This document shows, in pieces, positions 1 through 64,000 of a DNA stretch of 64,000 nucleotides. The stretch's first letter is position 1. Each line of letters begins with the position of its first letter. The DNA lies in the NCBI RefSeq assembly GCF_002252445.1, contig NZ_NNRJ01000051.1, positions 248,001 through 312,000 on the forward strand, given 5' to 3'. The notes beneath the pieces were generated by a model that was not told the DNA's origin, made no database searches, and saw only the letters and a program-made list of their open reading frames with translations. This DNA comes from Brucella thiophenivorans. Lineage in GTDB: Bacteria; Pseudomonadota; Alphaproteobacteria; Rhizobiales; Rhizobiaceae. The translations under genes and the position numbers were made by a program.

Positions 1-12
1 GAAGAAATAGAT

Positions 13-1086
13 TTACAGAACACCCCATGCGCGAAAACGCCCTCGTCCGGTAATTTCCCGCAGATTAAGATCAACGATTAATTTGAGCGCGCCCTGCGGC
101 GTAACGTTGAGCTCTTTCTCAACCATGTTGGTTGAAACAAGTGGGCTTTTCATCAACATGTCAACAAGTTGTGGCATACGAGAATTTGAACGACGGCCTT
201 TGAGTTTACGCTGCATCTGTTCACGCGCAAGCATCAGACGATCATGCTCTTTCATCACGGTCTCAGCACCCTCCTCAATTGACGCGAAGAAGGTTTTGAG
301 CCGAACGAGACGATTTTGCGAACGCCGCTCGTCCGGTCTTTTGGTGCGCAAACCAATGCTAATGGCTGGCAAATGCCCTGTTGCAATGCCCGACTGACGC
401 AGATAGGCAGAGATAAGCAGGCGCCCTACCCAAGAGGAACGCTGTACAACTTCAAGAGAAAACCATGCATCATGCAAGAGCGCCGCGCGTAATAGTGGCG
501 GAAGATGCGCTGCATTCGCAAAAACGTCGTGCCATTCCTGCAACCGCTCTTCTTCATTCCAGTCATCATCATAAAGAAGCGGATCAATCTCCGGCGATTG
601 TTGCTTTGGTTTTTCCTGAATAACGCCTTTCAGCAATGCATCTGTGTGCGCCAAAAGCGCATCAATGTCCTCAAACAGAGGATCGCTATCTCTCTCATCC
701 GGCTCATTATAGTCTTTAGCCGGTTCTACGCGCACTTCGATATTCCGGCCCAGTAATTGACGAATACCGGCAGTACTCAAGGCCCAGCTTGCCGAACGTC
801 CGGCAATCTGACGTCGCAAGCGCAGCACAGAGTGAGCGATTGTTAGCGCGTGGCTTGGCATGCGCGTATCCATCAATGCATCGTGCAGCACCAGATCCTC
901 AAGATGCACCAGCTCACCCTCAAGCCACATGGAGGCAACCGCGTCGTGCATATGCATGCGCTCGATCATACCCTCGCGGATCGGTGAGCGGGCAAGCCGC
1001 TCGTCGAGCCTCGTTAATGCAGCCGTGGCATTAGCTACGGGCATGAAAAGCTCATCGAGCGGCAGCTTGTCAATTTCATAAGCCAT
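13..1086 (-). CDS. DUF1612 / helix-turn-helix protein (RHE_PE00001 family)
   Basis: Protein of about 357 residues recognised as the RHE_PE00001 type: an N-terminal DUF1612 region beginning MAYEIDKLPLDELF and a C-terminal winged-helix-like segment (LVDMLMKSPLVSTNMVEKEL, then a second helix TPQGALKLIVDLN). It is probably a DNA-binding protein of unknown role. Family members are often found on rhizobial plasmids and secondary chromosomes, sometimes near repABC. The reading frame stays open upstream to a TTG inside the idhA 3' end, but the ATG at 1086 matches the usual family start and leaves a 49-base gap to idhA. No strong ribosome-binding site is visible at either start. It lies in the same direction as idhA and could be co-transcribed with it. 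Confidence 0.75.
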   Translation of the reverse strand: MAYEIDKLPLDELFMPVANATAALTRLDERLARSPIREGMIERMHMHDAVASMWLEGELVHLEDLVLHDALMDTRMPSHALTIAHSVLRLRRQIAGRSASWALSTAGIRQLLGRNIEVRVEPAKDYNEPDERDSDPLFEDIDALLAHTDALLKGVIQEKPKQQSPEIDPLLYDDDWNEEERLQEWHDVFANAAHLPPLLRAALLHDAWFSLEVVQRSSWVGRLLISAYLRQSGIATGHLPAISIGLRTKRPDERRSQNRLVRLKTFFASIEEGAETVMKEHDRLMLAREQMQRKLKGRRSNSRMPQLVDMLMKSPLVSTNMVEKELNVTPQGALKLIVDLNLREITGRGRFRAWGVL

Positions 1087-1135
1087 GTCCGCATATCGCA
1101 ATTGATCATGGGAAAAGGCAAACGAAAATGCTTGG

Positions 1136-2140
1136 TTAGAGCAGAACTTCCGCAACTTTTACAGTGCGGCCTTCCTTGACGGAAAGAAGAGCTGCTTCGG
1201 CAAGCGCCAAGGCCTGCAATCCATCTTCTGCCGAAGGTGTTGGCGCTTTACCGCTGTCAATCGCATCAATGAAAGAGGCAATTTCCGCAGCATAAGCATC
1301 TGTATAGCGCGTCATGAAAAAATCATGCAGCGGAGGACGCGTGTAACCTTCCTTTGAAGCGACTTCGATGGAAACCGGGCGCTGGTTTTCAGCAGAAACT
1401 GCACCCTCCGAGCCATGCACTTCGATGCGCTGATCATAGCCATAAGAAGCCCGACGCGAATTTGAAATCACGCATTGGCGACCCGTAGCGGTGGTCAGAA
1501 TCACGCTTGCACTATCGAAATCGCCTAGCTCACCAATTTGGGGATCGACCAGAACCGACGCAGATGCAGAAACCGTTGCAATTTCTTCGCCCAGTAGAAA
1601 ACGCGCCATGTCAAAATCATGGATTGTCATATCACGGAAGATACCACCGGAAACCTTGATATATCCCGCAGGCGGTGCCCCTGGATCGCGGCTGGTGATG
1701 GTGACCATTTCAACCTTGCCGATGCGACCATCATCAATCGCTTTGCGAACGGCCGCAAAATGCGGATCGAACCGGCGATTGAAGCCAAGCATGACCTTGC
1801 CGCCGGTTTCCCCAATAACGCCAAGGCAGGCGCGTACGCGCTCAATATTCAAATCAATCGGCTTTTCGCAGAAAACCGCCTTGCCGGCCCGCGAAAACCG
1901 TTCAATCAGATCGGCATGGGTGTTGGTCGGCGTGCAGATTAGCACCGCATCCACGTCAGATGATTTTTCAATCTCCTCAATCGTGCGAACATCTGCTCCA
2001 GCGGCATCGGCTATTGCGCTTGCCGCCTCCTGATTGGCATCGGCCACCGCAACAAGTTTCGCACGTTTGTCGGAAGCGATTGCTCCCGCGTGAACCTTAC
2101 CGATACGGCCAGCACCGAGCAGAGCAAGACGTGTAACCAT
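1136..2140 (-). CDS. idhA: myo-inositol 2-dehydrogenase
   Basis: NAD-dependent oxidation of myo-inositol to 2-keto-myo-inositol (scyllo-inosose), the first step of inositol catabolism. The Gfo/Idh/MocA family is seen from the Rossmann motif GAGRIGKVHA (residues 9-18), the EKP motif with the conserved lysine (about K93), and DMTIHDFDMARFLLG, which carries the conserved Asp/His pair. Length of 334 residues is normal. The frame opens at 2188, but GGGAGG lies 9 bases before the ATG at 2140, whereas the ATG at 2149 directly abuts this ribosome-binding site, so 2140 was chosen. It is divergent from the RpiR regulator and the iolCDEB genes; an IolR-type site lies in the shared promoter region. The alternative name is iolG. 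Confidence 0.93.
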   Translation of the reverse strand: MVTRLALLGAGRIGKVHAGAIASDKRAKLVAVADANQEAASAIADAAGADVRTIEEIEKSSDVDAVLICTPTNTHADLIERFSRAGKAVFCEKPIDLNIERVRACLGVIGETGGKVMLGFNRRFDPHFAAVRKAIDDGRIGKVEMVTITSRDPGAPPAGYIKVSGGIFRDMTIHDFDMARFLLGEEIATVSASASVLVDPQIGELGDFDSASVILTTATGRQCVISNSRRASYGYDQRIEVHGSEGAVSAENQRPVSIEVASKEGYTRPPLHDFFMTRYTDAYAAEIASFIDAIDSGKAPTPSAEDGLQALALAEAALLSVKEGRTVKVAEVLL

Positions 2141-2242
2141 TGCCTTCATCCTCCCAAAGCGGTCATCCTCGATTGACCGACCAAACAATTCCTATATTCC
2201 GCTTCCGTGTTTCCCCGATTATTGCGGGAGACCTCAGGGTAA

Positions 2243-2258
2243 TGGAATATTTATTCTA
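2243..2258. promoter_or_regulatory. IolR-type operator in the idhA-rpiR promoter region
   Basis: TGGAATATTTATTCTA is a near-palindrome that fits GGAA-N6-TTCC with one mismatch (last base T). GGAA-N6-TTCC is the published motif for the RpiR-type inositol regulator IolR in Caulobacter and Sinorhizobium. The site lies about 100 bases before idhA and 56 bases before the regulator gene, so it could control both. The regulator assignment is inferred. Confidence 0.6.
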
Positions 2259-2313
2259 TTTTGCTAGATTGTGATATATAGGATGTCAAGAGGACGTTTC
2301 TGAAAGGACAGCA

Positions 2314-3162
2314 ATGGACGCCGAAAATGCACCGCTTGGGCAAATTGATGTGCCAGACCCAACACCGTCCAATGTCAAAGAATTCGAAGCAAAACTGCGC
2401 GAAGTTGCAGACCGCTTGCCTAAGCGCCTCAAGCAATGTGCCGACTATGTCGCGGCTAATCAGGACCGGATCGCTGTTTCGACGGTCGCTGAAATGGCAG
2501 AAGGCGCAGGCGTTCAAAGTTCGGCCTTTATGCGCTTTTGTCAGATACTCGGCTTTTCCGGATTTTCGGAAATGCAGAAGCTTTTTCGAGAATCCTATGC
2601 TGGCGGCTGGCCGGATTACTCTACGCGGCTTGAGCATTTACGCGAAACGGCATCGGGAAGCGCCCCGGCTCTATTGGCAGAGTTTGCCGAAGCAGGACGC
2701 ACATCGCTTGAAGGCCTGTTGAAAACGATTGAGCCTCAAGCGCTTGAACGGTCGGTCCAACTGCTTGCCAAAGCTGCAACTATCCACATCATCGGCGTTC
2801 GTCGCGCATTTCCGGTTGCAAGCTATCTGGCCTATGCTCTTGAAAAGATGCAAGTTCCAGCCATGCTGCACAGCACCGTGGGTAAGCTCGAAAACCAGCA
2901 CACAATCCGCAAAGGTGATGTTCTGATTGCCATTTCCTTTTCGCCATATTCCCCCGAAACAATTGCCATGGCGGAAAATGCAAGTGCGCGCGGCGTTGAT
3001 GTGATTGCCATCACTGACACGATTGTGAGCCCTATGAGCAAGTTCGCCCAACAGTCACTGCTCGTTTCCGAAGTCGACTTCGGCGCGTTCCGATCGCTCT
3101 CCGCAACGCTTTGTCTTGCGATTACGCTTTCTGTGGCTGTCGGAACAGCACGCCAATCCTAA
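2314..3162 (+). CDS. iolR: RpiR/MurR-family transcriptional regulator of inositol catabolism (IolR-like)
   Basis: 282 residues. The N-terminal RpiR helix-turn-helix is seen at about residues 37-85 (RIAVSTVAEMAEGAGVQSSA, then FMRFCQILGFSGFSEMQKLF), followed by a C-terminal SIS sugar-isomerase-fold domain from about residue 125 (IHIIGVRRAFPVASYLAYAL; ISFSPYSPETIAMAENASARG) that should bind a phosphorylated inositol intermediate. AAAGGA precedes the ATG. It sits between the divergent idhA and iolCDEB, which strongly suggests it is the local inositol repressor. The usual family ligand is a sugar phosphate; the true effector is not shown by the sequence. Confidence 0.88.
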   Translation: MDAENAPLGQIDVPDPTPSNVKEFEAKLREVADRLPKRLKQCADYVAANQDRIAVSTVAEMAEGAGVQSSAFMRFCQILGFSGFSEMQKLFRESYAGGWPDYSTRLEHLRETASGSAPALLAEFAEAGRTSLEGLLKTIEPQALERSVQLLAKAATIHIIGVRRAFPVASYLAYALEKMQVPAMLHSTVGKLENQHTIRKGDVLIAISFSPYSPETIAMAENASARGVDVIAITDTIVSPMSKFAQQSLLVSEVDFGAFRSLSATLCLAITLSVAVGTARQS

Positions 3163-3173
3163 AAGCATATCAG

Positions 3174-3231
3174 TATTCTATTTTTCAGTTGAAATGGAAT
3201 AATAAATCCATTTTAATCGAAAGTAGAATGA
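3174..3231. promoter_or_regulatory. IolR-type operator cluster before iolC
   Basis: TGGAATAATAAATCCA (3195-3210) has symmetric TGGA/TCCA arms and fits GGAA-N6-TTCC with one mismatch. TATTCTA half-sites flank it: TATTCTA near 3174 and its inverse TAGAATG near 3224. These lie 30-90 bases before iolC and resemble the site in the idhA promoter, so the same regulator probably acts on both transcripts. Function is inferred. Confidence 0.5.
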
Positions 3232-3259
3232 ACGACGCATATGCCGAGGGAGAAGTTTC

Positions 3260-5161
3260 ATGAAGCGGCTGGATTTGATTACGATTGGCCGATCTTCGGT
3301 AGATCTTTACGGCGCACAGGTGGGCGGTCTTCTCGAAGACATGTCATCCTTTAACAAATATGTTGGCGGTTCCCCCACCAACATTGCCACAGGCACAGCG
3401 CGTCTCGGCCTTAAATCGGCGCTTATTACCCGTGTAGGCGACGAACATATGGGCCGCTTTCTCTTACGCGAACTGGCGCGAGAAGGTGTCGACACGCGAG
3501 GCATCGTTACCGATCCTGAGCGCCTGACTGCGCTTGTCATTCTCGGCATTCGTGATCAGCAGCATTTCCCGTTGATTTTCTATCGCGAGAACTGCGCCGA
3601 CATGGCGCTTTGCGAAGATGATATTGATCCCGCATTCATTGCCGAAGCCGGATGCGTGCTTGCAACAGGCACACACCTGTCGCATCCGCGCACCGAAGCA
3701 GCCGTGCTTAAAGCTCTGAAACTGGCGCGCGAAAACCAAAGCCGTACAGTGCTCGATATTGACTATCGTCCTAACCTCTGGGGACTTGCGGGTCACGGCG
3801 ATGGTGAGAACCGTTTTATCGAATCTGCTGCCGTGACCGCCAAATTGCAGTCTACGCTGCATCTCTTCGATCTTATCGTGGGCACCGAGGAAGAGTTTCA
3901 TATCGCAGGCGGATCAACAAATACGCTTGAAGCGCTCAAGGCCGTTCGTAAAGTCACCAAGGCAGCGCTGGTTTGCAAGCGCGGCCCAATGGGGGCTGTA
4001 GTTTTTGAAGGCGACATTCCTGACCATCTCGATAAGGGGCAATCGGGTGAAGGTTTCCCTATAGAAGTATTTAATGTGCTCGGTGCAGGTGATGGCTTCA
4101 TGTCTGGATTGCTGCGCGGCTGGTTAAAAGATGAAGACTGGCCGACTAGTCTGAAATTTGCCAATGCCTGTGGTGCTTTTGCGGTATCGCGTCATGGCTG
4201 CACCCCCGCCTATCCAAGCTGGGAAGAACTGCAATATTTCTTCGAAACCGGCATTCGCGACAAGGCTTTGCGCAAGGATGTGGCGCTCGAACAGGTGCAC
4301 TGGTCGACCAACCGAAATGGCAACTGGCCGCATATGCGCGTCTTCGCTTTCGACCACCGTATTCAGCTTGAAGAAATGGCACAGGAAGCCAAAGCAGATG
4401 GCGAAAAGATCGGTAAATTCAAAGAATTATGCCTGAATGCTGCCTTGGAGGTTTCAGGCGGACAAAATGGCTATGGCATATTGTGCGATAGTCGGCTTGG
4501 ACGTGATGCGCTCCATCGCGCTTCCGGCACGGGTCTGTGGATCGGACGCCCGACGGAGTGGCCAGGATCGCGCCCACTCGAGCTTGAACCAGAGCTAGGC
4601 TCTGACTGTGGTGGCCTTGTCGAATGGCCTGTCGAGAATGTGGTAAAAGTTCTTTGCTTCTATCACCCTGATGATAGTGCTGAGATGAAGGCTGAACAAG
4701 AAGCCACGGTCACACGCTTATTCACTGCTGCACGGCGCAATCGCCTTGAGTTTCTGCTGGAGGTCATCCCTTCAAAGGTTGGTCCTGTGGATGATACAAC
4801 CACAGCGACAATCATTGATCGCTTCTACGAGATCGGCATTTATCCTGATTGGTGGAAGCTTGAGCCTTTGAAGACCGCCGAGGCATGGCGCAATGCCTGC
4901 GATGTTATCAACCGCAATGACCCTTACACACGTGGCATCGTCGTATTGGGGCTTGATGCGCCTGCTCAAGAGCTGGAGGCAAGCCTTAAAATCGCAGCCG
5001 GTTTTGATCTTGTGAAGGGTTTTGCCATTGGGCGCACCATTCTGGGTGATGTTGCGCGGCAGTGGCTTGCTGACAAGATGAGCGATGAAGACGCGATTGC
5101 TGAAATGGCAAAACGTTACCGCAGCTTCTGCGATCTTTGGGATAAACTGCGTAAGAAATAA
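3260..5161 (+). CDS. iolC: 5-dehydro-2-deoxygluconokinase fused to DUF2090 aldolase-like domain
   Basis: 633 residues, about twice the length of a stand-alone IolC. Residues 1-325 form a PfkB-family kinase: GGSPTNIATG near residue 37 and the GAGD anion-hole/catalytic aspartate motif (VLGAGDGFMSG, about residues 273-283). Residues 340-633 form a DUF2090 domain (VFAFDHRIQLEEMA start, GFAIGRTIL near the end), related to class I aldolases and probably performing the IolJ-type cleavage of 2-deoxy-5-keto-gluconate 6-phosphate to DHAP and malonate semialdehyde. This fusion is typical of rhizobial iolC genes. GGGAG precedes the ATG. First gene of iolCDEB. Confidence 0.92.
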   Translation: MKRLDLITIGRSSVDLYGAQVGGLLEDMSSFNKYVGGSPTNIATGTARLGLKSALITRVGDEHMGRFLLRELAREGVDTRGIVTDPERLTALVILGIRDQQHFPLIFYRENCADMALCEDDIDPAFIAEAGCVLATGTHLSHPRTEAAVLKALKLARENQSRTVLDIDYRPNLWGLAGHGDGENRFIESAAVTAKLQSTLHLFDLIVGTEEEFHIAGGSTNTLEALKAVRKVTKAALVCKRGPMGAVVFEGDIPDHLDKGQSGEGFPIEVFNVLGAGDGFMSGLLRGWLKDEDWPTSLKFANACGAFAVSRHGCTPAYPSWEELQYFFETGIRDKALRKDVALEQVHWSTNRNGNWPHMRVFAFDHRIQLEEMAQEAKADGEKIGKFKELCLNAALEVSGGQNGYGILCDSRLGRDALHRASGTGLWIGRPTEWPGSRPLELEPELGSDCGGLVEWPVENVVKVLCFYHPDDSAEMKAEQEATVTRLFTAARRNRLEFLLEVIPSKVGPVDDTTTATIIDRFYEIGIYPDWWKLEPLKTAEAWRNACDVINRNDPYTRGIVVLGLDAPAQELEASLKIAAGFDLVKGFAIGRTILGDVARQWLADKMSDEDAIAEMAKRYRSFCDLWDKLRKK

Positions 5162-5180
5162 AGACTTTCTGGGAGGAAAC

Positions 5181-7004
5181 ATGAAGACGGTTCGACTGAC
5201 AGCGGCACAGGCTCTTGTGCGCTATGTTGCCAACCAGATGACACCTGACGGCGAACCATTCATCGCCGGCGTCTGGGCGATTTTCGGGCATGGCAATGTG
5301 GCGGGTATTGGAGAAGCCCTTTACGGCATTCGCGATGAGCTTGTGACGTGGCGCGGCCATAATGAGCAGACGATGGCCCATGCAGCCATTGCCTATACCA
5401 AGCAGCTCGGCCGCAAACGCGCCTGCGCTGTCACCTCCTCCATCGGACCCGGCGCAACCAATATGGTCACAGCGGCGGCACTCGCCCATGTGAACCGCCT
5501 GCCGGTTCTGTTTATCCCCGGCGACGTCTTCGCCAATCGTGGCCCCGATCCGGTTCTTCAGCAGATCGAGGATTTTAACGATGGCACAGTGAGCGTCAAT
5601 GACTGCTTTCGCCCGGTCAGCCGCTATTTTGACCGCATTACCCGTCCTGAACAGCTTCTCACGGCATTGCCTCGCGCCTTCCGCACCATGACCGACCCTG
5701 CGGATTGTGGCCCTGTAACGCTGTCTTTTTGTCAGGATGTGCAGGCAGAAGCCTATGACTGGCCTGTAGAATTCTTTTCGCAAAAGGTTTGGCACTGGCG
5801 CCGACCGCCCCCGGATGAACACGAACTGGCAACGGCAATTGCCGCAATCAAAGCTGCCAAGACCCCGGTTATCGTTGCAGGCGGCGGCGTACATTATTCA
5901 GGTGCCCATGACGCACTGAAAAGTTTTGCAGAAACCCACAACATTCCGGTTATCGAAACACAGGCTGGCAAATCGGCTTTACCGTGGGATCATGCGCTCA
6001 ATTTCGGTCCGGTCGGCGTTACTGGCGCAGACAGTGCAAACGCAGTTGCAGCAAGCGCTGATCTGGTCATTGGGGTGGGAACACGCTTTCAGGATTTCAC
6101 CACCGGCTCGTGGGCATTGTTCAAGCATCCGGGCCGAAAGCTGCTCTCGGTCAATGTTCAGCCATATGATAGCCACAAGAATGCCGCAATTTCACTCGTT
6201 GCAGATGCAAAAATTGCGCTAAAAACACTCTCAAACGGACTAAAAGCTTACAAACGCAGTACACTCGACACCACGCTTAAAGCACTTTGGTTTGAAGCAG
6301 CGGACCGTTCCACAGCTGCTCCCGGTGATGCCAACCAGCTTCCCACAGACATGCAGGTGATCGGTGCAGTCCAGCGACAGGCAAAGGACAACACAGTTGT
6401 CATGTGTGCTGCCGGTACAATGCCGGGCGAATTGCACCAGCTCTGGAAAGCCGGACGCCCTATGTCCTATCACATGGAATATGGTTTCTCCTGTATGGGC
6501 TATGAGATTGCCGGTGGGCTGGGCATCAAGATGGCCGAACCAGACCGCGACGTGATCGTGATGATCGGCGACGGTTCTTACATGATGGCCAATTCCGAGC
6601 TTGCGACCTCCGTGATGATGGGCATCAAGATCACCGTCGTCCTCACCGACAATCGCGGTTATGGCTGCATCAACCGTTTGCAAATGGCGACCGGCGGCGC
6701 CGAGTTTAACAATTTGCTCGACCACGCAACCCATGTGAATGCATCGAACATCGACTTCGCAGCCCATGCATGTGCGATGGGTGCCGACAGTAAGAAAGTC
6801 GGTTCTATCCGCGAACTTGAAGATGCTCTGGCCGAAGCGCGCAACAGCCCCCGCACCACAGTTATCGTCATCGATACCGATCCTTATCCGACGCCTGAAA
6901 CAGGCGGCTGGTGGTGGGACGTGGCTGTGCCGGAAGTTTCGGACCGCGGCCAAGTACGCTCCGCACGCGAAAATTATGAAGCCCAGATCAAAGAAAGAAA
7001 CTGA
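5181..7004 (+). CDS. iolD: 3D-(3,5/4)-trihydroxycyclohexane-1,2-dione hydrolase
   Basis: Thiamine-diphosphate enzyme of 607 residues that opens the inositol ring to 5-deoxy-glucuronate. The N-terminal domain carries the catalytic glutamate in WRGHNEQTMAHAA (about residue 62). The C-terminal ThDP-binding motif runs from GDGSYMMANSE (about residue 461) to the conserved asparagine in TDNRGYG. The long open frame begins at 5085 inside iolC, but GGGAGGA sits just before the ATG at 5181 and gives the usual family N-terminus MKTVRLTAAQALVRY. Nineteen bases separate it from iolC and three from iolE, so the genes form one operon. Confidence 0.95.
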   Translation: MKTVRLTAAQALVRYVANQMTPDGEPFIAGVWAIFGHGNVAGIGEALYGIRDELVTWRGHNEQTMAHAAIAYTKQLGRKRACAVTSSIGPGATNMVTAAALAHVNRLPVLFIPGDVFANRGPDPVLQQIEDFNDGTVSVNDCFRPVSRYFDRITRPEQLLTALPRAFRTMTDPADCGPVTLSFCQDVQAEAYDWPVEFFSQKVWHWRRPPPDEHELATAIAAIKAAKTPVIVAGGGVHYSGAHDALKSFAETHNIPVIETQAGKSALPWDHALNFGPVGVTGADSANAVAASADLVIGVGTRFQDFTTGSWALFKHPGRKLLSVNVQPYDSHKNAAISLVADAKIALKTLSNGLKAYKRSTLDTTLKALWFEAADRSTAAPGDANQLPTDMQVIGAVQRQAKDNTVVMCAAGTMPGELHQLWKAGRPMSYHMEYGFSCMGYEIAGGLGIKMAEPDRDVIVMIGDGSYMMANSELATSVMMGIKITVVLTDNRGYGCINRLQMATGGAEFNNLLDHATHVNASNIDFAAHACAMGADSKKVGSIRELEDALAEARNSPRTTVIVIDTDPYPTPETGGWWWDVAVPEVSDRGQVRSARENYEAQIKERN

Positions 7005-7007
7005 CCG

Positions 7008-7910
7008 ATGATCCTCTACGGCACCAACCCGATTGCCTGGTCAAATGATGATGATCGCAACCTCGGCGCGCATATCAGCCTTGATCAATGCCTCGACGAA
7101 ACAGCTAGAATCGGCTTTGATGGAATTGAAAAAGGGCATAAATTTCCTCAAGTTACAGCGGAACTTAACGCAGTACTCGAACCTCACAAACTGCGTTACA
7201 TTTCCGGCTGGCATTCACTCAATCTGCTGACCAACTCGCTCGAAGAAGAGAAGCTCGCCATACAGGAGCCGCTTGATCTTCTGAAATCAATGGGCTGCAA
7301 GGTCATCATTGTCTGCGAAACATCCAACGCCATTCACGGCGACGATGATAAGCCACTCTCGGAACGCCCTATGCTTGAAGAAGCACGCTGGGAAGAGTTT
7401 GGCGCAGGCGTTGAAGCACTGGCCGAATATGCAGCCGCGCAAGGCATTGCCCTTGTCTATCACCACCACATGGGGACAATCGTTCAGAGCGAAGACGAAA
7501 TCGATCTGCTGATGAAACATACTGGCCCACATGCCAAATTGCTGCTCGATACGGGTCACTGTCTGTTTGGCGGCGGTGATCCTGAACGCGTTGCAAAGAA
7601 CCATATGGAACGTGTCCGGCATATCCATGCCAAGAATGTCCGACCGGCGATAGCGGCACAGGTACGCGACCAGAGCCTGTCCTTTCTGGAGGGTGTACGC
7701 CGCGGCGTGTTCACTGTTCCGGGCGATAAGGATGGCGGCGTTGATTTTGTGCCGGTGCTCAGAATTGCTGCCGAACATGGCTATCAGGGTTGGTTGGTTA
7801 TTGAAGCCGAACAGGACCCGGATGTACGCAATCCATTTGAATATCAGTCGCTGGGACTGAAATCCCTCAAAGCATTTGCACGCGAAGCAGGACTCGATAA
7901 AGGAGACTGA
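7008..7910 (+). CDS. iolE: myo-inosose-2 dehydratase
   Basis: Converts scyllo-inosose to 3D-trihydroxycyclohexane-1,2-dione. 300 residues of the AP-endonuclease-2-like TIM-barrel fold, starting [16 protein letters not shown] as in the family. Metal-site motifs include [15 protein letters not shown] (about residue 147), [15 protein letters not shown] (about residue 178) and HIHAKNV (about residue 205). It begins three bases after the iolD stop and ends three bases before iolB, indicating translational coupling within iolCDEB. Confidence 0.95.
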
Positions 7911-7913
7911 GCA

Positions 7914-8729
7914 ATGGCCAATCTTTTACGCAAGCCGAGCAGCACGCATGGCAAGGTGCACGACATCACACCGGAAAGCGCCAATTGGGGTTACGTCGGC
8001 TTTGGCCTTTATCGTCTGAAAGCAGGTGAAACAGCTTCGGAGAAAACATGCGATCGGGAAGCCATTCTGGTTCTGGTGGAAGGCAAGGCAAAGCTCAAAG
8101 CGTCCGGCGAAGATTTCGGCGAAATGGGCGAGCGGATGAGTGTATTTGAAAAGCTTGCCCCGCATTGTCTTTATGTGCCTGCTGAAAGCGACTGGGACGC
8201 GGTTGCGACAACCGATTGCGTGCTCGCAGTATGCACAGCGCCCGGCCAACCGGGCCGTAAGGCGCAAAAGCTTGGGCCAGAAGGGCTCACCTTCGACACA
8301 CGCGGACAAGGTGCCAACACCCGCAACATTTTTAATATCGCTATGGAAGGTCGCGACGTAGCCGACAGTCTTCTGGTAACTGAAGTTTTTACCCCGCAAG
8401 GCAACTGGTCATCTTATCCGCCGCACCGGCATGATGAAGATAACTTCCCGGATATGACCTATCTTGAGGAAACCTATTATCATCGCCTCAATCCATCGCA
8501 GGGCTATGGCATCCAGCGCGTTTTCACCGAGGACGGAAGCCTTGATGAAACCATGGCTGTATCAGACGGCGATGTGGTTCTCGTGCCAAAGGGACATCAC
8601 CCATGCGGCGCGCCCTATGGTTATGAGATGTATTATCTCAATGTTATGGCCGGACCGATCCGCAAATGGCGATTTAAAAATCATCCCGATCACGACTGGA
8701 TCTATAAGCGCGACAATCCATCCGCATAA
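7914..8729 (+). CDS. iolB: 5-deoxy-glucuronate isomerase
   Basis: Isomerises 5-deoxy-D-glucuronate to 2-deoxy-5-keto-gluconate, the substrate of IolC. 271 residues with a bicupin (KduI/IolB) fold; the metal-binding motif YPPHRHDEDNFPDMTYLEE lies around residues 168-186 with the His, His and Glu ligands. AAGGAGA lies before the ATG. Last gene of the iolCDEB run and followed directly by a strong bidirectional terminator. No malonate-semialdehyde dehydrogenase (iolA/mmsA) is present in the window, so that step must be encoded elsewhere. Confidence 0.95.
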   Translation: MANLLRKPSSTHGKVHDITPESANWGYVGFGLYRLKAGETASEKTCDREAILVLVEGKAKLKASGEDFGEMGERMSVFEKLAPHCLYVPAESDWDAVATTDCVLAVCTAPGQPGRKAQKLGPEGLTFDTRGQGANTRNIFNIAMEGRDVADSLLVTEVFTPQGNWSSYPPHRHDEDNFPDMTYLEETYYHRLNPSQGYGIQRVFTEDGSLDETMAVSDGDVVLVPKGHHPCGAPYGYEMYYLNVMAGPIRKWRFKNHPDHDWIYKRDNPSA

Positions 8730-8731
8730 AG

Positions 8732-8757
8732 ATAAGCCCCGGATTTCCGGGGCTTAT
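8732..8757. terminator. bidirectional terminator between iolB and the phosphatase gene
   Basis: Perfect inverted repeat with 12-base arms (ATAAGCCCCGGA, 8732-8743, with 8746-8757). The arms end in A/T runs on both sides, so it can terminate both the iol transcript and the opposing importer operon. It fills most of the 33-base gap between the convergent genes. Confidence 0.85.
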
Positions 8758-8762
8758 TCTGT

Positions 8763-9563
8763 TTAAAGCTTTGCTACCTTTTTAAGATCGTCAACTGCGC
8801 CGGGTGCGGCGGCAAAAACTTTGCTGCCCTTGGTAAGCTGCTCACCTTGTGTCGGGAACGGATGCGTATAGCCACCTGCTTCGCGCACAAGGCAGAACCC
8901 AGCCATACAATCCCATGCATGCATATACGGCTCGTAATAGCCAACCAGCCTGCCGGCGGCGACGTAAGCCAGCATCAATGCGCCTGAGCCATTGCGGATG
9001 AAAGTGCCGCCAGCTTCCAGCAGATCCTCGACGATCGTGGCCACCACCTGCGGCGTCACATAATTATTGGCACCAATGCCAGTGACGGCATTGCGGATAT
9101 TGCGCGTTTCATCAAGCGTCAGCTTCTTGCCGTTGAGCGTTGCGCCCTGCCCTTTGGCCGATGCGTACAACTCATCAAAGCAGGGTGCCTGAATGACACC
9201 AATGACCGGCTCACCATCTTTCAATACCGCAATGGAAACACACCAATTCGGCATTCCGTTGACGAAAGGGCTTGTGCCATCAATCGGATCGACCACCCAA
9301 GTATAACCGGATGCACCCTCATTCAACCCGTATTCTTCGCCGAGAAAACCATCGTCGGCAAAAGCATGCGCCACGCGGTCACGAATAAGCTGCTCCACAT
9401 CGCGGTCGGCAATTGACACCACATCCTGCGGATCGCGCTTGGTTTCAATAACCAGAGTTTCGCGCTGATTGAAGTAATCGAGTGCCTTTGCACCTGCTTC
9501 AAGCGCAATTTCCTGCGCAAGCTTAAACCGAGCTTCAAGCTCTTTTGAAATGTCCGATGTCAT
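8763..9563 (-). CDS. inositol-monophosphatase-family phosphatase
   Basis: 266 residues of the Mg-dependent IMPase/HisN/CysQ family. Metal-site motifs are GEEYG (about residues 75-79), VDPIDGTSPFVNG (91-103) and WDCMAGFCLVREAGG near residue 220. The substrate cannot be read from the sequence: inositol phosphate, histidinol phosphate or another sugar phosphate are all possible. It is the last gene of an operon whose other members are an AfuABC-like importer, and it abuts the inositol catabolic genes. Dephosphorylation of an imported phosphorylated sugar or cyclitol is therefore the most attractive role. It lacks a signal peptide and is cytoplasmic. Confidence 0.85.
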   Translation of the reverse strand: MTSDISKELEARFKLAQEIALEAGAKALDYFNQRETLVIETKRDPQDVVSIADRDVEQLIRDRVAHAFADDGFLGEEYGLNEGASGYTWVVDPIDGTSPFVNGMPNWCVSIAVLKDGEPVIGVIQAPCFDELYASAKGQGATLNGKKLTLDETRNIRNAVTGIGANNYVTPQVVATIVEDLLEAGGTFIRNGSGALMLAYVAAGRLVGYYEPYMHAWDCMAGFCLVREAGGYTHPFPTQGEQLTKGSKVFAAAPGAVDDLKKVAKL

Positions 9564-9608
9564 GCTTGGTATCCAGTCAGAGGGAATAAAGGCGCATGGT
9601 TCATGCGC

Positions 9609-10670
9609 TCAATTGTTGATGATGGCAAGGCCACGCGGCTTGAAATGGATCGCCACGTCAGTCAGTGGAGCAAGTGCTTCTTCGACGGCCGGATCTACGA
9701 TGAAAAGCTTGCCATGCTCAGTCTCGATTTCATATTCGATATGGTCGCCAAGATAGGCAGAATGCGCAATGCGGCCTGCAAAATCCCCACCCGTCTGCGG
9801 CTGCAAGGTCACTGCGTTTGGACGAACAGCCAATTGCGCAGGCCCCGGCTTGATATTGCGGGATGCGAGCCGATGAACAAGATTGCCCACAAGAATGGTT
9901 GCCTGCCCTCCATCAACGCTGATCACTTCACACGGCACCACATTCGCCTCTCCCATAAAATCGGCAATAAAGGCTGATGCCGGAGACTCATACAAATCCC
10001 GCGGACTGCCCTGCTGCGCTATATCGCCATCTTTCATGACAATAATTGTATCGGAAACCGCCAAAGCTTCATCCTGATCATGGGTAACATAAACGGCAGT
10101 GAAACCCAGCCGCTGTTGCAATTCCCTGATTTCCGTTCGCACACGACGACGCAATCGAGCATCCAGATTGGAAAGCGGCTCATCAAGCAGAAGGACCTGT
10201 GGCTCCAGCACCAATGCGCGCGCAACGGCAACGCGCTGCTGCTGCCCGCCAGAAAGTTCGGCTGGCAGACGATGCCCCATCCCGGCGAGGCCTACAAGTT
10301 TCAGCCCTTCTTCTGCGCGTTCGCGCGCTTCCTTTTTCTTCAAACCGGAAGATTCAAGCCCATAAGCAACATTATCAAGTGAACTCATATGCGGAAACAG
10401 CGCATAGGACTGGAACACCATCGATACGTCACGCTCATTGGCAGGAAGCATGGTCACATCCTTGCCACCGATTAGAATACGACCCGATGTGGGATGCTCA
10501 AGCCCCGCCAACAAACGAAGCGTTGTGGTCTTCCCGCAACCCGACGGCCCAAGCAGCGTGACAAGCGTGCCGGGTTGAACAGTGAGGGACAAATCCGGCA
10601 GGGCAGTGAAATTGCCGAACTTCTTGGTTACGTTTTGAAAGGTAACGGAGCCGGGACGGATCACAGTCAT
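9609..10670 (-). CDS. ABC transporter ATP-binding protein, AfuC/FbpC-like
   Basis: 353 residues. Walker A GPSGCGKTT (41-49), signature LSGGQQQRVAVARAL near 140, Walker [13 protein letters not shown] near 160, and a C-terminal TOBE regulatory region (about 280-345). It is coupled to the permease gene by a 4-base overlap (ATGA). Such subunits are commonly annotated as ferric-iron transporters, but the partner binding protein resembles AfuA, so a phosphorylated organic solute is more likely. Confidence 0.88.
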   Translation of the reverse strand: MTVIRPGSVTFQNVTKKFGNFTALPDLSLTVQPGTLVTLLGPSGCGKTTTLRLLAGLEHPTSGRILIGGKDVTMLPANERDVSMVFQSYALFPHMSSLDNVAYGLESSGLKKKEARERAEEGLKLVGLAGMGHRLPAELSGGQQQRVAVARALVLEPQVLLLDEPLSNLDARLRRRVRTEIRELQQRLGFTAVYVTHDQDEALAVSDTIIVMKDGDIAQQGSPRDLYESPASAFIADFMGEANVVPCEVISVDGGQATILVGNLVHRLASRNIKPGPAQLAVRPNAVTLQPQTGGDFAGRIAHSAYLGDHIEYEIETEHGKLFIVDPAVEEALAPLTDVAIHFKPRGLAIINN

Positions 10671-12892
10671 GCGGCTTTCTCCTGTTGAACGGTTTTGACG
10701 GGCGTGAGGGCTGCGACGCGATTTTCACGCCGTAATTTGCGTTGGCCCACAAGCAGCTGAAAGAGCGCAATCACAACAACCATCACGACAATCAGCGCCG
10801 AGGAATAGGCAATTGCGACGCCAAACTCGCCATTCTCGACAAGGCCAACAATATAGGAAGTTGCCATGTTGTATTCTGCCGAGACGAGGAAGATGACAGC
10901 GCTGATGGATGTGATTGCTCGAACGAATGAATAAACCAGAGCCGCAGTGATGGCAGGCCGCAAAAGCGGCAGAATAACCTTGCGTATGGTTCGGAAGCTC
11001 CCCGCGCGCAGTGTCAGTGATGCTTCATCAAGGCTTTTGTCGAGCTGGCTCATGGCGGCGATGCCACCGCGCACTCCCACAGGCATATTACGGAACACGA
11101 AACACGCAATCAGGATCAGCGCCGTACCGGTCATTTCGAGCGGCGGCAAATTGAACGCCAGGATGTAGCTGACACCGATGACCGTTCCGGGAATGGCGAA
11201 GCTCAGCATCAGCGCAAACTCAAACACGTTACGTCCGAAGAAACGCTGCCGCACGATGAGATAAGCGGTAAGCAGGCCGACTGCGGCGGTAAGCGGGGCC
11301 GAGATCAGCGATATTTCCATTGTCGTCCAGAAAGAGTTCCAAGCAACACCGGTCCACGCAAAACCGCTATCTGTCCATGCCACCGAGAAAGCACGGCGAT
11401 AATGATCGAATGTGAGCGAATTATCGAGACCCCAAGTGCGTACAAAACCGCCGACAAGGATCATGATATAAACAACGACGGTGAAGATCATCCATGGAAT
11501 GACCATTGCATAAACGCCGATCTTCAACCCGCGTGGCAATCCGGCGTGCATACCGGAATCGCCCTTGCCGGTCACGGTTGCAAAGTTTTTACCCGACAAC
11601 CAAAGGCGCTGTATGAGGAACGCCGACAACGTGAAGCAAAGCAGCACAATCGCCAGAACCGCAGCACGCGACGGGTCATTTTGAGCTCCAACCACGGCAA
11701 AGAAGATTTCGGTCGACAACACGCCATGGCTGCCACCCAGCACCATAGGATTGCCGAAATCGGCCATGCTTTCGATAAAGGCGATCAAAAATGCATTGGC
11801 CAGTCCCGGCGCCATCAACGGCAGTGAAACACGGTTGAAAGTACGCCAGCGGTCAGCACGTAAAGTCTGTGATGCCTCTTCCATAGAAGGCGATACACCT
11901 TCAACGACACCGATTAGAACCAGAAATGTGATGGGCGTGAATGACAACACCTGTGCAATCCAGATGCCTGTGAGACCATAAAGCCAGCGGCCCGGCTCAA
12001 CGCCAAAAATGTTTGAAATCTGCTCTGTCACTACTCCGGCGCGACCAAACAGCAAAATTAGCGCCAGACCGATAACGAATGGTGGCGTGATGATCGGCAA
12101 CACCGTTAGAATACGCAGGCCCTTCTTGAACGGAAATCCTGTACGTGTTGCAACAAGTGCAAAAGCCAGCCCCAAAAGGGTTGAACCCGAGGCAGTCATA
12201 AGTGCGAGCCAAAGCGTGCGCCATGCCACACCGCAACGCCCATCGCCGATCACACAAGCAAGGCTCCAGATCGAAGAGTCCTGTATATTTGCAATGAAAC
12301 CATCCGGCTTGAAGGAACCGTCAAAATCCTGAACGGAAGCGCCAAACATGCTTAAAATCGGATAGAATACAAAGACGCTTACAAGCGCCACCAGCAGAGT
12401 GATGGAGGAGACGACAAAAGCATCTCCTTTCATCACACCCCGTTCGGCAAGAGCGAACGAGAATATCAGCAGAAAACAAAGGCCAGTCAGGACGGCACCT
12501 ACACCAAAAGCTGGTTGTCCATCGGCTAGCTGACCGAAAAGTGTCTCGCTAAAGGCCCAGTTCCAGCCTGTGAAACCAATGGCCAATCCTTGCAATGCAA
12601 GAAGTCCAGCGCCGAGAAGGCTTGCACCGATCAAAACGGACGTGCGTTTTTCGGCAGACATTGCAAAGCGAGCAAAACCACAAACGAGCATCAGCACTGC
12701 AATAACAGCAAGCCATGGCCGGCCGTAAACGAATATTTGCAGAATACCGGGAGCATCTTCCGCCTGACTAAAAATCCCTTCAAGCCAGTTGAAACTGAAA
12801 AACCCATGCTCAATGCGATACCAAGGCAGGATAAGGAACGCCACCAAAGCCAGCGCCAGAACTATATCAAGCCGTCGATTATGTTGTTTCAT
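10667..12892 (-). CDS. ABC transporter permease with two fused membrane domains, AfuB-like
   Basis: 741 residues, hydrophobic throughout. It has extra N-terminal membrane segments and two BPD-type permease domains, each with an EAA-like loop (EEASQTLRADRWRTFNRV around residue 340 and DEASLTLRAGSFRTIRKV around residue 630). This duplicated architecture is typical of FbpB/AfuB/PhnU-like permeases that work as a single chain with one ATPase dimer. The ATG is at 12892, and the stop overlaps the ATPase start by 4 bases. A stem-loop separates it from the upstream binding-protein gene. Confidence 0.88.
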   Translation of the reverse strand: MKQHNRRLDIVLALALVAFLILPWYRIEHGFFSFNWLEGIFSQAEDAPGILQIFVYGRPWLAVIAVLMLVCGFARFAMSAEKRTSVLIGASLLGAGLLALQGLAIGFTGWNWAFSETLFGQLADGQPAFGVGAVLTGLCFLLIFSFALAERGVMKGDAFVVSSITLLVALVSVFVFYPILSMFGASVQDFDGSFKPDGFIANIQDSSIWSLACVIGDGRCGVAWRTLWLALMTASGSTLLGLAFALVATRTGFPFKKGLRILTVLPIITPPFVIGLALILLFGRAGVVTEQISNIFGVEPGRWLYGLTGIWIAQVLSFTPITFLVLIGVVEGVSPSMEEASQTLRADRWRTFNRVSLPLMAPGLANAFLIAFIESMADFGNPMVLGGSHGVLSTEIFFAVVGAQNDPSRAAVLAIVLLCFTLSAFLIQRLWLSGKNFATVTGKGDSGMHAGLPRGLKIGVYAMVIPWMIFTVVVYIMILVGGFVRTWGLDNSLTFDHYRRAFSVAWTDSGFAWTGVAWNSFWTTMEISLISAPLTAAVGLLTAYLIVRQRFFGRNVFEFALMLSFAIPGTVIGVSYILAFNLPPLEMTGTALILIACFVFRNMPVGVRGGIAAMSQLDKSLDEASLTLRAGSFRTIRKVILPLLRPAITAALVYSFVRAITSISAVIFLVSAEYNMATSYIVGLVENGEFGVAIAYSSALIVVMVVVIALFQLLVGQRKLRRENRVAALTPVKTVQQEKAA

Positions 12893-12943
12893 ACTCTATC
12901 CGCTTTTTTGCTCATGGCCTGCAAAGTGGATGCAATTCATCGT

Positions 12944-12967
12944 CTTCCGCCGAAAAACCGGCGGAAG
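12944..12967. other. intercistronic stem-loop after the AfuA-like gene
   Basis: Inverted repeat with 9-base arms, CTTCCGCCG and CGGCGGAAG, and a 6-base loop, between the binding-protein gene and the permease gene of the same operon. It has no T-run in the transcribed (minus) direction, so a role in mRNA stabilisation or partial termination is likely. This would favour excess binding protein, as in malE-malF. Confidence 0.6.
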
Positions 12968-13011
12968 GTCGATAAAAATGAAGGATTGCTTACCGCAGAT
13001 GCGGCTATGTT

Positions 13012-14040
13012 TTAATTGGCCTTTGCTCCGATTTCCTTATCCCAGCGGTCAAGGATTTCCTTGCGCTTGGTCGGTTCGCCATACGTCTTGAAGTCGTAGT
13101 CGATCAGCTTGATGTCTTCAAAGCGAGGTGACTCTTTCGGGACTTCAGCGTTCTTGTTGGAAGGAAGCTGGAAGGATTTCGCATCCTTCATCTTCGACTG
13201 CACGTCTGCTGTCAGAGCCCAGTCATACCATTTCTTGGCGTTTTCGAGGTTGCGGGCACCCTTGATGATCGACATGGAGCCGATTTCATAACCCGTGCCT
13301 TCGCAAGGGGCGACCGATTTAATCGGAAAGCCTTCCGCAGTCATCGCAACCGCATCATGCATGAACACGATTCCGATGCCGTTTTCACCACGCGCCGCTG
13401 ACTTTACCGGTGCTGAACCTGACTTGGTATATTGCGAAACATTAGAATTGAGCTTTGCCATATAATCAAAGGCTTCATCCTCGCCCATCAGCTGAACAAG
13501 TGTGGCAAGCGCCGTATAGGCGGTGCCGGAAGAGTTTGGATTGGCCATCTGGATTTCGCCCTTATAGGACGGATCGAGCAGGTCAGCCCAGCAAAGCGGC
13601 TCTTTCAGGCCCTTCTTGCTGAGAATATCTGTGTTGTAGCCCCATCCAAGCGCACCGGCATACACGCCGACAGTGCGAAACTCAGAGCTTTCAGCCTGCT
13701 TTTTTGCCCAATCCTGCAGTTCATCGAGCTTTGGCGATTTATATTCGAGCGTCAGACCTTCTGAAGCGGCTTGCAGATGTGGATCTCCTGTGCCAGCCCA
13801 CCAGATGTCTGTCTTCGGGTTACGCGCTTCAGCACGCACCTTGGCATAGGTTTCACCAGATGACAGACGAACCATATTGACCTTGATACCGGTATCTTTC
13901 TCAAATGTGTTCTTCATCAGCTCACAGATCACGACATCTGCCGAACAGATAAGATTGAGATTACCAGAAGCTTGTGCCGAAACCGCAAATGATGAAACGC
14001 CAGCGGCAAAAGCCGCGGCCATAAGTGCTGAACGCATCAT
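13012..14040 (-). CDS. periplasmic substrate-binding protein, AfuA-like
   Basis: 342 residues with a cleavable signal peptide (MMRSALMAAAFAAGVSSFAV, cut near the following SAQASG). The mature part is a cluster-D type binding protein of the 'iron(III)/spermidine' superfamily. The segments MANPNSSGTAYTALATLVQL and CEGTGYEIGSMSIIKGA resemble AfuA of Actinobacillus, which binds hexose phosphates although originally annotated as an iron-binding protein. The clear twin-tyrosine ferric site of FbpA is not evident near the C terminus. First gene of the operon; GGGAGG lies just before the ATG. Confidence 0.85.
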   Translation of the reverse strand: MMRSALMAAAFAAGVSSFAVSAQASGNLNLICSADVVICELMKNTFEKDTGIKVNMVRLSSGETYAKVRAEARNPKTDIWWAGTGDPHLQAASEGLTLEYKSPKLDELQDWAKKQAESSEFRTVGVYAGALGWGYNTDILSKKGLKEPLCWADLLDPSYKGEIQMANPNSSGTAYTALATLVQLMGEDEAFDYMAKLNSNVSQYTKSGSAPVKSAARGENGIGIVFMHDAVAMTAEGFPIKSVAPCEGTGYEIGSMSIIKGARNLENAKKWYDWALTADVQSKMKDAKSFQLPSNKNAEVPKESPRFEDIKLIDYDFKTYGEPTKRKEILDRWDKEIGAKAN

Positions 14041-14052
14041 TATTCCTCCCTT

Positions 14053-14131
14053 TAGAGCAACTGAGATCGGCGTGAATCCAATCCGCGCTCTAACTCATTT
14101 GTTTTGCAGCGCCTCCACGCTGCAGCTTTTT
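14053..14131. other. promoter region of the afu-like operon with degenerate repeat and hairpin
   Basis: This gap between the AfuA-like gene and putA has a GAGC...GCTCTAA arm pair (14055-14092) that looks like a decayed copy of the palindromic repeat seen intact at 18043 and 56525. It is followed by a plus-strand hairpin GCAGCG-CCTCCA-CGCTGC (14106-14123) and a short T-run. No gene was found here. The hairpin may be incidental. Confidence 0.35.
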
Positions 14132-14261
14132 GCAAGCCTGTGCATAGTCTTTGCCTTTTAATCTGATGTGTCAATCAACTTTTATAAATTTTATTCTGAA
14201 AATTATAGAAACGATTTAATCATTCTGTTTCTGCACAGCCTTGCAACGATGCACAAAAACG

Positions 14262-14285
14262 AAAAAGGCGACGCGAAGGTCGCCT
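14262..14285 (-). terminator. rho-independent terminator of putA
   Basis: On the minus strand the arms AGGCGAC and GTCGCCT with loop CTTCGC are followed directly by a run of T. It lies 25 bases beyond the putA stop codon. Confidence 0.88.
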
Positions 14286-14309
14286 CAGTCTCACTCATGT
14301 AAAGACCTA

Positions 14310-17300
14310 TCAGCCGATGGCCATCAGGCTGGCATTTCCGCCTGCAGCAGTGGTGTTGATAGAGGTCGAAACCTCTTCCAGCAACCAGCTCAGGCAATAG
14401 CAATCTGCATTTTGTGCCAACTGCGCCGAGGTTGCAGCCTGTGTCAGCACGAGCGGACCGGGAAGTGCTGCCAGCTTCTTGTTAATATCGATGAGGCGCT
14501 CGCCCTCACCTTCAACAAGCGCACCGGCGAAAGGCGCATCTGCCTGCCAGTCTTTCGTCCAGACAACACGCGCAGCGACGCTTGAAGGCAAGCCCTTCAG
14601 AACATTGCGCAGACCCGACGCCTCATCAATGATGGCCTCGTTGCCGGTGGCAAGTGCGGCAGTCAGCTGACGATAAAGGCCGGATTCAGTCTGTGGAGCC
14701 AGAAGAATACGACCACGCGCATGAAGCGCATAGAGATTGCGTTCACCAACCGGACCCGGAAGCTCGATATTTAAACCAAGTGCAGAAGCACTGCCGGTTT
14801 CACGAGCGGCCTGCGCCAGTTCATTCATGCCGCGATTACCGAGCCATTTTGCGAAATCATTGAGCGCTGGATCGCTGTGAACCGAAGCCATGCGCGGCGG
14901 GATTGGCGCAGTTTCAACAAGGCGACCGAGATAGAGCGGACCGCCAGCCTTCGGACCCGTGCCGGACAGACCACGGCCCCCGAAAGGCTGGACGCCCACA
15001 ATTGCACCGATAACGTTGCGGTTGATGTAGATGTTACCAACGCGGATGCGATCAGCAACATGAGCAATCGTTTCATCAAGTCGCGTATGCAGACCAAAGG
15101 TCAGGCCATAGCCGGTAGCATTAATGTCATCGATCAGGCTGTCCATGTCGTTACGCTTGTAGCGTACAACATGCAGAACCGGACCAAACACTTCACGCTT
15201 CAGATCGCGCAGACTGTCAATCTCGACGATGGTTGGAGCAACGAAAGTGCCTTTCCCGGTTTCAGGTCCAAGCGGAAGCTGCTCCACCTTACGACCCATA
15301 TCGCGCATCGTCTGAACGTGCTTTTCGATGATGTCCTTGGCTTCAGCAGTAATTACGGCGCCAATATCAACTTTCAGCTTATCGGTACGGCCAATGGACA
15401 GTTCCTTGAGCGCGCCTTTGAGCATAGTCAGAATGCGATCAGCAACATCTTCCTGCAGGCAAAGAACGCGCAGGGCCGAACAACGCTGTCCGGCGCTATC
15501 GAAAGCTGAGCCAATCACGTCGAACACGACCTGCTCGGCAAGAGCGGACGAATCCACGATCATGGCATTCTGCCCGCCGGTTTCAGCAATCAGCGGGATC
15601 GGCTTACCATTAGGCAGCAGACGCGACGCAAGCTGCGCCTGAATAAGACGTGCAACTTCGGTCGAGCCGGTAAACATCACACCACAGGTCTCCTGTGCTG
15701 CAACAAGGGCTGCACCTATACGGCCATCACCCGGCAGTAGCTGCAAAGCATCAGCAGGAATGCCAGCTTCATGCAGAATACGCACGCCCTGTGCAGCGAT
15801 GAGCGGGGTTTCTTCAGCAGGCTTTGCCAGAACCGGATTGCCTGCAACTAGCGCTGCTGCAATCTGGCCGGTGAAGATTGCCAGCGGGAAGTTCCACGGG
15901 CTGATACAGACAATTGGACCAAGCGGCTTGTGTGCAACGCCCAGCGTGCGGCGGGTCTGTTCGGCATAATAACGCAGGAAGTCGATAGCTTCGCGCACTT
16001 CTGCAATCGCGTTTGGCATGGACTTGCCAGCTTCACGCATGATGAGACCGAGAAGTTCTGCCATTTCACGCTGCATGATGTCGGCAGCGCGATCAAGGCA
16101 GGCTGCACGATCAGCAGGCAAAACGTGAGACCAGCTTGCAACAGCCTTCTCAGCCGCTTTCATTGCTTGCGCAACATCGTCGGCGGCGATTTCCGTAACC
16201 GTACCCACGACATCGGAATGATCGCCGGGGTTCAGAACCGGACGGCTCTCACCCTTAACCTTGCTTCCCACAACCTGCGGTTCCGCAGTCCAGGCGCGCG
16301 TAGCATTGGCTTTGAGCGTTTCGCTCAATTCTGCCAGCTGTTCTTCATTGGAAAGGTCAAATCCCACCGAATTTTTGCGAATGCCATAAAGGCCTTCAGG
16401 AAGGCTGATCTGGTCGTGACGTGCACCGACAACGGCCATCGAACGAACGACTTCCGCAGGATCGGCAATCAGTTCATCAACCGACACGCTCTTGTCGCCA
16501 ATGCGATTGACGAAGGAAGAGTTCGCACCGTTTTCGAGCAGACGACGAACCAGATAGGCCAGCAGCGTTTCATGAGTACCAACCGGCGCATAAATGCGGG
16601 CTGGACGACCTAGCTTCGATGCACCGACGACTTCGTCATAAAGCGGCTCGCCCATGCCATGCAGGCACTGGAATTCATAAGAGCCGGTTTTGAAGTCCGG
16701 GCCTGCCAGATGATAGATCGTGGCAAGCGTCTGCGCATTATGCGTTGCAAACTGCGGGAAGATCACATCGCGGGCGCCAAGCAATTTGGCCGCGCAAGCA
16801 ATGTAGGAAACGTCGGTATGAACCTTGCGGGTGTAGACCGGGAAATCTTCAAGGCCATCAACCTGCGCACGCTTGATTTCGGCATCCCAGTAAGCGCCCT
16901 TAACGAGACGAACCATGACACGACGATTGTTGCGACGAGCAAGATCGATAATGAAATCAAGTACAAACGGGCAGCGCTTGCCATAGGCCTGCACCACGAA
17001 ACCGATGCCTTCCCAATCAGCCAGATCAGGATCTTCAATCAGGCTCTGCAGAAGATCAAGCGAAAGCTCAAGACGATCTGCTTCTTCCGCATCGATATTG
17101 AGGCCGATATTATACTGCTTGGAAAGGGCTGCGAGCTCCTTCACCTTTGGCAGCAATTCGCTCATAACACGTTCGCTTTGCGCGCGAACATAGCGCGGAT
17201 GCAGTGCTGAAAGCTTGATCGAAATGCCGGGACCATCATAAATGCCACGGCCAGCGGAAGCGCGGCCGATCGCGTGGATCGCAGTCTCGTAATCCTTGTA

Positions 17301-17993
17301 ATAACGTTCTGCGTCGGCCGCAGTCGTGGCAGCTTCACCAAGCATATCATAGGAATAACGGAAGCCGCGCTCTTCAAGCGACTTAGCACGCTTGAGTGCT
17401 TCATCGATGGTTTCGCCCGTGACGAACTGCTCGCCCATCATACGCATGGCCATATCCACACCGCGACGGATGACCGGCTCACCACAACGGGCGATCAGGC
17501 GCGTAAGCGCTGCCGAAAGGCCGCTGTCATTGACAGTGTTGGTGAGCTTGCCGGTAACAACAAGCCCCCAGGTTGCAGCATTAACGAACAGCGAGCGACC
17601 GCCGCCGACATGCGACTTCCAGTCGCCATTTGAAATCTTGTCACGGATCAGCGCATCACGCGTTGCCATATCCGGGATACGCAGCAGCGCTTCGGCAAGG
17701 CACATCAACGCCACGCCTTCCTGGCTCGACAGCGAATATTCATGCACCAGACCTTCAACGCCCGTGCCCTTATGCTTGGCACGCAGGGCTTCGATCAGCT
17801 TGCGCGCCGTTTCGCGCACCTGTTTCGCCGTTTCTTCCGGCAGGGTCGCCTGCTGAACGATTGCTGTCACGCATTCGGCTTCTGGCCGACGATAGGCATC
17901 GGTGATTGCCTTGCGCAACGGCGTCTGTACGCGAATTGGCGGCGCGAAATTCTGGAACACAGGAGTAGCGTTGGTGGTTAGCTTATCAGTCAT
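14310..17993 (-). CDS. putA: bifunctional proline dehydrogenase / L-glutamate-gamma-semialdehyde dehydrogenase
   Basis: Oxidises proline to glutamate in two channelled steps. 1227 residues. The FAD-dependent proline dehydrogenase barrel covers about 140-470 (RVMVRLVKGAYWDAEIKRAQ; YAPVGTHETLLAYLVRRLLE). The NAD-dependent aldehyde dehydrogenase covers about 560-1020 (ISPWNFPLAIFTGQIAAALV; catalytic cysteine in SAGQRCSALR near residue 836; GVQPFGGRGLSGTGPKAGG). About 200 C-terminal residues follow, as in the longer PutA types. There is no N-terminal ribbon-helix-helix domain, so it is not an autorepressor; control probably comes from the divergent Lrp-type gene. Confidence 0.96.
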   Translation of the reverse strand: MTDKLTTNATPVFQNFAPPIRVQTPLRKAITDAYRRPEAECVTAIVQQATLPEETAKQVRETARKLIEALRAKHKGTGVEGLVHEYSLSSQEGVALMCLAEALLRIPDMATRDALIRDKISNGDWKSHVGGGRSLFVNAATWGLVVTGKLTNTVNDSGLSAALTRLIARCGEPVIRRGVDMAMRMMGEQFVTGETIDEALKRAKSLEERGFRYSYDMLGEAATTAADAERYYKDYETAIHAIGRASAGRGIYDGPGISIKLSALHPRYVRAQSERVMSELLPKVKELAALSKQYNIGLNIDAEEADRLELSLDLLQSLIEDPDLADWEGIGFVVQAYGKRCPFVLDFIIDLARRNNRRVMVRLVKGAYWDAEIKRAQVDGLEDFPVYTRKVHTDVSYIACAAKLLGARDVIFPQFATHNAQTLATIYHLAGPDFKTGSYEFQCLHGMGEPLYDEVVGASKLGRPARIYAPVGTHETLLAYLVRRLLENGANSSFVNRIGDKSVSVDELIADPAEVVRSMAVVGARHDQISLPEGLYGIRKNSVGFDLSNEEQLAELSETLKANATRAWTAEPQVVGSKVKGESRPVLNPGDHSDVVGTVTEIAADDVAQAMKAAEKAVASWSHVLPADRAACLDRAADIMQREMAELLGLIMREAGKSMPNAIAEVREAIDFLRYYAEQTRRTLGVAHKPLGPIVCISPWNFPLAIFTGQIAAALVAGNPVLAKPAEETPLIAAQGVRILHEAGIPADALQLLPGDGRIGAALVAAQETCGVMFTGSTEVARLIQAQLASRLLPNGKPIPLIAETGGQNAMIVDSSALAEQVVFDVIGSAFDSAGQRCSALRVLCLQEDVADRILTMLKGALKELSIGRTDKLKVDIGAVITAEAKDIIEKHVQTMRDMGRKVEQLPLGPETGKGTFVAPTIVEIDSLRDLKREVFGPVLHVVRYKRNDMDSLIDDINATGYGLTFGLHTRLDETIAHVADRIRVGNIYINRNVIGAIVGVQPFGGRGLSGTGPKAGGPLYLGRLVETAPIPPRMASVHSDPALNDFAKWLGNRGMNELAQAARETGSASALGLNIELPGPVGERNLYALHARGRILLAPQTESGLYRQLTAALATGNEAIIDEASGLRNVLKGLPSSVAARVVWTKDWQADAPFAGALVEGEGERLIDINKKLAALPGPLVLTQAATSAQLAQNADCYCLSWLLEEVSTSINTTAAGGNASLMAIG

Positions 17994-18042
17994 GGTGCAA
18001 TGCTCGCAAAAACAGGCTTAAGCCCAATTCAACTATGCTTTC

Positions 18043-18140
18043 GAGCGCATTTCGATCTGATTATATCAGATCGGCGCTCTCATTCTTTTTTTAAGCGCAT
18101 CTTTTCCGAAAACCGTCTCACACTTTTCGGGATGCGCTCT
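18043..18140. repeat. Rhizobiales-type intergenic palindromic repeat, copy 1
   Basis: Two nested inverted repeats: GATCTGAT-TA-TATCAGATC inside GAGCGC...GCGCTC, then GCGCATC...CCGAAAA...TTTTCGG...GATGCGC. The sequence style (GAGCG arm, T-rich link, then a CCGAAAA/TTTTCGG hairpin) matches the short palindromic repeats common between genes in Brucella and rhizobia; a second copy is at 56525. It occupies the putA-putR divergent promoter region and leaves about 100 bases before putR for regulation. Confidence 0.65.
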
Positions 18141-18242
18141 ATGTGGTCGCACACTATCACTGGTGCAAATTGCATTCTTCCTTCATTTGATCCATATAAA
18201 GGCAATTCGATCCTATTAAAGCGACTTCAAGAGGCAATTTGA

Positions 18243-18737
18243 ATGCGAAAGATAGACTCTTTAGACGATCTGGATCAGTTCGATCGCCGCATTCTTGAAG
18301 TACTGAGCGATGATGGTCGCATTGCTATGACCGAGTTGTCAAAAAAAGTCGGTCTTTCCAAGACACCGTGTCAGGCACGCGTCAAACGATTGATCGATGA
18401 GGGCTATATTATCGGCTTCCGCGCAGCGATTGACCCCGAAAAACTAGGCCTTGATCATATCTCTTTTACAACCGTGAAATTATCGGACACGCGCGAAGCG
18501 GCCCTCACCGCCTTTAACGTTGCGGTGCGCAAGATACGCGAAGTCGAAGAATGCCACATGATCGCAAGCTCGTTCGACTATCTGCTGAAAGTACGAACGC
18601 CCAACATCCGACGTTACCGCGAGGTGCTGGGCGAAAAAATCTCAAGCCTGCCGAATGTAGCAAGCACTTCCACCTTTGTTGTGATGGAATCCGTCAAAGA
18701 CAACCGCCCGGTTAGAGTCTATCCGGGCGCATTGTAG
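18243..18737 (+). CDS. putR: Lrp/AsnC-family regulator of proline catabolism
   Basis: 164 residues. N-terminal AsnC-type helix-turn-helix (FDRRILEVLSDDGRIAMTEL, then SKKVGLSKTPCQARVKRLID, residues 13-53) and a C-terminal RAM/AsnC ligand-binding domain (about 75-150). Placed divergently from putA with a 249-base shared region. This is the arrangement of the putA activator PutR in Agrobacterium and of BkdR-like proteins. Proline is the probable effector by analogy. Confidence 0.88.
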   Translation: MRKIDSLDDLDQFDRRILEVLSDDGRIAMTELSKKVGLSKTPCQARVKRLIDEGYIIGFRAAIDPEKLGLDHISFTTVKLSDTREAALTAFNVAVRKIREVEECHMIASSFDYLLKVRTPNIRRYREVLGEKISSLPNVASTSTFVVMESVKDNRPVRVYPGAL

Positions 18738-18740
18738 ATT

Positions 18741-20225
18741 TTATAGCCCCTCGTTCGCCAGATAGCGTTCGAGCGTTTTGGCTGCTCCATCCAGCCATAT
18801 CCGTTTGAGCGCCGCAGAGAAAGCTTCCACATAGACGGGATGTTGCGAAAGCGAGCCAAAAATATCGGTCATTTCGAGCCAGTGCGCCGGTTCGTCCTTG
18901 GCGAGTGCCGCCTGCTTTACCAGGCGATCCCATGACGGGTCATTCGGTTCGATCACCGCGCCGCTGTCCGTAGTTCCGTAGCAATAGCGGCACCATAGAG
19001 CGGATACCAGTGCAAGGCCCGTGACCGAATGGCCTTTGGCAAGTCTATCTGAAACCGTCGGAAGAATAAACTTAGGCTGACGGTTGGAACCATCAAGGCA
19101 CAGGCGGCGTATTGTGTCGCCAATCTTCGGATTAGCAAAACGCTTGTCGATAAGCAGGCGATAGTCTTCTAGAACCGTATTTGGAACCGGCGGCACTTCG
19201 GGAATGATTTCTTCCTTGGTGAGCTTTTCCAGATATTGCCGGATCAGTGGATGCTCCATCGCTTCATGAACGAAATGAATGTCGAGCAGCCCACCCGGAT
19301 AGGCAATCGCCGCATGTCCGCCGTTGAGGATACGGATTTTCATCAGCTCATAAGCGTCGACCTGATCGGAAAAGATCACGCCCACTTTATGCAGCCTTGG
19401 CCGTCCAGTCGGAAACTTGTCCTCCACCACCCATTGCTTGAAACCTTCGCAGAAAACCGGCCAGCCATCTTCAACTTCAAATTCTTTTAAAGCGATTTCG
19501 CGCTCGCGTGCGCCTGTTGCAGGCGTAATGCGATCAACCATGGAATTCGGGAAAGCCACATTGGCTGAAACCCAGTCCGCAAATTCCGGATCGCTAAGCT
19601 TGGCAAGGCCGACAATTGCATCTTCCGTAACATGCCCATTGCCCGGAATATTATCGCAAGACATCACTGTGAAGGGCTCGACATCGGCTGCTTTGCGCAG
19701 TTTCAGTGCCTGCACAATTAGACCAAAGACGGTATTCGGCTTATCGACATGAACGCCGTCATAGACAATATCAGGATGCGCGGCATCAAAATGCTGGCTT
19801 GCCGGATCGATATAATAACCGCCCTCAGTGATCGTCATCGACACAATGCGAATATCTGGCGACGTGAGATAATCCATCAGCGCCTTTCGGCCCTCGTCCG
19901 TCGAGATCGTTACATAATCGATCATCGAAGCCGTCACGCGCGCTTCTGAATGTTCAGCTTCCTGATCGACGACGGTGGTCAGCCAATCCTGAGCTTTCAG
20001 CGTATCGCGCATGGCGTCGTCGCTGGCCCGCACACCCGCGCCAACCAAAGCCCAGTCGTGATCAAGCCCCAAACCAAACAAATCATCAAGATAAACAGCT
20101 TGGTGCGCACGGTGAAAATTACCAACGCCAAAATGCACAATGCCGGGTTTTAATGCGGCAAGATCGTAGCCGGGCTTCTGAACTTTCGTAATGCTGGGCA
20201 AATTAGCGTGCGTAAGTTTGGTCAT
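18741..20225 (-). CDS. mtlK: mannitol 2-dehydrogenase family polyol dehydrogenase
   Basis: Long-chain polyol dehydrogenase of 494 residues: N-terminal Rossmann domain (PGIVHFGVGNFHRAHQAVYL, residues 28-47) and catalytic C-terminal domain with the K-x4-NGGH motif (KIRILNGGHAAIAYPGG, about 294-310). It converts mannitol to fructose with NAD; D-arabitol is often an alternative substrate, and fructuronate reductase is a related possibility. It is the last gene of the polyol operon, 17 bases after the zinc dehydrogenase, and converges tail-to-tail with putR with only three bases between the stops. Confidence 0.88.
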   Translation of the reverse strand: MTKLTHANLPSITKVQKPGYDLAALKPGIVHFGVGNFHRAHQAVYLDDLFGLGLDHDWALVGAGVRASDDAMRDTLKAQDWLTTVVDQEAEHSEARVTASMIDYVTISTDEGRKALMDYLTSPDIRIVSMTITEGGYYIDPASQHFDAAHPDIVYDGVHVDKPNTVFGLIVQALKLRKAADVEPFTVMSCDNIPGNGHVTEDAIVGLAKLSDPEFADWVSANVAFPNSMVDRITPATGAREREIALKEFEVEDGWPVFCEGFKQWVVEDKFPTGRPRLHKVGVIFSDQVDAYELMKIRILNGGHAAIAYPGGLLDIHFVHEAMEHPLIRQYLEKLTKEEIIPEVPPVPNTVLEDYRLLIDKRFANPKIGDTIRRLCLDGSNRQPKFILPTVSDRLAKGHSVTGLALVSALWCRYCYGTTDSGAVIEPNDPSWDRLVKQAALAKDEPAHWLEMTDIFGSLSQHPVYVEAFSAALKRIWLDGAAKTLERYLANEGL

Positions 20226-20242
20226 GAAACCTCCTCCTCAAA

Positions 20243-21253
20243 TCAAGCCGGAACGAACTGGACCTTCATCGTAGCAGGATCAGTGCCCTGTTTTGTGAAG
20301 AACGGCAGCATTTCCTCAATCGGCAACCGATGTGACACAAGACGCGCCATTTCGCCCTTATCTTTATGAAGAATTTCGAGCGCTTGCGGAATATTACGAT
20401 TAAGCGAGTGCGAACCGGCAATGCGTATCTGGCGGCGGAAGATTTCAAATGGTGCTACCGAGATGCGTGCATCGGGTGCGCAAACACCAAACACCAGCAC
20501 CGTACCACCATCTGCCGTAAAACTGACCATGCCTTCTGCGACCTTGGCAATGCCCGTTGCGTCAGCCACGAAATCAAAGCTCTTCTTGCGCGCGTCAAGC
20601 TCTGCTGAGCCTGAAACAACAGGTTCTAGGCCGAGGCTTTCAGTGAAGGCAAGCCGATGCTCATTAATATCGGCAACCGCAACCTTCGCAACACCTTGCG
20701 CTTTAAGCGAGAGTGCCAGCAGCAGGCCGATCGGCCCTGCCCCAAAAACCAATGCGCTTCCAGTTCCTTGCTGGCCAGTTTTCAGCTCTGCCGCGCCAAG
20801 ACCATTAAGAACGCAGGCCAGCGGTTCGGCAAGAGCCGCCACATCGAAAGGCAGATTGCCTATCGGATGCAAATGCTGCGCATTCACAACGCTTTTATCT
20901 GCAAAGCCGCCATTATGCGTGACACCATAGGCTTTGAGTTCTGCACAGAGATTGGTGAGTCCCTTCTGGCACGCCCGACAATGCCCGCAGGGAATGTTCG
21001 GGTCGACCGCAACACGATCCCCCAGCTTCACATTAGTCACGTCTTCCGCTACCGCGATCACGACACCCGCATATTCATGACCCGGCACAAGCGGAAACGC
21101 GCTTGAACCATAACGACCATGAAGCACATCAATGTCAGTGTGACAGAGGCCAGACGCCTTCACGTCAATCAAGGCATGTCCGGGTTTCAGCTCAGGGTCG
21201 GGGAGTTGGGCTAGCTCCGCTACACCGTGCCCTGTAAAATATATGGCTTTCAT
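20243..21253 (-). CDS. zinc-dependent polyol/alcohol dehydrogenase
   Basis: 336 residues of the medium-chain dehydrogenase family. Catalytic zinc ligands are in ASGLCHTDIDVLHG (about Cys35) and PGHEYAG; the structural zinc loop is CGHCRACQKGLTNLC; the nucleotide site is VFGAGPIGLLLALSLKAQG. Resembles D-arabitol, sorbitol or xylitol dehydrogenases; the exact substrate cannot be assigned. The frame is open to 21304, but AGGTG precedes the ATG at 21253, which gives the normal family start MKAIYFTGHG. It starts 19 bases after the SDR stop and is translated from the same mRNA. Confidence 0.85.
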   Translation of the reverse strand: MKAIYFTGHGVAELAQLPDPELKPGHALIDVKASGLCHTDIDVLHGRYGSSAFPLVPGHEYAGVVIAVAEDVTNVKLGDRVAVDPNIPCGHCRACQKGLTNLCAELKAYGVTHNGGFADKSVVNAQHLHPIGNLPFDVAALAEPLACVLNGLGAAELKTGQQGTGSALVFGAGPIGLLLALSLKAQGVAKVAVADINEHRLAFTESLGLEPVVSGSAELDARKKSFDFVADATGIAKVAEGMVSFTADGGTVLVFGVCAPDARISVAPFEIFRRQIRIAGSHSLNRNIPQALEILHKDKGEMARLVSHRLPIEEMLPFFTKQGTDPATMKVQFVPA

Positions 21254-21272
21254 TTCTGCACCTAAAAATGGC

Positions 21273-22043
21273 TTAAGCCATCCAGTTTCCGCCATCGACG
21301 CCAAAGGTCTGGGCGAGAATGTAATCGCTTTCGGAAGAAGCGAGAAAAATCGCGATTCCCGTCAAATCTTCCGGCGTTGCAAAACGTCCAAAAGGTACGG
21401 ATTTCGCAACGGCGGCTTTCTTCTCGCCGGGTTTCAAACCTTCCCATTTGGCAAAATTTGCATCCACCACATCCCAATGTTCGCCATCGACAACACCCGG
21501 TGCAATTGCATTGACCTGAATATTGTGTTTGACGAGTGCCAGCGCGGCGGACTGGGTGGCAGAAATAATCGCAGCTTTCGACAAGCAATAGAGGGTGACG
21601 AGTGCCTCGCCGCGACGACCAGCCTGGCTTGCCATATTGATAATCTTGCCACCACGACCGCGTTCGATCATCACATTCGACACCGCTTTCATCATGAAAA
21701 GCGGCCCTTTGAGATTGATGCCAAGCACGCGATCATAGCTGTCTTCGGTGATTGCATTGATCGGTGCCATGTCGAAGATCGCGGCATTGTTGACCAGAAT
21801 ATCGATGCCGCCATAGTCCTTATCGATTTCACCTACGATTTTTTCAATGTCAGCAAGGTTGGTAACATCAAGCTTGACCGCCTTTACCGCACTTCCCAGA
21901 CCGCGCGCTGCTTCTTCCGCACGCTCAATATTGATGTCGGCGATGATGACTTTTGCGCCCTCACGCGCATAGGCTTCGGCAAAACCAAGCCCGATACCAC
22001 GCGCAGCACCAGTGATGAGGGCAACCTTGTCTTTCAGTCTCAT
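21273..22043 (-). CDS. smoS: sorbitol (L-iditol) 2-dehydrogenase, SDR family
   Basis: 256-residue short-chain dehydrogenase. Cofactor motif TGAARGIG (11-18), NNAA motif near residue 90, catalytic Ser in NMASQAGRRG near 140 and YCLSK with the catalytic Tyr/Lys (about 152/156). The sequence closely resembles SmoS, the Rhodobacter sorbitol dehydrogenase that makes fructose from sorbitol or tagatose from galactitol. It follows the polyol transporter genes in the operon, which supports the assignment. Confidence 0.88.
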   Translation of the reverse strand: MRLKDKVALITGAARGIGLGFAEAYAREGAKVIIADINIERAEEAARGLGSAVKAVKLDVTNLADIEKIVGEIDKDYGGIDILVNNAAIFDMAPINAITEDSYDRVLGINLKGPLFMMKAVSNVMIERGRGGKIINMASQAGRRGEALVTLYCLSKAAIISATQSAALALVKHNIQVNAIAPGVVDGEHWDVVDANFAKWEGLKPGEKKAAVAKSVPFGRFATPEDLTGIAIFLASSESDYILAQTFGVDGGNWMA

Positions 22044-22076
22044 GAAGTATTCTCCGGAAGAGCTATTTCAATAAAA

Positions 22077-23204
22077 TCAACGGTGCGTTTTCTTTTCCGA
22101 CAATAAAAGCGCATGACGCTCACGGCGTTCAAGCGCCAGACCATCAGATTTGAAAAGATGCGCATCAGCAGGGTTAAACCCAAGATTGGCGGTTTCATGT
22201 GTGCGTGCGGTGCTGCCGCCACCGGCTTCGGCAACAATTAAATCATTTGCAGCCGGGTTCTGCACATAGAGATATGTCTCACCCCCAAGGCGTTCGACCA
22301 CCATGATTTCACCGTCGAGAATGCCATCTGTCGCCGGATGAAGATGTTCAGGACGAATACCGAGAACCAGCGATCCTCCTGCATCAACGCCTTCTGCCTT
22401 AACCGGAACGGTTATGCTTTTAGCGTTGCTGAGTTCGACAGTGACACCATCGCTCTGTACGGATTTGACCTTAACGTCGATAAAATTCATGGTCGGAGAG
22501 CCAATAAACCCGGCAACAAAGCGATTGACAGGATGATGATAAAGCTCAAGCGGTGAACCGACTTGCTCCACTTTTCCGTCGCGCAGCACGACGATCTTGT
22601 CGGCAAGCGTCATCGCTTCAACCTGATCATGTGTCACATAAATCATAGTTGCTTTGAGCCGATCATGTAGACGCGCAAGTTCAATGCGCATCTGAACACG
22701 CAGCGCTGCGTCAAGATTTGAGAGAGGTTCATCGAAGAGGAAAATCTTCGGCTCGCGCACCATGGCTCGTCCAATGGCGACACGCTGACGCTGACCACCC
22801 GAAAGCTGGCGCGGCTTGCGATCCAGCAATTTGTCAAGTTGCAGCGTTTTAGCTACTTCTTCAACTTTACGGTCACGCTCATTCTTCGCGATACCTGCAA
22901 GTTTAAGCGCGAAACCCATATTATCGCGCACATTCATATGCGGGTAGAGAGCGTAGGTTTGAAATACCATCGCCAGACCACGTTCGTCAGGCGGCACCTC
23001 ATTGCACTGGTGACCATCAATCATCAAATCGCCGCCAGTGATTTCTTCCAAACCTGCAATCATGCGCAGAAGTGTGGACTTACCGGATCCAGAAGGACCA
23101 ACAAAAACCACGAACTCCCGGTCCTCAATATTGAGATCGACGCCGCGGATCACATCGACATTGCCATAGGATTTGGTTGCGTTGTGGAAAGATAGCGTAG
23201 CCAT
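22077..23204 (-). CDS. smoK: polyol ABC transporter ATP-binding protein
   Basis: 375 residues of the MalK/UgpC type: Walker [14 protein letters not shown] (about 37-49), signature [19 protein letters not shown] near 135, Walker [12 protein letters not shown] near 158, switch histidine in [15 protein letters not shown], and a C-terminal TOBE/MalK regulatory domain from about 240. It energises the SmoEFG importer encoded just upstream. Ten bases separate it from the permease gene. Confidence 0.88.
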
Positions 23205-23214
23205 GGATTTTCCC

Positions 23215-24042
23215 TTATTTCACTGCGCCGAAGGTGAGACCGCGCACCAGCTGGCGCTGCGTAATCCAACCAAAGACAAGAATTGGCGCGATGGCGAGCG
23301 TGGAAGCCGCCGAGAGTTTTGCCCAGAAAAGCCCCTCCGGCGATGAGAATGACGCGATAAAAGCTGTCAAAGGAGCTGCCTGTGAAGCCGTCAGATTGAG
23401 GCTCCAGAAAGCTTCATTCCAACAAAGAATGATTGAAAGAAGCGCTGTCGACGCGATGCCGGGCAGGCTCAATGGCAGCAGCAAGTAACGGATTTGCTGG
23501 CCAACTTTTGCACCGTCCATACGGCTTGCCTCAAGAATTTCATGCGGCACTTCCTTAAAGAAAGAATAGAGCATCCACACAACAATCGGCAAATTGGAGA
23601 GCGTGAAGATTAGAATAAGCCCCGTGCGGGTATCAAGCAAACCACTATCGCGAGCCAGCAGATAAATTGGCACCAGCACGCCAACGGCAGGAAGCATTTT
23701 GGTTGATAACATCCATAACAGGAGATCTTTGGTGCGCTTTCCCGGAAAGAAAGCCGCAGCATAAGCAGCAGGCACGGCAATAATCAGCGAAAGTATTGTT
23801 GCACCGAGACTTTCCACGACACTGTTCATTGCATAGCGGAAATAATTGGCACGTTGATTAACCGCTTCAAAATTTTCAAGAGTAGGCGAAAAGAACAGTT
23901 TTGGCGGTGCCACCGCATCAATTTCCGTTTTGAATGATGCCAGCAACATCCATAAAATCGGAAAGAACATCAAAAGCGCAACTGCCCAGCCAATAATACC
24001 GGCAAAGACTGTGGCTTTGTTGAATTTACGTTTACCAGCCAT
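23215..24042 (-). CDS. smoG: polyol ABC transporter permease
   Basis: 275 residues with six predicted membrane segments and the EAA loop [20 protein letters not shown] (about 190-210) that contacts the ATPase. C-terminal end [14 protein letters not shown] is typical of MalG/SmoG type permeases. It sits between the other permease and the ATPase gene in the polyol operon. Confidence 0.88.
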
Positions 24043-24051
24043 CTTAGCCTC

Positions 24052-24969
24052 CTAAGTATCCAGGTTGCGCGCAACGGTGCGGATGAGGAAAATCGCGACG
24101 ATATTCGCCAGAACGATGGCAATGACGCCAGCCGCAGATGCGCCGCCAATATCCCATTGCAGGAGCGCTTTCAGGTAGATGAAATAGGTAAGCGTGGTGG
24201 TGGCAATACCTGGCCCACCCGACGTGGTGACCAGAATTTCTGCAAAAATCGAGAGAAGAAAAATCGTCTCGATCATGATTACAACCGAGATCGGGCGTAG
24301 CAGATGCGGCAAAATGATGTAATAAAATAGCGCAGGTCCCTTGGCACCATCAAGGCGTGCAGCTTCCATTTGCTCACGATCCAGTGATTGCATGGCAGTC
24401 ATCAGAATAAGCGTAGCAAACGGCACCCATTGCCACGAAACGATCATAATGATCGACGCCATGGGAAATTGTGAAAACCAATCGATAACCGGCAAGCCTA
24501 AGCTACGCGAGACGAAGGCAAAAAAGCCATTGACCGGATGCATCAGCAGGTTTTTCCAGATCAGTGCCGACACAGTAGGCATCACAAAGAACGGTGCAAT
24601 GACCAGAAGTCGCGCAATGTTCTTGCCAAAAAAGTCCTGATCAAAAATCACCGCGAACAGCACGCCCAATGCGATGGATATTATCAAAACTGATCCAAGC
24701 AGGATCAATGTATTGGCGATAGCCGACCACAAACTCGGATCGGAAAGAAGAAACTTGTAATTCGACACACCGGCAAAGCCAGTCACGAAAGGGTTGATCA
24801 GATTGTAATATTGAAACGAAAACCAGAGCGTCATCGCCAGTGGGACTATCATCCACAACAGCAGTACAATAACTGCGGGTGCCAGAAGAGGGCCGGTGCG
24901 AATGCTGCGGCGTGATTTTTGTGCAAACCGAGATTTGGTGCTGGCTACGGCAACGTTGCTAGATGGCAT
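24052..24969 (-). CDS. smoF: polyol ABC transporter permease
   Basis: 305 residues, MalF-type permease with a basic N-terminal tail and six membrane segments; the EAA loop is EAARLDGAKGPALFYYIILP (about 210-230). The frame is open from 25002, but the strong ribosome-binding site GGGAGGGG lies just before the ATG at 24969. It is separated from the binding-protein gene by about 105 bases that contain a stem-loop. Confidence 0.87.
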   Translation of the reverse strand: MPSSNVAVASTKSRFAQKSRRSIRTGPLLAPAVIVLLLWMIVPLAMTLWFSFQYYNLINPFVTGFAGVSNYKFLLSDPSLWSAIANTLILLGSVLIISIALGVLFAVIFDQDFFGKNIARLLVIAPFFVMPTVSALIWKNLLMHPVNGFFAFVSRSLGLPVIDWFSQFPMASIIMIVSWQWVPFATLILMTAMQSLDREQMEAARLDGAKGPALFYYIILPHLLRPISVVIMIETIFLLSIFAEILVTTSGGPGIATTTLTYFIYLKALLQWDIGGASAAGVIAIVLANIVAIFLIRTVARNLDT

Positions 24970-25028
24970 AAAATGCCCCTCCCTTCCCGCGCATTCTCTC
25001 ACTCCAATAAGAGCTTGCGAAGATTCAA

Positions 25029-25056
25029 CCTGCTGCTCAAAGATGAGAGCAGCAGG
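25029..25056. other. intercistronic stem-loop between smoE and smoF
   Basis: Arms CCTGCTGCTC and GAGCAGCAGG (10 base pairs, 8-base loop) directly after the binding-protein stop codon. No T-run in the transcribed direction; probably stabilises the upstream binding-protein mRNA and limits read-through to the permease genes. Confidence 0.6.
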
Positions 25057-25074
25057 CCATTGGCATATGTCGGC

Positions 25075-26394
25075 TTACTTGATGTAACCGGCCTGTGTCA
25101 TGATCTGCTCTGCCTGACGCTGTGCGCCATCAAGAGCCGCATCCACGCTCTGCTGACCCGCAACCGCCGAAGAAATTGCCTGGCCGACAATAGTACCGAT
25201 TGCTTGGAACTCAGGGATCGCTACGAACTGAATGCCGGTGTAAGGAACGGGATCCTTGGTGGGCTTGGTCGGATCAGCTGACTCGATTGCAGTGAGAACA
25301 GTTTCGGCAAAAGGTGCTGCCTCTTTGTAGTTCTCGTTAGCATAGGTCGACTGCCGTGTGCCCGGAGGAACAGCAACCCAACCTTCTTTTTCACCGACCA
25401 AATCGACATACTTCTTAGAGGTTGCCCATTTGAGAAACGACTTTGCGGCTTCCGCTTTGCTAGTTGATGCAGGGATCGCGAGGTTCCACGACCACGCCCA
25501 TGCAGAACCGTTTGGCGTCACGTCCACAGGCGCTTTCGTGAAAGCAACCTTGTCGGCAACCTGACTTTGCGTTTTGTCATAGATACGCCCAGCCGCAGAA
25601 GTCGCATCGATCCACATCGCGCAATGGCCGGTAGAGAACAACGCTTGATTTTCGTTAAATCCGTTTGATGTAATCCCGGGAGGGCCTGCTTCTTTCATCA
25701 GATCAACGTAGAAGTTGACTGCTTTTTTCCATTCATCAGAATTGATCTGCGGTTTCCACTGCTCATCAAACCAACGACCACCAGAGGTATTCACGAGCGT
25801 ACCAATATAGGCCATGTTTTCGCCCCAACCCGGCTTTCCGCGCAGGCAGAGACCATACTGCTCTTTCGACTTGTCAGTGAGCTTGGTCGCAAATTCCTTG
25901 ATCTGCTCATAAGTCGGCTCATCCGGCATCGTCAAACCGGCAGCGTCAAACAGATCCTTACGATAGAGCGTGAAAGAGCTTTCTGCATAAAATGGCACTG
26001 CATATAACTTGTCATCGACTGTAAGACCTGCACGAACAGGCTTGATCAGGTCGTCATAATCATAATCGTCGCCAAGATCATCGACTTCCAGTAGCCATCC
26101 TGCCTTGCCCCAGATCGGCGCTTCATAGCCACCAATCGTCATAATATCGAACTGACCGCTCTTGGTCGCAATGTCAGTCGTTACGCGCTGGCGCAGAACG
26201 TTTTCTTCCAGCACAACCCAGTTCAGCTTGTTACCGGTTTCCTTCTCCCACTCCGATGACAGCTTCTGCATGATGATCATGTCGGCATTGTTGACGGTCG
26301 CAATGGTCAACTCCTCGGCCGAAGCCGTGTTTGCCATGATCACTCCACCCGCCACCGAGGCAATAAGCCCGGTAATAAAAGATTTGGTTCGCAT
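25075..26394 (-). CDS. smoE: periplasmic polyol-binding protein
   Basis: 439 residues, family 1 extracellular solute-binding protein with a signal peptide (MRTKSFITGLIASVAGGVIM, then ANTASAEE cleavage region). It matches the SmoE/MtlE sorbitol/mannitol binding protein type (TIATVNNADMIIMQKLSSEW at the mature N terminus). The frame opens at 26424, but AGGAGGA lies before the ATG at 26394. It is the first gene of the polyol operon smoE-smoF-smoG-smoK-smoS-dehydrogenase-mtlK and is divergent from a LacI-type regulator. Confidence 0.9.
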   Translation of the reverse strand: MRTKSFITGLIASVAGGVIMANTASAEELTIATVNNADMIIMQKLSSEWEKETGNKLNWVVLEENVLRQRVTTDIATKSGQFDIMTIGGYEAPIWGKAGWLLEVDDLGDDYDYDDLIKPVRAGLTVDDKLYAVPFYAESSFTLYRKDLFDAAGLTMPDEPTYEQIKEFATKLTDKSKEQYGLCLRGKPGWGENMAYIGTLVNTSGGRWFDEQWKPQINSDEWKKAVNFYVDLMKEAGPPGITSNGFNENQALFSTGHCAMWIDATSAAGRIYDKTQSQVADKVAFTKAPVDVTPNGSAWAWSWNLAIPASTSKAEAAKSFLKWATSKKYVDLVGEKEGWVAVPPGTRQSTYANENYKEAAPFAETVLTAIESADPTKPTKDPVPYTGIQFVAIPEFQAIGTIVGQAISSAVAGQQSVDAALDGAQRQAEQIMTQAGYIK

Positions 26395-26663
26395 CTCGTC
26401 TCCTCCTTTACGAAAGCATAGCAAATTTCTTACATGTGTAAAATTTATCGCGCGTCGATCCGCTCCTTGTCAAGCATGGTTTTTAATTTCTGTTTTTAGT
26501 CAAAAGTTTTGCGGCTTTCGAACTCTCTCGCGAACGATTTTTTACTCGCTCAAAATATAGGGCTCTTTCGAGTTGAAGTTTAACACATCTGGAAATTCAC
26601 TGCATCTATCAGTGTGAAATCAATTGTCCGCTTGACGTTTCAACTGACCTTTGACAGTTTAAA

Positions 26664-26699
26664 TTTATCTCGCAGGCAACAACAGCATTGCGAGATAAA
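26664..26699. promoter_or_regulatory. 11-base inverted repeat in the smoE-lacI intergenic region
   Basis: Arms TTTATCTCGCA (26664-26674) and TGCGAGATAAA (26689-26699) are perfect inverse complements with a 14-base spacer. It lies between the divergent polyol operon and its regulator gene, so it may be an operator or a leader hairpin of either transcript. Confidence 0.5.
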
Positions 26700-26730
26700 A
26701 AGATATAAATAACTGAATTTGCTTTTATTT

Positions 26731-26758
26731 ATGCGAAATATTGATTGATATTTTGCAT
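26731..26758. promoter_or_regulatory. 28-base palindrome near the lacI-type gene, probable operator
   Basis: ATGCGAAATAT - TGATTG - ATATTTTGCAT: 11-base arms with one mismatch and a 6-base spacer, 85 bases before the regulator gene. The size fits a dimeric repressor site, but it lacks the central CG typical of most LacI operators, so binding by the neighbouring protein is a guess. Confidence 0.5.
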
Positions 26759-26843
26759 CAAGAAAAGTGCGTAAAAACACCACATCAAGCTTGAAGCTGA
26801 CCGATATAAGCGGCCACGAAGCCAAGCGAGCGCAGAACATAGA

Positions 26844-27905
26844 ATGACGGACAGGACAAAAAACGTGCGCAAAAATATTCGCACTATGGAAGATTTCTCC
26901 GAGTTCGTAGGGCTGTCTCGTCCGACGGTTTCAAAGTATTTTAACGACCCGGATTCTGTGCGCCCCAAGACCCGTGCGCTCATTGAGACTGCAGTAATGC
27001 AGTCAGGGTTCCGGCCAAATCTTTTCGCGGTGAACCTTAATCGTCGACGCACGACAATTCTGGGAATTATCATTCCCAATCAGCTTGATCACTTCTACAT
27101 GGCGATGACCCGTAGGTTGCAAACACTCGCAGAAAAGCGAGGCTATCTTGCAATTGTGTTATCATCTGACGGGAAGCCGGAACTGGAAAAAGAGGCGATA
27201 GAAACGTTGCGTTCGCTCAATGTGGCCGGTGCTATTATAGCACCGCTTGGCGAGCAGTCACAACACTCAGCACTCATGCGCCTCTCGGAAGATGTGCCAA
27301 TTGTTTACGTTGATTCACCACTTGACTGCACTTCACCATTTGTCGGTACAGACAACGCAAAATCGTTTCATCTGATCGTGGATTATCTTTGCCGGTCTGG
27401 AACCGAGCCATGCTATTTTTCAATGCCGGTCGTCAATAACAACGCGATCAAGCGTCAGGAAGCTTATTGCACGGCAATGGAAAAGCTCGGATTCGAACCA
27501 AAGATTGTCGAACTTGAACAAAGCCGCAGCTGGGATTTTGAGCAATATGCCTTTGAACAGGCATCGCGTTATTTGCGTGAGAAAGGCAAATTTCCGACGA
27601 GCACAATTTTATGTTCGAATGACCGCATCGCCTTTGGCGTTATCTCGGCACTCTGGCAAGCTGGTTTGAAAGTGGGTCGGTTGAATGACTGCGATATTCG
27701 CGTTGCCGGTCATGATAACAATCCGCTTTCGGAATATACTTGCCCGCCACTCACCACGGTGGCGCAGGATTACAATGAGATTGGGCGGCTGGCAATTGAG
27801 CTTTTGTTTCGTACACTTGGCGAAACGACTGCCGGTAGTGAACCTTTACAGTCTGAAAGCCGTATTCTTCTCAATGCGGAAATTAAGCTGCGTTTATCGG
27901 CATAA
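26844..27905 (+). CDS. LacI-family regulator of the polyol operon
   Basis: 353 residues. N-terminal LacI helix-turn-helix with MEDFSEFVGLSRPTVSKYFN (15-34) and the hinge-region sequence near FRPNLFAVNL (about 52-62). The periplasmic-binding-protein-like core begins at TILGIIIPNQ and ends with TTVAQDYNEIGRLAIELLF. Divergent from smoE; by position it should control polyol uptake and catabolism. No strong ribosome-binding site is seen; the start at 26844 is kept because a later ATG (residue 15) would cut the DNA-binding domain. Confidence 0.85.
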   Translation: MTDRTKNVRKNIRTMEDFSEFVGLSRPTVSKYFNDPDSVRPKTRALIETAVMQSGFRPNLFAVNLNRRRTTILGIIIPNQLDHFYMAMTRRLQTLAEKRGYLAIVLSSDGKPELEKEAIETLRSLNVAGAIIAPLGEQSQHSALMRLSEDVPIVYVDSPLDCTSPFVGTDNAKSFHLIVDYLCRSGTEPCYFSMPVVNNNAIKRQEAYCTAMEKLGFEPKIVELEQSRSWDFEQYAFEQASRYLREKGKFPTSTILCSNDRIAFGVISALWQAGLKVGRLNDCDIRVAGHDNNPLSEYTCPPLTTVAQDYNEIGRLAIELLFRTLGETTAGSEPLQSESRILLNAEIKLRLSA

Positions 27906-27920
27906 CCCAGCAAATCAAAA

Positions 27921-27940
27921 ATGGCGGGTTCCCCCGCCAT
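27921..27940 (-). terminator. terminator of the efe operon
   Basis: ATGGCGGG-TTCC-CCCGCCAT, eight perfect pairs, followed on the minus strand by a run of five T. It lies 26 bases past the efeM stop, between the convergent LacI-type gene and efeM. Confidence 0.85.
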
Positions 27941-27965
27941 CAGAGTGCGTTTTGATCCGATTTAA

Positions 27966-28793
27966 TCAGTTAAGGCCAAGTGTGCCGCGAAGGGTCGAAA
28001 GGTCTTCCGCAAGCGTGGTGATTGCGCCAGCCATGACCTTGCGATCTTCGTCCGTCAGCTTGTCGTATAGTTCATAGCCATCGCCCTTCTTGTATTTGGC
28101 AAGAATATCATTGACGGTTTTGAAATTCGCATCCGACTTCTTCAGAAGCTCTGGATTTTCCTTTTCGATCAGCGGACGGAACAGTTCGACGATTTTTTGC
28201 GAACCATCGACATTGGCCTGGAAGTCCCAGATGTCAGTGTGGCTATAACGGTCTTCTTCGCCAGAAATCTTGGTCGCAGCCACTTCTTCCATCAAAGCCG
28301 CGGCACCACCGACAACCTTTTCAGGTGGGAACGTCATATCCTTAACACGCTTCTGAAGCTCAACAACGTCGGCATAAAGCTTATCCGCGATTGGTGTCAG
28401 ACCTTCGGTCGAATTCTGCGCAAAAAGCCCATATTCAAGGCGATGGAAACCGGTGAAATCTTCCGACTTTTCCGCATCTTCGTGATCGTCAGCGCGGCTG
28501 TCGATCGAAGCGTCAAGGTCTGCAAAAAGCTCGGCAATCGGCTCGATCTTTTCATAGGAAACGCGCGAGGATGGATAAAGCTCTTTTGCCTTTTCCAAAT
28601 CACCAGCCTTGATGGCGTCGGTGAAAGCCTTGGTGTCTTTCACCAGTATATCCAGATTATCCTGAACATAAATCTTGTAATCAGCAATTGGCTGAACAAG
28701 ATCAAGTGGCGACACTTCAGCTTTCGCAGTACCGAAACTTAAAGACATAGCGACGACACAAGCCGACGCGAGCAATGGCAGACGATATTTCAT
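27966..28793 (-). CDS. efeM: imelysin-domain (M75) periplasmic iron-binding protein EfeM
   Basis: 275 residues with a signal peptide (MKYRLPLLASACVVAMSLSF, cut after the following GTAKA). The rest is a single M75/EfeO-type helical domain with the HxxE motif in FHRLEYGLFAQ (about residue 118). It lacks the cupredoxin domain found in the neighbouring EfeO. It is the fourth gene of the efe cluster, 27 bases downstream of efeB. It is likely a second iron-binding component of ferrous uptake; the division of labour with EfeO is unknown. Confidence 0.85.
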   Translation of the reverse strand: MKYRLPLLASACVVAMSLSFGTAKAEVSPLDLVQPIADYKIYVQDNLDILVKDTKAFTDAIKAGDLEKAKELYPSSRVSYEKIEPIAELFADLDASIDSRADDHEDAEKSEDFTGFHRLEYGLFAQNSTEGLTPIADKLYADVVELQKRVKDMTFPPEKVVGGAAALMEEVAATKISGEEDRYSHTDIWDFQANVDGSQKIVELFRPLIEKENPELLKKSDANFKTVNDILAKYKKGDGYELYDKLTDEDRKVMAGAITTLAEDLSTLRGTLGLN

Positions 28794-28820
28794 GCTTACC
28801 TCTCCGTGGTAATTAAGACT

Positions 28821-30161
28821 TTACCCACGCGCATTCTGCGGCCCACTCGCCTGCAGGAGTGCTCGTGCATAAAAGTCATTTTGATCTTTCACGCCGGGTA
28901 GCGAGAAGAAATAGCCGCCGCCAATCGGCTTGATATACTCCTCCAGAGGTTCGCCATCGAGGCGCTTCTGAACAGTGATAAAGCCCTTTTCTAGATCGGC
29001 CTGATAAGCGATGAACAGCAGCCCCATATCGAGCTGGCCGGACTTCGAGACTCCATTAGAATAGTTGAATGGGCGGCGTAAAATCAGATGTTGTTCGGCA
29101 TCGGCATCACGTGGATTGGCCAGCCGAATGTGAGAATCCATCGGCGTGACCTTGCCTTCCGGATCCTTGGAATAATTAGGCACATCGCCTTCGGTCTTGC
29201 CGTCAAACGGCGCGCCGCTATCCTTGTGACGGCCAAAAATCGTCTGCTGTTCCTGCAACGGTGTGCGATCCCAGCGCTCGACAAAATTGCGGATAAGACG
29301 CACAGCCATATAGCTGCCGTTTGTTGCCCATTCAGGCTCATGTTTGTCCGGACCTATCCAGACAACACGGTCCATCAGGGCTTTGTCTGCCGCATCAGGA
29401 TTGGCCGAACCATCGCGGAAGCCTAAGAAATTGCGCGCACTTTCCTTGGCTTTTGGCGAATGCGGCGGCTGCACTGGCACCGAGCCCTCCTGCTTCCAGC
29501 GCACCATCAGAAGATCAGGCAGATTCTTCATAATGTCACGCAGCGCATGAATATTGGTATCGGCCGTGTTTGAGCAGAACTGAATGACCAGATCGCCGTG
29601 GCACAAATCCTTCTGCAACGCATCATTGGGAAAACCCGTCATGCGCTGGAGTTGCTTGGGCTTGTGTGGCTTCAATCCGAAACGATCATCAAAAAGCGAA
29701 TTGCCAAGGCCAACTGTGATGGTCAGATTGTCGGGCGTGACATGCGGTCCGAGAATGCCTGAATCGGCTGGTGGAAATTTCGGATCGAGCACAGGCGGCT
29801 CTCCACCTTTCATAAGAAAGGCCGTGCGTTCTGTCAAAAGACGGAACATGCGCTCTAGTTCAGCGCGATCACGCGCCAGAACATCGAACGAGGCAACGAG
29901 ACCTGTTGCAGGGCGTGGCGTTACGATACCCGGTTGATGTACACCATAAAACGATTGGCTTTCGTGCAGCTTATCGCTTTCCGGCGCATTGGTTACGCTT
30001 TCGCTAGAAAGAGTATTAGCCGATGAAAGCGCGCTGGCGGTCTGCGGCGCAAGAACGCCCGCTACACCTGTTGCACCTGCTCCAAGCAAAAGGGCCCGGC
30101 GCAATGGCGAGGATGGTTTGCTATTGTCAGAATTATCATTTTTCAAAAATTTTCTGGTCAT
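28821..30161 (-). CDS. efeB: deferrochelatase/peroxidase EfeB (Tat-exported DyP-type)
   Basis: 446 residues. Tat signal with the twin arginine in SPLRRALLLGAG (about 18-29) and a cleavage region near PQTASA, so the folded haem enzyme is exported to the periplasm. DyP signature GxxDG appears as GFRDGSANPD (about 245-254); a probable proximal haem histidine is in DSHIRLANPR and the conserved arginine in LILRRPFNYS. In Efe systems it oxidises Fe(II) or releases iron from haem. Its ATG overlaps the efeO stop by one base (TAATG). Confidence 0.93.
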   Translation of the reverse strand: MTRKFLKNDNSDNSKPSSPLRRALLLGAGATGVAGVLAPQTASALSSANTLSSESVTNAPESDKLHESQSFYGVHQPGIVTPRPATGLVASFDVLARDRAELERMFRLLTERTAFLMKGGEPPVLDPKFPPADSGILGPHVTPDNLTITVGLGNSLFDDRFGLKPHKPKQLQRMTGFPNDALQKDLCHGDLVIQFCSNTADTNIHALRDIMKNLPDLLMVRWKQEGSVPVQPPHSPKAKESARNFLGFRDGSANPDAADKALMDRVVWIGPDKHEPEWATNGSYMAVRLIRNFVERWDRTPLQEQQTIFGRHKDSGAPFDGKTEGDVPNYSKDPEGKVTPMDSHIRLANPRDADAEQHLILRRPFNYSNGVSKSGQLDMGLLFIAYQADLEKGFITVQKRLDGEPLEEYIKPIGGGYFFSLPGVKDQNDFYARALLQASGPQNARG

Positions 30162-31348
30162 TAGTCTAGTCCAAGTTGGTCGCGGAGTTTTGAAAACTGG
30201 TCGGCAAGCGCTGTCGCACTTTCCTTAATTTTTGTCTTGTCCTCAGAAGAAAGCGTATCATAGGCTTTGTCATTATCGGCTGTCAGCAACGCGTTGACAG
30301 CTGCAAGCTGCGCGTCAACTTCCTCAAAAGCCTTGGGCTCGACCTTGATGACAATCGGGCGCAATATATCTGCTGTCTTTGCGGAACCTTGAACAAGGCC
30401 ACCAAAAACCTGCAAATCCGTATGCGCATAACGATCATCACCAACATCGCCAGCAGTCGATGCAAAGCGATTAAGTGCAGATGATGTGCCAGCCAAAATA
30501 CGGTCCGGTGAAATGCGCAATGCGCGAATACGATCCTTCAAACCGGTGGCATCCTCAACAAGCTTGAGTGTAACGGGTTGAAGGCCATCCAGTGATTTCT
30601 GTGCAAATAGGCCATATTCGATGCGATGCAGCCCACCAAAGGCCGGGTCCTGCTCACGCTTTTCAAAGAAATCAGCGCGGGCATTGATTGATGTGTCCAG
30701 ATCGGAAAAAGCTTCGGAAACTGGCGCTATACGCGCATAGGCTTCGCGTGCTGGTGCATAAGCTGCCTGTGCCGCTTCAAGATTGCCGCTGGAAACGGCA
30801 TGGGAAAGGGTTGCAACAGCCTTTTGGAATTCGGCTACTTCGGTAGCTAGATAAATTTGATATTCAGCCAATGCACCAAGAAAAGCAGTCAGAGGTAGCT
30901 TAGCCTTCTCTACCTCACTGCTTGCGGATGGTGTGACAATCAGCTTGCCACGCGGATTGGACAGCAGTCCGCAGGTTATCTGATATTCGCCCGGCGAAAG
31001 TTTGGCGGAAAGCGTCTGCCTGAAGCCCGGAGCAATGTTTTCGCGCTCTTCCAGAACCATGACGCCATCAAGGATTTCCCATTCAACCGAACGATCAGAC
31101 TTATTGATGATTTCAAAAACTGTGCGCCCCGCAGGAACAGTCAGCTCATTCGGCTCGCAGCTTTTGCCATTGACGACGACCTGCACTTTGCCTTCGCTGT
31201 CTGCATGGCGTGACTTATTCGAAACTTTAGAAGCGTAATAAAAGGCAGCTCCCGCGGCCAGAACCAGCAGGACGGCCAGAACCAAAATCGCTCGCACGAG
31301 ATTGCGGGAGAATGGTGCTGCGGGTTTCGGATTTTGCGGCTTGGTCAT
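30161..31348 (-). CDS. efeO: iron uptake protein EfeO (cupredoxin plus imelysin domain)
   Basis: 395 residues. N-terminal membrane anchor (LVRAILVLAVLLVLAAGAAF, about 16-35), then a cupredoxin-like domain (about 50-135) with two cysteines (GKSCEPNELTVPAG and YQITCGLL), then the M75 domain with HRIEYGLFAQ (about 245). The cupredoxin part is thought to oxidise or bind iron and the M75 part to pass it to EfeU. Its start is 15 bases after the efeU stop. Confidence 0.92.
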   Translation of the reverse strand: MTKPQNPKPAAPFSRNLVRAILVLAVLLVLAAGAAFYYASKVSNKSRHADSEGKVQVVVNGKSCEPNELTVPAGRTVFEIINKSDRSVEWEILDGVMVLEERENIAPGFRQTLSAKLSPGEYQITCGLLSNPRGKLIVTPSASSEVEKAKLPLTAFLGALAEYQIYLATEVAEFQKAVATLSHAVSSGNLEAAQAAYAPAREAYARIAPVSEAFSDLDTSINARADFFEKREQDPAFGGLHRIEYGLFAQKSLDGLQPVTLKLVEDATGLKDRIRALRISPDRILAGTSSALNRFASTAGDVGDDRYAHTDLQVFGGLVQGSAKTADILRPIVIKVEPKAFEEVDAQLAAVNALLTADNDKAYDTLSSEDKTKIKESATALADQFSKLRDQLGLD

Positions 31349-31362
31349 GAAAATCTCTTCAA

Positions 31363-32202
31363 TTAAACGGTTTGCTTGACCTGAGCCGTCTGCGAAGGCG
31401 CAGAAGACGGCATCAGGAAAAGAATGAGTGCAGGAACAAGGAAGGCAACATAGGCCACGACTTCGCTGACCGTCGGTGTTGCGATATAGCCAAATATCCC
31501 AGCAAGAACAGAACCAAGAGTACTGTCGAGCGGCAGAACTTCACTCGTATCGAAAACAACCGTCTGGAAGTGGTTCCAAACACCCGCTTCGTGAAGCGCC
31601 ATAACGGAATTGGCGAGAATACCAGCCGCAATGATGAGGATAAAAACACCCGTCCACCGGAAGAACCGGCGCAGATTAAGCTTCAAACCGCCTCGGTAAA
31701 TGCCATAGCCAACAAAAGCGGCCAGAACCACGCCCAGAAGCGCGCCGAAGGGGGCAGCGCCGCCTTCGCTTTGTTGAAAAGCCGCAAGCAGGAAAAAGAC
31801 CGACTCAAGCCCTTCCCGTGCAACAGCAAAGAAAACCATGAGAATAAGGCCAAAGCCCTTGTGGGTTGGCGTTTCAAAAACCGCATCAATCGATTGATGC
31901 AACTCAGCTTTGATAGAACGTGCAGCCTTGCGCATCCAGAACACCATGGACGTCAGCACAAAAACAGCAATCAGGCCAATAATCGCTTCAAAGAGTTCCT
32001 GCGCCTTTTGTGGAAATTCCGCACTCAGCAATTGCAGGATTGCGCCCACGGCGAGCGACAAAGCAAGCGCGAGCAAAACGCCGATCCAGACAACGGGCAT
32101 CCATGCGCTGCGCCCTGTCTGGTGCAGATAGCTCGCAATGATACCGACGATCAGCGCTGCTTCCACACCTTCGCGGAACATGATGAGAAATGGTACGAGC
32201 AT
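31363..32202 (-). CDS. efeU: ferrous/ferric iron permease EfeU (FTR1 family)
   Basis: 279 residues, seven predicted membrane segments. Both REGxE iron-translocation motifs are intact: FREGVEAALIVG (about 9-20) and REGLESVFFLLAAF (about 129-142). First gene of efeU-efeO-efeB-efeM. An Irr-type ICE box lies about 146 bases before its ATG, suggesting iron/haem control. Confidence 0.93.
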   Translation of the reverse strand: MLVPFLIMFREGVEAALIVGIIASYLHQTGRSAWMPVVWIGVLLALALSLAVGAILQLLSAEFPQKAQELFEAIIGLIAVFVLTSMVFWMRKAARSIKAELHQSIDAVFETPTHKGFGLILMVFFAVAREGLESVFFLLAAFQQSEGGAAPFGALLGVVLAAFVGYGIYRGGLKLNLRRFFRWTGVFILIIAAGILANSVMALHEAGVWNHFQTVVFDTSEVLPLDSTLGSVLAGIFGYIATPTVSEVVAYVAFLVPALILFLMPSSAPSQTAQVKQTV

Positions 32203-32347
32203 TCAAATTCATCCAAAAGACAGAGCTATCAATCCGCCCCTTGATTGACTCTCTTAAAAACCAGCACAAGCCGTCGTCTAAAGGCCATCTTTTATAACTG
32301 TGACGCTTTCAGTGCAAGTGAAATGAACTTGACCATCGTGGGAATGT

Positions 32348-32364
32348 TTTAGAATTATTCTAAT
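32348..32364. promoter_or_regulatory. Irr box (iron control element, ICE) upstream of efeU
   Basis: TTTAGAATTATTCTAAT matches the published rhizobial ICE consensus TTTRGAAYNRTTCYAAA at 16 of 17 positions and is an almost perfect palindrome. Irr is the haem-sensing Fur-family regulator of Rhizobiales. The site suggests that the efe operon belongs to the Irr regulon; the transcription start is not known. Confidence 0.7.
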
Positions 32365-32856
32365 TATTTCATAAACTTAACCGATCGAAAGTTAGTGATC
32401 TATCATAATTGGGCAAGTTTTATGGAGAGGTAGTAAGCCCTTGAAAAGGTTTCACAGTGAAGCGATCAGAAGGTTAAACTTCGGCTCAAAATCAATATGA
32501 AATAATGCTCACAACTTCTCAGCAAACTAGTGTTCCGCGCTTCAGAGCAATGAAGCCGCATATAAACGGCTTTCAAGTCTTCCGATGTCTTGCAACTGCA
32601 CTCATTACTCCAGCCGGGCGGCGCTATCATAAACATATGGATGCCATACCCGCTGGATTTAACGTGCTTACATTTTTGAATATTTTGGCATGAGTCGCAG
32701 GCTTTGAATGGGCCGTAACAAAAGATTGTTTCAATTCTGAATAACAAAAACTCGCATTTGGGGTTTAAATACTGACCAATCAGCCAGCAAACATTGTTGA
32801 ACAATCAAAAAGTTTCAGAATTTTCCGAAATGGTCAAAAATTTCGCGTTTCAGGGG
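32365..32856. other. intergenic stretch without a recognisable gene
   Basis: About 490 A/T-rich bases between the Irr box and the small-RNA promoter. Two short open frames (112 codons on the minus strand, 62 on the plus strand) overlap each other, lack ribosome-binding sites and show no family features, so neither is called. Confidence 0.5.
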
Positions 32857-32884
32857 TTGAAGATTGCGCGCAACAGGTCCATAT
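32857..32884 (+). promoter_or_regulatory. RpoH-like (heat-shock sigma) promoter of the CCTCCTCCC small RNA
   Basis: TTGAAG, 16 bases, CCATAT: this matches the alpha-proteobacterial RpoH pattern (CTTGAA, about 16-18 bases, CC-rich/TAT -10). The -10 box ends 6 bases before the first base of the small-RNA hairpin, a typical promoter-to-start distance. Confidence 0.6.
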
Positions 32885-32890
32885 GAACAT

Positions 32891-33002
32891 CACTTACCGC
32901 TTGCGCCTCCTCCCATTGCGCGCGGTAAGTGTTCCCCTCTGGAGGTTTGCCTTTATGGCACCTTCATAACTTAGCCGGACTTTTTAGTCCGGCTCTTTTT
33001 TT
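32891..33002 (+). ncRNA. anti-Shine-Dalgarno small RNA (alpha-r14 / cuckoo-RNA type)
   Basis: A 112-base transcript is predicted. A 5' hairpin with arms CACTTACCGC (32891-32900) and GCGGTAAGTG (32922-32931) and a short inner GCGC pair presents CCTCCTCCC (32906-32914) in its loop. A smaller CCTC/GAGG fold follows near 32935, then a strong terminator. The exposed CCTCCTCCC motif is the hallmark of the alpha-r14 family of Rhizobiales and the CcsR RNAs of Rhodobacter. It is predicted to pair with ribosome-binding sites of target mRNAs. No open reading frame is present inside. Confidence 0.75.
32973..33002 (+). terminator. rho-independent terminator of the small RNA
   Basis: AGCCGGACT-TTTT-AGTCCGGCT, nine perfect pairs, followed by C and seven T. 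Confidence 0.93.
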
Positions 33003-33031
33003 GCCTAAATTTCAAATAGTTGCACATAATC

Positions 33032-33058
33032 AAAAAGCGCTGCGTAACCGCAGCGCTT
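33032..33058 (-). terminator. terminator of the gcvTHP operon
   Basis: Arms AAGCGCTGCG and CGCAGCGCTT with a 4-base loop; on the minus strand the hairpin is followed by five T. It lies about 175 bases beyond the gcvP stop. A second, weaker hairpin (TCTGAGCG/CGCTCAGA) sits at 33199-33222, close to the stop. The 175-base stretch between holds no gene. Confidence 0.8.
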
Positions 33059-33232
33059 CGTATAATAGCATAAATTTTCTACTCGAAAAGGCGATCAGAA
33101 AACGCAGTACTCTGACACAATCTCACGTAAAAATATCTTCCTGATGACTTTGCCGACAAACAAATCCCGCTCACGACATCAGGAAATATTCTTTCGGTCT
33201 GAGCGATAGAGTACCGCTCAGAACTGTTTTAT

Positions 33233-36046
33233 TTAACCATATGATGCAACCGGCGGGCAAGAACAGATTAGATTTCTGTCACCACCCACATTGTCTACGC
33301 GACTGACCGGAGGCCAATATTTTGCCGTCGTATCAAAACCACCGTCGATGGCACTTGCCGGGAAAACAGCTTCCTCACGCGTGTAAGGATGTGTCCATTC
33401 TGTTGCCAGCGTATCACCTGCCGTGTGCGGAGCATTGGCAAGCGGATTGTCGTCCTTTGGCCAGACACCATTGGCAACCTTCTTCGCTTCGCCTGCAATG
33501 GCAATCATTGCATCGCAAAGACGGTCGATTTCCGACTTAGGCTCAGACTCGGTTGGCTCGATCATCAGCGTTCCGGCAACCGGCCATGACATGGTCGGTG
33601 CATGGAAGCCATAGTCGATCAGGCGCTTGGCCACGTCCTCTACGGTGATGCCTGCACTGTCTTTGAGCACGCGCGTATCAACAATGCACTCATGCGCCAC
33701 ACGATCATGCGCGCCGGTGTAAAGGATCGGATAAGCGTCCTTCAAACGATGCGCGATATAGTTGGCGTTGAGGATCGCAGCCTCGGTTGCCTTCTTGAGA
33801 CCCGCTCCGCCCATCATGCGGATATACATCCACGTAATGACAAGAATGGATGCACTGCCAAACGGTGCTGCCGAAACTGCGTGCTTGGAACCGATATCCA
33901 CATGGCCGGGAAGGTAAGGTACGAGATGCTTCGCCACGCCAATCGGACCGACACCCGGACCGCCGCCGCCATGCGGAATGCAGAAGGTCTTGTGCAGGTT
34001 CATATGGCAAACGTCAGCGCCAATATCGCAAGGACGCGCAAGGCCGACCAGTGCATTGAGGTTTGCGCCGTCGAAATATACCTGACCGCCATTGTCGTGG
34101 ACGATTTCACAGAAAGCCTTGATGCCCTCTTCGAACACACCATAAGTCGACGGATAGGTGATCATGAACGCCGCAAGATTATCGCGATGCTTCTCAGCCT
34201 TGGCTTTCAGATCATCAATGTCGATATCGCCATCAGGACGGCAATTGACGACCACAACGCTCATGCCAGCCATCGAAGCGCTGGCAGGATTGGTGCCATG
34301 TGCAGAGGATGGAATAAGGCAGATGTTGCGATGACCTTCGCCGCGTGACTGGTGATAATGGCGGATTGCGAGAAGTCCCGCATATTCGCCCTGACTACCG
34401 GCATTTGGCTGGAGCGAGACACCGGCAAAGCCAGTGATTTCGCAAAGCCATGCTTCGACGTCCGACGTCATCTTGGCATAGCCAGTCGTCTGCGCAGCTG
34501 GTGCAAACGGATGCAGATTGGCAACCGTGTTCCAGCTCACAGGCATCATTTCTGCTGCCGCATTGAGCTTCATCGTGCAGGAACCAAGCGGGATCATCGC
34601 ACGGTCAAGCGCCAAGTCCTTGTCGGCCAGACGACGCAGGAAGCGCATCATCTCGGTTTCTGAGCGGTGCGAATGGAACACGTCCTGTGTCAGGAAGCCT
34701 TCACCACGCCCCTTGGAAGGCACCAGCAGATCATCATTACCAACTGGCTTTGCGCCAAACAGAACGGCGAGCGCTGCAAGATCTTCCTCGGTAGAGGTTT
34801 CATCAAAGCTAACGCCGACCGTATCCGCATCGATAATGCGGAGCAGACGACCGCCCTTGTCAGCTTCGTCAGCAATGGCTTGCGCCTTGCCGGAAACCTT
34901 AATGCTCACTGTGTCGAACAGGCTGTCGCCTGCGATTTCGACGCCAGCAGCCTTGAGGCCAGTTGCAAAGCGTGACGCGAGCGTTGCGACACGCGTAGCA
35001 ATCGCCTGAAGACCCGAAGGACCGTGCCAGATAGCATAAGATGCAGCCATATTGGCAAGCAATGCCTGCGCGGTACAGATGTTGGAAGTCGCCTTGTCGC
35101 GACGAATGTGCTGCTCACGCGTCTGAAGCGCCAGACGATAAGCTGCACGACCATGTGCATCGACCGACTGACCAACGATACGGCCGGGAATAATTCGCGT
35201 CAGTGGCTCTGATACTGCGAGATATGCAGCATGTGGACCACCAAAGCCCATGGCAACGCCATAACGCTGCATAGAGCCGACAGCCATGTCAGCGCCCCAC
35301 TTGGCAGGCGCTTCCAGAATGGTCAGTGCCAGCGGATCGGCAACAGCGATCACCAGAGCGCCCTTGGCCTTGGCATCGGCAATGACGGCAGTAAAATCGC
35401 CATAGACGCCACGTGTATCCGGCCAAGGAACAATGACCGCAGCAGTATTATCGTCAACCGTGCTGCCAGCTTCGACCTGCCAGCCAAGTGGCTCGGCGCG
35501 AGTGTTGATAACGTCGACCGTTTGCGGATGCAAATTACCTGCCAACAGAACACGCTCACGCTTGTCACGATGATGACGAACGGCAACGCCCACAGCTTCA
35601 GCCACAGCAGTTGCTTCATCCAGCAGCGACGCACAGGCAACTGGCAGACCGGAAAGCTCGGCAACGAGCGTCTGGAAATGGAACAACAGCTCCAAGCGGC
35701 CCTGACTGATTTCCGACTGGTAAGGCGTGTAAGCCGTGTACCAGGCCGGATTTTCAAACAGGTTGCGCTGAATAACTGGCGGCGTCAGCACACCATGATA
35801 GCCCGCACCGATGAAGCTCTTCTTCACCACGTTGCGGTCCATAATTTCATTGAGCTCCGCAAGCGCTGCGTGTTCGCTCAAAGCCGCTGGCAGATCAAGC
35901 GCGCGGTTGAGGCGAATAGATGCCGGAACAGCCTGCGTGATCAGTGTTTCCATGGAAGGAAGACCGAGCGCTGCAAGCATTGCACGCTCGTCTTCTACGC
36001 GTGGCCCGATATGACGGGCAAAAAAGGGGAGAACCTGTTGCGTCAT
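33233..36046 (-). CDS. gcvP: glycine dehydrogenase (decarboxylating), P protein
   Basis: 937-residue PLP enzyme of the glycine cleavage system that decarboxylates glycine and passes the aminomethyl group to lipoyl-GcvH. Full length, with the two homologous halves fused. The PLP-lysine motif is [16 protein letters not shown] (about residue 690), and the N terminus FFARHIGP is typical. It starts four bases after the gcvH stop and is the last gene of gcvT-gcvH-gcvP, under the tandem glycine riboswitch. Confidence 0.97.
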
Positions 36047-36050
36047 CTGA

Positions 36051-36419
36051 TTATCCTACGAGTTTGTCGTAACCAGCCTTGTCGAGAAGTCCCGAAAGCT
36101 GGCCTTCATCGGAAAGCTTGAGCTTGAACAGCCAGCCTTCGCCTTCTGCAGCCTGATTGATGAGAGCCGGATCGCTGGAAACGGCGTCGTTAACTTCAAC
36201 CACTTCGCCATCGACCGGAGCATAAACGTCGGAAGCGGCCTTGACCGATTCAACAACGACGATGCCTTCGCCCTTGGAAACGGTGCGACCGACTTCCGGC
36301 AGATCTACGAATACGAGGTCGCCCAGCTGTTCCTGTGCGTGGATTGTGATGCCGACGGTGGCAACGCCACCTTCGACGCTGATCCACTCATGATCTTCGG
36401 TGAACAGGATATTGGCCAT
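36051..36419 (-). CDS. gcvH: glycine cleavage system H protein
   Basis: 122-residue lipoyl carrier protein. Starts [18 protein letters not shown]; the lipoylated lysine is in [19 protein letters not shown] (about Lys60). The frame opens at 36428, but the ATG at 36419 gives the family start and has AGGA nine bases upstream; it begins six bases after the gcvT stop. Confidence 0.97.
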
Positions 36420-36424
36420 GGAAA

Positions 36425-37528
36425 TCATCCTTTGCGATAGCGATGCGGTGTGAAGGGAAGCGCATGAACATCAACGGGAACCTTGTTACCGCGGACGTCA
36501 GCGAAAATGCGGGTACCGGGGACTGCGAGGCTTGCCTCGACATAACCCATAGCAACCGGGAAACCTGCGGATGGGCCGAAGCCACCCGATGTGACGGTGC
36601 CGATCTGAAAACCGGATTCGTCGAAAAGTTCTGCGCCGCCGCGAACCGGCTGACGGCCTTCTGGCTTCAGGCCAACGCGCTTGGCGGTTGCACCCTTGGA
36701 GATCGCGTCTAGCACAGCTTCGGCGCCATTGAAGGCAGCCTTTTCACGCACGGGTTTGGTGATTGCCCATGTGAGGCCAGCCGAAACCGGATCGGTTTCC
36801 GGCGTAATATCCTGACCGTGCAGGCAAAGACCCGCTTCAAGGCGTAAGGAATCGCGGGCAGCAAGACCGATCCATTCGACGCGTTCGTCAGCCAGAACCT
36901 TGGTTGCGAGCGCGCGCGCCTCATCGGCAGGCAAGCCAACTTCAAAACCATCTTCGCCGGTATAGCCCGAACGGGTCATGAACCAGTTGGGATTAGGCTC
37001 AAAGCCGCTCATAAAGCCGAGCTCTGCACCTTTAAGGCCGGCATCGGTAATGACGCTTTCGGCTTCCGGACCCTGAATGGCCAGAAAAACGCGATCCAGT
37101 GGATTGACCGTTACATCCTTGCCAGATGCTGCTTCATTGAGATGCTCAATATCGGCAACAGCGTTGCCCGCATTGGCAACGACCATAAAACGGTCTTCGC
37201 CAAGGCGCGTGACGATAAGATCATCAAGAACGCCGCCTTGGTCATTGAGAAAGAAAGTATATTTCGACTGGCCGGTTTTCAGAACCGAAGGATCAAGCGG
37301 ACAGGTTTCACTCAACAACGCAATTGCATCTGCGCCCGAAACTTCAATTAGCTTCATGTGTGAAATATCGAAAAGACCGACATGCCCACGCGTATGAAGA
37401 TGCTCTTTCATCACGCCAAGCGGATAAGTGATCGGCATGTTCCAGCCGGCAAAACCGCCAAAGCGTGCGCCAGCTTCTTCATGCAGATCCTGCAAAGGCA
37501 GGGTATTCAAGTGTGCGGTATCGCCCAT
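36425..37528 (-). CDS. gcvT: aminomethyltransferase, glycine cleavage T protein
   Basis: 367 residues; releases ammonia and transfers the methylene group from GcvH to tetrahydrofolate. Motifs include [20 protein letters not shown] near the N terminus, [13 protein letters not shown], and the [10 protein letters not shown] segment (about residue 190). The frame is open to 37561, but TGGAG precedes the ATG at 37528. First gene of the operon, about 50 bases downstream of the riboswitch. Confidence 0.96.
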
Positions 37529-37579
37529 AACAACTCCAGAGTCGCACGTGTGCCTCCGCAAAATGCGGTTGCTTCGTGC

Positions 37580-37750
37580 CCCTCTGTCTCAGGCCTGAGA
37601 GACTCGCATAGCTATAAAGCTATACTTACACCTTCGGCGCGGAGTTTCCCCCGACTTTCCAGAGTTGCCTTACCCATCTGCGGTTCATGATACCTGAGAG
37701 ATTTCGGGCGATTTCCCCTTCGGTGGCCAGCTTGCGCCAGCTCTCTCCCG
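37580..37750 (-). ncRNA. tandem glycine riboswitch
   Basis: Read on the minus strand, two aptamers follow one another. The first contains GGGAGAG, ACCGAAGGGG, TCTCTCAGG and CGCAGATGGG; the second contains CAACTCTGG, CGCCGAAGG, TCTCTCAGG and GACAGAGGGG. These are the conserved blocks of the gcvT RNA. It precedes gcvTHP and should switch on the operon when glycine is abundant. The second aptamer carries an extended TATAGCTTTATAGCTA hairpin. Confidence 0.93.
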
Positions 37751-37903
37751 CAGACAAACAGTGACAGAACAATCTCGTAAAACGCAATGCTCCACCACAC
37801 GACAAGATTCGTTTATCTTAATCCGCTTTGGGAGTCATGCAGAATTGTTGTCTTCAACCGACAATTACCCGGAATTTTGCGACAAAATTTTTATGCGCAA
37901 CAG

Positions 37904-37919
37904 TCACCAAATATGGTGA
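37904..37919. promoter_or_regulatory. inverted repeat TCACCA-N4-TGGTGA
   Basis: Perfect 6-base arms, further framed by CAACAG (37898) and CTGTTG (37924). It lies between the divergent gcvT leader and the DUF1127 gene and could serve either as an operator. The binding protein is unknown. Confidence 0.4.
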
Positions 37920-37940
37920 TTTGTCTGTTGCGAACAGAGA

Positions 37941-37952
37941 TTGTGATCACAA
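37941..37952. promoter_or_regulatory. palindrome TTGTGATCACAA
   Basis: Perfect 12-base palindrome about 140 bases before the DUF1127 start. It looks like a compact operator, but it is not a standard CRP/FNR site because the half-sites have no spacer. Confidence 0.4.
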
Positions 37953-38021
37953 AATGACCAAGCTGCGCAAAAGGCGTGCAATCGACAGGCTGAATTGCAC
38001 AGCAGCTATGCAAATCTGTCT

Positions 38022-38050
38022 CTGCAAGTTTCAAAGCAACCAGCCTATAT
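38022..38050 (+). promoter_or_regulatory. possible RpoH-like promoter of the DUF1127/small-RNA locus
   Basis: CTGCAAG, 15 bases, CCTATAT, ending 44 bases before the DUF1127 start codon. It resembles the heat-shock pattern more weakly than the promoter at 32857. Similar loci in Rhodobacter are RpoH-dependent, which supports but does not prove this reading. Confidence 0.35.
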
Positions 38051-38093
38051 GCTGTTTGCAACAAAGAGATTTGATTTTTACTAGGTGAGAGAA

Positions 38094-38240
38094 ATGAACC
38101 TGATCCGCTCGTACAACAACTGGCGCCGTTACCGCAACACAGTCAACGAACTGAGCCGCCTGAGCCAGCGTGAACTCAACGACCTTGGCATCATGCCTTC
38201 GGAAATTCCGTTCGTAGCACGCAAGGCTGCTGCTCGCTAA
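38094..38240 (+). CDS. DUF1127 small protein (CcaF1-like)
   Basis: 48-residue basic protein beginning MNLIRSYNNWRRYRNTVNEL and containing the DUF1127 core LSQRELNDLGI. AGGTGAGAG lies before the ATG. DUF1127 proteins are arginine-rich; CcaF1 (RSP_6037) of Rhodobacter sphaeroides is an RNA-binding protein that acts in maturation of the CcsR small RNAs encoded just downstream. Here too four CTCCC-loop hairpins follow within 200 bases, and a weak hairpin AAAGGC-TTCT-GCCTTT (38250-38265) separates protein and RNA parts. Confidence 0.9.
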   Translation: MNLIRSYNNWRRYRNTVNELSRLSQRELNDLGIMPSEIPFVARKAAAR

Positions 38241-38270
38241 GAGCACCAAAAAGGCTTCTGCCTTTATCTG

Positions 38271-38297
38271 GACCGCCTCCCAAAAAATAGTGCGGTC
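38271..38297 (+). ncRNA. CCTCCC-loop hairpin 1 of the small-RNA array
   Basis: Arms GACCGC and GCGGTC (six pairs). The loop starts with CTCCC, giving the motif CCTCCC at 38276-38281. Shortest member of the array; its loop motif is truncated relative to hairpins 2 and 3. Confidence 0.6.
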
Positions 38298-38316
38298 TTT
38301 ACAGTTTCCAGAGTTT

Positions 38317-38353
38317 TCACCGGGGTGTTCCCTCCTCCCATTTTCCTCGGTGA
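38317..38353 (+). ncRNA. CCTCCTCCC-loop hairpin 2 of the small-RNA array
   Basis: Arms TCACCG and CGGTGA, with possible extra GG/CC pairs inside, enclose a loop holding CCTCCTCCC at 38331-38339. Corresponds in layout to a CcsR-type anti-Shine-Dalgarno RNA. Confidence 0.7.
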
Positions 38354-38357
38354 TATA

Positions 38358-38389
38358 AAGACCGGCATTCCTCCTCCCAAGCCGGTCTT
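38358..38389 (+). ncRNA. CCTCCTCCC-loop hairpin 3 of the small-RNA array
   Basis: Nine perfect pairs (AAGACCGGC with GCCGGTCTT) enclose a 14-base loop with CCTCCTCCC at 38370-38378. It is separated from hairpin 2 by only four bases, so maturation of individual RNAs would need cleavage. Confidence 0.75.
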
Positions 38390-38399
38390 ACCCTAAATG

Positions 38400-38436
38400 A
38401 CACCCGCCGCTCCTCCCGCGGTGGGTGTTATTTTTT
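38400..38436 (+). ncRNA. CTCCTCCC-loop hairpin 4, also the array terminator
   Basis: Arms ACACCC-G-CCGC and GCGG-T-GGGTGT enclose the loop TCCTCCC, and the hairpin is followed by TA and six T. It therefore serves both as the fourth anti-Shine-Dalgarno hairpin and as the rho-independent terminator of the locus. The convergent MFS gene ends 8 bases further on. Confidence 0.75.
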
Positions 38437-38443
38437 GTGCATT

Positions 38444-39667
38444 TCACTGCGCAGAAAGCACTGCTTTTTCTCGGCCCAGACGATCAATCAGTATCGAACC
38501 AGCAAAGACTAGCAATCCTGCCAAAGCCAGGAAACCGCCGACCGTTCCGGTTGAAGTCCAGCCATAGCCCCAGGCGATTGCAAGTCCGCCGAGCCATGCG
38601 CCCAACGCATTCGCAAGATTAAGCGCAGAATGGTTCAAAGCGGCGGCGAGTGTTTGCGCATCAGCCGCAACATCCATCAGACGGGTTTGCAGAGCGGGAA
38701 CGAGCGCAAAACCACCCCCTACCAGAAGCACACTTAAGAATGCAGTTGCTGGATGCTGCATCAACGTGGGGAATGCAAACATCACGGCCATATCATAAAG
38801 CAGCACCCCGCCAATCGTCCCCATAACAGAGCGGTCCGTGAGTTTAGAGCCGACAATATTGCCAAGCACCATCCCAAGACCGAACATCACGAAGACAATC
38901 GGCATCCATTTCGCATCGATAAGCGAGACTTGTGTCACTGTTGCCGCGACATAGGAGAATACCGAAAACAATCCACCAGTGCCGACAGCACCAATCGCAA
39001 GCGTGAGAAGCACCTGCTTACGCCGCAAAGCTCCAAGCTCGCGCAAAGGTGATGCGCCCTCTTCCGCTGGTCGTTTGGGGACAAAAATCATGACCATAAC
39101 CATGGTCAGAATAGCAATCAGACCAACTGCCGCAAACATAGCGCGCCATCCGGCAATCTGGCCGAGCCATGTTGCAAGTGGGGTACCGACAAGTGTTGCA
39201 ACAGTCAGGCCGGACATAACACGACCGACAGCCTGTGCGCGCTTTCCTGGCTCAGCTAACGAGGCTGCAACCAGCGAAGCAACACCAAAATATGCACCAT
39301 GCGGAAAACCCGCGATAAAGCGCATGAAATAAAGACTGGTGTAATTCTGCATAAATGCACTGGCGAGATTGCCAAATGCAAACATCGCCATGAAAAGAAA
39401 GAGCAGCTTTCGACGATCAAGCTTTGCACCAATAATGGCAAGAACGGGCGCGCCTATCAAAACGCCCAGTGCATAAGAACTGATCAGGTGACCTGCCGAT
39501 GGCATATCGACATGAAGGTCGCGTGCAATATCCGGCAGAAGTGCCATAATTGCGAATTCTCCGGTGCCAATACCGAAGCCGCCGAGAGCGAGTGCCAGCT
39601 CCGCCAGTCGCTCAGGCGAGCGTGACGACGTTTTCGGCGATAAAGCCGAAGTCTGATTCTTTGACAT
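38444..39667 (-). CDS. MFS transporter, DHA1 family (drug/arabinose-efflux-like)
   Basis: About 407 residues with 12 predicted membrane segments. It resembles the AraJ/YdhP/chloramphenicol-efflux branch: GGFGIGTGEFAIMALLPDIA in segment 1, ALGVLIGAPVLAII in segment 2 and LDRRKLLF in the loop between segments 2 and 3. An in-frame TTG at 39724 is also open, but the ATG at 39667 (MSKNQTSALS) gives a normal N terminus. It is 99 bases downstream of the RidA-like gene in the same direction and may belong to that transcript. The substrate is unknown. Confidence 0.82.
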   Translation of the reverse strand: MSKNQTSALSPKTSSRSPERLAELALALGGFGIGTGEFAIMALLPDIARDLHVDMPSAGHLISSYALGVLIGAPVLAIIGAKLDRRKLLFLFMAMFAFGNLASAFMQNYTSLYFMRFIAGFPHGAYFGVASLVAASLAEPGKRAQAVGRVMSGLTVATLVGTPLATWLGQIAGWRAMFAAVGLIAILTMVMVMIFVPKRPAEEGASPLRELGALRRKQVLLTLAIGAVGTGGLFSVFSYVAATVTQVSLIDAKWMPIVFVMFGLGMVLGNIVGSKLTDRSVMGTIGGVLLYDMAVMFAFPTLMQHPATAFLSVLLVGGGFALVPALQTRLMDVAADAQTLAAALNHSALNLANALGAWLGGLAIAWGYGWTSTGTVGGFLALAGLLVFAGSILIDRLGREKAVLSAQ

Positions 39668-39766
39668 AAATGGGCCTGAAGGGAGTGGAGGATGTCGGAT
39701 AATCTTACCATCCCTCTCAGGCAAAGGCGATACGCTTTATTGTAACAAGCACGCGAGAAAACAGCT

Positions 39767-40156
39767 TTACTTCGCCGCTACAACTTCGATCTCAACCTTA
39801 AATTCTTCGCGGGTAAATCCGGAGACAATCATTAACGTCGACGCCGGTGCTGGCTGAGGGAAAAGCCGGTCACGTACATCCATATAAGCGCGCATATAAG
39901 AACGATCTGTCACATAGGCGTTGATGCGCACGACATTGGAAAAATCCATGTCGCCATCGCGCAGGATACGCCGAATATTCTCAAAGCAAAGCTCAGCCTG
40001 CGCACCTGCATCTTCCGGCACACTGCCATCGGCTGCAACCCCAAGCTGGCCGGAACAAAACACCAGTTCCGCACCCGCACGCACCTTCACGCCATGACTA
40101 TAGGCAGCGAACGGGGCCGCCATATCTTGTGGCAGCAAATGTTTCAAAGTGGTCAT
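39767..40156 (-). CDS. RidA/YjgF-family protein lacking the catalytic arginine
   Basis: 129 residues. The Rid fold is shown by AYSHGVKVRAGAELVFCSGQ near the N terminus and EFKVEIEVVA at the end. In the active RidA type the motif P-A-R-S provides the arginine for imine deamination; here the corresponding segment is PASTLMIVSG with Ser in that place, which points to a Rid4-7-like subgroup with a different chemistry. AAGGT precedes the ATG. It follows the reductase gene by 8 bases, so the two are co-translated. RutC of the pyrimidine Rut pathway is a Rid protein, which makes the nearby RutR-type system notable. Confidence 0.82.
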   Translation of the reverse strand: MTTLKHLLPQDMAAPFAAYSHGVKVRAGAELVFCSGQLGVAADGSVPEDAGAQAELCFENIRRILRDGDMDFSNVVRINAYVTDRSYMRAYMDVRDRLFPQPAPASTLMIVSGFTREEFKVEIEVVAAK

Positions 40157-40164
40157 ATTATACC

Positions 40165-41397
40165 TTACTGTTTTGGAGCGCTTGCCAGCAGCTCTTTCAG
40201 GCGCGCGCTGCCTGATGCAATATCGTCTTCGGTCGGGCTGATGCCTGCCGCAAGAAGCCGTCGCGAAATCATGTGATCTGCCGGACGATTGATAGAATCG
40301 ACCGCAATCAGCCTGTCGCCTGCAAAATGAAACACCGAGAAGGCATTGTCTTCGAGGTTGCCTGACAGGATATGCCGGTCGGCATCGAAGGAAAGCCCCG
40401 CCGTCTGCAATTTCATATCGCCCTGATCGGACCAGAACCATGCAACTTCGCGGAAGGGAGTTGCTCGTCCGACAATTGCACGCGCAACATGCTTGGCCTG
40501 ATCGGTTGCATTCTGCACCGATTCAAGACGCACGCGACGACCGGCGTGGAAATGCTCATAGCTGACGCAATCGCCAATCGCATAAACATGCTCGCTCGAA
40601 GCGCGCGTATGCTGGTCAACCACGATGCCATTATCAATTAAAAGACCAGCTTCCGCAGCCAGTTCGACATTTGGTACCGCACCTGTCCCGAGCACGACCA
40701 TGTCTGCCGGAAACAGTGTACCATCGGAAGTTCTGACCGCTTTCACACGGCCATTTTCACCTTCAATTGCTTCAACACCCAGGCCCGTCAGAAGTGTCAT
40801 TCCAGCGGCACGGCTGCGTGCTTCAACATGAGCGGAAATATGTGTGGCAACCGAGCGGCCCAGCACGCGTGGTGCTGCCTCAATCAGCACGGTCTTTTTG
40901 CCAAGAGCCAGCGCGCTATGCGCCATTTCAAGGCCAATAAATCCGCCGCCAATAATGACGACATTTTCAACATTCGGCATTTTGTCAGCAATGCGCCGCG
41001 CATCATCGACCCGACGCAACGTTACCACGCCGTCAAGATCAACGCCCGGCATATCGGGAATGCGGGCGCGTGCGCCGGTCGCAAACACCAATTCCGACCA
41101 GCCAAGCGTGCTGCCATCGTTAAGCGTAACGGTTTTGTCAGCAACAGAAACGCTACTCACACGCTGGCCGAACCGCATCTGAATATTGTTGTCGCGATAG
41201 GCGCTTTCCGGGCGCAGCACGAGAATGCCTGCTTCGGGCGCTTTGAGATAGGACTTGGACAGCGGCGGCTTATGATAGGGAATACTGACCTCGTCATTAA
41301 TGAGTACGATTTCGCCCGCATAGCCTTCCTGCCTTAGGCTGATTGCGGCCTGCGAACCGGCATGGCCCGCACCAATAATAATACATCTCTCGTCCAT
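40165..41397 (-). CDS. FAD-dependent ferredoxin-reductase-like oxidoreductase
   Basis: 410 residues of the rubredoxin/ferredoxin NAD(P)+ reductase type used with Rieske oxygenases or P450s. FAD motif IIIGAGHAGSQAA (6-18), ATGARARIPDMPG, the NAD(H) site IGGGFIGLEMAHSALALG (about 148-165) and the second FAD motif YAIGDC (about 275), plus the reductase C domain. GGAGGT precedes the ATG at 41397; the frame remains open to 41484. No oxygenase or ferredoxin gene is adjacent, so its redox partner is unknown. It faces the creatininase operon across a shared RutR-like operator. Confidence 0.85.
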   Translation of the reverse strand: MDERCIIIGAGHAGSQAAISLRQEGYAGEIVLINDEVSIPYHKPPLSKSYLKAPEAGILVLRPESAYRDNNIQMRFGQRVSSVSVADKTVTLNDGSTLGWSELVFATGARARIPDMPGVDLDGVVTLRRVDDARRIADKMPNVENVVIIGGGFIGLEMAHSALALGKKTVLIEAAPRVLGRSVATHISAHVEARSRAAGMTLLTGLGVEAIEGENGRVKAVRTSDGTLFPADMVVLGTGAVPNVELAAEAGLLIDNGIVVDQHTRASSEHVYAIGDCVSYEHFHAGRRVRLESVQNATDQAKHVARAIVGRATPFREVAWFWSDQGDMKLQTAGLSFDADRHILSGNLEDNAFSVFHFAGDRLIAVDSINRPADHMISRRLLAAGISPTEDDIASGSARLKELLASAPKQ

Positions 41398-41511
41398 GGC
41401 ACCTCCGGAATTTTCCCACGCATCATAACCATGTGGCGGGCTGTCGCGTGGCGAATTCGTCACGGATTCACACCTTAATTGCATGCATGCTCAACTTTTT
41501 AAACATTTAGT

Positions 41512-41527
41512 TTGACCGATCGGTCAG
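41512..41527. promoter_or_regulatory. RutR-like TetR-family operator
   Basis: TTGACCGATCGGTCAG contains the perfect 14-base palindrome TGACCGATCGGTCA and closely resembles the E. coli RutR site TTGACC-N4-GGTCAA. It lies between the divergent reductase gene (115 bases) and the creatininase gene (54 bases). A RutR-like regulator is encoded at the end of the creatininase operon. Direct binding is inferred. Confidence 0.7.
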
Positions 41528-41537
41528 ATTGTTTAGT

Positions 41538-41572
41538 AGGAGACTCTAACTCCTCCCCCATTTCTTTAGGAG
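41538..41572 (+). promoter_or_regulatory. leader with alternative AGGAG/CTCCT pairings before the creatininase gene
   Basis: An AGGAG (41538-41542), a CTCCT within CTCCTCCCCC (41550-41559) and the ribosome-binding AGGAG (41568-41572) follow one another. The central CTCCT could pair with either AGGAG, so the ribosome-binding site can be hidden or freed. This is visible as sequence complementarity only. Confidence 0.35.
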
Positions 41573-41580
41573 CGGCCATC

Positions 41581-42381
41581 GTGAAACGATATTGGTCAGA
41601 TTATACGAGCGAAGCGTTCTCACGCCTTGAGCGCGATAAGATCTTGGCAATTCTGCCTGTTGGCGCTATCGAGCAGCACGGTCCTCATCTGCCGGTTGCC
41701 GTCGATGCAGCCATCGTTGACGGAATGGTCAAGGAAACCATTGCCCGCCTGCCTGATGAAAGCCATGCACTGTTTCTGCCGACACAGGCCATCGGCAAGA
41801 GCAATGAGCATAGCCGCTACCCCGGATCTCTGACTTTTTCGGCAGAAACAATCATTCGCATGTGGTACGAAATTGGTGCCTGCGTTGCAGCCAGCGGCGT
41901 GCGCAAGATGGTACTTTTGAACAGCCATGGCGGCCAGATCAGTATTATGGATATTGTCGCGCGCGAGCTGCGCATCCGGCACAACATGATGGTGGTGAGC
42001 GTTAACTGGTTTGCACTTGGTATGCCCGAGGGCGTTTATAGCGAACACGATCTCAAGCATGGAATTCATGCTGGCGACATGGAAACATCTGTCATGCTTG
42101 AACTACACCCCGATCTTGTTGATATGTCGAAAGCACAAAATTTCCATACACTTACGGAAGTTTTTGAAAGCGATTTCAAGCATCTTTCATTGAGCGGTGG
42201 CGCAAAACCGGCATGGCAGATGCAGGATATAAATCCTTCTGGCGCGGCGGGTAATGCAACGCTTGCCACCGCTGAAAAGGGACGCAAAACCATCGATTTT
42301 GCGGCAGAACGGCTGGTCGAAGTGCTTGCCGAGATCGAACGAGCGCCGCTCTCGTGGCTTGACAACCAACCAGCCTGGTAA
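41581..42381 (+). CDS. creatininase-family amidohydrolase
   Basis: 266 residues from a GTG start preceded by TTTAGGAG; the frame opens earlier at 41512. Creatininase-fold metal motifs are intact: GAIEQHGPHLPVAVDA with the Glu and His ligands (about 27-42), NSHGGQ (about 117-122) and HAGDMETS (about 161-168). The family includes creatininase and the formamide hydrolase ArfB, so ring opening or amide hydrolysis of a small N-containing compound is likely; true creatininase activity is only one option because no creatinase gene is nearby. First gene of a six-gene catabolic and import operon. Confidence 0.87.
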   Translation: MKRYWSDYTSEAFSRLERDKILAILPVGAIEQHGPHLPVAVDAAIVDGMVKETIARLPDESHALFLPTQAIGKSNEHSRYPGSLTFSAETIIRMWYEIGACVAASGVRKMVLLNSHGGQISIMDIVARELRIRHNMMVVSVNWFALGMPEGVYSEHDLKHGIHAGDMETSVMLELHPDLVDMSKAQNFHTLTEVFESDFKHLSLSGGAKPAWQMQDINPSGAAGNATLATAEKGRKTIDFAAERLVEVLAEIERAPLSWLDNQPAW

Positions 42382-42391
42382 GGACGTGAGC

Positions 42392-43195
42392 GTGGCCCCC
42401 AACTCGCAAACCGCATCTCCCCTGATCAATATCGACAGCGTCTACAAGCAATATGGCACTGGCGTGATGGCCGTGAGCGACATGTCGCTCAAGATCGAAC
42501 AAGGTCAGTTCGTAAGTTTTCTCGGTCCATCGGGTTGCGGCAAGAGCACGGCACTGCGCATGATTGCCGGGCTTGAATCGATTTCTGCAGGCCAGATTCA
42601 TGTCAACGGCCATGCACCCGGTAAAGGTACATTGGGCGCACAGGATATTGGCTTTGTGTTTCAGGAGCCGACGCTGATGCCTTGGGCCAGCGTGTTTGAT
42701 AATGTCTATCTGCCCTTGCGCCTTTCGGGCATGTCGCGAAAAGAAGCCACGCCCCGCGTCGAAGAAGTGCTGACACAGGTCGGCCTTTCGCGCTTTGCCA
42801 GCGCCTTTCCGCGTGAACTCTCTGGCGGCATGAAAATGCGCGTTTCGATTGCGCGTGCTCTGGTCACGCGTCCCCGGCTTTTGCTGATGGACGAGCCCTT
42901 CGCTGCGCTCGACGAGATGACCCGTTTCAAGCTCAACAATGACGTTTTGCGGCTTTGGCGCGAACATGGCCTGACGGTCATTTTCGTGACCCACAGCATT
43001 TATGAGTCCGTCTATCTCTCAAACCGCGTCATCGTCATGGCTGCGCGCCCGGGCCGTGTGGTGGCTGATATTGCCATTGAAGGCAATTATCCGCGTGCTG
43101 AAAATTACCGGACCACCGAAGCTTACGCGAAATATTGCGCAGAAGTCTCCGACACGCTGACGGCGACGCTCTCGTCCGAAGACATCGATCATTGA
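42392..43195 (+). CDS. ABC transporter ATP-binding protein (SsuB/TauB/ThiZ type)
   Basis: 267 residues. Walker A GPSGCGKSTALRM near 50, Q loop VFQEPTLMPW, signature LSGGMKMRVSIARAL near 145 and Walker B LLLMDEPFAALDE near 168. The frame extends upstream through the creatininase gene; a GTG at 42392 has AAGGA at a good distance, while another GTG at 42386 lies too close to it. Energises the importer with the next permease and the distal binding protein. Confidence 0.87.
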   Translation: MAPNSQTASPLINIDSVYKQYGTGVMAVSDMSLKIEQGQFVSFLGPSGCGKSTALRMIAGLESISAGQIHVNGHAPGKGTLGAQDIGFVFQEPTLMPWASVFDNVYLPLRLSGMSRKEATPRVEEVLTQVGLSRFASAFPRELSGGMKMRVSIARALVTRPRLLLMDEPFAALDEMTRFKLNNDVLRLWREHGLTVIFVTHSIYESVYLSNRVIVMAARPGRVVADIAIEGNYPRAENYRTTEAYAKYCAEVSDTLTATLSSEDIDH

Positions 43196-43205
43196 GGACG
43201 CGGAA

Positions 43206-44048
43206 ATGAACCAGATTCAAAACGAACTGCCTGTTCTCAATTCCGAACAACACCGCCTTGCCCGCCGCGAGCGCAATCTGCGCATCCTCTTGCCAACATT
43301 TGCGATCATCGTGGCACTTGGCATATGGGAAGGTCTGGTGCGCTTTTATGAAGTGCCGCATTACCTGATACCGGCACCATCGCTGATTGCCGAAACCCTG
43401 GTGAAGGATGGACCGTCACTGATGACGTCCATGGGGTTCACAATCAAACTCACGCTGATTTCGCTGCTCTGTGCGATTGTCGGCGGCGTCCTGCTTGGCA
43501 TGGTGTTTGCTCTGTCGCGCCCGATTGAAATGGCGTTTTTTCCCTTTGCGGTTATCCTTCAGGTAACGCCGGTAATCGCCATCGCACCGCTAATACTGAT
43601 CTATGTGCGCGATACGTTTTCCGCACTGCTGATTTGCGCATGGATAGTTGCCTTCTTCCCGATCTTGTCGAACACTGTCATCGGCCTGCGAAGTGCCGAT
43701 CATAATCTGCGCGATCTCTTCAAGCTTTATCGCGCCTCGCCCTGGCAGCGGCTGCGCTATCTGCTTGCACCAAGCGCTCTGCCTTACTTCATGGCAGCGC
43801 TCAAAATCGCAGGTGGTCTGTCGCTGATTGGTGCTGTGGTGGCAGAATTTGTTGCAGGCAGCGCTGGTCAGAGTACAGGTCTTGCCTCACGTATACTAGA
43901 ATCAAGTTTCCGCAATGAAATCCCGCGCATGTTTGCGGCCTTGTTCCTCGTTTCGCTCTTAGGCGTGGTGATTTTTCTGATCACTAGCTGGCTGTCGCGC
44001 CTTGTTCTCGGACGCTGGCATGAAAGCGAGATTCGCCGTGAGCGATAA
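43206..44048 (+). CDS. ABC transporter permease (SsuC/ThiX type)
   Basis: 280 residues with about six membrane segments. The ATPase-contact loop is seen in LFKLYRASPWQRLRYLLAPS (about 178-197), and the family motif LIGAVVAEFVAGSAG follows near residue 215. The start is 10 bases after the ATPase stop, and its 3' end overlaps the amidohydrolase start. Confidence 0.88.
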   Translation: MNQIQNELPVLNSEQHRLARRERNLRILLPTFAIIVALGIWEGLVRFYEVPHYLIPAPSLIAETLVKDGPSLMTSMGFTIKLTLISLLCAIVGGVLLGMVFALSRPIEMAFFPFAVILQVTPVIAIAPLILIYVRDTFSALLICAWIVAFFPILSNTVIGLRSADHNLRDLFKLYRASPWQRLRYLLAPSALPYFMAALKIAGGLSLIGAVVAEFVAGSAGQSTGLASRILESSFRNEIPRMFAALFLVSLLGVVIFLITSWLSRLVLGRWHESEIRRER

Positions 44049-45207
44049 GATGTTGAAGGGCGTCGCTATCGCTGGCATGAACGGTCATCACGACATCAGC
44101 ATCGAAGCTGGGCGCATTGCCTCAATCACGCCTTCACAGGCAACGAATGGTGGCTTTATCACGCCGCTTCTCGCCGATGTGCATGTGCATCTCGACAAGA
44201 CATTTACCATAGGCCGCATTGCTGAGCGTAGCAGCGCAAAGGTCGAATGCTTGTTTGATGCCATTGATCTGATGAATGCGGACCGCCAAAACTGGAGCGC
44301 CGACGATATTCGCAGCCGCGCGACACGCGGCTTAGAAGCTGCCTTTGCGCGAGGTGTCGGCGCGATGCGCACGCATGTCGATTGGACCCTGCCGGAAGTG
44401 CCGACCGCATGGCCTATACTCAATGAGTTGCGTGAGGAATGGAAAGATCGAATTGATCTTCAACTTGCAGCCCTCATTCATGGCGATCTGGTGCTTGATG
44501 CTGGCAACGACATTGCCAAGCATGTTGCAAAAGATGGCGGTGTGCTCGGCGCGTTCTTTTATCGCAACGCCGATCTTGAAACCAAAATTGAAGAAATGTT
44601 CCGCCTAGCGTTTCAATATGATCTCGATCTCGACTTCCATATCGATGAAGGTCTGGAGATTGAAGCGGACGGCTTTTCACTAATCGTCGATGCCACCAAA
44701 CGGCATAAGATGGGCGGACGTGTGCTTTGTGGCCATGCATGTTCATTGTCATTGCGTACACCGGATGAGCTAAAACGTATTCTTGATGCAGCCGCTGAGG
44801 CGGGCACGGCTCTGGTTTCGCTGCCAACCTCCAATCTCTATCTGCAAGACAGGCTTGGTGGAAAGTCGCCACGCCTGCGTGGTGTAGCGCCCCTCAAAGA
44901 AGCGCGTGTGGCTGGCATAGATGTCATACTCGGGTCTGACAATGTGCGAGACGCTTTCTATCCTTATGGCGACTATGATCCGCTTGCGATCCTTCGCCTC
45001 GCAGCACCCGTCTGTCACCTTGAGCCGGAAGACTGGCTCGACAGCGTCACAACCCTGCCCGCCCATATTATGCGAAGCGAGCGCGTTCAACCGCTGCAAG
45101 CAGGCGGGCCTGCAAACTTCATCTGGCATGACGCTACAGACATCAATGACCTCATCAGCCGTCCGCAGGCGCGTCGCGTCATCTGGCGCGATGGCAAACA
45201 AGTTTAA
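44038..45207 (+). CDS. cytosine-deaminase-like amidohydrolase
   Basis: About 389 residues of the amidohydrolase superfamily. Metal ligands: HVHLDK (about 45-50), DFHIDEG (about 198-204), GHACSLS (about 232-238) and the catalytic aspartate in ILGSDNVRDAF (about 300). This set is that of CodA-type cytosine deaminases, which also include creatinine, isocytosine and ammelide deaminases. The likely reaction is hydrolytic deamination or amide cleavage of a heterocycle. Start is a GTG that overlaps the permease stop, with AAGCGAG upstream; an ATG at 44050 is an alternative. Confidence 0.85.
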   Translation: MSDKMLKGVAIAGMNGHHDISIEAGRIASITPSQATNGGFITPLLADVHVHLDKTFTIGRIAERSSAKVECLFDAIDLMNADRQNWSADDIRSRATRGLEAAFARGVGAMRTHVDWTLPEVPTAWPILNELREEWKDRIDLQLAALIHGDLVLDAGNDIAKHVAKDGGVLGAFFYRNADLETKIEEMFRLAFQYDLDLDFHIDEGLEIEADGFSLIVDATKRHKMGGRVLCGHACSLSLRTPDELKRILDAAAEAGTALVSLPTSNLYLQDRLGGKSPRLRGVAPLKEARVAGIDVILGSDNVRDAFYPYGDYDPLAILRLAAPVCHLEPEDWLDSVTTLPAHIMRSERVQPLQAGGPANFIWHDATDINDLISRPQARRVIWRDGKQV

Positions 45208-45219
45208 TCGGAGAACCCC

Positions 45220-46599
45220 ATGAATTCTGTCGCACCACAGCGCATCTATGACTGGGCCGCGTTTCGCGCCGAAATCGAAGGTATCCGCATTTATGACGAC
45301 CCCAAGCAGGTCGAGCTGCGGTCCCGCGATTATTTCTGGTATAGCCCGATCCTGACGGAAGACATCGGCCATTATTTGGGCGATCTCGTTGTTATCCCAA
45401 AAGATCAGGATGAAGTACGCCGCGTGGCAGCAGCTGCTGCGAAGCTGCGTATCCCCATCACCGTGCGCGGTGGTGGCACCGGCAATTATGGTCAGTGCGT
45501 TCCGCTCGAAGGCGGTGTTATTCTCGATATGACAAAGATCGACCGCATCATCGCAATCGAACCGGGCAAGGTTCGCGTTGAAGGTGGCGCACGTATTTCG
45601 CGCCTTGATGATGCAGCACGCGAAACGGGTCAGGAACTTTTGATGTATCCCTCCACCCGTCGTATCGCCACCATTGGTGGCTTTTTCTCCGGCGGTTCGG
45701 GCGGCATTGGTTCCCTGCGTCATGGAATGTTGCGCGACGACGGCAATGTCTATTCCGTCAAGGTTCTGACGGTTGAACCCGAGCCTAAAATCATTGAGCT
45801 TACCGGCCGCGATATTCACAAGGTCCAGCATGCTTATGGCACAAATGGCATCATTCTGGAGCTCGAAATTGGCCTGACGAAGGCAACAGAATGGGTACAT
45901 ACTGCAGCATTATTCGATAGTTATGAGGCAACGCTAAAATTCTGCCTTAAGGCGCTTGAAGAAAACCTCGATTGCTACCTTCTCACAACAGTCGATCGTC
46001 GCTTTGCGCGTTTCTATATCAAGTTTGGTGATCTGTTTCCATCCGACAAGGATGCAGTCTTTGCCATGATTGCGCCGGGAGAAGTGGCGCGTTTTGAAAG
46101 CCTCGCCACCGAATTTGGCGGAAGAGTTTCTTTCTCAAAAACGCTCGAAGAACTGCACAAGGCAGGGCTACAGCCCGCCTATGAATGCGGCTGGAACCAC
46201 ACCACCTTGCAGGCTCTGAAAGCTGAACCGGGGTGGACCTATCTGCAAGTTGCCTATCCCCGCCCCTTCGACATTGATGTGGTGACGCGCCAGATTGCAC
46301 GTTATGGCGAGACGCAATATATTCATCACGAAATGGCACGCCTTGAAGGCGAAGTGCAGATTTTCGCGCTCCCGCTGGTGCGCTTTGAAGATCGTGAGGC
46401 GATGTATCGTCTGATCGAAGAACTTGAACAGGTCGACGGTTGCGACATCTACGATCCTCATGCCTACACCATCGAGGATGGCGGCATGAAGGAAATTGAC
46501 AGCGTTCAGATCGAGTTCAAAAAACAGGCTGATCCTTATGGCTTGCTCAACCCAGGCAAAACCCGCGGCTGGACAGCCGACATGGTAGTAAAAGACTAA
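45220..46599 (+). CDS. FAD-linked oxidase (GlcD/VAO family)
   Basis: 459 residues. N-terminal PCMH-type FAD-binding domain with TVRGGGTGNYGQ (about 84-95), IGGFFSGGSGGIGSLRHGM (about 149-167) and the long substrate-binding C-terminal domain ending in LLNPGKTRGW. The family oxidises hydroxy acids, phenols, aldehydes or amines. Its substrate is not known; in this operon it probably acts on a product of the deaminase or hydrolase. GGAG precedes the ATG 12 bases after the amidohydrolase stop. Confidence 0.85.
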   Translation: MNSVAPQRIYDWAAFRAEIEGIRIYDDPKQVELRSRDYFWYSPILTEDIGHYLGDLVVIPKDQDEVRRVAAAAAKLRIPITVRGGGTGNYGQCVPLEGGVILDMTKIDRIIAIEPGKVRVEGGARISRLDDAARETGQELLMYPSTRRIATIGGFFSGGSGGIGSLRHGMLRDDGNVYSVKVLTVEPEPKIIELTGRDIHKVQHAYGTNGIILELEIGLTKATEWVHTAALFDSYEATLKFCLKALEENLDCYLLTTVDRRFARFYIKFGDLFPSDKDAVFAMIAPGEVARFESLATEFGGRVSFSKTLEELHKAGLQPAYECGWNHTTLQALKAEPGWTYLQVAYPRPFDIDVVTRQIARYGETQYIHHEMARLEGEVQIFALPLVRFEDREAMYRLIEELEQVDGCDIYDPHAYTIEDGGMKEIDSVQIEFKKQADPYGLLNPGKTRGWTADMVVKD

Positions 46600-46614
46600 T
46601 CAAAGGGAACCAAA

Positions 46615-47625
46615 ATGAAAAAAACACTCGTTGCGGCATTGGCTGCAGTTTCGCTCGGCCTTTCCGCACAGATGGCCTATGCGCTCGATAAGGTAACGCT
46701 CGGCACCAACTGGCTGGCACAGGCCGGTCATGGCGGCTTTTATCAGGCTATTGCTGACGGCACTTATCAAAAACACGGTCTTGATGTGACCATCGAAATG
46801 GGTGGACCGCAGGTCAATAACCGCCCGATGCTTGCCGCAGGTCGTCTCGATTTTCTGCTGACCGGCAATCTTCTGCTGTCATTCAACAATGTCGCCAATG
46901 GCGTGCCGACAACGGTTGTGGCTGCTTTCTATCAGAAAGACCCGCAGGCGCTCATGGCGCATGAAGGCGAATACAAAGATTTTAAAGACCTAACCAATGC
47001 GCAAACGATCTTGATCTCCAAAGACGGTCAGTTCTCGTTCTGGCCATGGCTCGTTAAGGAATTTGGTTTCAAGGATGAGCAGCTTCGCCCTTATGGTTAT
47101 AGCCTCGCACAATTTCTGAGCGACAAGAAAACCGTACAGCAGGCCTATGCTACCGCCGAACCACTTTATGCCGAAAAGGAAGGCGCTAAGGTTACAACTT
47201 TCCTACTTGCTGATCAGGGCTTCAACACCTATGCCAATACGATTGAAACACGGCAAAAGCTGATTGAAGAAAACCCGGAACTGGTACAGCGTTTTGTAAC
47301 GGCCTCCATCGAAGGTTGGAACAACTTCCTCTATGGCGACAACAGCAAAGCCTATGAGCTGATCCTCAAAGACAATGCGGATATGACCAAGGAAACGCTG
47401 GACGCTGAACTTGCTCGCATCAAGGAATTGCAACTGATCGATAGTGGCAACACACTCGAAAAGGGTATCGGTGCCATCGACATGAAGCGCGTGAAAGAGT
47501 TTTACGAACTTGCACGCAAGGCGGGCATTGTCAGCGGTGACGAACTCGACATGAGCAAAGTTGCAACCGATGCCTTCGTGAATAAGGGCGCAGGTCTCGA
47601 CATTAAGAAGCAACTGGGCCAGTAA
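46615..47625 (+). CDS. periplasmic binding protein, ThiY/SsuA (NMT1) type
   Basis: 336 residues with a signal peptide (MKKTLVAALAAVSLGLSAQM, then AYA). The mature protein starts VTLGTNWLAQAGHGGFYQAI, which resembles proteins binding pyrimidine or flavin-type ligands (ThiY, RibY). It therefore suggests an aromatic N-heterocycle as transported compound, rather than a sulfonate. It is the last structural gene of the operon, 15 bases after the oxidase and 27 bases before the regulator. Confidence 0.87.
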   Translation: MKKTLVAALAAVSLGLSAQMAYALDKVTLGTNWLAQAGHGGFYQAIADGTYQKHGLDVTIEMGGPQVNNRPMLAAGRLDFLLTGNLLLSFNNVANGVPTTVVAAFYQKDPQALMAHEGEYKDFKDLTNAQTILISKDGQFSFWPWLVKEFGFKDEQLRPYGYSLAQFLSDKKTVQQAYATAEPLYAEKEGAKVTTFLLADQGFNTYANTIETRQKLIEENPELVQRFVTASIEGWNNFLYGDNSKAYELILKDNADMTKETLDAELARIKELQLIDSGNTLEKGIGAIDMKRVKEFYELARKAGIVSGDELDMSKVATDAFVNKGAGLDIKKQLGQ

Positions 47626-47652
47626 ACGCCTTTAAACTAGCGGCGGTCAAAT

Positions 47653-48306
47653 ATGACAATCCACAAAGGGAATGACGATAACGAACTGACCGGACGAGAC
47701 AAAGTTCTCGGCCGCCGGCGTCGCATTCTCGGCGCGATCCGCACCGCCGCTATTGATGAATTTGCCGAAAAGGGGCTTGTCGGCGCATCAACGCAAGGTA
47801 TCGCGCATCGCGCCGGCCTCACAAAGCCGCAACTTCACTACTATATTTCCAGCAAAGAAGAGCTTTACGAAGATATTATCGTTTTCATTCTTGATGAATG
47901 GGAAGAAATCTTCCTCGGTGCCAGCACCGAGGAAGATCCGGCCAAGGTGATCCGGCAATATATCCACGCCAAGCTTTTATACAGCCAGAAAAATCCGAAG
48001 GCTTCGCGGCTTTTCACCACCGAAATTGCCAATGGTGCGCCCTATCTTAGCCGCCACTGGGCGAAGCATGTCAGCGCCACCCATAATGCGGTGAAGCTTA
48101 TCCAGTCATGGGTTGATGACGGCCGCATAAAGCCTGTCGATCCGCTGCTGTTCCAGATGCATATCTGGGCGGTTACGCAACATTATGCGGATTTCGAAAC
48201 GCAGGTCCGCAGCATGATGAAACTTACTAAAGACGACCCGCTTGACCTCGAACGCATCGAGAAAGAAGTCTCATCGCTGTTCCTGCGGGCCTGTGGTCTG
48301 GAATAA
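47653..48306 (+). CDS. TetR-family regulator, RutR-like
   Basis: 217 residues. N-terminal TetR helix-turn-helix (EFAEKGLVGASTQGIAHRAG, then LTKPQLHYYISSKEELYEDI, about 36-77) and a C-terminal ligand domain that matches E. coli RutR in pattern (NPKASRLFTTEIANGAPYL; FQMHIWAVTQHYADFETQV). RutR binds uracil and thymine. This suggests a pyrimidine-like effector for the operon it closes. GGTCAAA (47645-47651) directly before its start resembles a half-site of the RutR operator. Confidence 0.88.
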   Translation: MTIHKGNDDNELTGRDKVLGRRRRILGAIRTAAIDEFAEKGLVGASTQGIAHRAGLTKPQLHYYISSKEELYEDIIVFILDEWEEIFLGASTEEDPAKVIRQYIHAKLLYSQKNPKASRLFTTEIANGAPYLSRHWAKHVSATHNAVKLIQSWVDDGRIKPVDPLLFQMHIWAVTQHYADFETQVRSMMKLTKDDPLDLERIEKEVSSLFLRACGLE

Positions 48307-48325
48307 GCTTGATTTGAAATAGAAA

Positions 48326-48389
48326 GGAGCAGGTTCCTCCCCAAGAACCTGCTCCCGAATGCATCGCCCCCCGCCAAGGTGGTCGATGC
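48326..48389 (+). ncRNA. two hairpins with C-rich loops downstream of the RutR-like gene
   Basis: Hairpin 1: 11 perfect pairs (GGAGCAGGTTC, 48326-48336, with GAACCTGCTCC, 48345-48355) enclose the 8-base loop CTCCCCAA. Hairpin 2: GCATCG (48361-48366) with CGATGC (48384-48389) encloses a C6-rich loop. The layout resembles the CCTCCTCCC array at 38271, but no T-run or dedicated promoter is evident. It may be a processed 3'-UTR RNA, a transcript-stabilising element, or unrelated. Confidence 0.45.
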
Positions 48390-48543
48390 TATAGCTATAT
48401 CTCCCAAGACAAAGTCTCTCACAGCTTGAAAAAGATATATCTGATCTAAAGCAACTTTAACGCACGTTAGCGCTAATTTGCAACCTCATTCTTGCGGGAC
48501 ATTTCTCAATTTTTAAGATCAAACGCAACGCATAAAACAACGA
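48390..48543. other. intergenic stretch without a gene
   Basis: A short hairpin AGAC-AAA-GTCT (48407-48417) and a TTAGCGCTAA palindrome (48467-48476) are visible. No reading frame with coding features was seen. Confidence 0.4.
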
Positions 48544-48570
48544 AAAAGCCCGGATCTAAAACCGGGCTTT
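48544..48570 (-). terminator. terminator of the proVWX operon
   Basis: AAAGCCCGG and CCGGGCTTT with an 8-base loop; on the minus strand it ends in five T. It lies 19 bases after the proX stop. Confidence 0.85.
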
Positions 48571-48588
48571 AACAATTATTTGAAAACT

Positions 48589-49455
48589 TTATTCAGCTAG
48601 CCATTCCTTGATACGGTCAGGATTGTCGGCAATATATTTGTCGACAGCCTTTTCATAAGAAGTTTCCTGAGCGTCGAACATTGCAGTTTCAAGCTCATCA
48701 ATCGGAATGCTCATCTTGGCGAGGAATGCCGCAGCTTTCGGATTGTCTTCCTTGAAACCCTTGCGTGCAATGGCATCAACATGTTCTGCGCCGCCCAATG
48801 CACCTTCCGGATCAGCAATATAGCGCAGCTTGTATTTGCCAAACATCCAATGCGGGCTCCATGAGGTGGCAACAAACCAGCCATCGGAACGTGTCGCACG
48901 GTCAACTGTTGTCAGCATTGCCGCTTCACTGGAGATGTTGAGCTTGTAATCAAGGCCGTATTTCTTGATTGCTTCTTCCGACAAACGGGTAAGGCCCGCG
49001 CCCGGATCAATGCCCTGAATCTCGCCCTTCAGTTTTTCGCGAACTTCCGGCTTTTTGAGGTCTTCAATCGAACTGATTTCGCTCTCAGGAATGTAATCCG
49101 GAACGATCCAGCCGAGCTTTGCACCTTCATAAAGCGGTCCGAGGTTTTCGACCTTGTCTTCGACACGCTTGTAATAATCAGCATGTGTTTCCGGCAACCA
49201 GGCCATCATCATCGCGTCAATATCACCACGGCTTACGCCCTGATAAAGAGGCGCAACATCTGTCTGAACCAACTCAACCTTCTGGCCGAGATTGTCCTGA
49301 ATAATCTTTGCAGCAAGCTTGGTCACAAATTCTGCGTCGGACCATGGGGCCCAGCCGATTTTCACGGTATTGCTATCCTGAGCGAAAGCTGCTCCTGCAC
49401 TCATGCTGCCTGCAACGAGGGCCGCGAGGCCGATTTTGGTCAGTTTACCTAACAT
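48589..49455 (-). CDS. proX: glycine betaine/proline binding protein
   Basis: 288 residues, OpuAC-type periplasmic binding protein with a signal peptide (MLGKLTKIGLAALVAGSMSA then GAAFAQ). Aromatic ligand-box residues are visible in IGWAPWSDAEF, MMMAWLPETHADYY and GWFVATSWSPHWMF. It supports import of compatible solutes (glycine betaine, proline betaine or choline). AAAGGAG precedes the ATG at 49455; the longer frame to 49500 overlaps proW. Last gene of proV-proW-proX. Confidence 0.88.
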   Translation of the reverse strand: MLGKLTKIGLAALVAGSMSAGAAFAQDSNTVKIGWAPWSDAEFVTKLAAKIIQDNLGQKVELVQTDVAPLYQGVSRGDIDAMMMAWLPETHADYYKRVEDKVENLGPLYEGAKLGWIVPDYIPESEISSIEDLKKPEVREKLKGEIQGIDPGAGLTRLSEEAIKKYGLDYKLNISSEAAMLTTVDRATRSDGWFVATSWSPHWMFGKYKLRYIADPEGALGGAEHVDAIARKGFKEDNPKAAAFLAKMSIPIDELETAMFDAQETSYEKAVDKYIADNPDRIKEWLAE

Positions 49456-49496
49456 AGCTTCTCCTTTGAATTGAACGTGTTCCCATGTGTTTTTGT

Positions 49497-50414
49497 TCAT
49501 GCTTCCTGCTTACGGAATGGGTGTGAGGACGTTTCATCACCGCTCTTCTTCATGAAGGACAACCTTTTGAAGAAGCCCAGCACACCGCCGGAATTTCCTT
49601 TGCCGAAGCTTTGCGTGATGCGATCCAGAATGACAGCCAGAATGACCACGGCAAGACCACCTTCAAAACCCTTGCCAACATCAAGGCGCTGAATGCCGGT
49701 CAGAACCGTATTGCCAAGACCGCCAGCACCGATCATCGACGCAATAACAACCATCGAAAGTGACAGCATGATTGTCTGGTTCATACCGGCCATAATCGAT
49801 GGCATGGCGTTTGGAAGCTGAACCTTGAAGAGCAACTGCCGCGATGTGCAGCCAAATGCGAGACCCGCTTCGACAAACTCTGCGTCAACCTGACGGATAC
49901 CGAGATTGGTCAGGCGCACCACCGGCGGCATTGCAAAGATGACCGTCGCAATTGTACCGGGCACCGCACCGAGCCCGAAAAACATAGCAGCCGGAATAAG
50001 ATAGACGAATGCAGGCATCGTCTGCATGAGGTCGAGAACCGGACGAATGACAGACACAACCGTGTCATTACGTGCCATTGCAATACCAAGCGGGATACCG
50101 ATGACCACTGCAATAATCGTGGAAGCCAGCACAAGCGACAGGCTTTCCATTGTACCGCTCCACAGCCCCATGTGGATTATGAGTGCGAGTGCAAGCACTG
50201 TGAAAATTGCAAATTTCCAGCCAACGCGCCATAGCGCCAGCAGAGCGAGAATTGCAATGCCCGCATAGGGCGGAATTGCCAGAAGCGCGTTTTGAATACC
50301 ATCGGTTACAAAACCGATTGTGGCTGCGATCATATCAAGCGCAGGCGTAAAATGATCGAGGATATAATTGACGATCGTATCCGCCCATCCGCCGATACTG
50401 AAATTCAAATCCAT
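49497..50414 (-). CDS. proW: glycine betaine/proline ABC transporter permease
   Basis: 305 residues with a hydrophilic N-terminal and C-terminal tail and about six or seven membrane segments. The ProW-type loop DAEFVEAGLAFGCTSRQLLF (about 175-195) contacts the ATPase. It lies between proV (78 bases) and proX (41 bases) on one transcript. Confidence 0.9.
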   Translation of the reverse strand: MDLNFSIGGWADTIVNYILDHFTPALDMIAATIGFVTDGIQNALLAIPPYAGIAILALLALWRVGWKFAIFTVLALALIIHMGLWSGTMESLSLVLASTIIAVVIGIPLGIAMARNDTVVSVIRPVLDLMQTMPAFVYLIPAAMFFGLGAVPGTIATVIFAMPPVVRLTNLGIRQVDAEFVEAGLAFGCTSRQLLFKVQLPNAMPSIMAGMNQTIMLSLSMVVIASMIGAGGLGNTVLTGIQRLDVGKGFEGGLAVVILAVILDRITQSFGKGNSGGVLGFFKRLSFMKKSGDETSSHPFRKQEA

Positions 50415-50492
50415 GGTTTACCGTCCATTTCAGATCGAGTTACCTATGGCCGGGCGAATGCCCAAAAACCTAAGAAATTGTAGCAACACAGT

Positions 50493-51689
50493 TCAGTCCG
50501 CGCGGTCCCCTGCGCGGCCCAGACTCTCAAGCAATGCCGATTTACTGATAGCACCGAGATAGCGGTTATGCCGGTCGGTGACTGGCACTGGCCACGGGCT
50601 TTCAGCAACGCGCATCAGAAGTCCTGAAAGTGGCGCATCCGCTTGTATTGCTGCTGCAGCGTCTGGATGTTCCCCATCCGCCTTGATGCCACCATTCAGA
50701 AGCGCATCGCGTGTGACGACGCCGCGATAGACGCGGTCTGCATCAAGAAGCACGCCGTAAGACTTGCCACTTGCATCAAGCTTTTCCAGTGCCTGAGACA
50801 ATTGTGCTGGGTCAAAGACGATCAATTCGTCATCACGCGCAACATCTGCCGCTTTGAACACCCGCGAAACATCGACATTGCGGAAGAACGAGCGCACATA
50901 ATCATTGGCAGGGGCTGAGACGATTTCGTTTGGCGTTCCGACCTGAACGACCTTGCCGTGCTGCATGATGCAGATACGATCGCCAATGCGCATGGCTTCA
51001 TCAATATCGTGACTTACGAAAATGATCGTGCGGCTGTTTTCAGCCTGAAGACGTTTCAACTCGTCCTGCATTTCCGTGCGGATCAACGGATCAAGTGCTG
51101 AAAAAGCTTCATCCATTAACAAAATTGTGGGCTCACTCGCCAAAGCTCTCGCAAGACCAACGCGCTGCTTCATGCCGCCCGAAAGCTGATCAGGCATGGA
51201 ATTGGCATAGGGTTCAAGCCCCACGGCTGAAAGCGCTTTCAGAGCTTTTTCGTGACGTTCTGCCTCGCCCATGCCAGCCACTTCAAGGCCGAAACAGGCA
51301 TTATTGAGCACCGTACGATTGGGAAGCAGAGCGAAAGACTGAAACACCATGCTCATGTCGCGGCGACGAAGATCAATGAGCTCGCGTTTGGACATTTTGA
51401 CAATGTCACGGCCATCAACTTCGATGGAGCCCTCGGTGGGTTCTATAAGACGGTTGAGCAGGCGCAACAATGTCGATTTACCTGAACCTGAAAGGCCCAT
51501 GATAACGAATACTTCGCCCTCTTTAATCTCAAAACTCGCGTTGTCTACACCGATTGTAGCACCATGATCGCTATGAATCTGGGCTTTAGATTTACCCGCA
51601 CGCAGTTCCTGCATTGCAAGTTTCGGATCGTCGCCGAAGACTTTAAACACGCCACTCAAGCTTATCTTTGTCTTAGCAGGCGACTTCAT
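50493..51689 (-). CDS. proV: glycine betaine/proline ABC transporter ATP-binding protein with CBS domains
   Basis: 398 residues. Walker [17 protein letters not shown] near 60, signature LSGGMKQRVGLARALASEP near 165, Walker B LLMDEAFSALDPLIRTEM near 190, and two C-terminal CBS repeats (about 280-395) that sense ionic strength in ProV/OpuA types. AGGAC precedes the ATG at 51689; the frame is open to an ATG at 51719. First gene of the operon. Confidence 0.9.
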   Translation of the reverse strand: MKSPAKTKISLSGVFKVFGDDPKLAMQELRAGKSKAQIHSDHGATIGVDNASFEIKEGEVFVIMGLSGSGKSTLLRLLNRLIEPTEGSIEVDGRDIVKMSKRELIDLRRRDMSMVFQSFALLPNRTVLNNACFGLEVAGMGEAERHEKALKALSAVGLEPYANSMPDQLSGGMKQRVGLARALASEPTILLMDEAFSALDPLIRTEMQDELKRLQAENSRTIIFVSHDIDEAMRIGDRICIMQHGKVVQVGTPNEIVSAPANDYVRSFFRNVDVSRVFKAADVARDDELIVFDPAQLSQALEKLDASGKSYGVLLDADRVYRGVVTRDALLNGGIKADGEHPDAAAAIQADAPLSGLLMRVAESPWPVPVTDRHNRYLGAISKSALLESLGRAGDRAD

Positions 51690-51719
51690 ACTATTGTCCT
51701 CGTATAAAATACCATGCAT

Positions 51720-52228
51720 TATGTTTAACCCCGCTGTGCTGGCGAGTTTAATCTCCTTATTAACATCATTATTTGTTCACTCATGCGCGAATTTGACATG
51801 CGCAACTTGCGGGAAGCGAACGACCCACAAGGAATGATTAGCGATTGGTGTAATCTATTTATATAGGCCATTTCCAGACATGTCCACCCACAGTCACGGA
51901 TTCATCTTGGCGCGACCCGTCCCTTGTTTGTTTTTGATGGGTGGCGCGACGAAATATGCGAGCGAACTGACTTACCCGGTTGCCGGAAACAATCAGTCTG
52001 CCACACAATCATAGTAATCCTGTGAAAGGGTTGCACACGAGCGAACTGCGACAAATATGCAATTGGCTGCGACATGGGGCATTTTAGTATTCGTAGAATA
52101 TAATTCCACTTAATTGCAGTAGATTTGTATGATTGTACTTTCACCTTTTCCGACATCATCTGCCGGAAAAAAGGGCGCAAATCAATCGATCTGCACCCAA
52201 AAATTCGCCACACCGACGGCGGATAAAA
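51720..52228. other. intergenic region upstream of proV without a recognisable gene
   Basis: About 500 A/T-rich bases containing the proV promoter. A 103-codon minus-strand open frame (51902-52213) lacks a ribosome-binding site and family features and is not called. No clear operator was recognised. Confidence 0.5.
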
Positions 52229-52699
52229 TTATCGATTAACCATGTATCCAATGAAGCCAGTTATGCGCCAGCGCTCATCGTCACGACGGCAAAAATAAAG
52301 TGTCTGCCAATTGAGTACATCATGGTTTCCATCGACTTTTTCGATTGTGCCATCGAATTTTTTTCGTGCAACCGCAACATCACCGCTGATGTCGATTACA
52401 TTGAGTCGCGTTGCTCGAAATAAGGCTTCCGTAAGGGATTCGACATAATCGGTTGCAGCGCTTTGAGCGGCTTGACGCAGCCATTCATCGCGATAATCGC
52501 TCAAAGTCGGAAAAGCCGCGTCCCATTTGTCAGGATCAACCGCACCTTTGGCATGAATACCCAAGAACCGAACCGCGTCAAAATCATCAGCGACAAGTTC
52601 CCAGGTCTGGGAGACAAAAGCTTCAATATCGCGGCTTACCAGCATTTCCCAAATTGGCTCGCGGTCTTTGTCGCCGACAAATGGATTGACTATGGTCAT
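52229..52699 (-). CDS. NTF2/SnoaL-like small protein of unknown function
   Basis: 156 residues. The C-terminal half (VIDISGDVAVARKKFDGTIE, then NWQTLYFCRRDDERWRITGF) has the strand pattern and tryptophans of NTF2-like cone folds, which are found as isomerases, hydrolases or simply binding proteins. No catalytic residues can be assigned. Its ATG overlaps the stop of the upstream aldolase-like gene (TGATG), a sign of translational coupling, so it should act in the same pathway. Confidence 0.65.
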   Translation of the reverse strand: MTIVNPFVGDKDREPIWEMLVSRDIEAFVSQTWELVADDFDAVRFLGIHAKGAVDPDKWDAAFPTLSDYRDEWLRQAAQSAATDYVESLTEALFRATRLNVIDISGDVAVARKKFDGTIEKVDGNHDVLNWQTLYFCRRDDERWRITGFIGYMVNR

Positions 52700-53763
52700 C
52701 ACTTCAGTTTCCCGCGTGCTGCAACCGGCAAAATGTCGATGACATCATCGCCTGAGATGAAATGCACTTCGTCGAAGAGATTGGAAACAACGCAAACATG
52801 ATCGGGAATAACGCGCACCTTGTTACCGATTTTTAAACCGGCCAAGTCACCTTTGAGCGTGCCATGCTCTTCGCTAAGACCAGTCACACGCGCATCGGAT
52901 CGCCCTAATAGTTCGCCAAAATCAGGAAGCCCCAAAGTATCGCTTGAAAGTGTTTTTGAACCCGCGTCAATGATCGCTCGTTCCGGCGTCGGGTGGCTAA
53001 CAATTGTTGAAAGCACGCTCAATGCACAATCGTCCAGTGTTGCAGCACCCTTTGCGACCTGAAAACGATCAAAATAAATATAGGTGCCGGGACGATATTC
53101 GGTGATCACGCTTTTCGTCGGCGTTTGCCACATATCCGGCGTGCCGCCGCTCGAAATGGTCTCGCATTGAAGCCGATTTGCAGCCAGAATATCCCGCGCG
53201 TCTAAAAGCCATTGCTCGGTTTCATCAGCCTTTCCGGTTGCCGGATAGGTCATCAATCCACCAAACTTGAGGCCCTTGCTCGCGTTGATCTGGCGCGCCA
53301 GTTCCAGCGCTTCCTGAGCCGTCTGCACACCGCAGCGCCCCATGCCAGTGTCGCACTCAACCAGAACTTTGAGCGGACGCCCGGCATTAGTAAAACGCTG
53401 GGCCAACCCCTCAAGGCTTGTAAAATTATCGACTGTTACGGAAATCGTGATGCGCTGATGCAGTGCATAAAGCCGGTCAAGCTTGTCCTTGCCTAAAATA
53501 TTATAGGGCAGGAAAATATCAACAATCCCGGCATCGGCCATTACTTCGGCCTCGCCAAGCTTCTGACAGGTAATGCCCACAGCACCTGCCTCAATCTGGC
53601 GGCGTGCGAAAAATGGCAATTTATGTGTTTTGATATGCGGCCGCAGCTTCAGGCCGATTGCGTCGGCATGCGCCTGTGCCTTGATAATATTTGCCTGCAC
53701 GCGATTTACATCAATCAGGATAGCAGGTGTATCGATTTCGCCAATTGTTTTAGGCCTTGTCAT
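52699..53763 (-). CDS. D-threonine aldolase / D-serine dehydratase-like PLP enzyme
   Basis: 354 residues of the fold-type III alanine-racemase-like family. The PLP lysine lies in RPHIKTHK (about Lys45), and the C-terminal metal site is PDHVCVVSNLFD (His and Cys, about 320-331), typical of zinc/manganese-dependent D-threonine aldolases and eukaryotic-type D-serine dehydratases. It should cleave or dehydrate a D-beta-hydroxy amino acid, but the precise substrate is unknown. It follows the RpiR regulator by four bases and is coupled to the NTF2-like gene. Confidence 0.85.
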   Translation of the reverse strand: MTRPKTIGEIDTPAILIDVNRVQANIIKAQAHADAIGLKLRPHIKTHKLPFFARRQIEAGAVGITCQKLGEAEVMADAGIVDIFLPYNILGKDKLDRLYALHQRITISVTVDNFTSLEGLAQRFTNAGRPLKVLVECDTGMGRCGVQTAQEALELARQINASKGLKFGGLMTYPATGKADETEQWLLDARDILAANRLQCETISSGGTPDMWQTPTKSVITEYRPGTYIYFDRFQVAKGAATLDDCALSVLSTIVSHPTPERAIIDAGSKTLSSDTLGLPDFGELLGRSDARVTGLSEEHGTLKGDLAGLKIGNKVRVIPDHVCVVSNLFDEVHFISGDDVIDILPVAARGKLK

Positions 53764-53767
53764 TCAT

Positions 53768-54649
53768 TCAGTCTCCCAGCGGCAAACTCGGATCATCAAC
53801 TTTCAACATATTCAGGCTTTGCTTGATGCGTCTTAACCGTTCAAGCACGTCCGCCCCACGTGTCTCGGCAGTGGCCGTCGCAATCATGTCCACAATTGCC
53901 ATCAAAGCAAAGCGCGAAGATGTCGGCTTATAAAGATTACCATCTTCGTTGACGAGAAACGGAATGACCGTGTTAACGGTTCCAGCAAGATCTGAACCGG
54001 GTGCGGTAATCGCCACAGTTTCCGCACCATACTGTCTTGCGACCTCTGCCGCTTCGATCACCGAACGTGCATAGCCAGAAACAGAAAAAGCAATCACCAT
54101 TGTGTTTGGTTTGGCGATGGCTGCATACATGCGTTGCAACTGTCCATCAATCTGCGCCACAACAGGAATTCCAAGCCGAAAAAGTCGGTTCTGCATTTCC
54201 GTCGCCATCATTGAAGAAATGCCACCCGAACCGATACACAAAACCGAACCCGACGCATCTATTTGCTCGGCAACAGTCATGATGACCGACATGTCGAGAT
54301 TATCGCTGGCGCGCTGAATAGCAGAAATAGCACCATCAGTAATCGCAAGTGCAATACGCGCCTCGCGCACATCGCGCGACGGAGCTTCCGCCGTCAGATA
54401 TTGCCCGCCAATCGCCAGTGCCTGTGCGAGAAAAAACTTGAAATCACGAACGCCATCACAACCCAGCGCTCTGCAAAATCGCGTGACTGTCGGCTCGCTC
54501 ACACCCGCGCGCTGAGCAATTTCCGAAATCGCAGCCTTGGAGATAGTGTCCGGCTCGGCAAGCACCAGAGCGGCCATTCTCCTTTCAGACTTTGAGCCAT
54601 CCTGCGCCACCGCGTGAAGCTGTGAGAGGATGTCGGCGATTTTGCTCAT
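53768..54649 (-). CDS. RpiR/MurR-family transcriptional regulator
   Basis: 293 residues. HTH_6 domain with ISEIAQRAGVSEPTVTRFCR (about 42-61) and a C-terminal SIS domain (VLCIGSGGISSMMATEMQNR near 135; VIAFSVSGYARSVIEAAEVA near 185). Located in a run with an ABC ATPase, SDR and aldolase-like enzyme; it probably controls both arms of this cluster and senses a phosphorylated sugar or related compound. It is unrelated in detail to the inositol RpiR at 2314. Confidence 0.87.
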   Translation of the reverse strand: MSKIADILSQLHAVAQDGSKSERRMAALVLAEPDTISKAAISEIAQRAGVSEPTVTRFCRALGCDGVRDFKFFLAQALAIGGQYLTAEAPSRDVREARIALAITDGAISAIQRASDNLDMSVIMTVAEQIDASGSVLCIGSGGISSMMATEMQNRLFRLGIPVVAQIDGQLQRMYAAIAKPNTMVIAFSVSGYARSVIEAAEVARQYGAETVAITAPGSDLAGTVNTVIPFLVNEDGNLYKPTSSRFALMAIVDMIATATAETRGADVLERLRRIKQSLNMLKVDDPSLPLGD

Positions 54650-54655
54650 GCGTGT

Positions 54656-55711
54656 TCAAAGCGGCAAACCGCTTTCCTTATCAAAGAGATGAATCTGTTC
54701 CGGTCTTGCCGTTACAGGGACTCGCTCACCCGGCGCAAGGTGAATGCGCTCGCGAAACACAGCCCGCACAGCTTCACCGGCAATTCTACCATAAACATGC
54801 GTTTCCGGCCCTGTCGGCTCGACAACTTCAATGGCCAAAGACAGGCCTTTGCCATCGGGTGCGACGAGAAAATTTTCGGGCCGGATGCCCATCTCTGCAG
54901 CACTGCCGGGCTTTGCATGTCCGGGGACCGCGATCCCCTCGCCTTCGCTGGTGCGAAAGAAACCATCCTGCGTGATGGAACCCGATATAAAGCTCATGGA
55001 TGGCGAACCGATAAAGCCTGCTACAAACTTGTTTGCGGGATGATCGTAGAGTTCAAGCGGTGCGCCGATCTGTTGAATCTTGCCTTTATTCATCACCACG
55101 ATCCGATCAGCCATTGTCATGGCCTCGATCTGGTCGTGCGTTACATAAATCACCGTTGATTTAAGGCGCTGATGTAAGGCTTTGATTTCTGTGCGCATTT
55201 GTACGCGCAATTGCGCATCGAGATTGGACAGCGGCTCATCGAACAAAAACACCGATGGTTCACGTACGATAGCCCGTCCCATAGCGACGCGCTGACGCTG
55301 CCCGCCGGAAAGCTGGCGTGGGTAGCGGTCGAGATAAGAATGAAGATTAAGAATGCCTGCAGCCTTATCGACCTTGGCTGCGGTTGTGGCTTTATCCTCG
55401 CCGCGAATGCGCGGACCAAAGCCGATATTCTCCCGCGCCGTCATATGCGGGAACAGCGCGTAGGACTGAAAAACCATCGCAATATTTCGCTTTTGCGGCG
55501 GCTGATCATTGGCGCGCTCACCACCAATAATAAGATCCCCGCCAGAGATCGGCTCCAGACCCGCAACCATACGCAAAAGCGTGGATTTTCCGCATCCTGA
55601 CGGTCCGACAAGAACAAGAAACTCGCCATCCTCAATATCAAGATCAATCCGGTCGAGAACATCCATCTGGCCGAAATTTTTTGTGATCCCACGCAAGGAA
55701 ACGTTCTTCAT
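54656..55711 (-). CDS. sugar-type ABC transporter ATP-binding protein (UgpC/MalK type)
   Basis: 351 residues. Walker [14 protein letters not shown] near 36, signature [19 protein letters not shown] near 135, Walker [12 protein letters not shown] near 158, YVTHDQIEAMTMAD, and a MalK-type C-terminal domain. GGGAG precedes the ATG at 55711; the SDR stop lies just before it. The matching permeases and binding protein are encoded on the other strand at 56772-59775. The split is unusual but not rare. Confidence 0.87.
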   Translation of the reverse strand: MKNVSLRGITKNFGQMDVLDRIDLDIEDGEFLVLVGPSGCGKSTLLRMVAGLEPISGGDLIIGGERANDQPPQKRNIAMVFQSYALFPHMTARENIGFGPRIRGEDKATTAAKVDKAAGILNLHSYLDRYPRQLSGGQRQRVAMGRAIVREPSVFLFDEPLSNLDAQLRVQMRTEIKALHQRLKSTVIYVTHDQIEAMTMADRIVVMNKGKIQQIGAPLELYDHPANKFVAGFIGSPSMSFISGSITQDGFFRTSEGEGIAVPGHAKPGSAAEMGIRPENFLVAPDGKGLSLAIEVVEPTGPETHVYGRIAGEAVRAVFRERIHLAPGERVPVTARPEQIHLFDKESGLPL

Positions 55712-55714
55712 CAC

Positions 55715-56488
55715 TCAACTCCCACCTAAAATATCATCAATAAAAGGTCTGCATCCGGCCATCAGCCCGGCATCGACTGGCAGAACCGTGCCCGTTATTC
55801 CAGAAGCGCGATTTGAGGCCAAAAACGCCACCGCCTCGGCTACTTCCTCCACATTGACGATGCGTCCCAAGGGGTAAAGTCGTCGCAATTTATCTAAAAC
55901 TGTGGGGTCTTTCGCAATGCGATGATCCCATGCAGCGGTTCGGATTGAGCCGGGACAAACGGCATTGGCGCGAAGGCCTTTGGGGCCATATTCAACGGCA
56001 AGCGCGCGCACAAATGCATTGATCCCGGCTTTCGCTGCGGCATAGGCCGGATTTCCAAAGTGCATAAGCGAATTGATTGACGAAATGAACACGAAAGCAC
56101 CACTCCCGCGTTCAGCCATGGCGCGCGCAAGTTCTGTCGAAAACACTGCCACACTGGTCAGGTTGAGGTCGATTTCCGTGGTAATGTTACCTTGATCAAG
56201 GGCTTCAAATGTGTCTGCGCGCGTCCATCCTGCATTGTTGATGACAATGTCGGGCACACCGTTTGTCTCGATAATTTGCTGTGCAGCCTTTTCCAGCGTT
56301 TCAGTTGCGCCTAAATCAAAGGCATGACGTGCAGCAAATAAATCTCCGCGCATCGCCTCAAGTGTGAGATCGCAACCGATAATGCGCGCACCCAGCGCCG
56401 CAAACAAATGAACGAGTGCTATCCCCACGCCGCCGCCAGCGCCGGTTATCAGAACAGATTTTCCGGCAAACGCGCCTGAATCTTCCAC
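55715..56488 (-). CDS. SDR-family oxidoreductase
   Basis: 257 residues. Cofactor motif TGAGGGVG (15-22), NNAG (about 86-89), catalytic Ser in FISSINSLMHFGN (about 137) and YAAAKAGINAFVRALAVEYG (Tyr/Lys, about 150/154). Substrate not known: a sugar, sugar acid or hydroxy acid would fit the linked importer. First gene of the minus-strand arm of the cluster, divergent from the binding-protein gene. Confidence 0.83.
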   Translation of the reverse strand: MEDSGAFAGKSVLITGAGGGVGIALVHLFAALGARIIGCDLTLEAMRGDLFAARHAFDLGATETLEKAAQQIIETNGVPDIVINNAGWTRADTFEALDQGNITTEIDLNLTSVAVFSTELARAMAERGSGAFVFISSINSLMHFGNPAYAAAKAGINAFVRALAVEYGPKGLRANAVCPGSIRTAAWDHRIAKDPTVLDKLRRLYPLGRIVNVEEVAEAVAFLASNRASGITGTVLPVDAGLMAGCRPFIDDILGGS

Positions 56489-56524
56489 TTCATTCCCCTT
56501 TTATGCAGCGCTTTTTGCGCCTTG

Positions 56525-56627
56525 AGAGCGTTTCCGATTTGGTTAAATCAAGAGAAACGCTCTAAATATTTGTTTTTTATCGCATTATCCGACGAAAAAC
56601 CGCTTCGCACTTTTACTGGAAATGCTT
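56525..56627. repeat. Rhizobiales-type intergenic palindromic repeat, copy 2
   Basis: GAGCGTTTCC...AAACGCTC arms, a T-rich link (TTTGTTTTTTA) and a second CGCATTATCC...GGAAATGC inverted pair. This is the same two-hairpin design as at 18043-18140 and resembles a repeat family frequent in Brucella and rhizobia. It occupies the divergent promoter region between the SDR and binding-protein genes. Confidence 0.65.
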
Positions 56628-56657
56628 TTATTTGGGATCAGACTAAAATTCAAAATG

Positions 56658-56677
56658 TAAGTTTGCAACAAAACTTT
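56658..56677. promoter_or_regulatory. possible operator AAGTTT-N6-AAACTT
   Basis: Perfect 6-base arms AAGTTT (56659-56664) and AAACTT (56671-56676) about 95 bases before the binding-protein gene and downstream of the repeat. A candidate site for the nearby RpiR regulator; short and A/T-rich, so it may be chance. Confidence 0.3.
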
Positions 56678-56771
56678 TTACTTGAAAGCGGCTGAATTGC
56701 CGATAATGTAAGAAAATAACAAAAAACAGCATGCATTGCACCAAGCGAAGCACAAAAAAGGGAACGGAAAC

Positions 56772-58007
56772 ATGACGATAGCAAAATGGAAGACCGGCCT
56801 CCTGGCTGGATTTAGCATTCTGGCATTGAGTTCTTTCGCACAGGCTGGCGAAGTGCGCATGACGGTCGCGGAATACAGCTCCAAGACCGGCCCATATTTT
56901 GAAGAAGTCAAAAAGGCGTTCGAAGCGGAAAATCCTGGTATCACGTTGAATTTTGAAGTCGTGCCATGGGATGTTCTGCTGCAAAAGCTGACAACTGATA
57001 TTTCCGCAGGCACCAACGCCGATTTGTCGATCATCGGCACGCGCTGGCTGATCGATTTTGTCCAGCAGGGAATTGCAGAGCCGCTTGATGGCTATATGGA
57101 TGACGCTTTCAAGGGCCGTTTTATCGAAACATTCCTGTCGCCTTCCGTTCTTGAAGGCAAGACATATGGCCTGCCAATCGCAGCCTCGGCGCGCGCCATG
57201 TATTACAACAAGGATCTGCTTGAAAAAGCAGGCGTCGCCAATCCTCCCGCAACTTGGGACGAAGTGAAAGCGGCGGCTGAAAAGATCAAGGCGCTGGGTG
57301 GAGAGACTTACGGTTTTGGCCTGCAAGGCAAGGAAATCGAGACCGACGTCTATTATTACTATGCAATGTGGTCACAAGGTGCTGAAATCCTCAACAAGGA
57401 CGGCACTTCTGGCCTGAGTTCGCCAGGCGCGCTTGAGGCCGCAAAACTCTATAAGTCGATGATCGACGATGGTTTGACCCAGCCGGGCGTCACGTCCTAT
57501 GCGCGTGAAGACGTGCAGAACCTGTTCAAGCAGGGCAAGGTCGGAATGATGATCACCGCGCCGTTCCTGTCGAACCAGATCAAGGAAGAAGCGCCGAATC
57601 TCAAATATGGTGTTGCGGCAATTCCCGCTGGCCCGACCGGTGCGCGTGGCACTTATGGCGTGACGGACTCTGTCATCATGTTCCAGAATTCCAAGAACAA
57701 GGAGGAAGCATGGAAGGTGCTCGACTTCTTGTTCCAAACCGACTGGCGCGCCAAGTTCACGCAAGGCGAAGGCTTCCTCCCAGTGAACAAGGAAGAAGCA
57801 AAGATGGATTATTACGTCAATAATGCCGATCTTGCAGCCTTCACCGCACTATTGCCCGATGCGCGTTTTGCACCGGTCATTCCCGGTTGGGAAGAGATTG
57901 CCGACATTACATCCAATGCGATGCAGAGCATCTATCTTGGCAATGGAGAGCCCGATGCAGTGCTTAAGGAAGCTGCTTCCAAGGCAGACGCAATCCTGAA
58001 GAAATAA
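56772..58007 (+). CDS. sugar ABC transporter periplasmic binding protein
   Basis: 411 residues, family 1 solute-binding protein with a signal peptide (about residues 1-25, ending FAQAG). Typical segments are [20 protein letters not shown] and [20 protein letters not shown]. The frame is open from 56736; GGAACGGAAAC lies before the ATG at 56772, and that start places the signal peptide correctly. The ligand is unknown. Followed by a stem-loop and two permease genes. Confidence 0.87.
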
Positions 58008-58018
58008 GCTCCCGTCAT

Positions 58019-58046
58019 CCCGGCAGTATTGAAAAATACTGCCGGG
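58019..58046 (+). terminator. stem-loop / attenuator after the binding-protein gene
   Basis: Twelve perfect pairs (CCCGGCAGTATT with AATACTGCCGGG, GAAA loop) followed by TTTGTCTTTT. The tail is T-rich, so it probably terminates part of the transcripts before the permease genes. Confidence 0.65.
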
Positions 58047-58081
58047 TTTGTCTTTTCCAACTGACATGGGGGTTATGGCTG

Positions 58082-58951
58082 ATGCAAAATCGCACACTGC
58101 CCTATTTCCTTATCCTGCCAAGCCTGCTTCTGGCTGCGGTGGTGATTTTCTGGCCGGTCGTCAATCTCATCGAAATTGCGACCCATGATGTAAACCGCTT
58201 TGGGCAATTGCGCGATTTTAACGGCGGTGCCAATTTTTCCGCGCTCTTCGCCTCGTCAGATTTCATCAATGCCATATGGCGAACGGGCTTCTGGACAATC
58301 GCGGTTGTCGGTGGCGCTTTATTGGTTTCAATTCCCGTTGCGATCATTCTTAATATGGATTTTTACGGACGTTCCGTGGCGCGTGTTATCGTCATGCTGC
58401 CCTGGGCCGTGTCACTCACCATGACAGCCATCGTCTGGCGCTGGGCGCTGAATGGCGAAAGCGGTATGCTGAATTCGGCGCTGCGTAATCTGGGACTGAT
58501 TGATAGCAATATTCAATGGTTGGCGAGTGCGGCAACCGCTTTTCCCATGCAGATACTGGTCGGCATTCTGGTGACGGTGCCATTCACGACTACGATTTTT
58601 CTCGGAGGCTTGTCATCGATTCCCGACGATCTCTATGAAGCCTCATCGCTTGAAGGTGCAAGCCTCTGGCAACAGTTTCGCGAGATCACTTTCCCGCTGC
58701 TCAAACCCTTTATCAATATCGCGATTGTGCTCAATACGATTTACGTATTCAACTCGTTCCCGATCATCTGGGTGATGACGCAAGGCGGACCTGCAAATTC
58801 AACAGATATTCTTGTAACACATCTTTATAAGCTCGCCTTCCGCCTTGGAAAACTCGGCGAAGCATCTGCCGTTTCGCTTATCATGCTGGGTATCCTGCTG
58901 GTATTCACCGCGATCTATATTCGCCTCGCCATGCGGAGGGAAGCAGCATGA
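58082..58951 (+). CDS. sugar ABC transporter permease (MalF type)
   Basis: 289 residues with six membrane segments; EAA loop [20 protein letters not shown] (about 190-210). GGGGG lies upstream of the ATG. Its stop overlaps the next permease by 4 bases (ATGA). Confidence 0.88.
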
Positions 58952-59775
58952 ACAAGCCAAAACTCAAACGCACAATCATCGCCTGGGCAACGCTGACGCC
59001 GCTCATTATTCTCACACTATTTCCTTTTGCGGTGATGTTTCTGACCGCCGTCAAACCAGCGCAGGAAGTGCTCTCACCTACATGGTGGCCAAGCACGTTC
59101 CGCTGGGAGAACTTTTCCGAGATGTGGGTGCGCACAGGCTTTAGCACAGCGCTGCTGAACTCGCTTTACGTCTCCGTAATTGCCTCTGTTGGCGCAATTG
59201 TTTTCTCAATTCCCGCCGCCTATGCCATGTCGCGCTTTCGCTTTGCGGGTGATGGCGCGTTCAGACAATTCCTGCTGATTTCGCAAATGATTTCGCCCAT
59301 CGTTCTGGTGTTGGGCTTGTTTCGTCTTTTGGCAGCCTATGGGCTGATTGAAAGTGTTACGGCGGTGGGTGCAGTCTATATGGCGTTCAATGTCGCCTTT
59401 ACTGTGTGGATGCTGCAAAGCTATTTCGACACCATTCCGCGCGACCTTGAAGAAGCATCGTGGATGGAAGGCGCTGGCCGAACCAAAACGCTGATCAAGG
59501 TTTTCCTGCCGCTTTGCCTGCCGGCCATTGCGGTCACGACAATTTTCACCTTCATCAATGCATGGAACGAGTTTGTTGTGGCGCTTACCATGCTGCGCAG
59601 TCAGGCAAGTTACACACTGCCTATTCAGGTATTCTCACTGGTGGCTGGCCGCTACACCGTCGAATGGCATTATGTGATGGCGGCAACGCTCGTCGCAACC
59701 CTGCCCGTAGCGATCATGTTTGTGTGGTTGCAGCGTTATCTCATTAAGGGACTTGCGCTTGGTGCCGTGAAATAA
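58948..59775 (+). CDS. sugar ABC transporter permease (MalG type)
   Basis: 275 residues with six membrane segments; EAA loop [20 protein letters not shown] (about 168-188) and the typical end [11 protein letters not shown]. Last gene of this strand's arm; a strong terminator follows. Confidence 0.88.
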
Positions 59776-59777
59776 CA

Positions 59778-59803
59778 AAGGGCGCGGAAATTTCCGCGCC
59801 CTT
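59778..59803. terminator. bidirectional terminator between the permease and TRAP genes
   Basis: Perfect 26-base palindrome with arms AAGGGCGCGGAAA and TTTCCGCGCCCTT between convergent genes, with T-rich sequence after it on the plus strand. Confidence 0.82.
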
Positions 59804-59820
59804 CTTGATTTTCTTATCAA

Positions 59821-61095
59821 TCAATGTGCCAGAAACGTTGAGATAAACGGCACGTAAGTGACAAGCGCCAGCAGAATGAAGAGCGCCAGATACATGCTGA
59901 ATGCCTGGCGGGTGAAATCTGCAACGCGCACTTTTGCAATATTACAGACCATAAGCATCACTGTACCAACCGGCGGCGTCAGCGTCCCAATTGAAAGATT
60001 GACGATAACCACGATACCGAAATGCACCGGATCAATACCCAAAGCCTTCACTGTCGGCATCAGAAGCGGCACCAGAACGATCATAAGTGCCGTGCCTTCA
60101 ATCAATGCGCCAAGCAGAAGCAGGATCACATTGACTGCCAGCAAAAACGCATAAGGATTGCTGGTGAAAGACGAAATCAGATGCATCAGTGCCTGACCGG
60201 CCTGCTCAAGCGAAAACACCCATGCGAGCGCAGACGATGCCATGATCACAAGCATGACGGAGGCTGTCGACTTTGCGGTCTCGATAAGCGAATCCACGAC
60301 ATGTGACACACGCATTTCGCGATAGATCACAAAGCCGATAATAAGCACCAGCGTAACAGCAACAGCACCGGCTTCCGTCGGCGTGAAGATATTCATACGG
60401 ATACCGCCGATGATCGCGAACAGCAGCAGCACAGCAGGCCATGCAGAAGCAAGCGTCGATGCAACTTCGGCACCGCTCATGCGCTTTTCACGGCTTGGCT
60501 TATAACCACGTTTTACCGAAGTGATGTAGGCTGCAATCATCAGAATAACGGCACCGAGAATTCCCGGAACAACACCTGCCATAAACATCTTGCCGATGGA
60601 TACGTCAGCGATCAAACCATAGATGATGAGAGCAATACCCGGAGGAATGATTGGCGTAATCAGCGAACCGGCAGCCGTCACTGCGCAGGAAAATGCCTTA
60701 TCATAGCCACGCTTGACCATTTCTGGCACCATCATGCGCGTCAGCATGGCGCTATCGGCGAGGTTTGAGGCACTCACGCCACCCATCAGGGTCGAAACCA
60801 TGATGTTAGTCAGCGCCATGCCGCCACGCATACGGCCAACCAGAATGTCAGCAACTTTGATCAAACGCTCTGCAATACCCGTATGCGACATGACCGTTCC
60901 AAGCATAATGAAGAACGGGATAGCAAGAAGCGATGTGTTCTGTGCAGGGCTGATAAAACGCTGCACAGCAATAGCAATCGGCATCTGGTTGAAGAAGATG
61001 AAATAGGTAAAGACAGCAATCAGAATGGCCACATAAAGGCGCATGTTAAGCGCAATCAGTGCCAGCATGATAAGAACGATGGTCGTCAGGCTCAT
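59821..61095 (-). CDS. dctM: TRAP transporter large permease (DctM)
   Basis: 424 residues with about 12 membrane segments, including FFIMLGTVMSHTGIAERLIK and ITPIIPPGIALIIYG, typical of DctM subunits. Drives sodium-dependent uptake together with DctQ and DctP. Start overlaps the dctQ stop by 4 bases. Linked dehydrogenase and dehydratase genes suggest a sugar acid as substrate. Confidence 0.92.
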   Translation of the reverse strand: MSLTTIVLIMLALIALNMRLYVAILIAVFTYFIFFNQMPIAIAVQRFISPAQNTSLLAIPFFIMLGTVMSHTGIAERLIKVADILVGRMRGGMALTNIMVSTLMGGVSASNLADSAMLTRMMVPEMVKRGYDKAFSCAVTAAGSLITPIIPPGIALIIYGLIADVSIGKMFMAGVVPGILGAVILMIAAYITSVKRGYKPSREKRMSGAEVASTLASAWPAVLLLFAIIGGIRMNIFTPTEAGAVAVTLVLIIGFVIYREMRVSHVVDSLIETAKSTASVMLVIMASSALAWVFSLEQAGQALMHLISSFTSNPYAFLLAVNVILLLLGALIEGTALMIVLVPLLMPTVKALGIDPVHFGIVVIVNLSIGTLTPPVGTVMLMVCNIAKVRVADFTRQAFSMYLALFILLALVTYVPFISTFLAH

Positions 61096-61562
61096 GCCTT
61101 GCCTCCCGCAAATACGGCGCGCAAGGACTTGAAAGCACCTGCAAACATATAAATAGAGATAATCACGAAGCCGACGGGGACTGCGATGTCTATCCAGAAA
61201 TAGGAGACGCGGAGCACGTCAGTGACTTTGAACTGCGCTGCAACTGACAGTTTGTAACCGGCATAGGATACATAAAGCAGAAACAGTCCCGAGAAAATTG
61301 AGATGATCGCATTAATGACATCACGAATCTTCTCAGAGAAAAGGTCCACAAGCATCGGAATAGCGAGATGCTGGTTGCTGCGTTCTGCCGCGACACTACC
61401 AAGCATGATTATCCAGATCATCAAAAGCCCGGCCATTTCCTCAGTCCACTGCAATGGCTGATGCATCCAGTAGCGCATGACAACAGCAACATTGAACATA
61501 GCCAGCAAAACGAAAAGCGGCAAAGCTGCCGACCACTCGACCAGTTTTTCAAAATATTTCAT
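61092..61562 (-). CDS. dctQ: TRAP transporter small permease (DctQ)
   Basis: 156 residues with four membrane segments and the DctQ motif TEEMAGLLMIWIIMLGS. The frame is open to 61610 with ATGs at 61577 and 61562; the latter has GGAAA at a proper distance and was chosen, but the start is uncertain. Confidence 0.87.
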   Translation of the reverse strand: MKYFEKLVEWSAALPLFVLLAMFNVAVVMRYWMHQPLQWTEEMAGLLMIWIIMLGSVAAERSNQHLAIPMLVDLFSEKIRDVINAIISIFSGLFLLYVSYAGYKLSVAAQFKVTDVLRVSYFWIDIAVPVGFVIISIYMFAGAFKSLRAVFAGGKA

Positions 61563-61632
61563 CGGATTAATTTCCATAACCGTGCCATGCCGCAGTGAAA
61601 ACCGCGACATGGCAATATCCGAATAGAGAGGT

Positions 61633-62610
61633 TTAGTTCTTCAGTTCAGCCTGGATCTTTTCATAAAGACCAGGCGACCATTCCGGGAACTGCGTGTAGA
61701 CTTTTTCAGCCAAAGCTTTGAAAGGAGCACGGTCAACTTCGATGACTTCAACGCCAGCTTCCTTCATTTTTTCGATCATTTCATTATCTTTTTCGATCGT
61801 CAGCTTTTGGCTGTAGAGACCCGCATCATAAGCTGATTCATGAATCATCTTGAGCTGCTCTTCAGGCAGTGTCGAGAAGAACGCTTCGCCGCCAACAATC
61901 AGTGCTACATTGGTCAGATAACCAACCTTGCTCAGATATTTGGCTTCTTCCTGAAATTTCTGGCCGTAAAGCACCGAAATCGGGTTTTCAACGCCATCGA
62001 TCACGCCCTGCGCCAGAGCCGGGAATGTTTCACCTAGTGGCATTGGAGTTGGGGTCGCGCCCATCGCTTCAAAGGTCTTGATCTGCATGACATTGTTAGG
62101 CACGCGGATTTTCATACCCTTGAGGTCTTCAGGTGTGCGGATCGGTTTTTTGGAAATGATCTGACGAATACCGTAGAGGTAGTTCGGCATCACAATGTGA
62201 ATGCCTTTTTTCTTCAGCTCGTCACTCTTTCCCTGGAACCAATCGCCGTCATAAACTTTGAAAAGCTGTGCCGGATCATCCGTCAGGAACGGGCCATAAA
62301 GCACGCCAAGGTCCGGGTCATATTCTGCCAGAAAGCCAACGTCGGAAATCGTGACGACATTGAGGCCCATCATCGCCTGCTCTGTCACATCCTTCTTGGA
62401 GCCGAGCTGCGAACTTGGATAAAGCTCAAGCGTGATTTCGCCATTGCTGCGCTTGGCAAGATCGTCTTTCCAGTAATGCATCACCTCATCAAAAGGCTCG
62501 CCGGGGTTGTTTTCATAGGCAACTTTGATCGACACATTGGCAGCATAGGCTACCACGCTTCCTGCCAGCAACATGCTTGCTGCGATCATTCCGGTAACGA
62601 GTTTTTTCAT
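61633..62610 (-). CDS. dctP: TRAP transporter substrate-binding protein (DctP)
   Basis: 325 residues with a signal peptide (MKKLVTGMIAASMLLAGSVV, then AYAAN). DctP-family features: KIRVPNNVMQIKTFEAMGAT with the conserved arginine that binds the ligand carboxylate (about residue 170), and GVIDGVENPISVLYGQKF. GGGAGG precedes the ATG at 62610. Carboxylated sugars (uronates, aldonates) fit the neighbouring genes. Confidence 0.92.
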   Translation of the reverse strand: MKKLVTGMIAASMLLAGSVVAYAANVSIKVAYENNPGEPFDEVMHYWKDDLAKRSNGEITLELYPSSQLGSKKDVTEQAMMGLNVVTISDVGFLAEYDPDLGVLYGPFLTDDPAQLFKVYDGDWFQGKSDELKKKGIHIVMPNYLYGIRQIISKKPIRTPEDLKGMKIRVPNNVMQIKTFEAMGATPTPMPLGETFPALAQGVIDGVENPISVLYGQKFQEEAKYLSKVGYLTNVALIVGGEAFFSTLPEEQLKMIHESAYDAGLYSQKLTIEKDNEMIEKMKEAGVEVIEVDRAPFKALAEKVYTQFPEWSPGLYEKIQAELKN

Positions 62611-62712
62611 GGTATTCCTCCCGTTTAGGGTCTTCAAACAAATGGCCACGAGGCCGGTTTCCTCCACTAGCGCTCAATGCCGTCCTTCCCGACACAGAGC
62701 ATTTGCTTCGAT

Positions 62713-63729
62713 TCAGTTGCGTTCAATGATGATTTTCAGAACGTTGCGGTCACCGTCCCAAAAGGGCAGCGCCTGTTCTGCTTCGTCGAAAGGAAATATC
62801 TTTGAGATTAGCTGATCTGCATTGCTTCCCAGCTTCTCCAAATGTGTGATCACAGCCTCAAAATCGGTCAGCGTCGCATTGCGCGAACCCATGATGTCGA
62901 GTTCTTTGAGGTTGAAGAATTGTGTCTGGTAAGTCACCGGCGACTTGGAATAGCCGACATAAACGACACGCCCCGCAAAGCCTGCGAGGTCAACCGCTTG
63001 CGTGAAAGTGATCGGCAGACCAACCGCTTCAAAGGCGACATCCACGCCGTCATCACTGGTAAGCTCTTGCACCTTTGCGACAACATCTTCGCCGCCCGGC
63101 AGTGTATGTGTTGCGCCAAACTTCAGCGCCAGTTCACGCTTTTCAGCACTCGGATCAATAGCAATAACCCTGGCACCGCGCGCAACTGCGCCGATCAATA
63201 CACCCATGCCGATCATGCCACAGCCAAGCACCGCAACCGTATCACCGGCCAGAACGCGGCCACGTTCGACCGCATGGAAACCAACTGAAAGCGGCTCGAC
63301 CAGTGCGAGATGACGCGGAGCAAGCGTATCGTTCAGGATGAGCTTTTCCGCGGGCAGAACAATCTGTTCCGCCAGTCCGCCATTCTGCTGCACGCCAAGC
63401 GTTTTGTTGTAGCGGCAGGCGTTCAAGCGGCCTTTGCGGCATGACGAACACTGACCGCAGTTGGTGTAAGGAAGCACGATGACGCGCTTGCCCTTAGCAT
63501 AAGCGGCACTGACGCCCTCACCGGCTTCGATGATCTCACCACCAATTTCATGACCCGGAATTCGCGGCAGTTCCACCAGAGGATTTAACCCCTTGAACGT
63601 ATTGAGATCGCTGCCGCAAAGCCCCACATGTTTTATGCTCACCCGGACATGTCCGGGCAAGAGCGGTGCTTCGGGAATTTCAGCAAAACGAGTTACGTTT
63701 TCGCTCTCAATACGCAGAGCTTTGACCAT
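62713..63729 (-). CDS. zinc-dependent sugar-acid/alcohol dehydrogenase
   Basis: 338 residues, medium-chain dehydrogenase. Catalytic zinc motif HVGLCGSDLNTF (about Cys38), PGHEIGGEI, structural zinc loop CGQCSSCRKGRLNAC, NAD site VLGCGMIGMGVLIGAVARG. Resembles L-galactonate/L-idonate/gulonate-type dehydrogenases. AGGA precedes the ATG at 63729. It follows the dehydratase-like gene and precedes the TRAP genes, in one transcription direction. Confidence 0.83.
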   Translation of the reverse strand: MVKALRIESENVTRFAEIPEAPLLPGHVRVSIKHVGLCGSDLNTFKGLNPLVELPRIPGHEIGGEIIEAGEGVSAAYAKGKRVIVLPYTNCGQCSSCRKGRLNACRYNKTLGVQQNGGLAEQIVLPAEKLILNDTLAPRHLALVEPLSVGFHAVERGRVLAGDTVAVLGCGMIGMGVLIGAVARGARVIAIDPSAEKRELALKFGATHTLPGGEDVVAKVQELTSDDGVDVAFEAVGLPITFTQAVDLAGFAGRVVYVGYSKSPVTYQTQFFNLKELDIMGSRNATLTDFEAVITHLEKLGSNADQLISKIFPFDEAEQALPFWDGDRNVLKIIIERN

Positions 63730-63765
63730 CGAAATATTCCTGTAGTTGTTCATTGAATGGGCAGA

Positions 63766-64000
63766 TCAGGTGACGGCGCCGACCTGCCACGGTACGAATT
63801 CGTTATCGCCATAGTCGTAGATTTCGCTCAGCGTCTGCTCACCGGAAGCGACTGCGATAATATGCTCGAAAATGCGCGTGCCGGACTCTTCAATGGTCTC
63901 ATCACCGGTGACGATGCCGCCGCAATTGAAGTCCATGTCTTCCTTCATGTGCTCGTACATTTCGGAATTGGTCGCGATCTTGATGCAGGGCGCTGGCTTA
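63766..64000 (-). CDS. altronate/galactarate dehydratase-like protein, C-terminal part (UxaA family)
   Basis: Only the last 78 codons are inside the window; the frame is open past 64000. The segment PAPCIKIATNSEMYEHMKED followed by MDFNCGGIVTGDETIEESG is the C-terminal signature of UxaA/GarD-type hydro-lyases, which dehydrate altronate, galactarate or related acids to 2-keto-3-deoxy acids. Which substrate applies cannot be read from this end. Incomplete at the window edge, not truncated in the genome as far as can be seen. Confidence 0.8.
   Translation of the reverse strand, partial: KPAPCIKIATNSEMYEHMKEDMDFNCGGIVTGDETIEESGTRIFEHIIAVASGEQTLSEIYDYGDNEFVPWQVGAVT

What the first reader, a model, noticed from the sequence alone, without database searches (positions are those of the whole stretch)
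38094..38436. DUF1127 gene followed by four tandem anti-Shine-Dalgarno hairpins (CcsR-like locus)
Seen: a 48-codon DUF1127 gene, then four hairpins within 170 bases, each with CTCCC-type loop sequence (CCTCCC, CCTCCTCCC, CCTCCTCCC, CTCCTCCC); the fourth is also the terminator. Known: in Rhodobacter sphaeroides, DUF1127 protein CcaF1 and four CCUCCUCCC RNAs (CcsR1-4) form one stress-induced transcript. The same gene order, copy number and loop motif here suggests a conserved protein-plus-RNA module in Brucellaceae. The dual use of the last hairpin as terminator and as anti-SD RNA is notable.
Basis: partly seen in the sequence, partly recalled or inferred. Interest (0 to 1): 0.78.

Follow-up and report, generated by a model that had tools for sequence, protein, structure and literature searches.

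The report
Small-protein gene with built-in regulatory RNAs
This is a short bacterial gene for a small arginine-rich protein whose message ends in a row of hairpins of a known type, resembling small RNAs that block the ribosome-binding sites of other messages; the kind of locus is already known, and what may be new is which regulator seems to switch it on and how the gene may avoid its own RNAs.

Summary
38094-38240 encodes a 48-residue DUF1127 protein; 38312-38433 is a member of Rfam ar14 (RF02344, 85 bits, cut-off 58.8). Three hairpins carry CCTCCTCCC-type loops. The first of the claimed four (38270-38298) has a conserved stem but no conserved loop motif: of 23 aligned rows only the window has CTCCC there. 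The locus fails the CcsR1 model (23.8 of 65.3 bits), and "four = CcsR1-4" is no equivalence, since that model has two hairpins per RNA.

The linkage is very strong: 80 of 80 close DUF1127 relatives in named genomes have aSD hairpins behind them (74 have three or more). It was already named (CIN1 locus).

So part of the VtlR regulon probably yields anti-Shine-Dalgarno RNAs as well as proteins. As a group, array-linked DUF1127 genes have ribosome-binding sites that pair worse with the loops than unlinked paralogues (-4.4 against -6.9 kcal/mol), with clear exceptions. New member of a known kind, with a testable twist.

The parts
37998..38012 (+). VtlR/LsrB-type box CACAGCAGCTATGCA (12 of 15 to the published Brucella motif CAATGCAGCCATGCA); first base 96 before the start codon
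   Evidence: In the window alone a 3-mismatch hit is not significant (5 found, 5.4 expected); the evidence is the fixed position in 54 of 80 relatives against 2 of 320 control windows
38045..38050 (+). -10 element CTATAT; predicted start of transcription about 38057
   Evidence: the six bases are invariant in the 28-row alignment of the window and 27 gcvT-linked relatives; same -10 as published for NfeR1 (PMC10746234, passage). Start site inferred
38083..38089 (+). Shine-Dalgarno AGGTGAG; pairs with the 16S tail at -8.3 and with a CCUCCUCCC loop at -5.8 kcal/mol
   Evidence: not extreme by itself: 32 of 52 crudely called genes of the window pair with the loop at least as well
38094..38240 (+). 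DUF1127 gene, 48 residues, stop included
38250..38265 (+). small conserved hairpin behind the stop codon
   Evidence: helix 1 (97.7% of cells paired)
38270..38298 (+). hairpin 1: stem conserved, loop motif not conserved (degenerate module)
   Evidence: helix 2
38317..38353 (+). aSD hairpin 2, loop with CCCTCCTCCC
   Evidence: helix 3 (100% of cells paired); CTCCTCCC in 22 of 23 rows
38358..38389 (+). aSD hairpin 3, loop with CCTCCTCCC
   Evidence: helix 4; CTCCTCCC in 22 of 23 rows
38395..38436 (+). aSD hairpin 4 (stem 38395-38433) with CTCCTCCC, its first C paired in the minimum-energy fold, followed by a T-run: intrinsic terminator
   Evidence: helix 5 (five pairs with changes on both sides); CTCCTCCC in 17 of 23 rows, CCTCCC in 23
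38312..38433 (+). ar14 RNA (RF02344), hairpins 2 to 4
   Evidence: 85.3 bits, cut-off 58.8

Best explanation
One transcript of about 380 nt starts near 38057, activated by the LysR-type regulator VtlR (LsrB) bound at 37998-38012. Its 5' part is translated into a small arginine-rich DUF1127 protein. Its 3' untranslated part is cut off, probably by RNase E in the linkers between hairpins, and persists as an ar14-type RNA with three CCUCCUCCC loops that bind Shine-Dalgarno sequences (GGGAGGA) of other messages and block their translation. The DUF1127 message may partly escape its own RNA because its ribosome-binding site uses AGGUGA instead of GGAGG. Shown here: gene, hairpins, compensating changes, linkage, box, and weaker loop pairing of array-linked DUF1127 sites as a group. 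Inferred: VtlR binding at this copy, transcription, cleavage, targets, escape, any role of the protein in maturation.
For: ar14 above cut-off. Compensating changes: 11 of 42 pairs changed on both sides, 33 cells, each reached by 0 of 500 shuffles; slid structures pair 40.2-47.1% of cells against 99.1%. Linkage from the protein side: 80 of 80 loci with at least one aSD hairpin, 74 with three or more, against 27 of 956 control windows with any and none with three. Linkage from the RNA side in 30 chosen genomes: 44 of 101 ar14 matches lie within 600 bases downstream of a same-strand DUF1127 match, in 25 of 30 genomes; no opposite-strand pair within 1 kb. Box in 54 of 80, 2 of 320 controls. Own genome: the box (2 mismatches, reverse orientation) also precedes an ar15 RNA by 63 bases, beside a 301-residue LysR protein with HTH at 7-66, as published for VtlR next to abcR2 (PMC12595884, passages). 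Published: three DUF1127 genes fall about 17-, 50- and 100-fold without VtlR in B. melitensis (PMC12595884, section 23 read). Loop action on a Shine-Dalgarno site is shown for NfeR1 (PMC10746234, passages); RNase E in CcsR maturation (PMC8625941, passages). No sigma-70-type promoter match in 37700-38500, so none between gene and hairpins.
Against: No expression data for this locus were seen. The box in the window has three mismatches, and 26 of 80 relatives have four or five. One of the three boxed short DUF1127 genes of this genome has no array (C6:514324, L009), so VtlR control and arrays are separable. A. tumefaciens work assigns functions to the short DUF1127 proteins through PhoR, and heterologous proteins complement the mutant (PMC12501420, passages), so phenotypes need not come from the RNA; for Salmonella YjiS no RNA binding was found (same paper). 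In one search the number of further pair types barely exceeds the shuffles (32 against 29.2; 23 of 500 reach it), and the structure was derived from the same alignment. Escape: the window's site is unremarkable among 52 window genes, six of 80 array-linked relatives have AGGAG sites with strong loop pairing (-10.2 to -10.5), and the 12-hairpin genome G020 has a strong GGAGG site.
Confidence: 0.72

Rival explanations
1. The hairpins are only a structured 3' end (terminator and exonuclease block) that stabilises the DUF1127 message; no separate small RNA acts in trans.
For: In the 80 loci the first aSD hairpin starts 7-146 bases behind the stop codon and in the window the last is a terminator. 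No promoter-like match was found between gene and hairpins.
Against: Stems vary while the loop motif stays: in the 23-row alignment CTCCTCCC is kept in 22, 22 and 17 rows in hairpins 2, 3 and 4. A stabiliser needs no loop sequence. (The 213 of 246 hairpins with the full motif are biased, because the finder needs a related motif to see a hairpin.) Stand-alone ar14 RNAs exist in the same genome, one with its own box (L001, L003), and NfeR1 acts in trans (PMC10746234, passages).
Confidence: 0.12
2. The loops act in cis as an autoregulatory device that closes the DUF1127 ribosome-binding site when RNA is in excess.
For: Loops and site share one transcript. Six of 80 relatives have AGGAG sites that pair well with the loops.
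Against: Array-linked DUF1127 genes pair worse with the loop than unlinked ones: -4.40 (33 genes) against -6.87 kcal/mol (29 genes), p 1.5e-4; +2.0 kcal/mol after allowing for 16S pairing, permutation p 1.5e-4.
Confidence: 0.06
3. The array is a 16S-tail mimic that competes with ribosomes for strong Shine-Dalgarno sites in general, a broad translation damper rather than a regulator of chosen targets.
For: The loop contains the CCUCC core of the 16S tail (tail recalled); arrays grow to 12 hairpins in G020, which suits dose more than specificity; 92 GGGAGGA-N3-9-ATG places in this genome against 6 for the reversed control (the pattern does not require a gene, one place is the antisense of this locus, and two overlap).
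Against: The loop CCUCCUCCC goes beyond 16S identity, so GGGAGGA sites should be preferred; NfeR1 has a defined target, ntrB (PMC10746234, passages).
Confidence: 0.25
4. It is a true CcsR locus with RpoH-driven stress induction as in Rhodobacter.
For: DUF1127 plus CCUCCUCCC hairpins in the same order (PMC10253847, passages).
Against: CcsR1 model 23.8 bits, cut-off 65.3; VtlR/LsrB-type box. No RpoH scan was run.
Confidence: 0.06

Closest known systems
ar14 family / NfeR1 (RF02344)
   Same: three hairpins with CCUCCUCCC loops, variable stems, last hairpin the terminator, CTATAT -10, LsrB-type box upstream (PMC10746234, passages)
   Different: NfeR1 has its own promoter just upstream; here the RNA is the 3' end of a DUF1127 message and a degenerate hairpin precedes it
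ccaF1-CcsR1-4 operon of Rhodobacter sphaeroides (RF02791)
   Same: small DUF1127 protein gene followed by aSD-loop RNAs and a terminator on one transcript (PMC10253847, PMC8625941, passages)
   Different: 71-residue protein, four RNAs, two hairpins in the CcsR1 model, RpoHI/RpoHII promoter; model score here below cut-off
cuckoo RNA family and CIN1 locus (Reinkensmeier and Giegerich 2015, not held; known through PMC10253847)
   Same: short DUF1127 gene with CcsR-like RNAs in alphaproteobacteria: this locus is one
   Different: in the passages seen there is no link to VtlR control or to the host ribosome-binding site; the original was not seen
VtlR-activated DUF1127 genes of Brucella (BAB1_0914, BAB2_0512, BAB2_0574) and atu1667
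   Same: short DUF1127 genes with the same motif upstream; this genome has three boxed short DUF1127 genes and a fourth without the box, as published for Brucella (PMC12595884, passages)
   Different: the passages seen treat the Brucella genes as protein genes; for atu1667 the authors leave open whether it makes a protein or a small RNA (PMC7486931, passage)
SmelA075 / SmelA099 (PMC3927594, section 2.7 read)
   Same: three and four hairpins with CCUCCUCCC loops, several copies per genome, stress-linked
   Different: described there as trans-encoded RNAs; DUF1127 does not occur in the main text

Membership tests
ar14 (RF02344) | covariance-model score at or above 58.8 bits | tested here: met
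   85.3 bits, whole model
ar14 (RF02344) | three hairpins with CCUCCUCCC-type loops | tested here: met
ar14 (RF02344) | independent trans-acting small RNA | not testable with these tools
   no expression data
CcsR (RF02791) | covariance-model score at or above 65.3 bits | tested here: not met
   23.8 bits
CcsR (RF02791) | RpoHI/RpoHII promoter | not tested
   no RpoH scan was run; only a sigma-70-type scan (no match) and footprinting
CIN1 locus (DUF1127 plus CcsR-like RNAs; definition from PMC10253847, passage) | short DUF1127 gene directly upstream of aSD hairpins on the same strand | tested here: met
   44 of 101 ar14 matches in 30 genomes
CIN1 locus (DUF1127 plus CcsR-like RNAs; definition from PMC10253847, passage) | co-transcription and processing of the RNAs | not testable with these tools
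   no promoter-like match between gene and hairpins is only consistent with it
VtlR regulon | motif CAATGCAGCCATGCA upstream | tested here: met
   12 of 15 in the window, not significant alone; conserved in position in 54 of 80 relatives
VtlR regulon | binding and activation by VtlR | not testable with these tools
   published for Brucella and Agrobacterium relatives only (passages)

The most novel reading that the evidence does not exclude
In Brucellaceae and their relatives the VtlR/LsrB regulon is at heart an anti-Shine-Dalgarno RNA regulon. AbcR2, stand-alone ar14 and the 3' ends of VtlR-activated DUF1127 messages are switched on together and silence GGGAGGA-type messages. Many host genes escape by using the other half of the 16S tail (GGUGA, 64 of 80 relatives) or a weak site: immunity of an mRNA to the small RNA in its own tail. 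The array-free third DUF1127 gene, with GGGAGGAAG in its leader (3 of 3 same-genus genomes looked at), would then be a target of its siblings. Effects ascribed to loss of these small proteins may be partly effects of lost RNAs.
Probability: 0.3. Interest if true: 0.62.

Novelty: new member of a known kind. Interest (0 to 1): 0.4.

Why it matters
DUF1127 proteins have two competing accounts, RNA binding (CcaF1) and binding to sensor kinases (YjiS with SsrA, Agrobacterium proteins with PhoR; PMC12501420, passages). In the 30 genomes compared, 23 of the 30 best-scoring DUF1127 matches carry ar14 RNAs just downstream, so deleting such a gene may remove two products. It also gives a simple way to ask how an mRNA avoids a small RNA cut from its own tail.

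Tried and rejected
CcsR membership was rejected on score. Counting four equal hairpins was rejected after alignment. A class-wide search with CcsR1 gave matches in 17 of 289 genomes, none over the cut-off; DUF1127-like frames were seen in three of these places (L213 with its overlapping copies L230-L232, L214, L219), and in L214 the two main motifs lie upstream of the gene. Cis autoregulation was disfavoured on pairing energies. The target search gave 92 places; 30 loci were opened and 10 proteins scanned (two periplasmic binding proteins, two acetyl-CoA-synthetase-like, one MFS, five others), with no control set, so no enrichment is claimed. The gcvT neighbourhood with its glycine riboswitch (27 of 80 loci) was considered as a clue to C1 metabolism, but the other 53 loci show no GcvT match in the flanks fetched, so it is not part of the unit. 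Four papers looked up by id are not held: the 2015 cuckoo paper, the 2018 B. abortus small-protein paper, the 2021 CcaF1 paper and the 2020 A. tumefaciens DUF1127 paper. A search for BAB2_0512, BAB1_0914, BAB2_0574 and Atu1667 found two papers; the passages read do not describe small RNAs in the 3' ends. That is no proof that it is not in print.

Full report
What is there. The DUF1127 gene is at 38094-38240. The stretch behind it folds far better than shuffles (z -8.4) and holds an ar14 RNA at 38312-38433. Three hairpins carry anti-Shine-Dalgarno loops and the last is the terminator. The 'first hairpin' at 38270-38298 is different in kind: its stem is conserved, with changes on both sides in two pairs, but CTCCC occurs there only in the window among 23 rows. 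The 23 rows are the window and 22 of the 27 loci that have a GcvT match in their flank. Left out were L084 and L112 (15 and 10 mismatches in 360 bases to a neighbour row or its relative) and three diverged loci: L086 (first stem disturbed), L148 (keeps a first stem; one aSD hairpin found) and L149 (no first hairpin; two aSD hairpins found). Leaving the diverged ones out favours the structure counts.

Is it more than chance. For the 42-pair structure 99.1% of cells pair, 11 pairs have a change on both sides, 0 of 500 shuffles reach either value, slid structures pair 40.2-47.1%; the count of further pair types is only slightly above the shuffles (23 of 500 reach it). The structure came from the same alignment. 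In hairpins 2, 3 and 4 CTCCTCCC stands in 22, 22 and 17 of 23 rows. From 584 stretches that matched the patterns, 536 encode a relative and the best 80 were kept; all 80 have at least one aSD hairpin within 330 bases downstream and 74 have three or more, while 956 control windows from the same loci gave 26 with one, one with two and none with three. Two limits: the five query proteins of A1 were all from array-linked genes, and the 80 are close relatives (Brucella, Falsochrobactrum, Pseudochrobactrum, Phyllobacterium and neighbours), so they are far from independent. A few fourth hairpins counted far downstream (L104, L126, L151) are probably accidental.

Distribution. ar14 is found in 146 of 151 genomes of the family, 137 over the cut-off. 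In 30 of these, picked by me and not at random, there are 101 ar14 matches (E 0.001) and 117 DUF1127 matches (E 1e-5). 44 of 101 ar14 matches lie within 600 bases downstream of a same-strand DUF1127 match, in 25 genomes; 34 of 117 DUF1127 matches are so linked: 23 of the 30 best-scoring, 10 of the next 30, 1 of the last 57. Several genomes have an ar14 a few hundred bases upstream of DUF1127 genes on the same strand. Arrays vary: from two hairpins found (motif-dependent finder) up to 12 in G020, where a three-hairpin unit is repeated four times (8 CTCCTCCC and 4 shortened loops). The number of hairpins is therefore not a conserved trait.

Own genome. Seven DUF1127 matches, six over the cut-off. 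Two short genes, the window's and C10:292182, have the box and an array; a third, C6:514324, has the box (3 mismatches) and no aSD motif in 330 bases downstream; a fourth, C46:120108, has neither (best box match 4 mismatches on the other strand). This resembles the published Brucella picture of three VtlR-dependent DUF1127 genes and a fourth without the motif (PMC12595884, passages and section 23). Of five ar14 matches four are over the cut-off; two of these stand alone (L001, L003), and L003 has a box 47-55 bases upstream. Of two ar15 RNAs one (C76) lies beside a 301-residue LysR protein and has a box; the other is in the window at 32892-33000. The name VtlR for that protein rests on size, domain limits and neighbourhood: among the 25 of 56 NCBIfam matches shown none is above its cut-off.

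Control region. The box is at a fixed distance: of 54 relatives with three mismatches or fewer, 53 have it 91-117 bases before the start codon and one at 131; controls (flanking windows, largely coding) 2 of 320; 26 of 80 have four or five mismatches. Genome-wide the motif at three mismatches occurs 282 times, the reversed pattern 44 times, so a single hit means little. CTATAT is invariant in 28 gcvT-linked rows.

Self-avoidance, a lead. Of 80 relatives 64 have GGTGA in the 20 bases before the start, 6 AGGAG (L105, L106, L109, L110, L114, L115), 10 neither. AGGTGA keeps 16S pairing (-8.3) and pairs with the loop at -5.8; 39 distinct sites average -5.27 against -7.22 for 52 crudely called window genes (p 0.005), but the window's own site is middling (32 of 52 genes pair at least as well), and the AGGAG sites pair strongly (-10.2 to -10.5). 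In the 30 genomes, 33 of 34 linked DUF1127 genes could be given a start: mean loop energy -4.40 against -6.87 for 29 of the 83 unlinked ones (mostly best-scoring), p 1.5e-4; 16S pairing -7.38 against -8.20, p 0.048. With 16S pairing as covariate the difference is +2.0 kcal/mol, t 4.0, permutation p 1.5e-4. In 10 genomes with both kinds fetched the linked gene pairs worse in 9, one of them by only 0.03, and better in G018; Wilcoxon p 0.047. Genes are related, start codons were chosen by rule, unlinked means no ar14 match, and a weak site could simply mean that the transcript is mainly an RNA precursor. G020, with 12 hairpins, contradicts (strong GGAGG, -9.9).

How it works. See best explanation. 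Transcription, cleavage and targets are carried over from NfeR1 (PMC10746234, passages) and CcsR (PMC8625941, PMC10253847, passages; Discussion of the latter read). In the main text of the Brucella small-RNA review PMC9751625 the words DUF1127, ar14, cuckoo and anti-Shine do not occur.

Verdict. A known kind of locus, correctly spotted, wrongly equated with CcsR and over-counted. The additions that may be new are the VtlR/LsrB box as a shared feature of DUF1127 arrays and, more weakly, the poor loop pairing of host sites.

Noticed in passing
window 32892-33000 (+): An ar15 (AbcR-type) RNA, 67.9 bits, about 5 kb from the locus beyond gcvP; the genome's other ar15 lies beside the VtlR-like LysR gene.
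   Followed up: partly
window 37671-37760 (-): Glycine riboswitch ahead of gcvT, divergent from the DUF1127 gene.
   Followed up: no
L153 (G020:C23) 668-1182: Twelve aSD hairpins in four repeats of three behind one DUF1127 gene; a similar array of about ten in L154.
   Followed up: partly
L009, L182, L192 leaders: The array-free boxed DUF1127 paralogue has GGGAGGAAG 29-58 bases before its start codon in all three same-genus genomes looked at, a fit for the aSD loops of its sibling genes.
   Followed up: partly
window 38250-38265: Conserved AAGGC...GCCTT hairpin behind the stop codon, in some relatives followed by TTCTTT; could be a weak terminator or the 3' end of the processed message.
   Followed up: no
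window 41550-41557: A further CTCCTCCC on the + strand near the start of the open frame 41512-42381, not examined.
   Followed up: no
L168-L171: ar14 RNAs lie a few hundred bases upstream of DUF1127 genes on the same strand in several genomes, so the two stay neighbours even when not on one message.
   Followed up: partly
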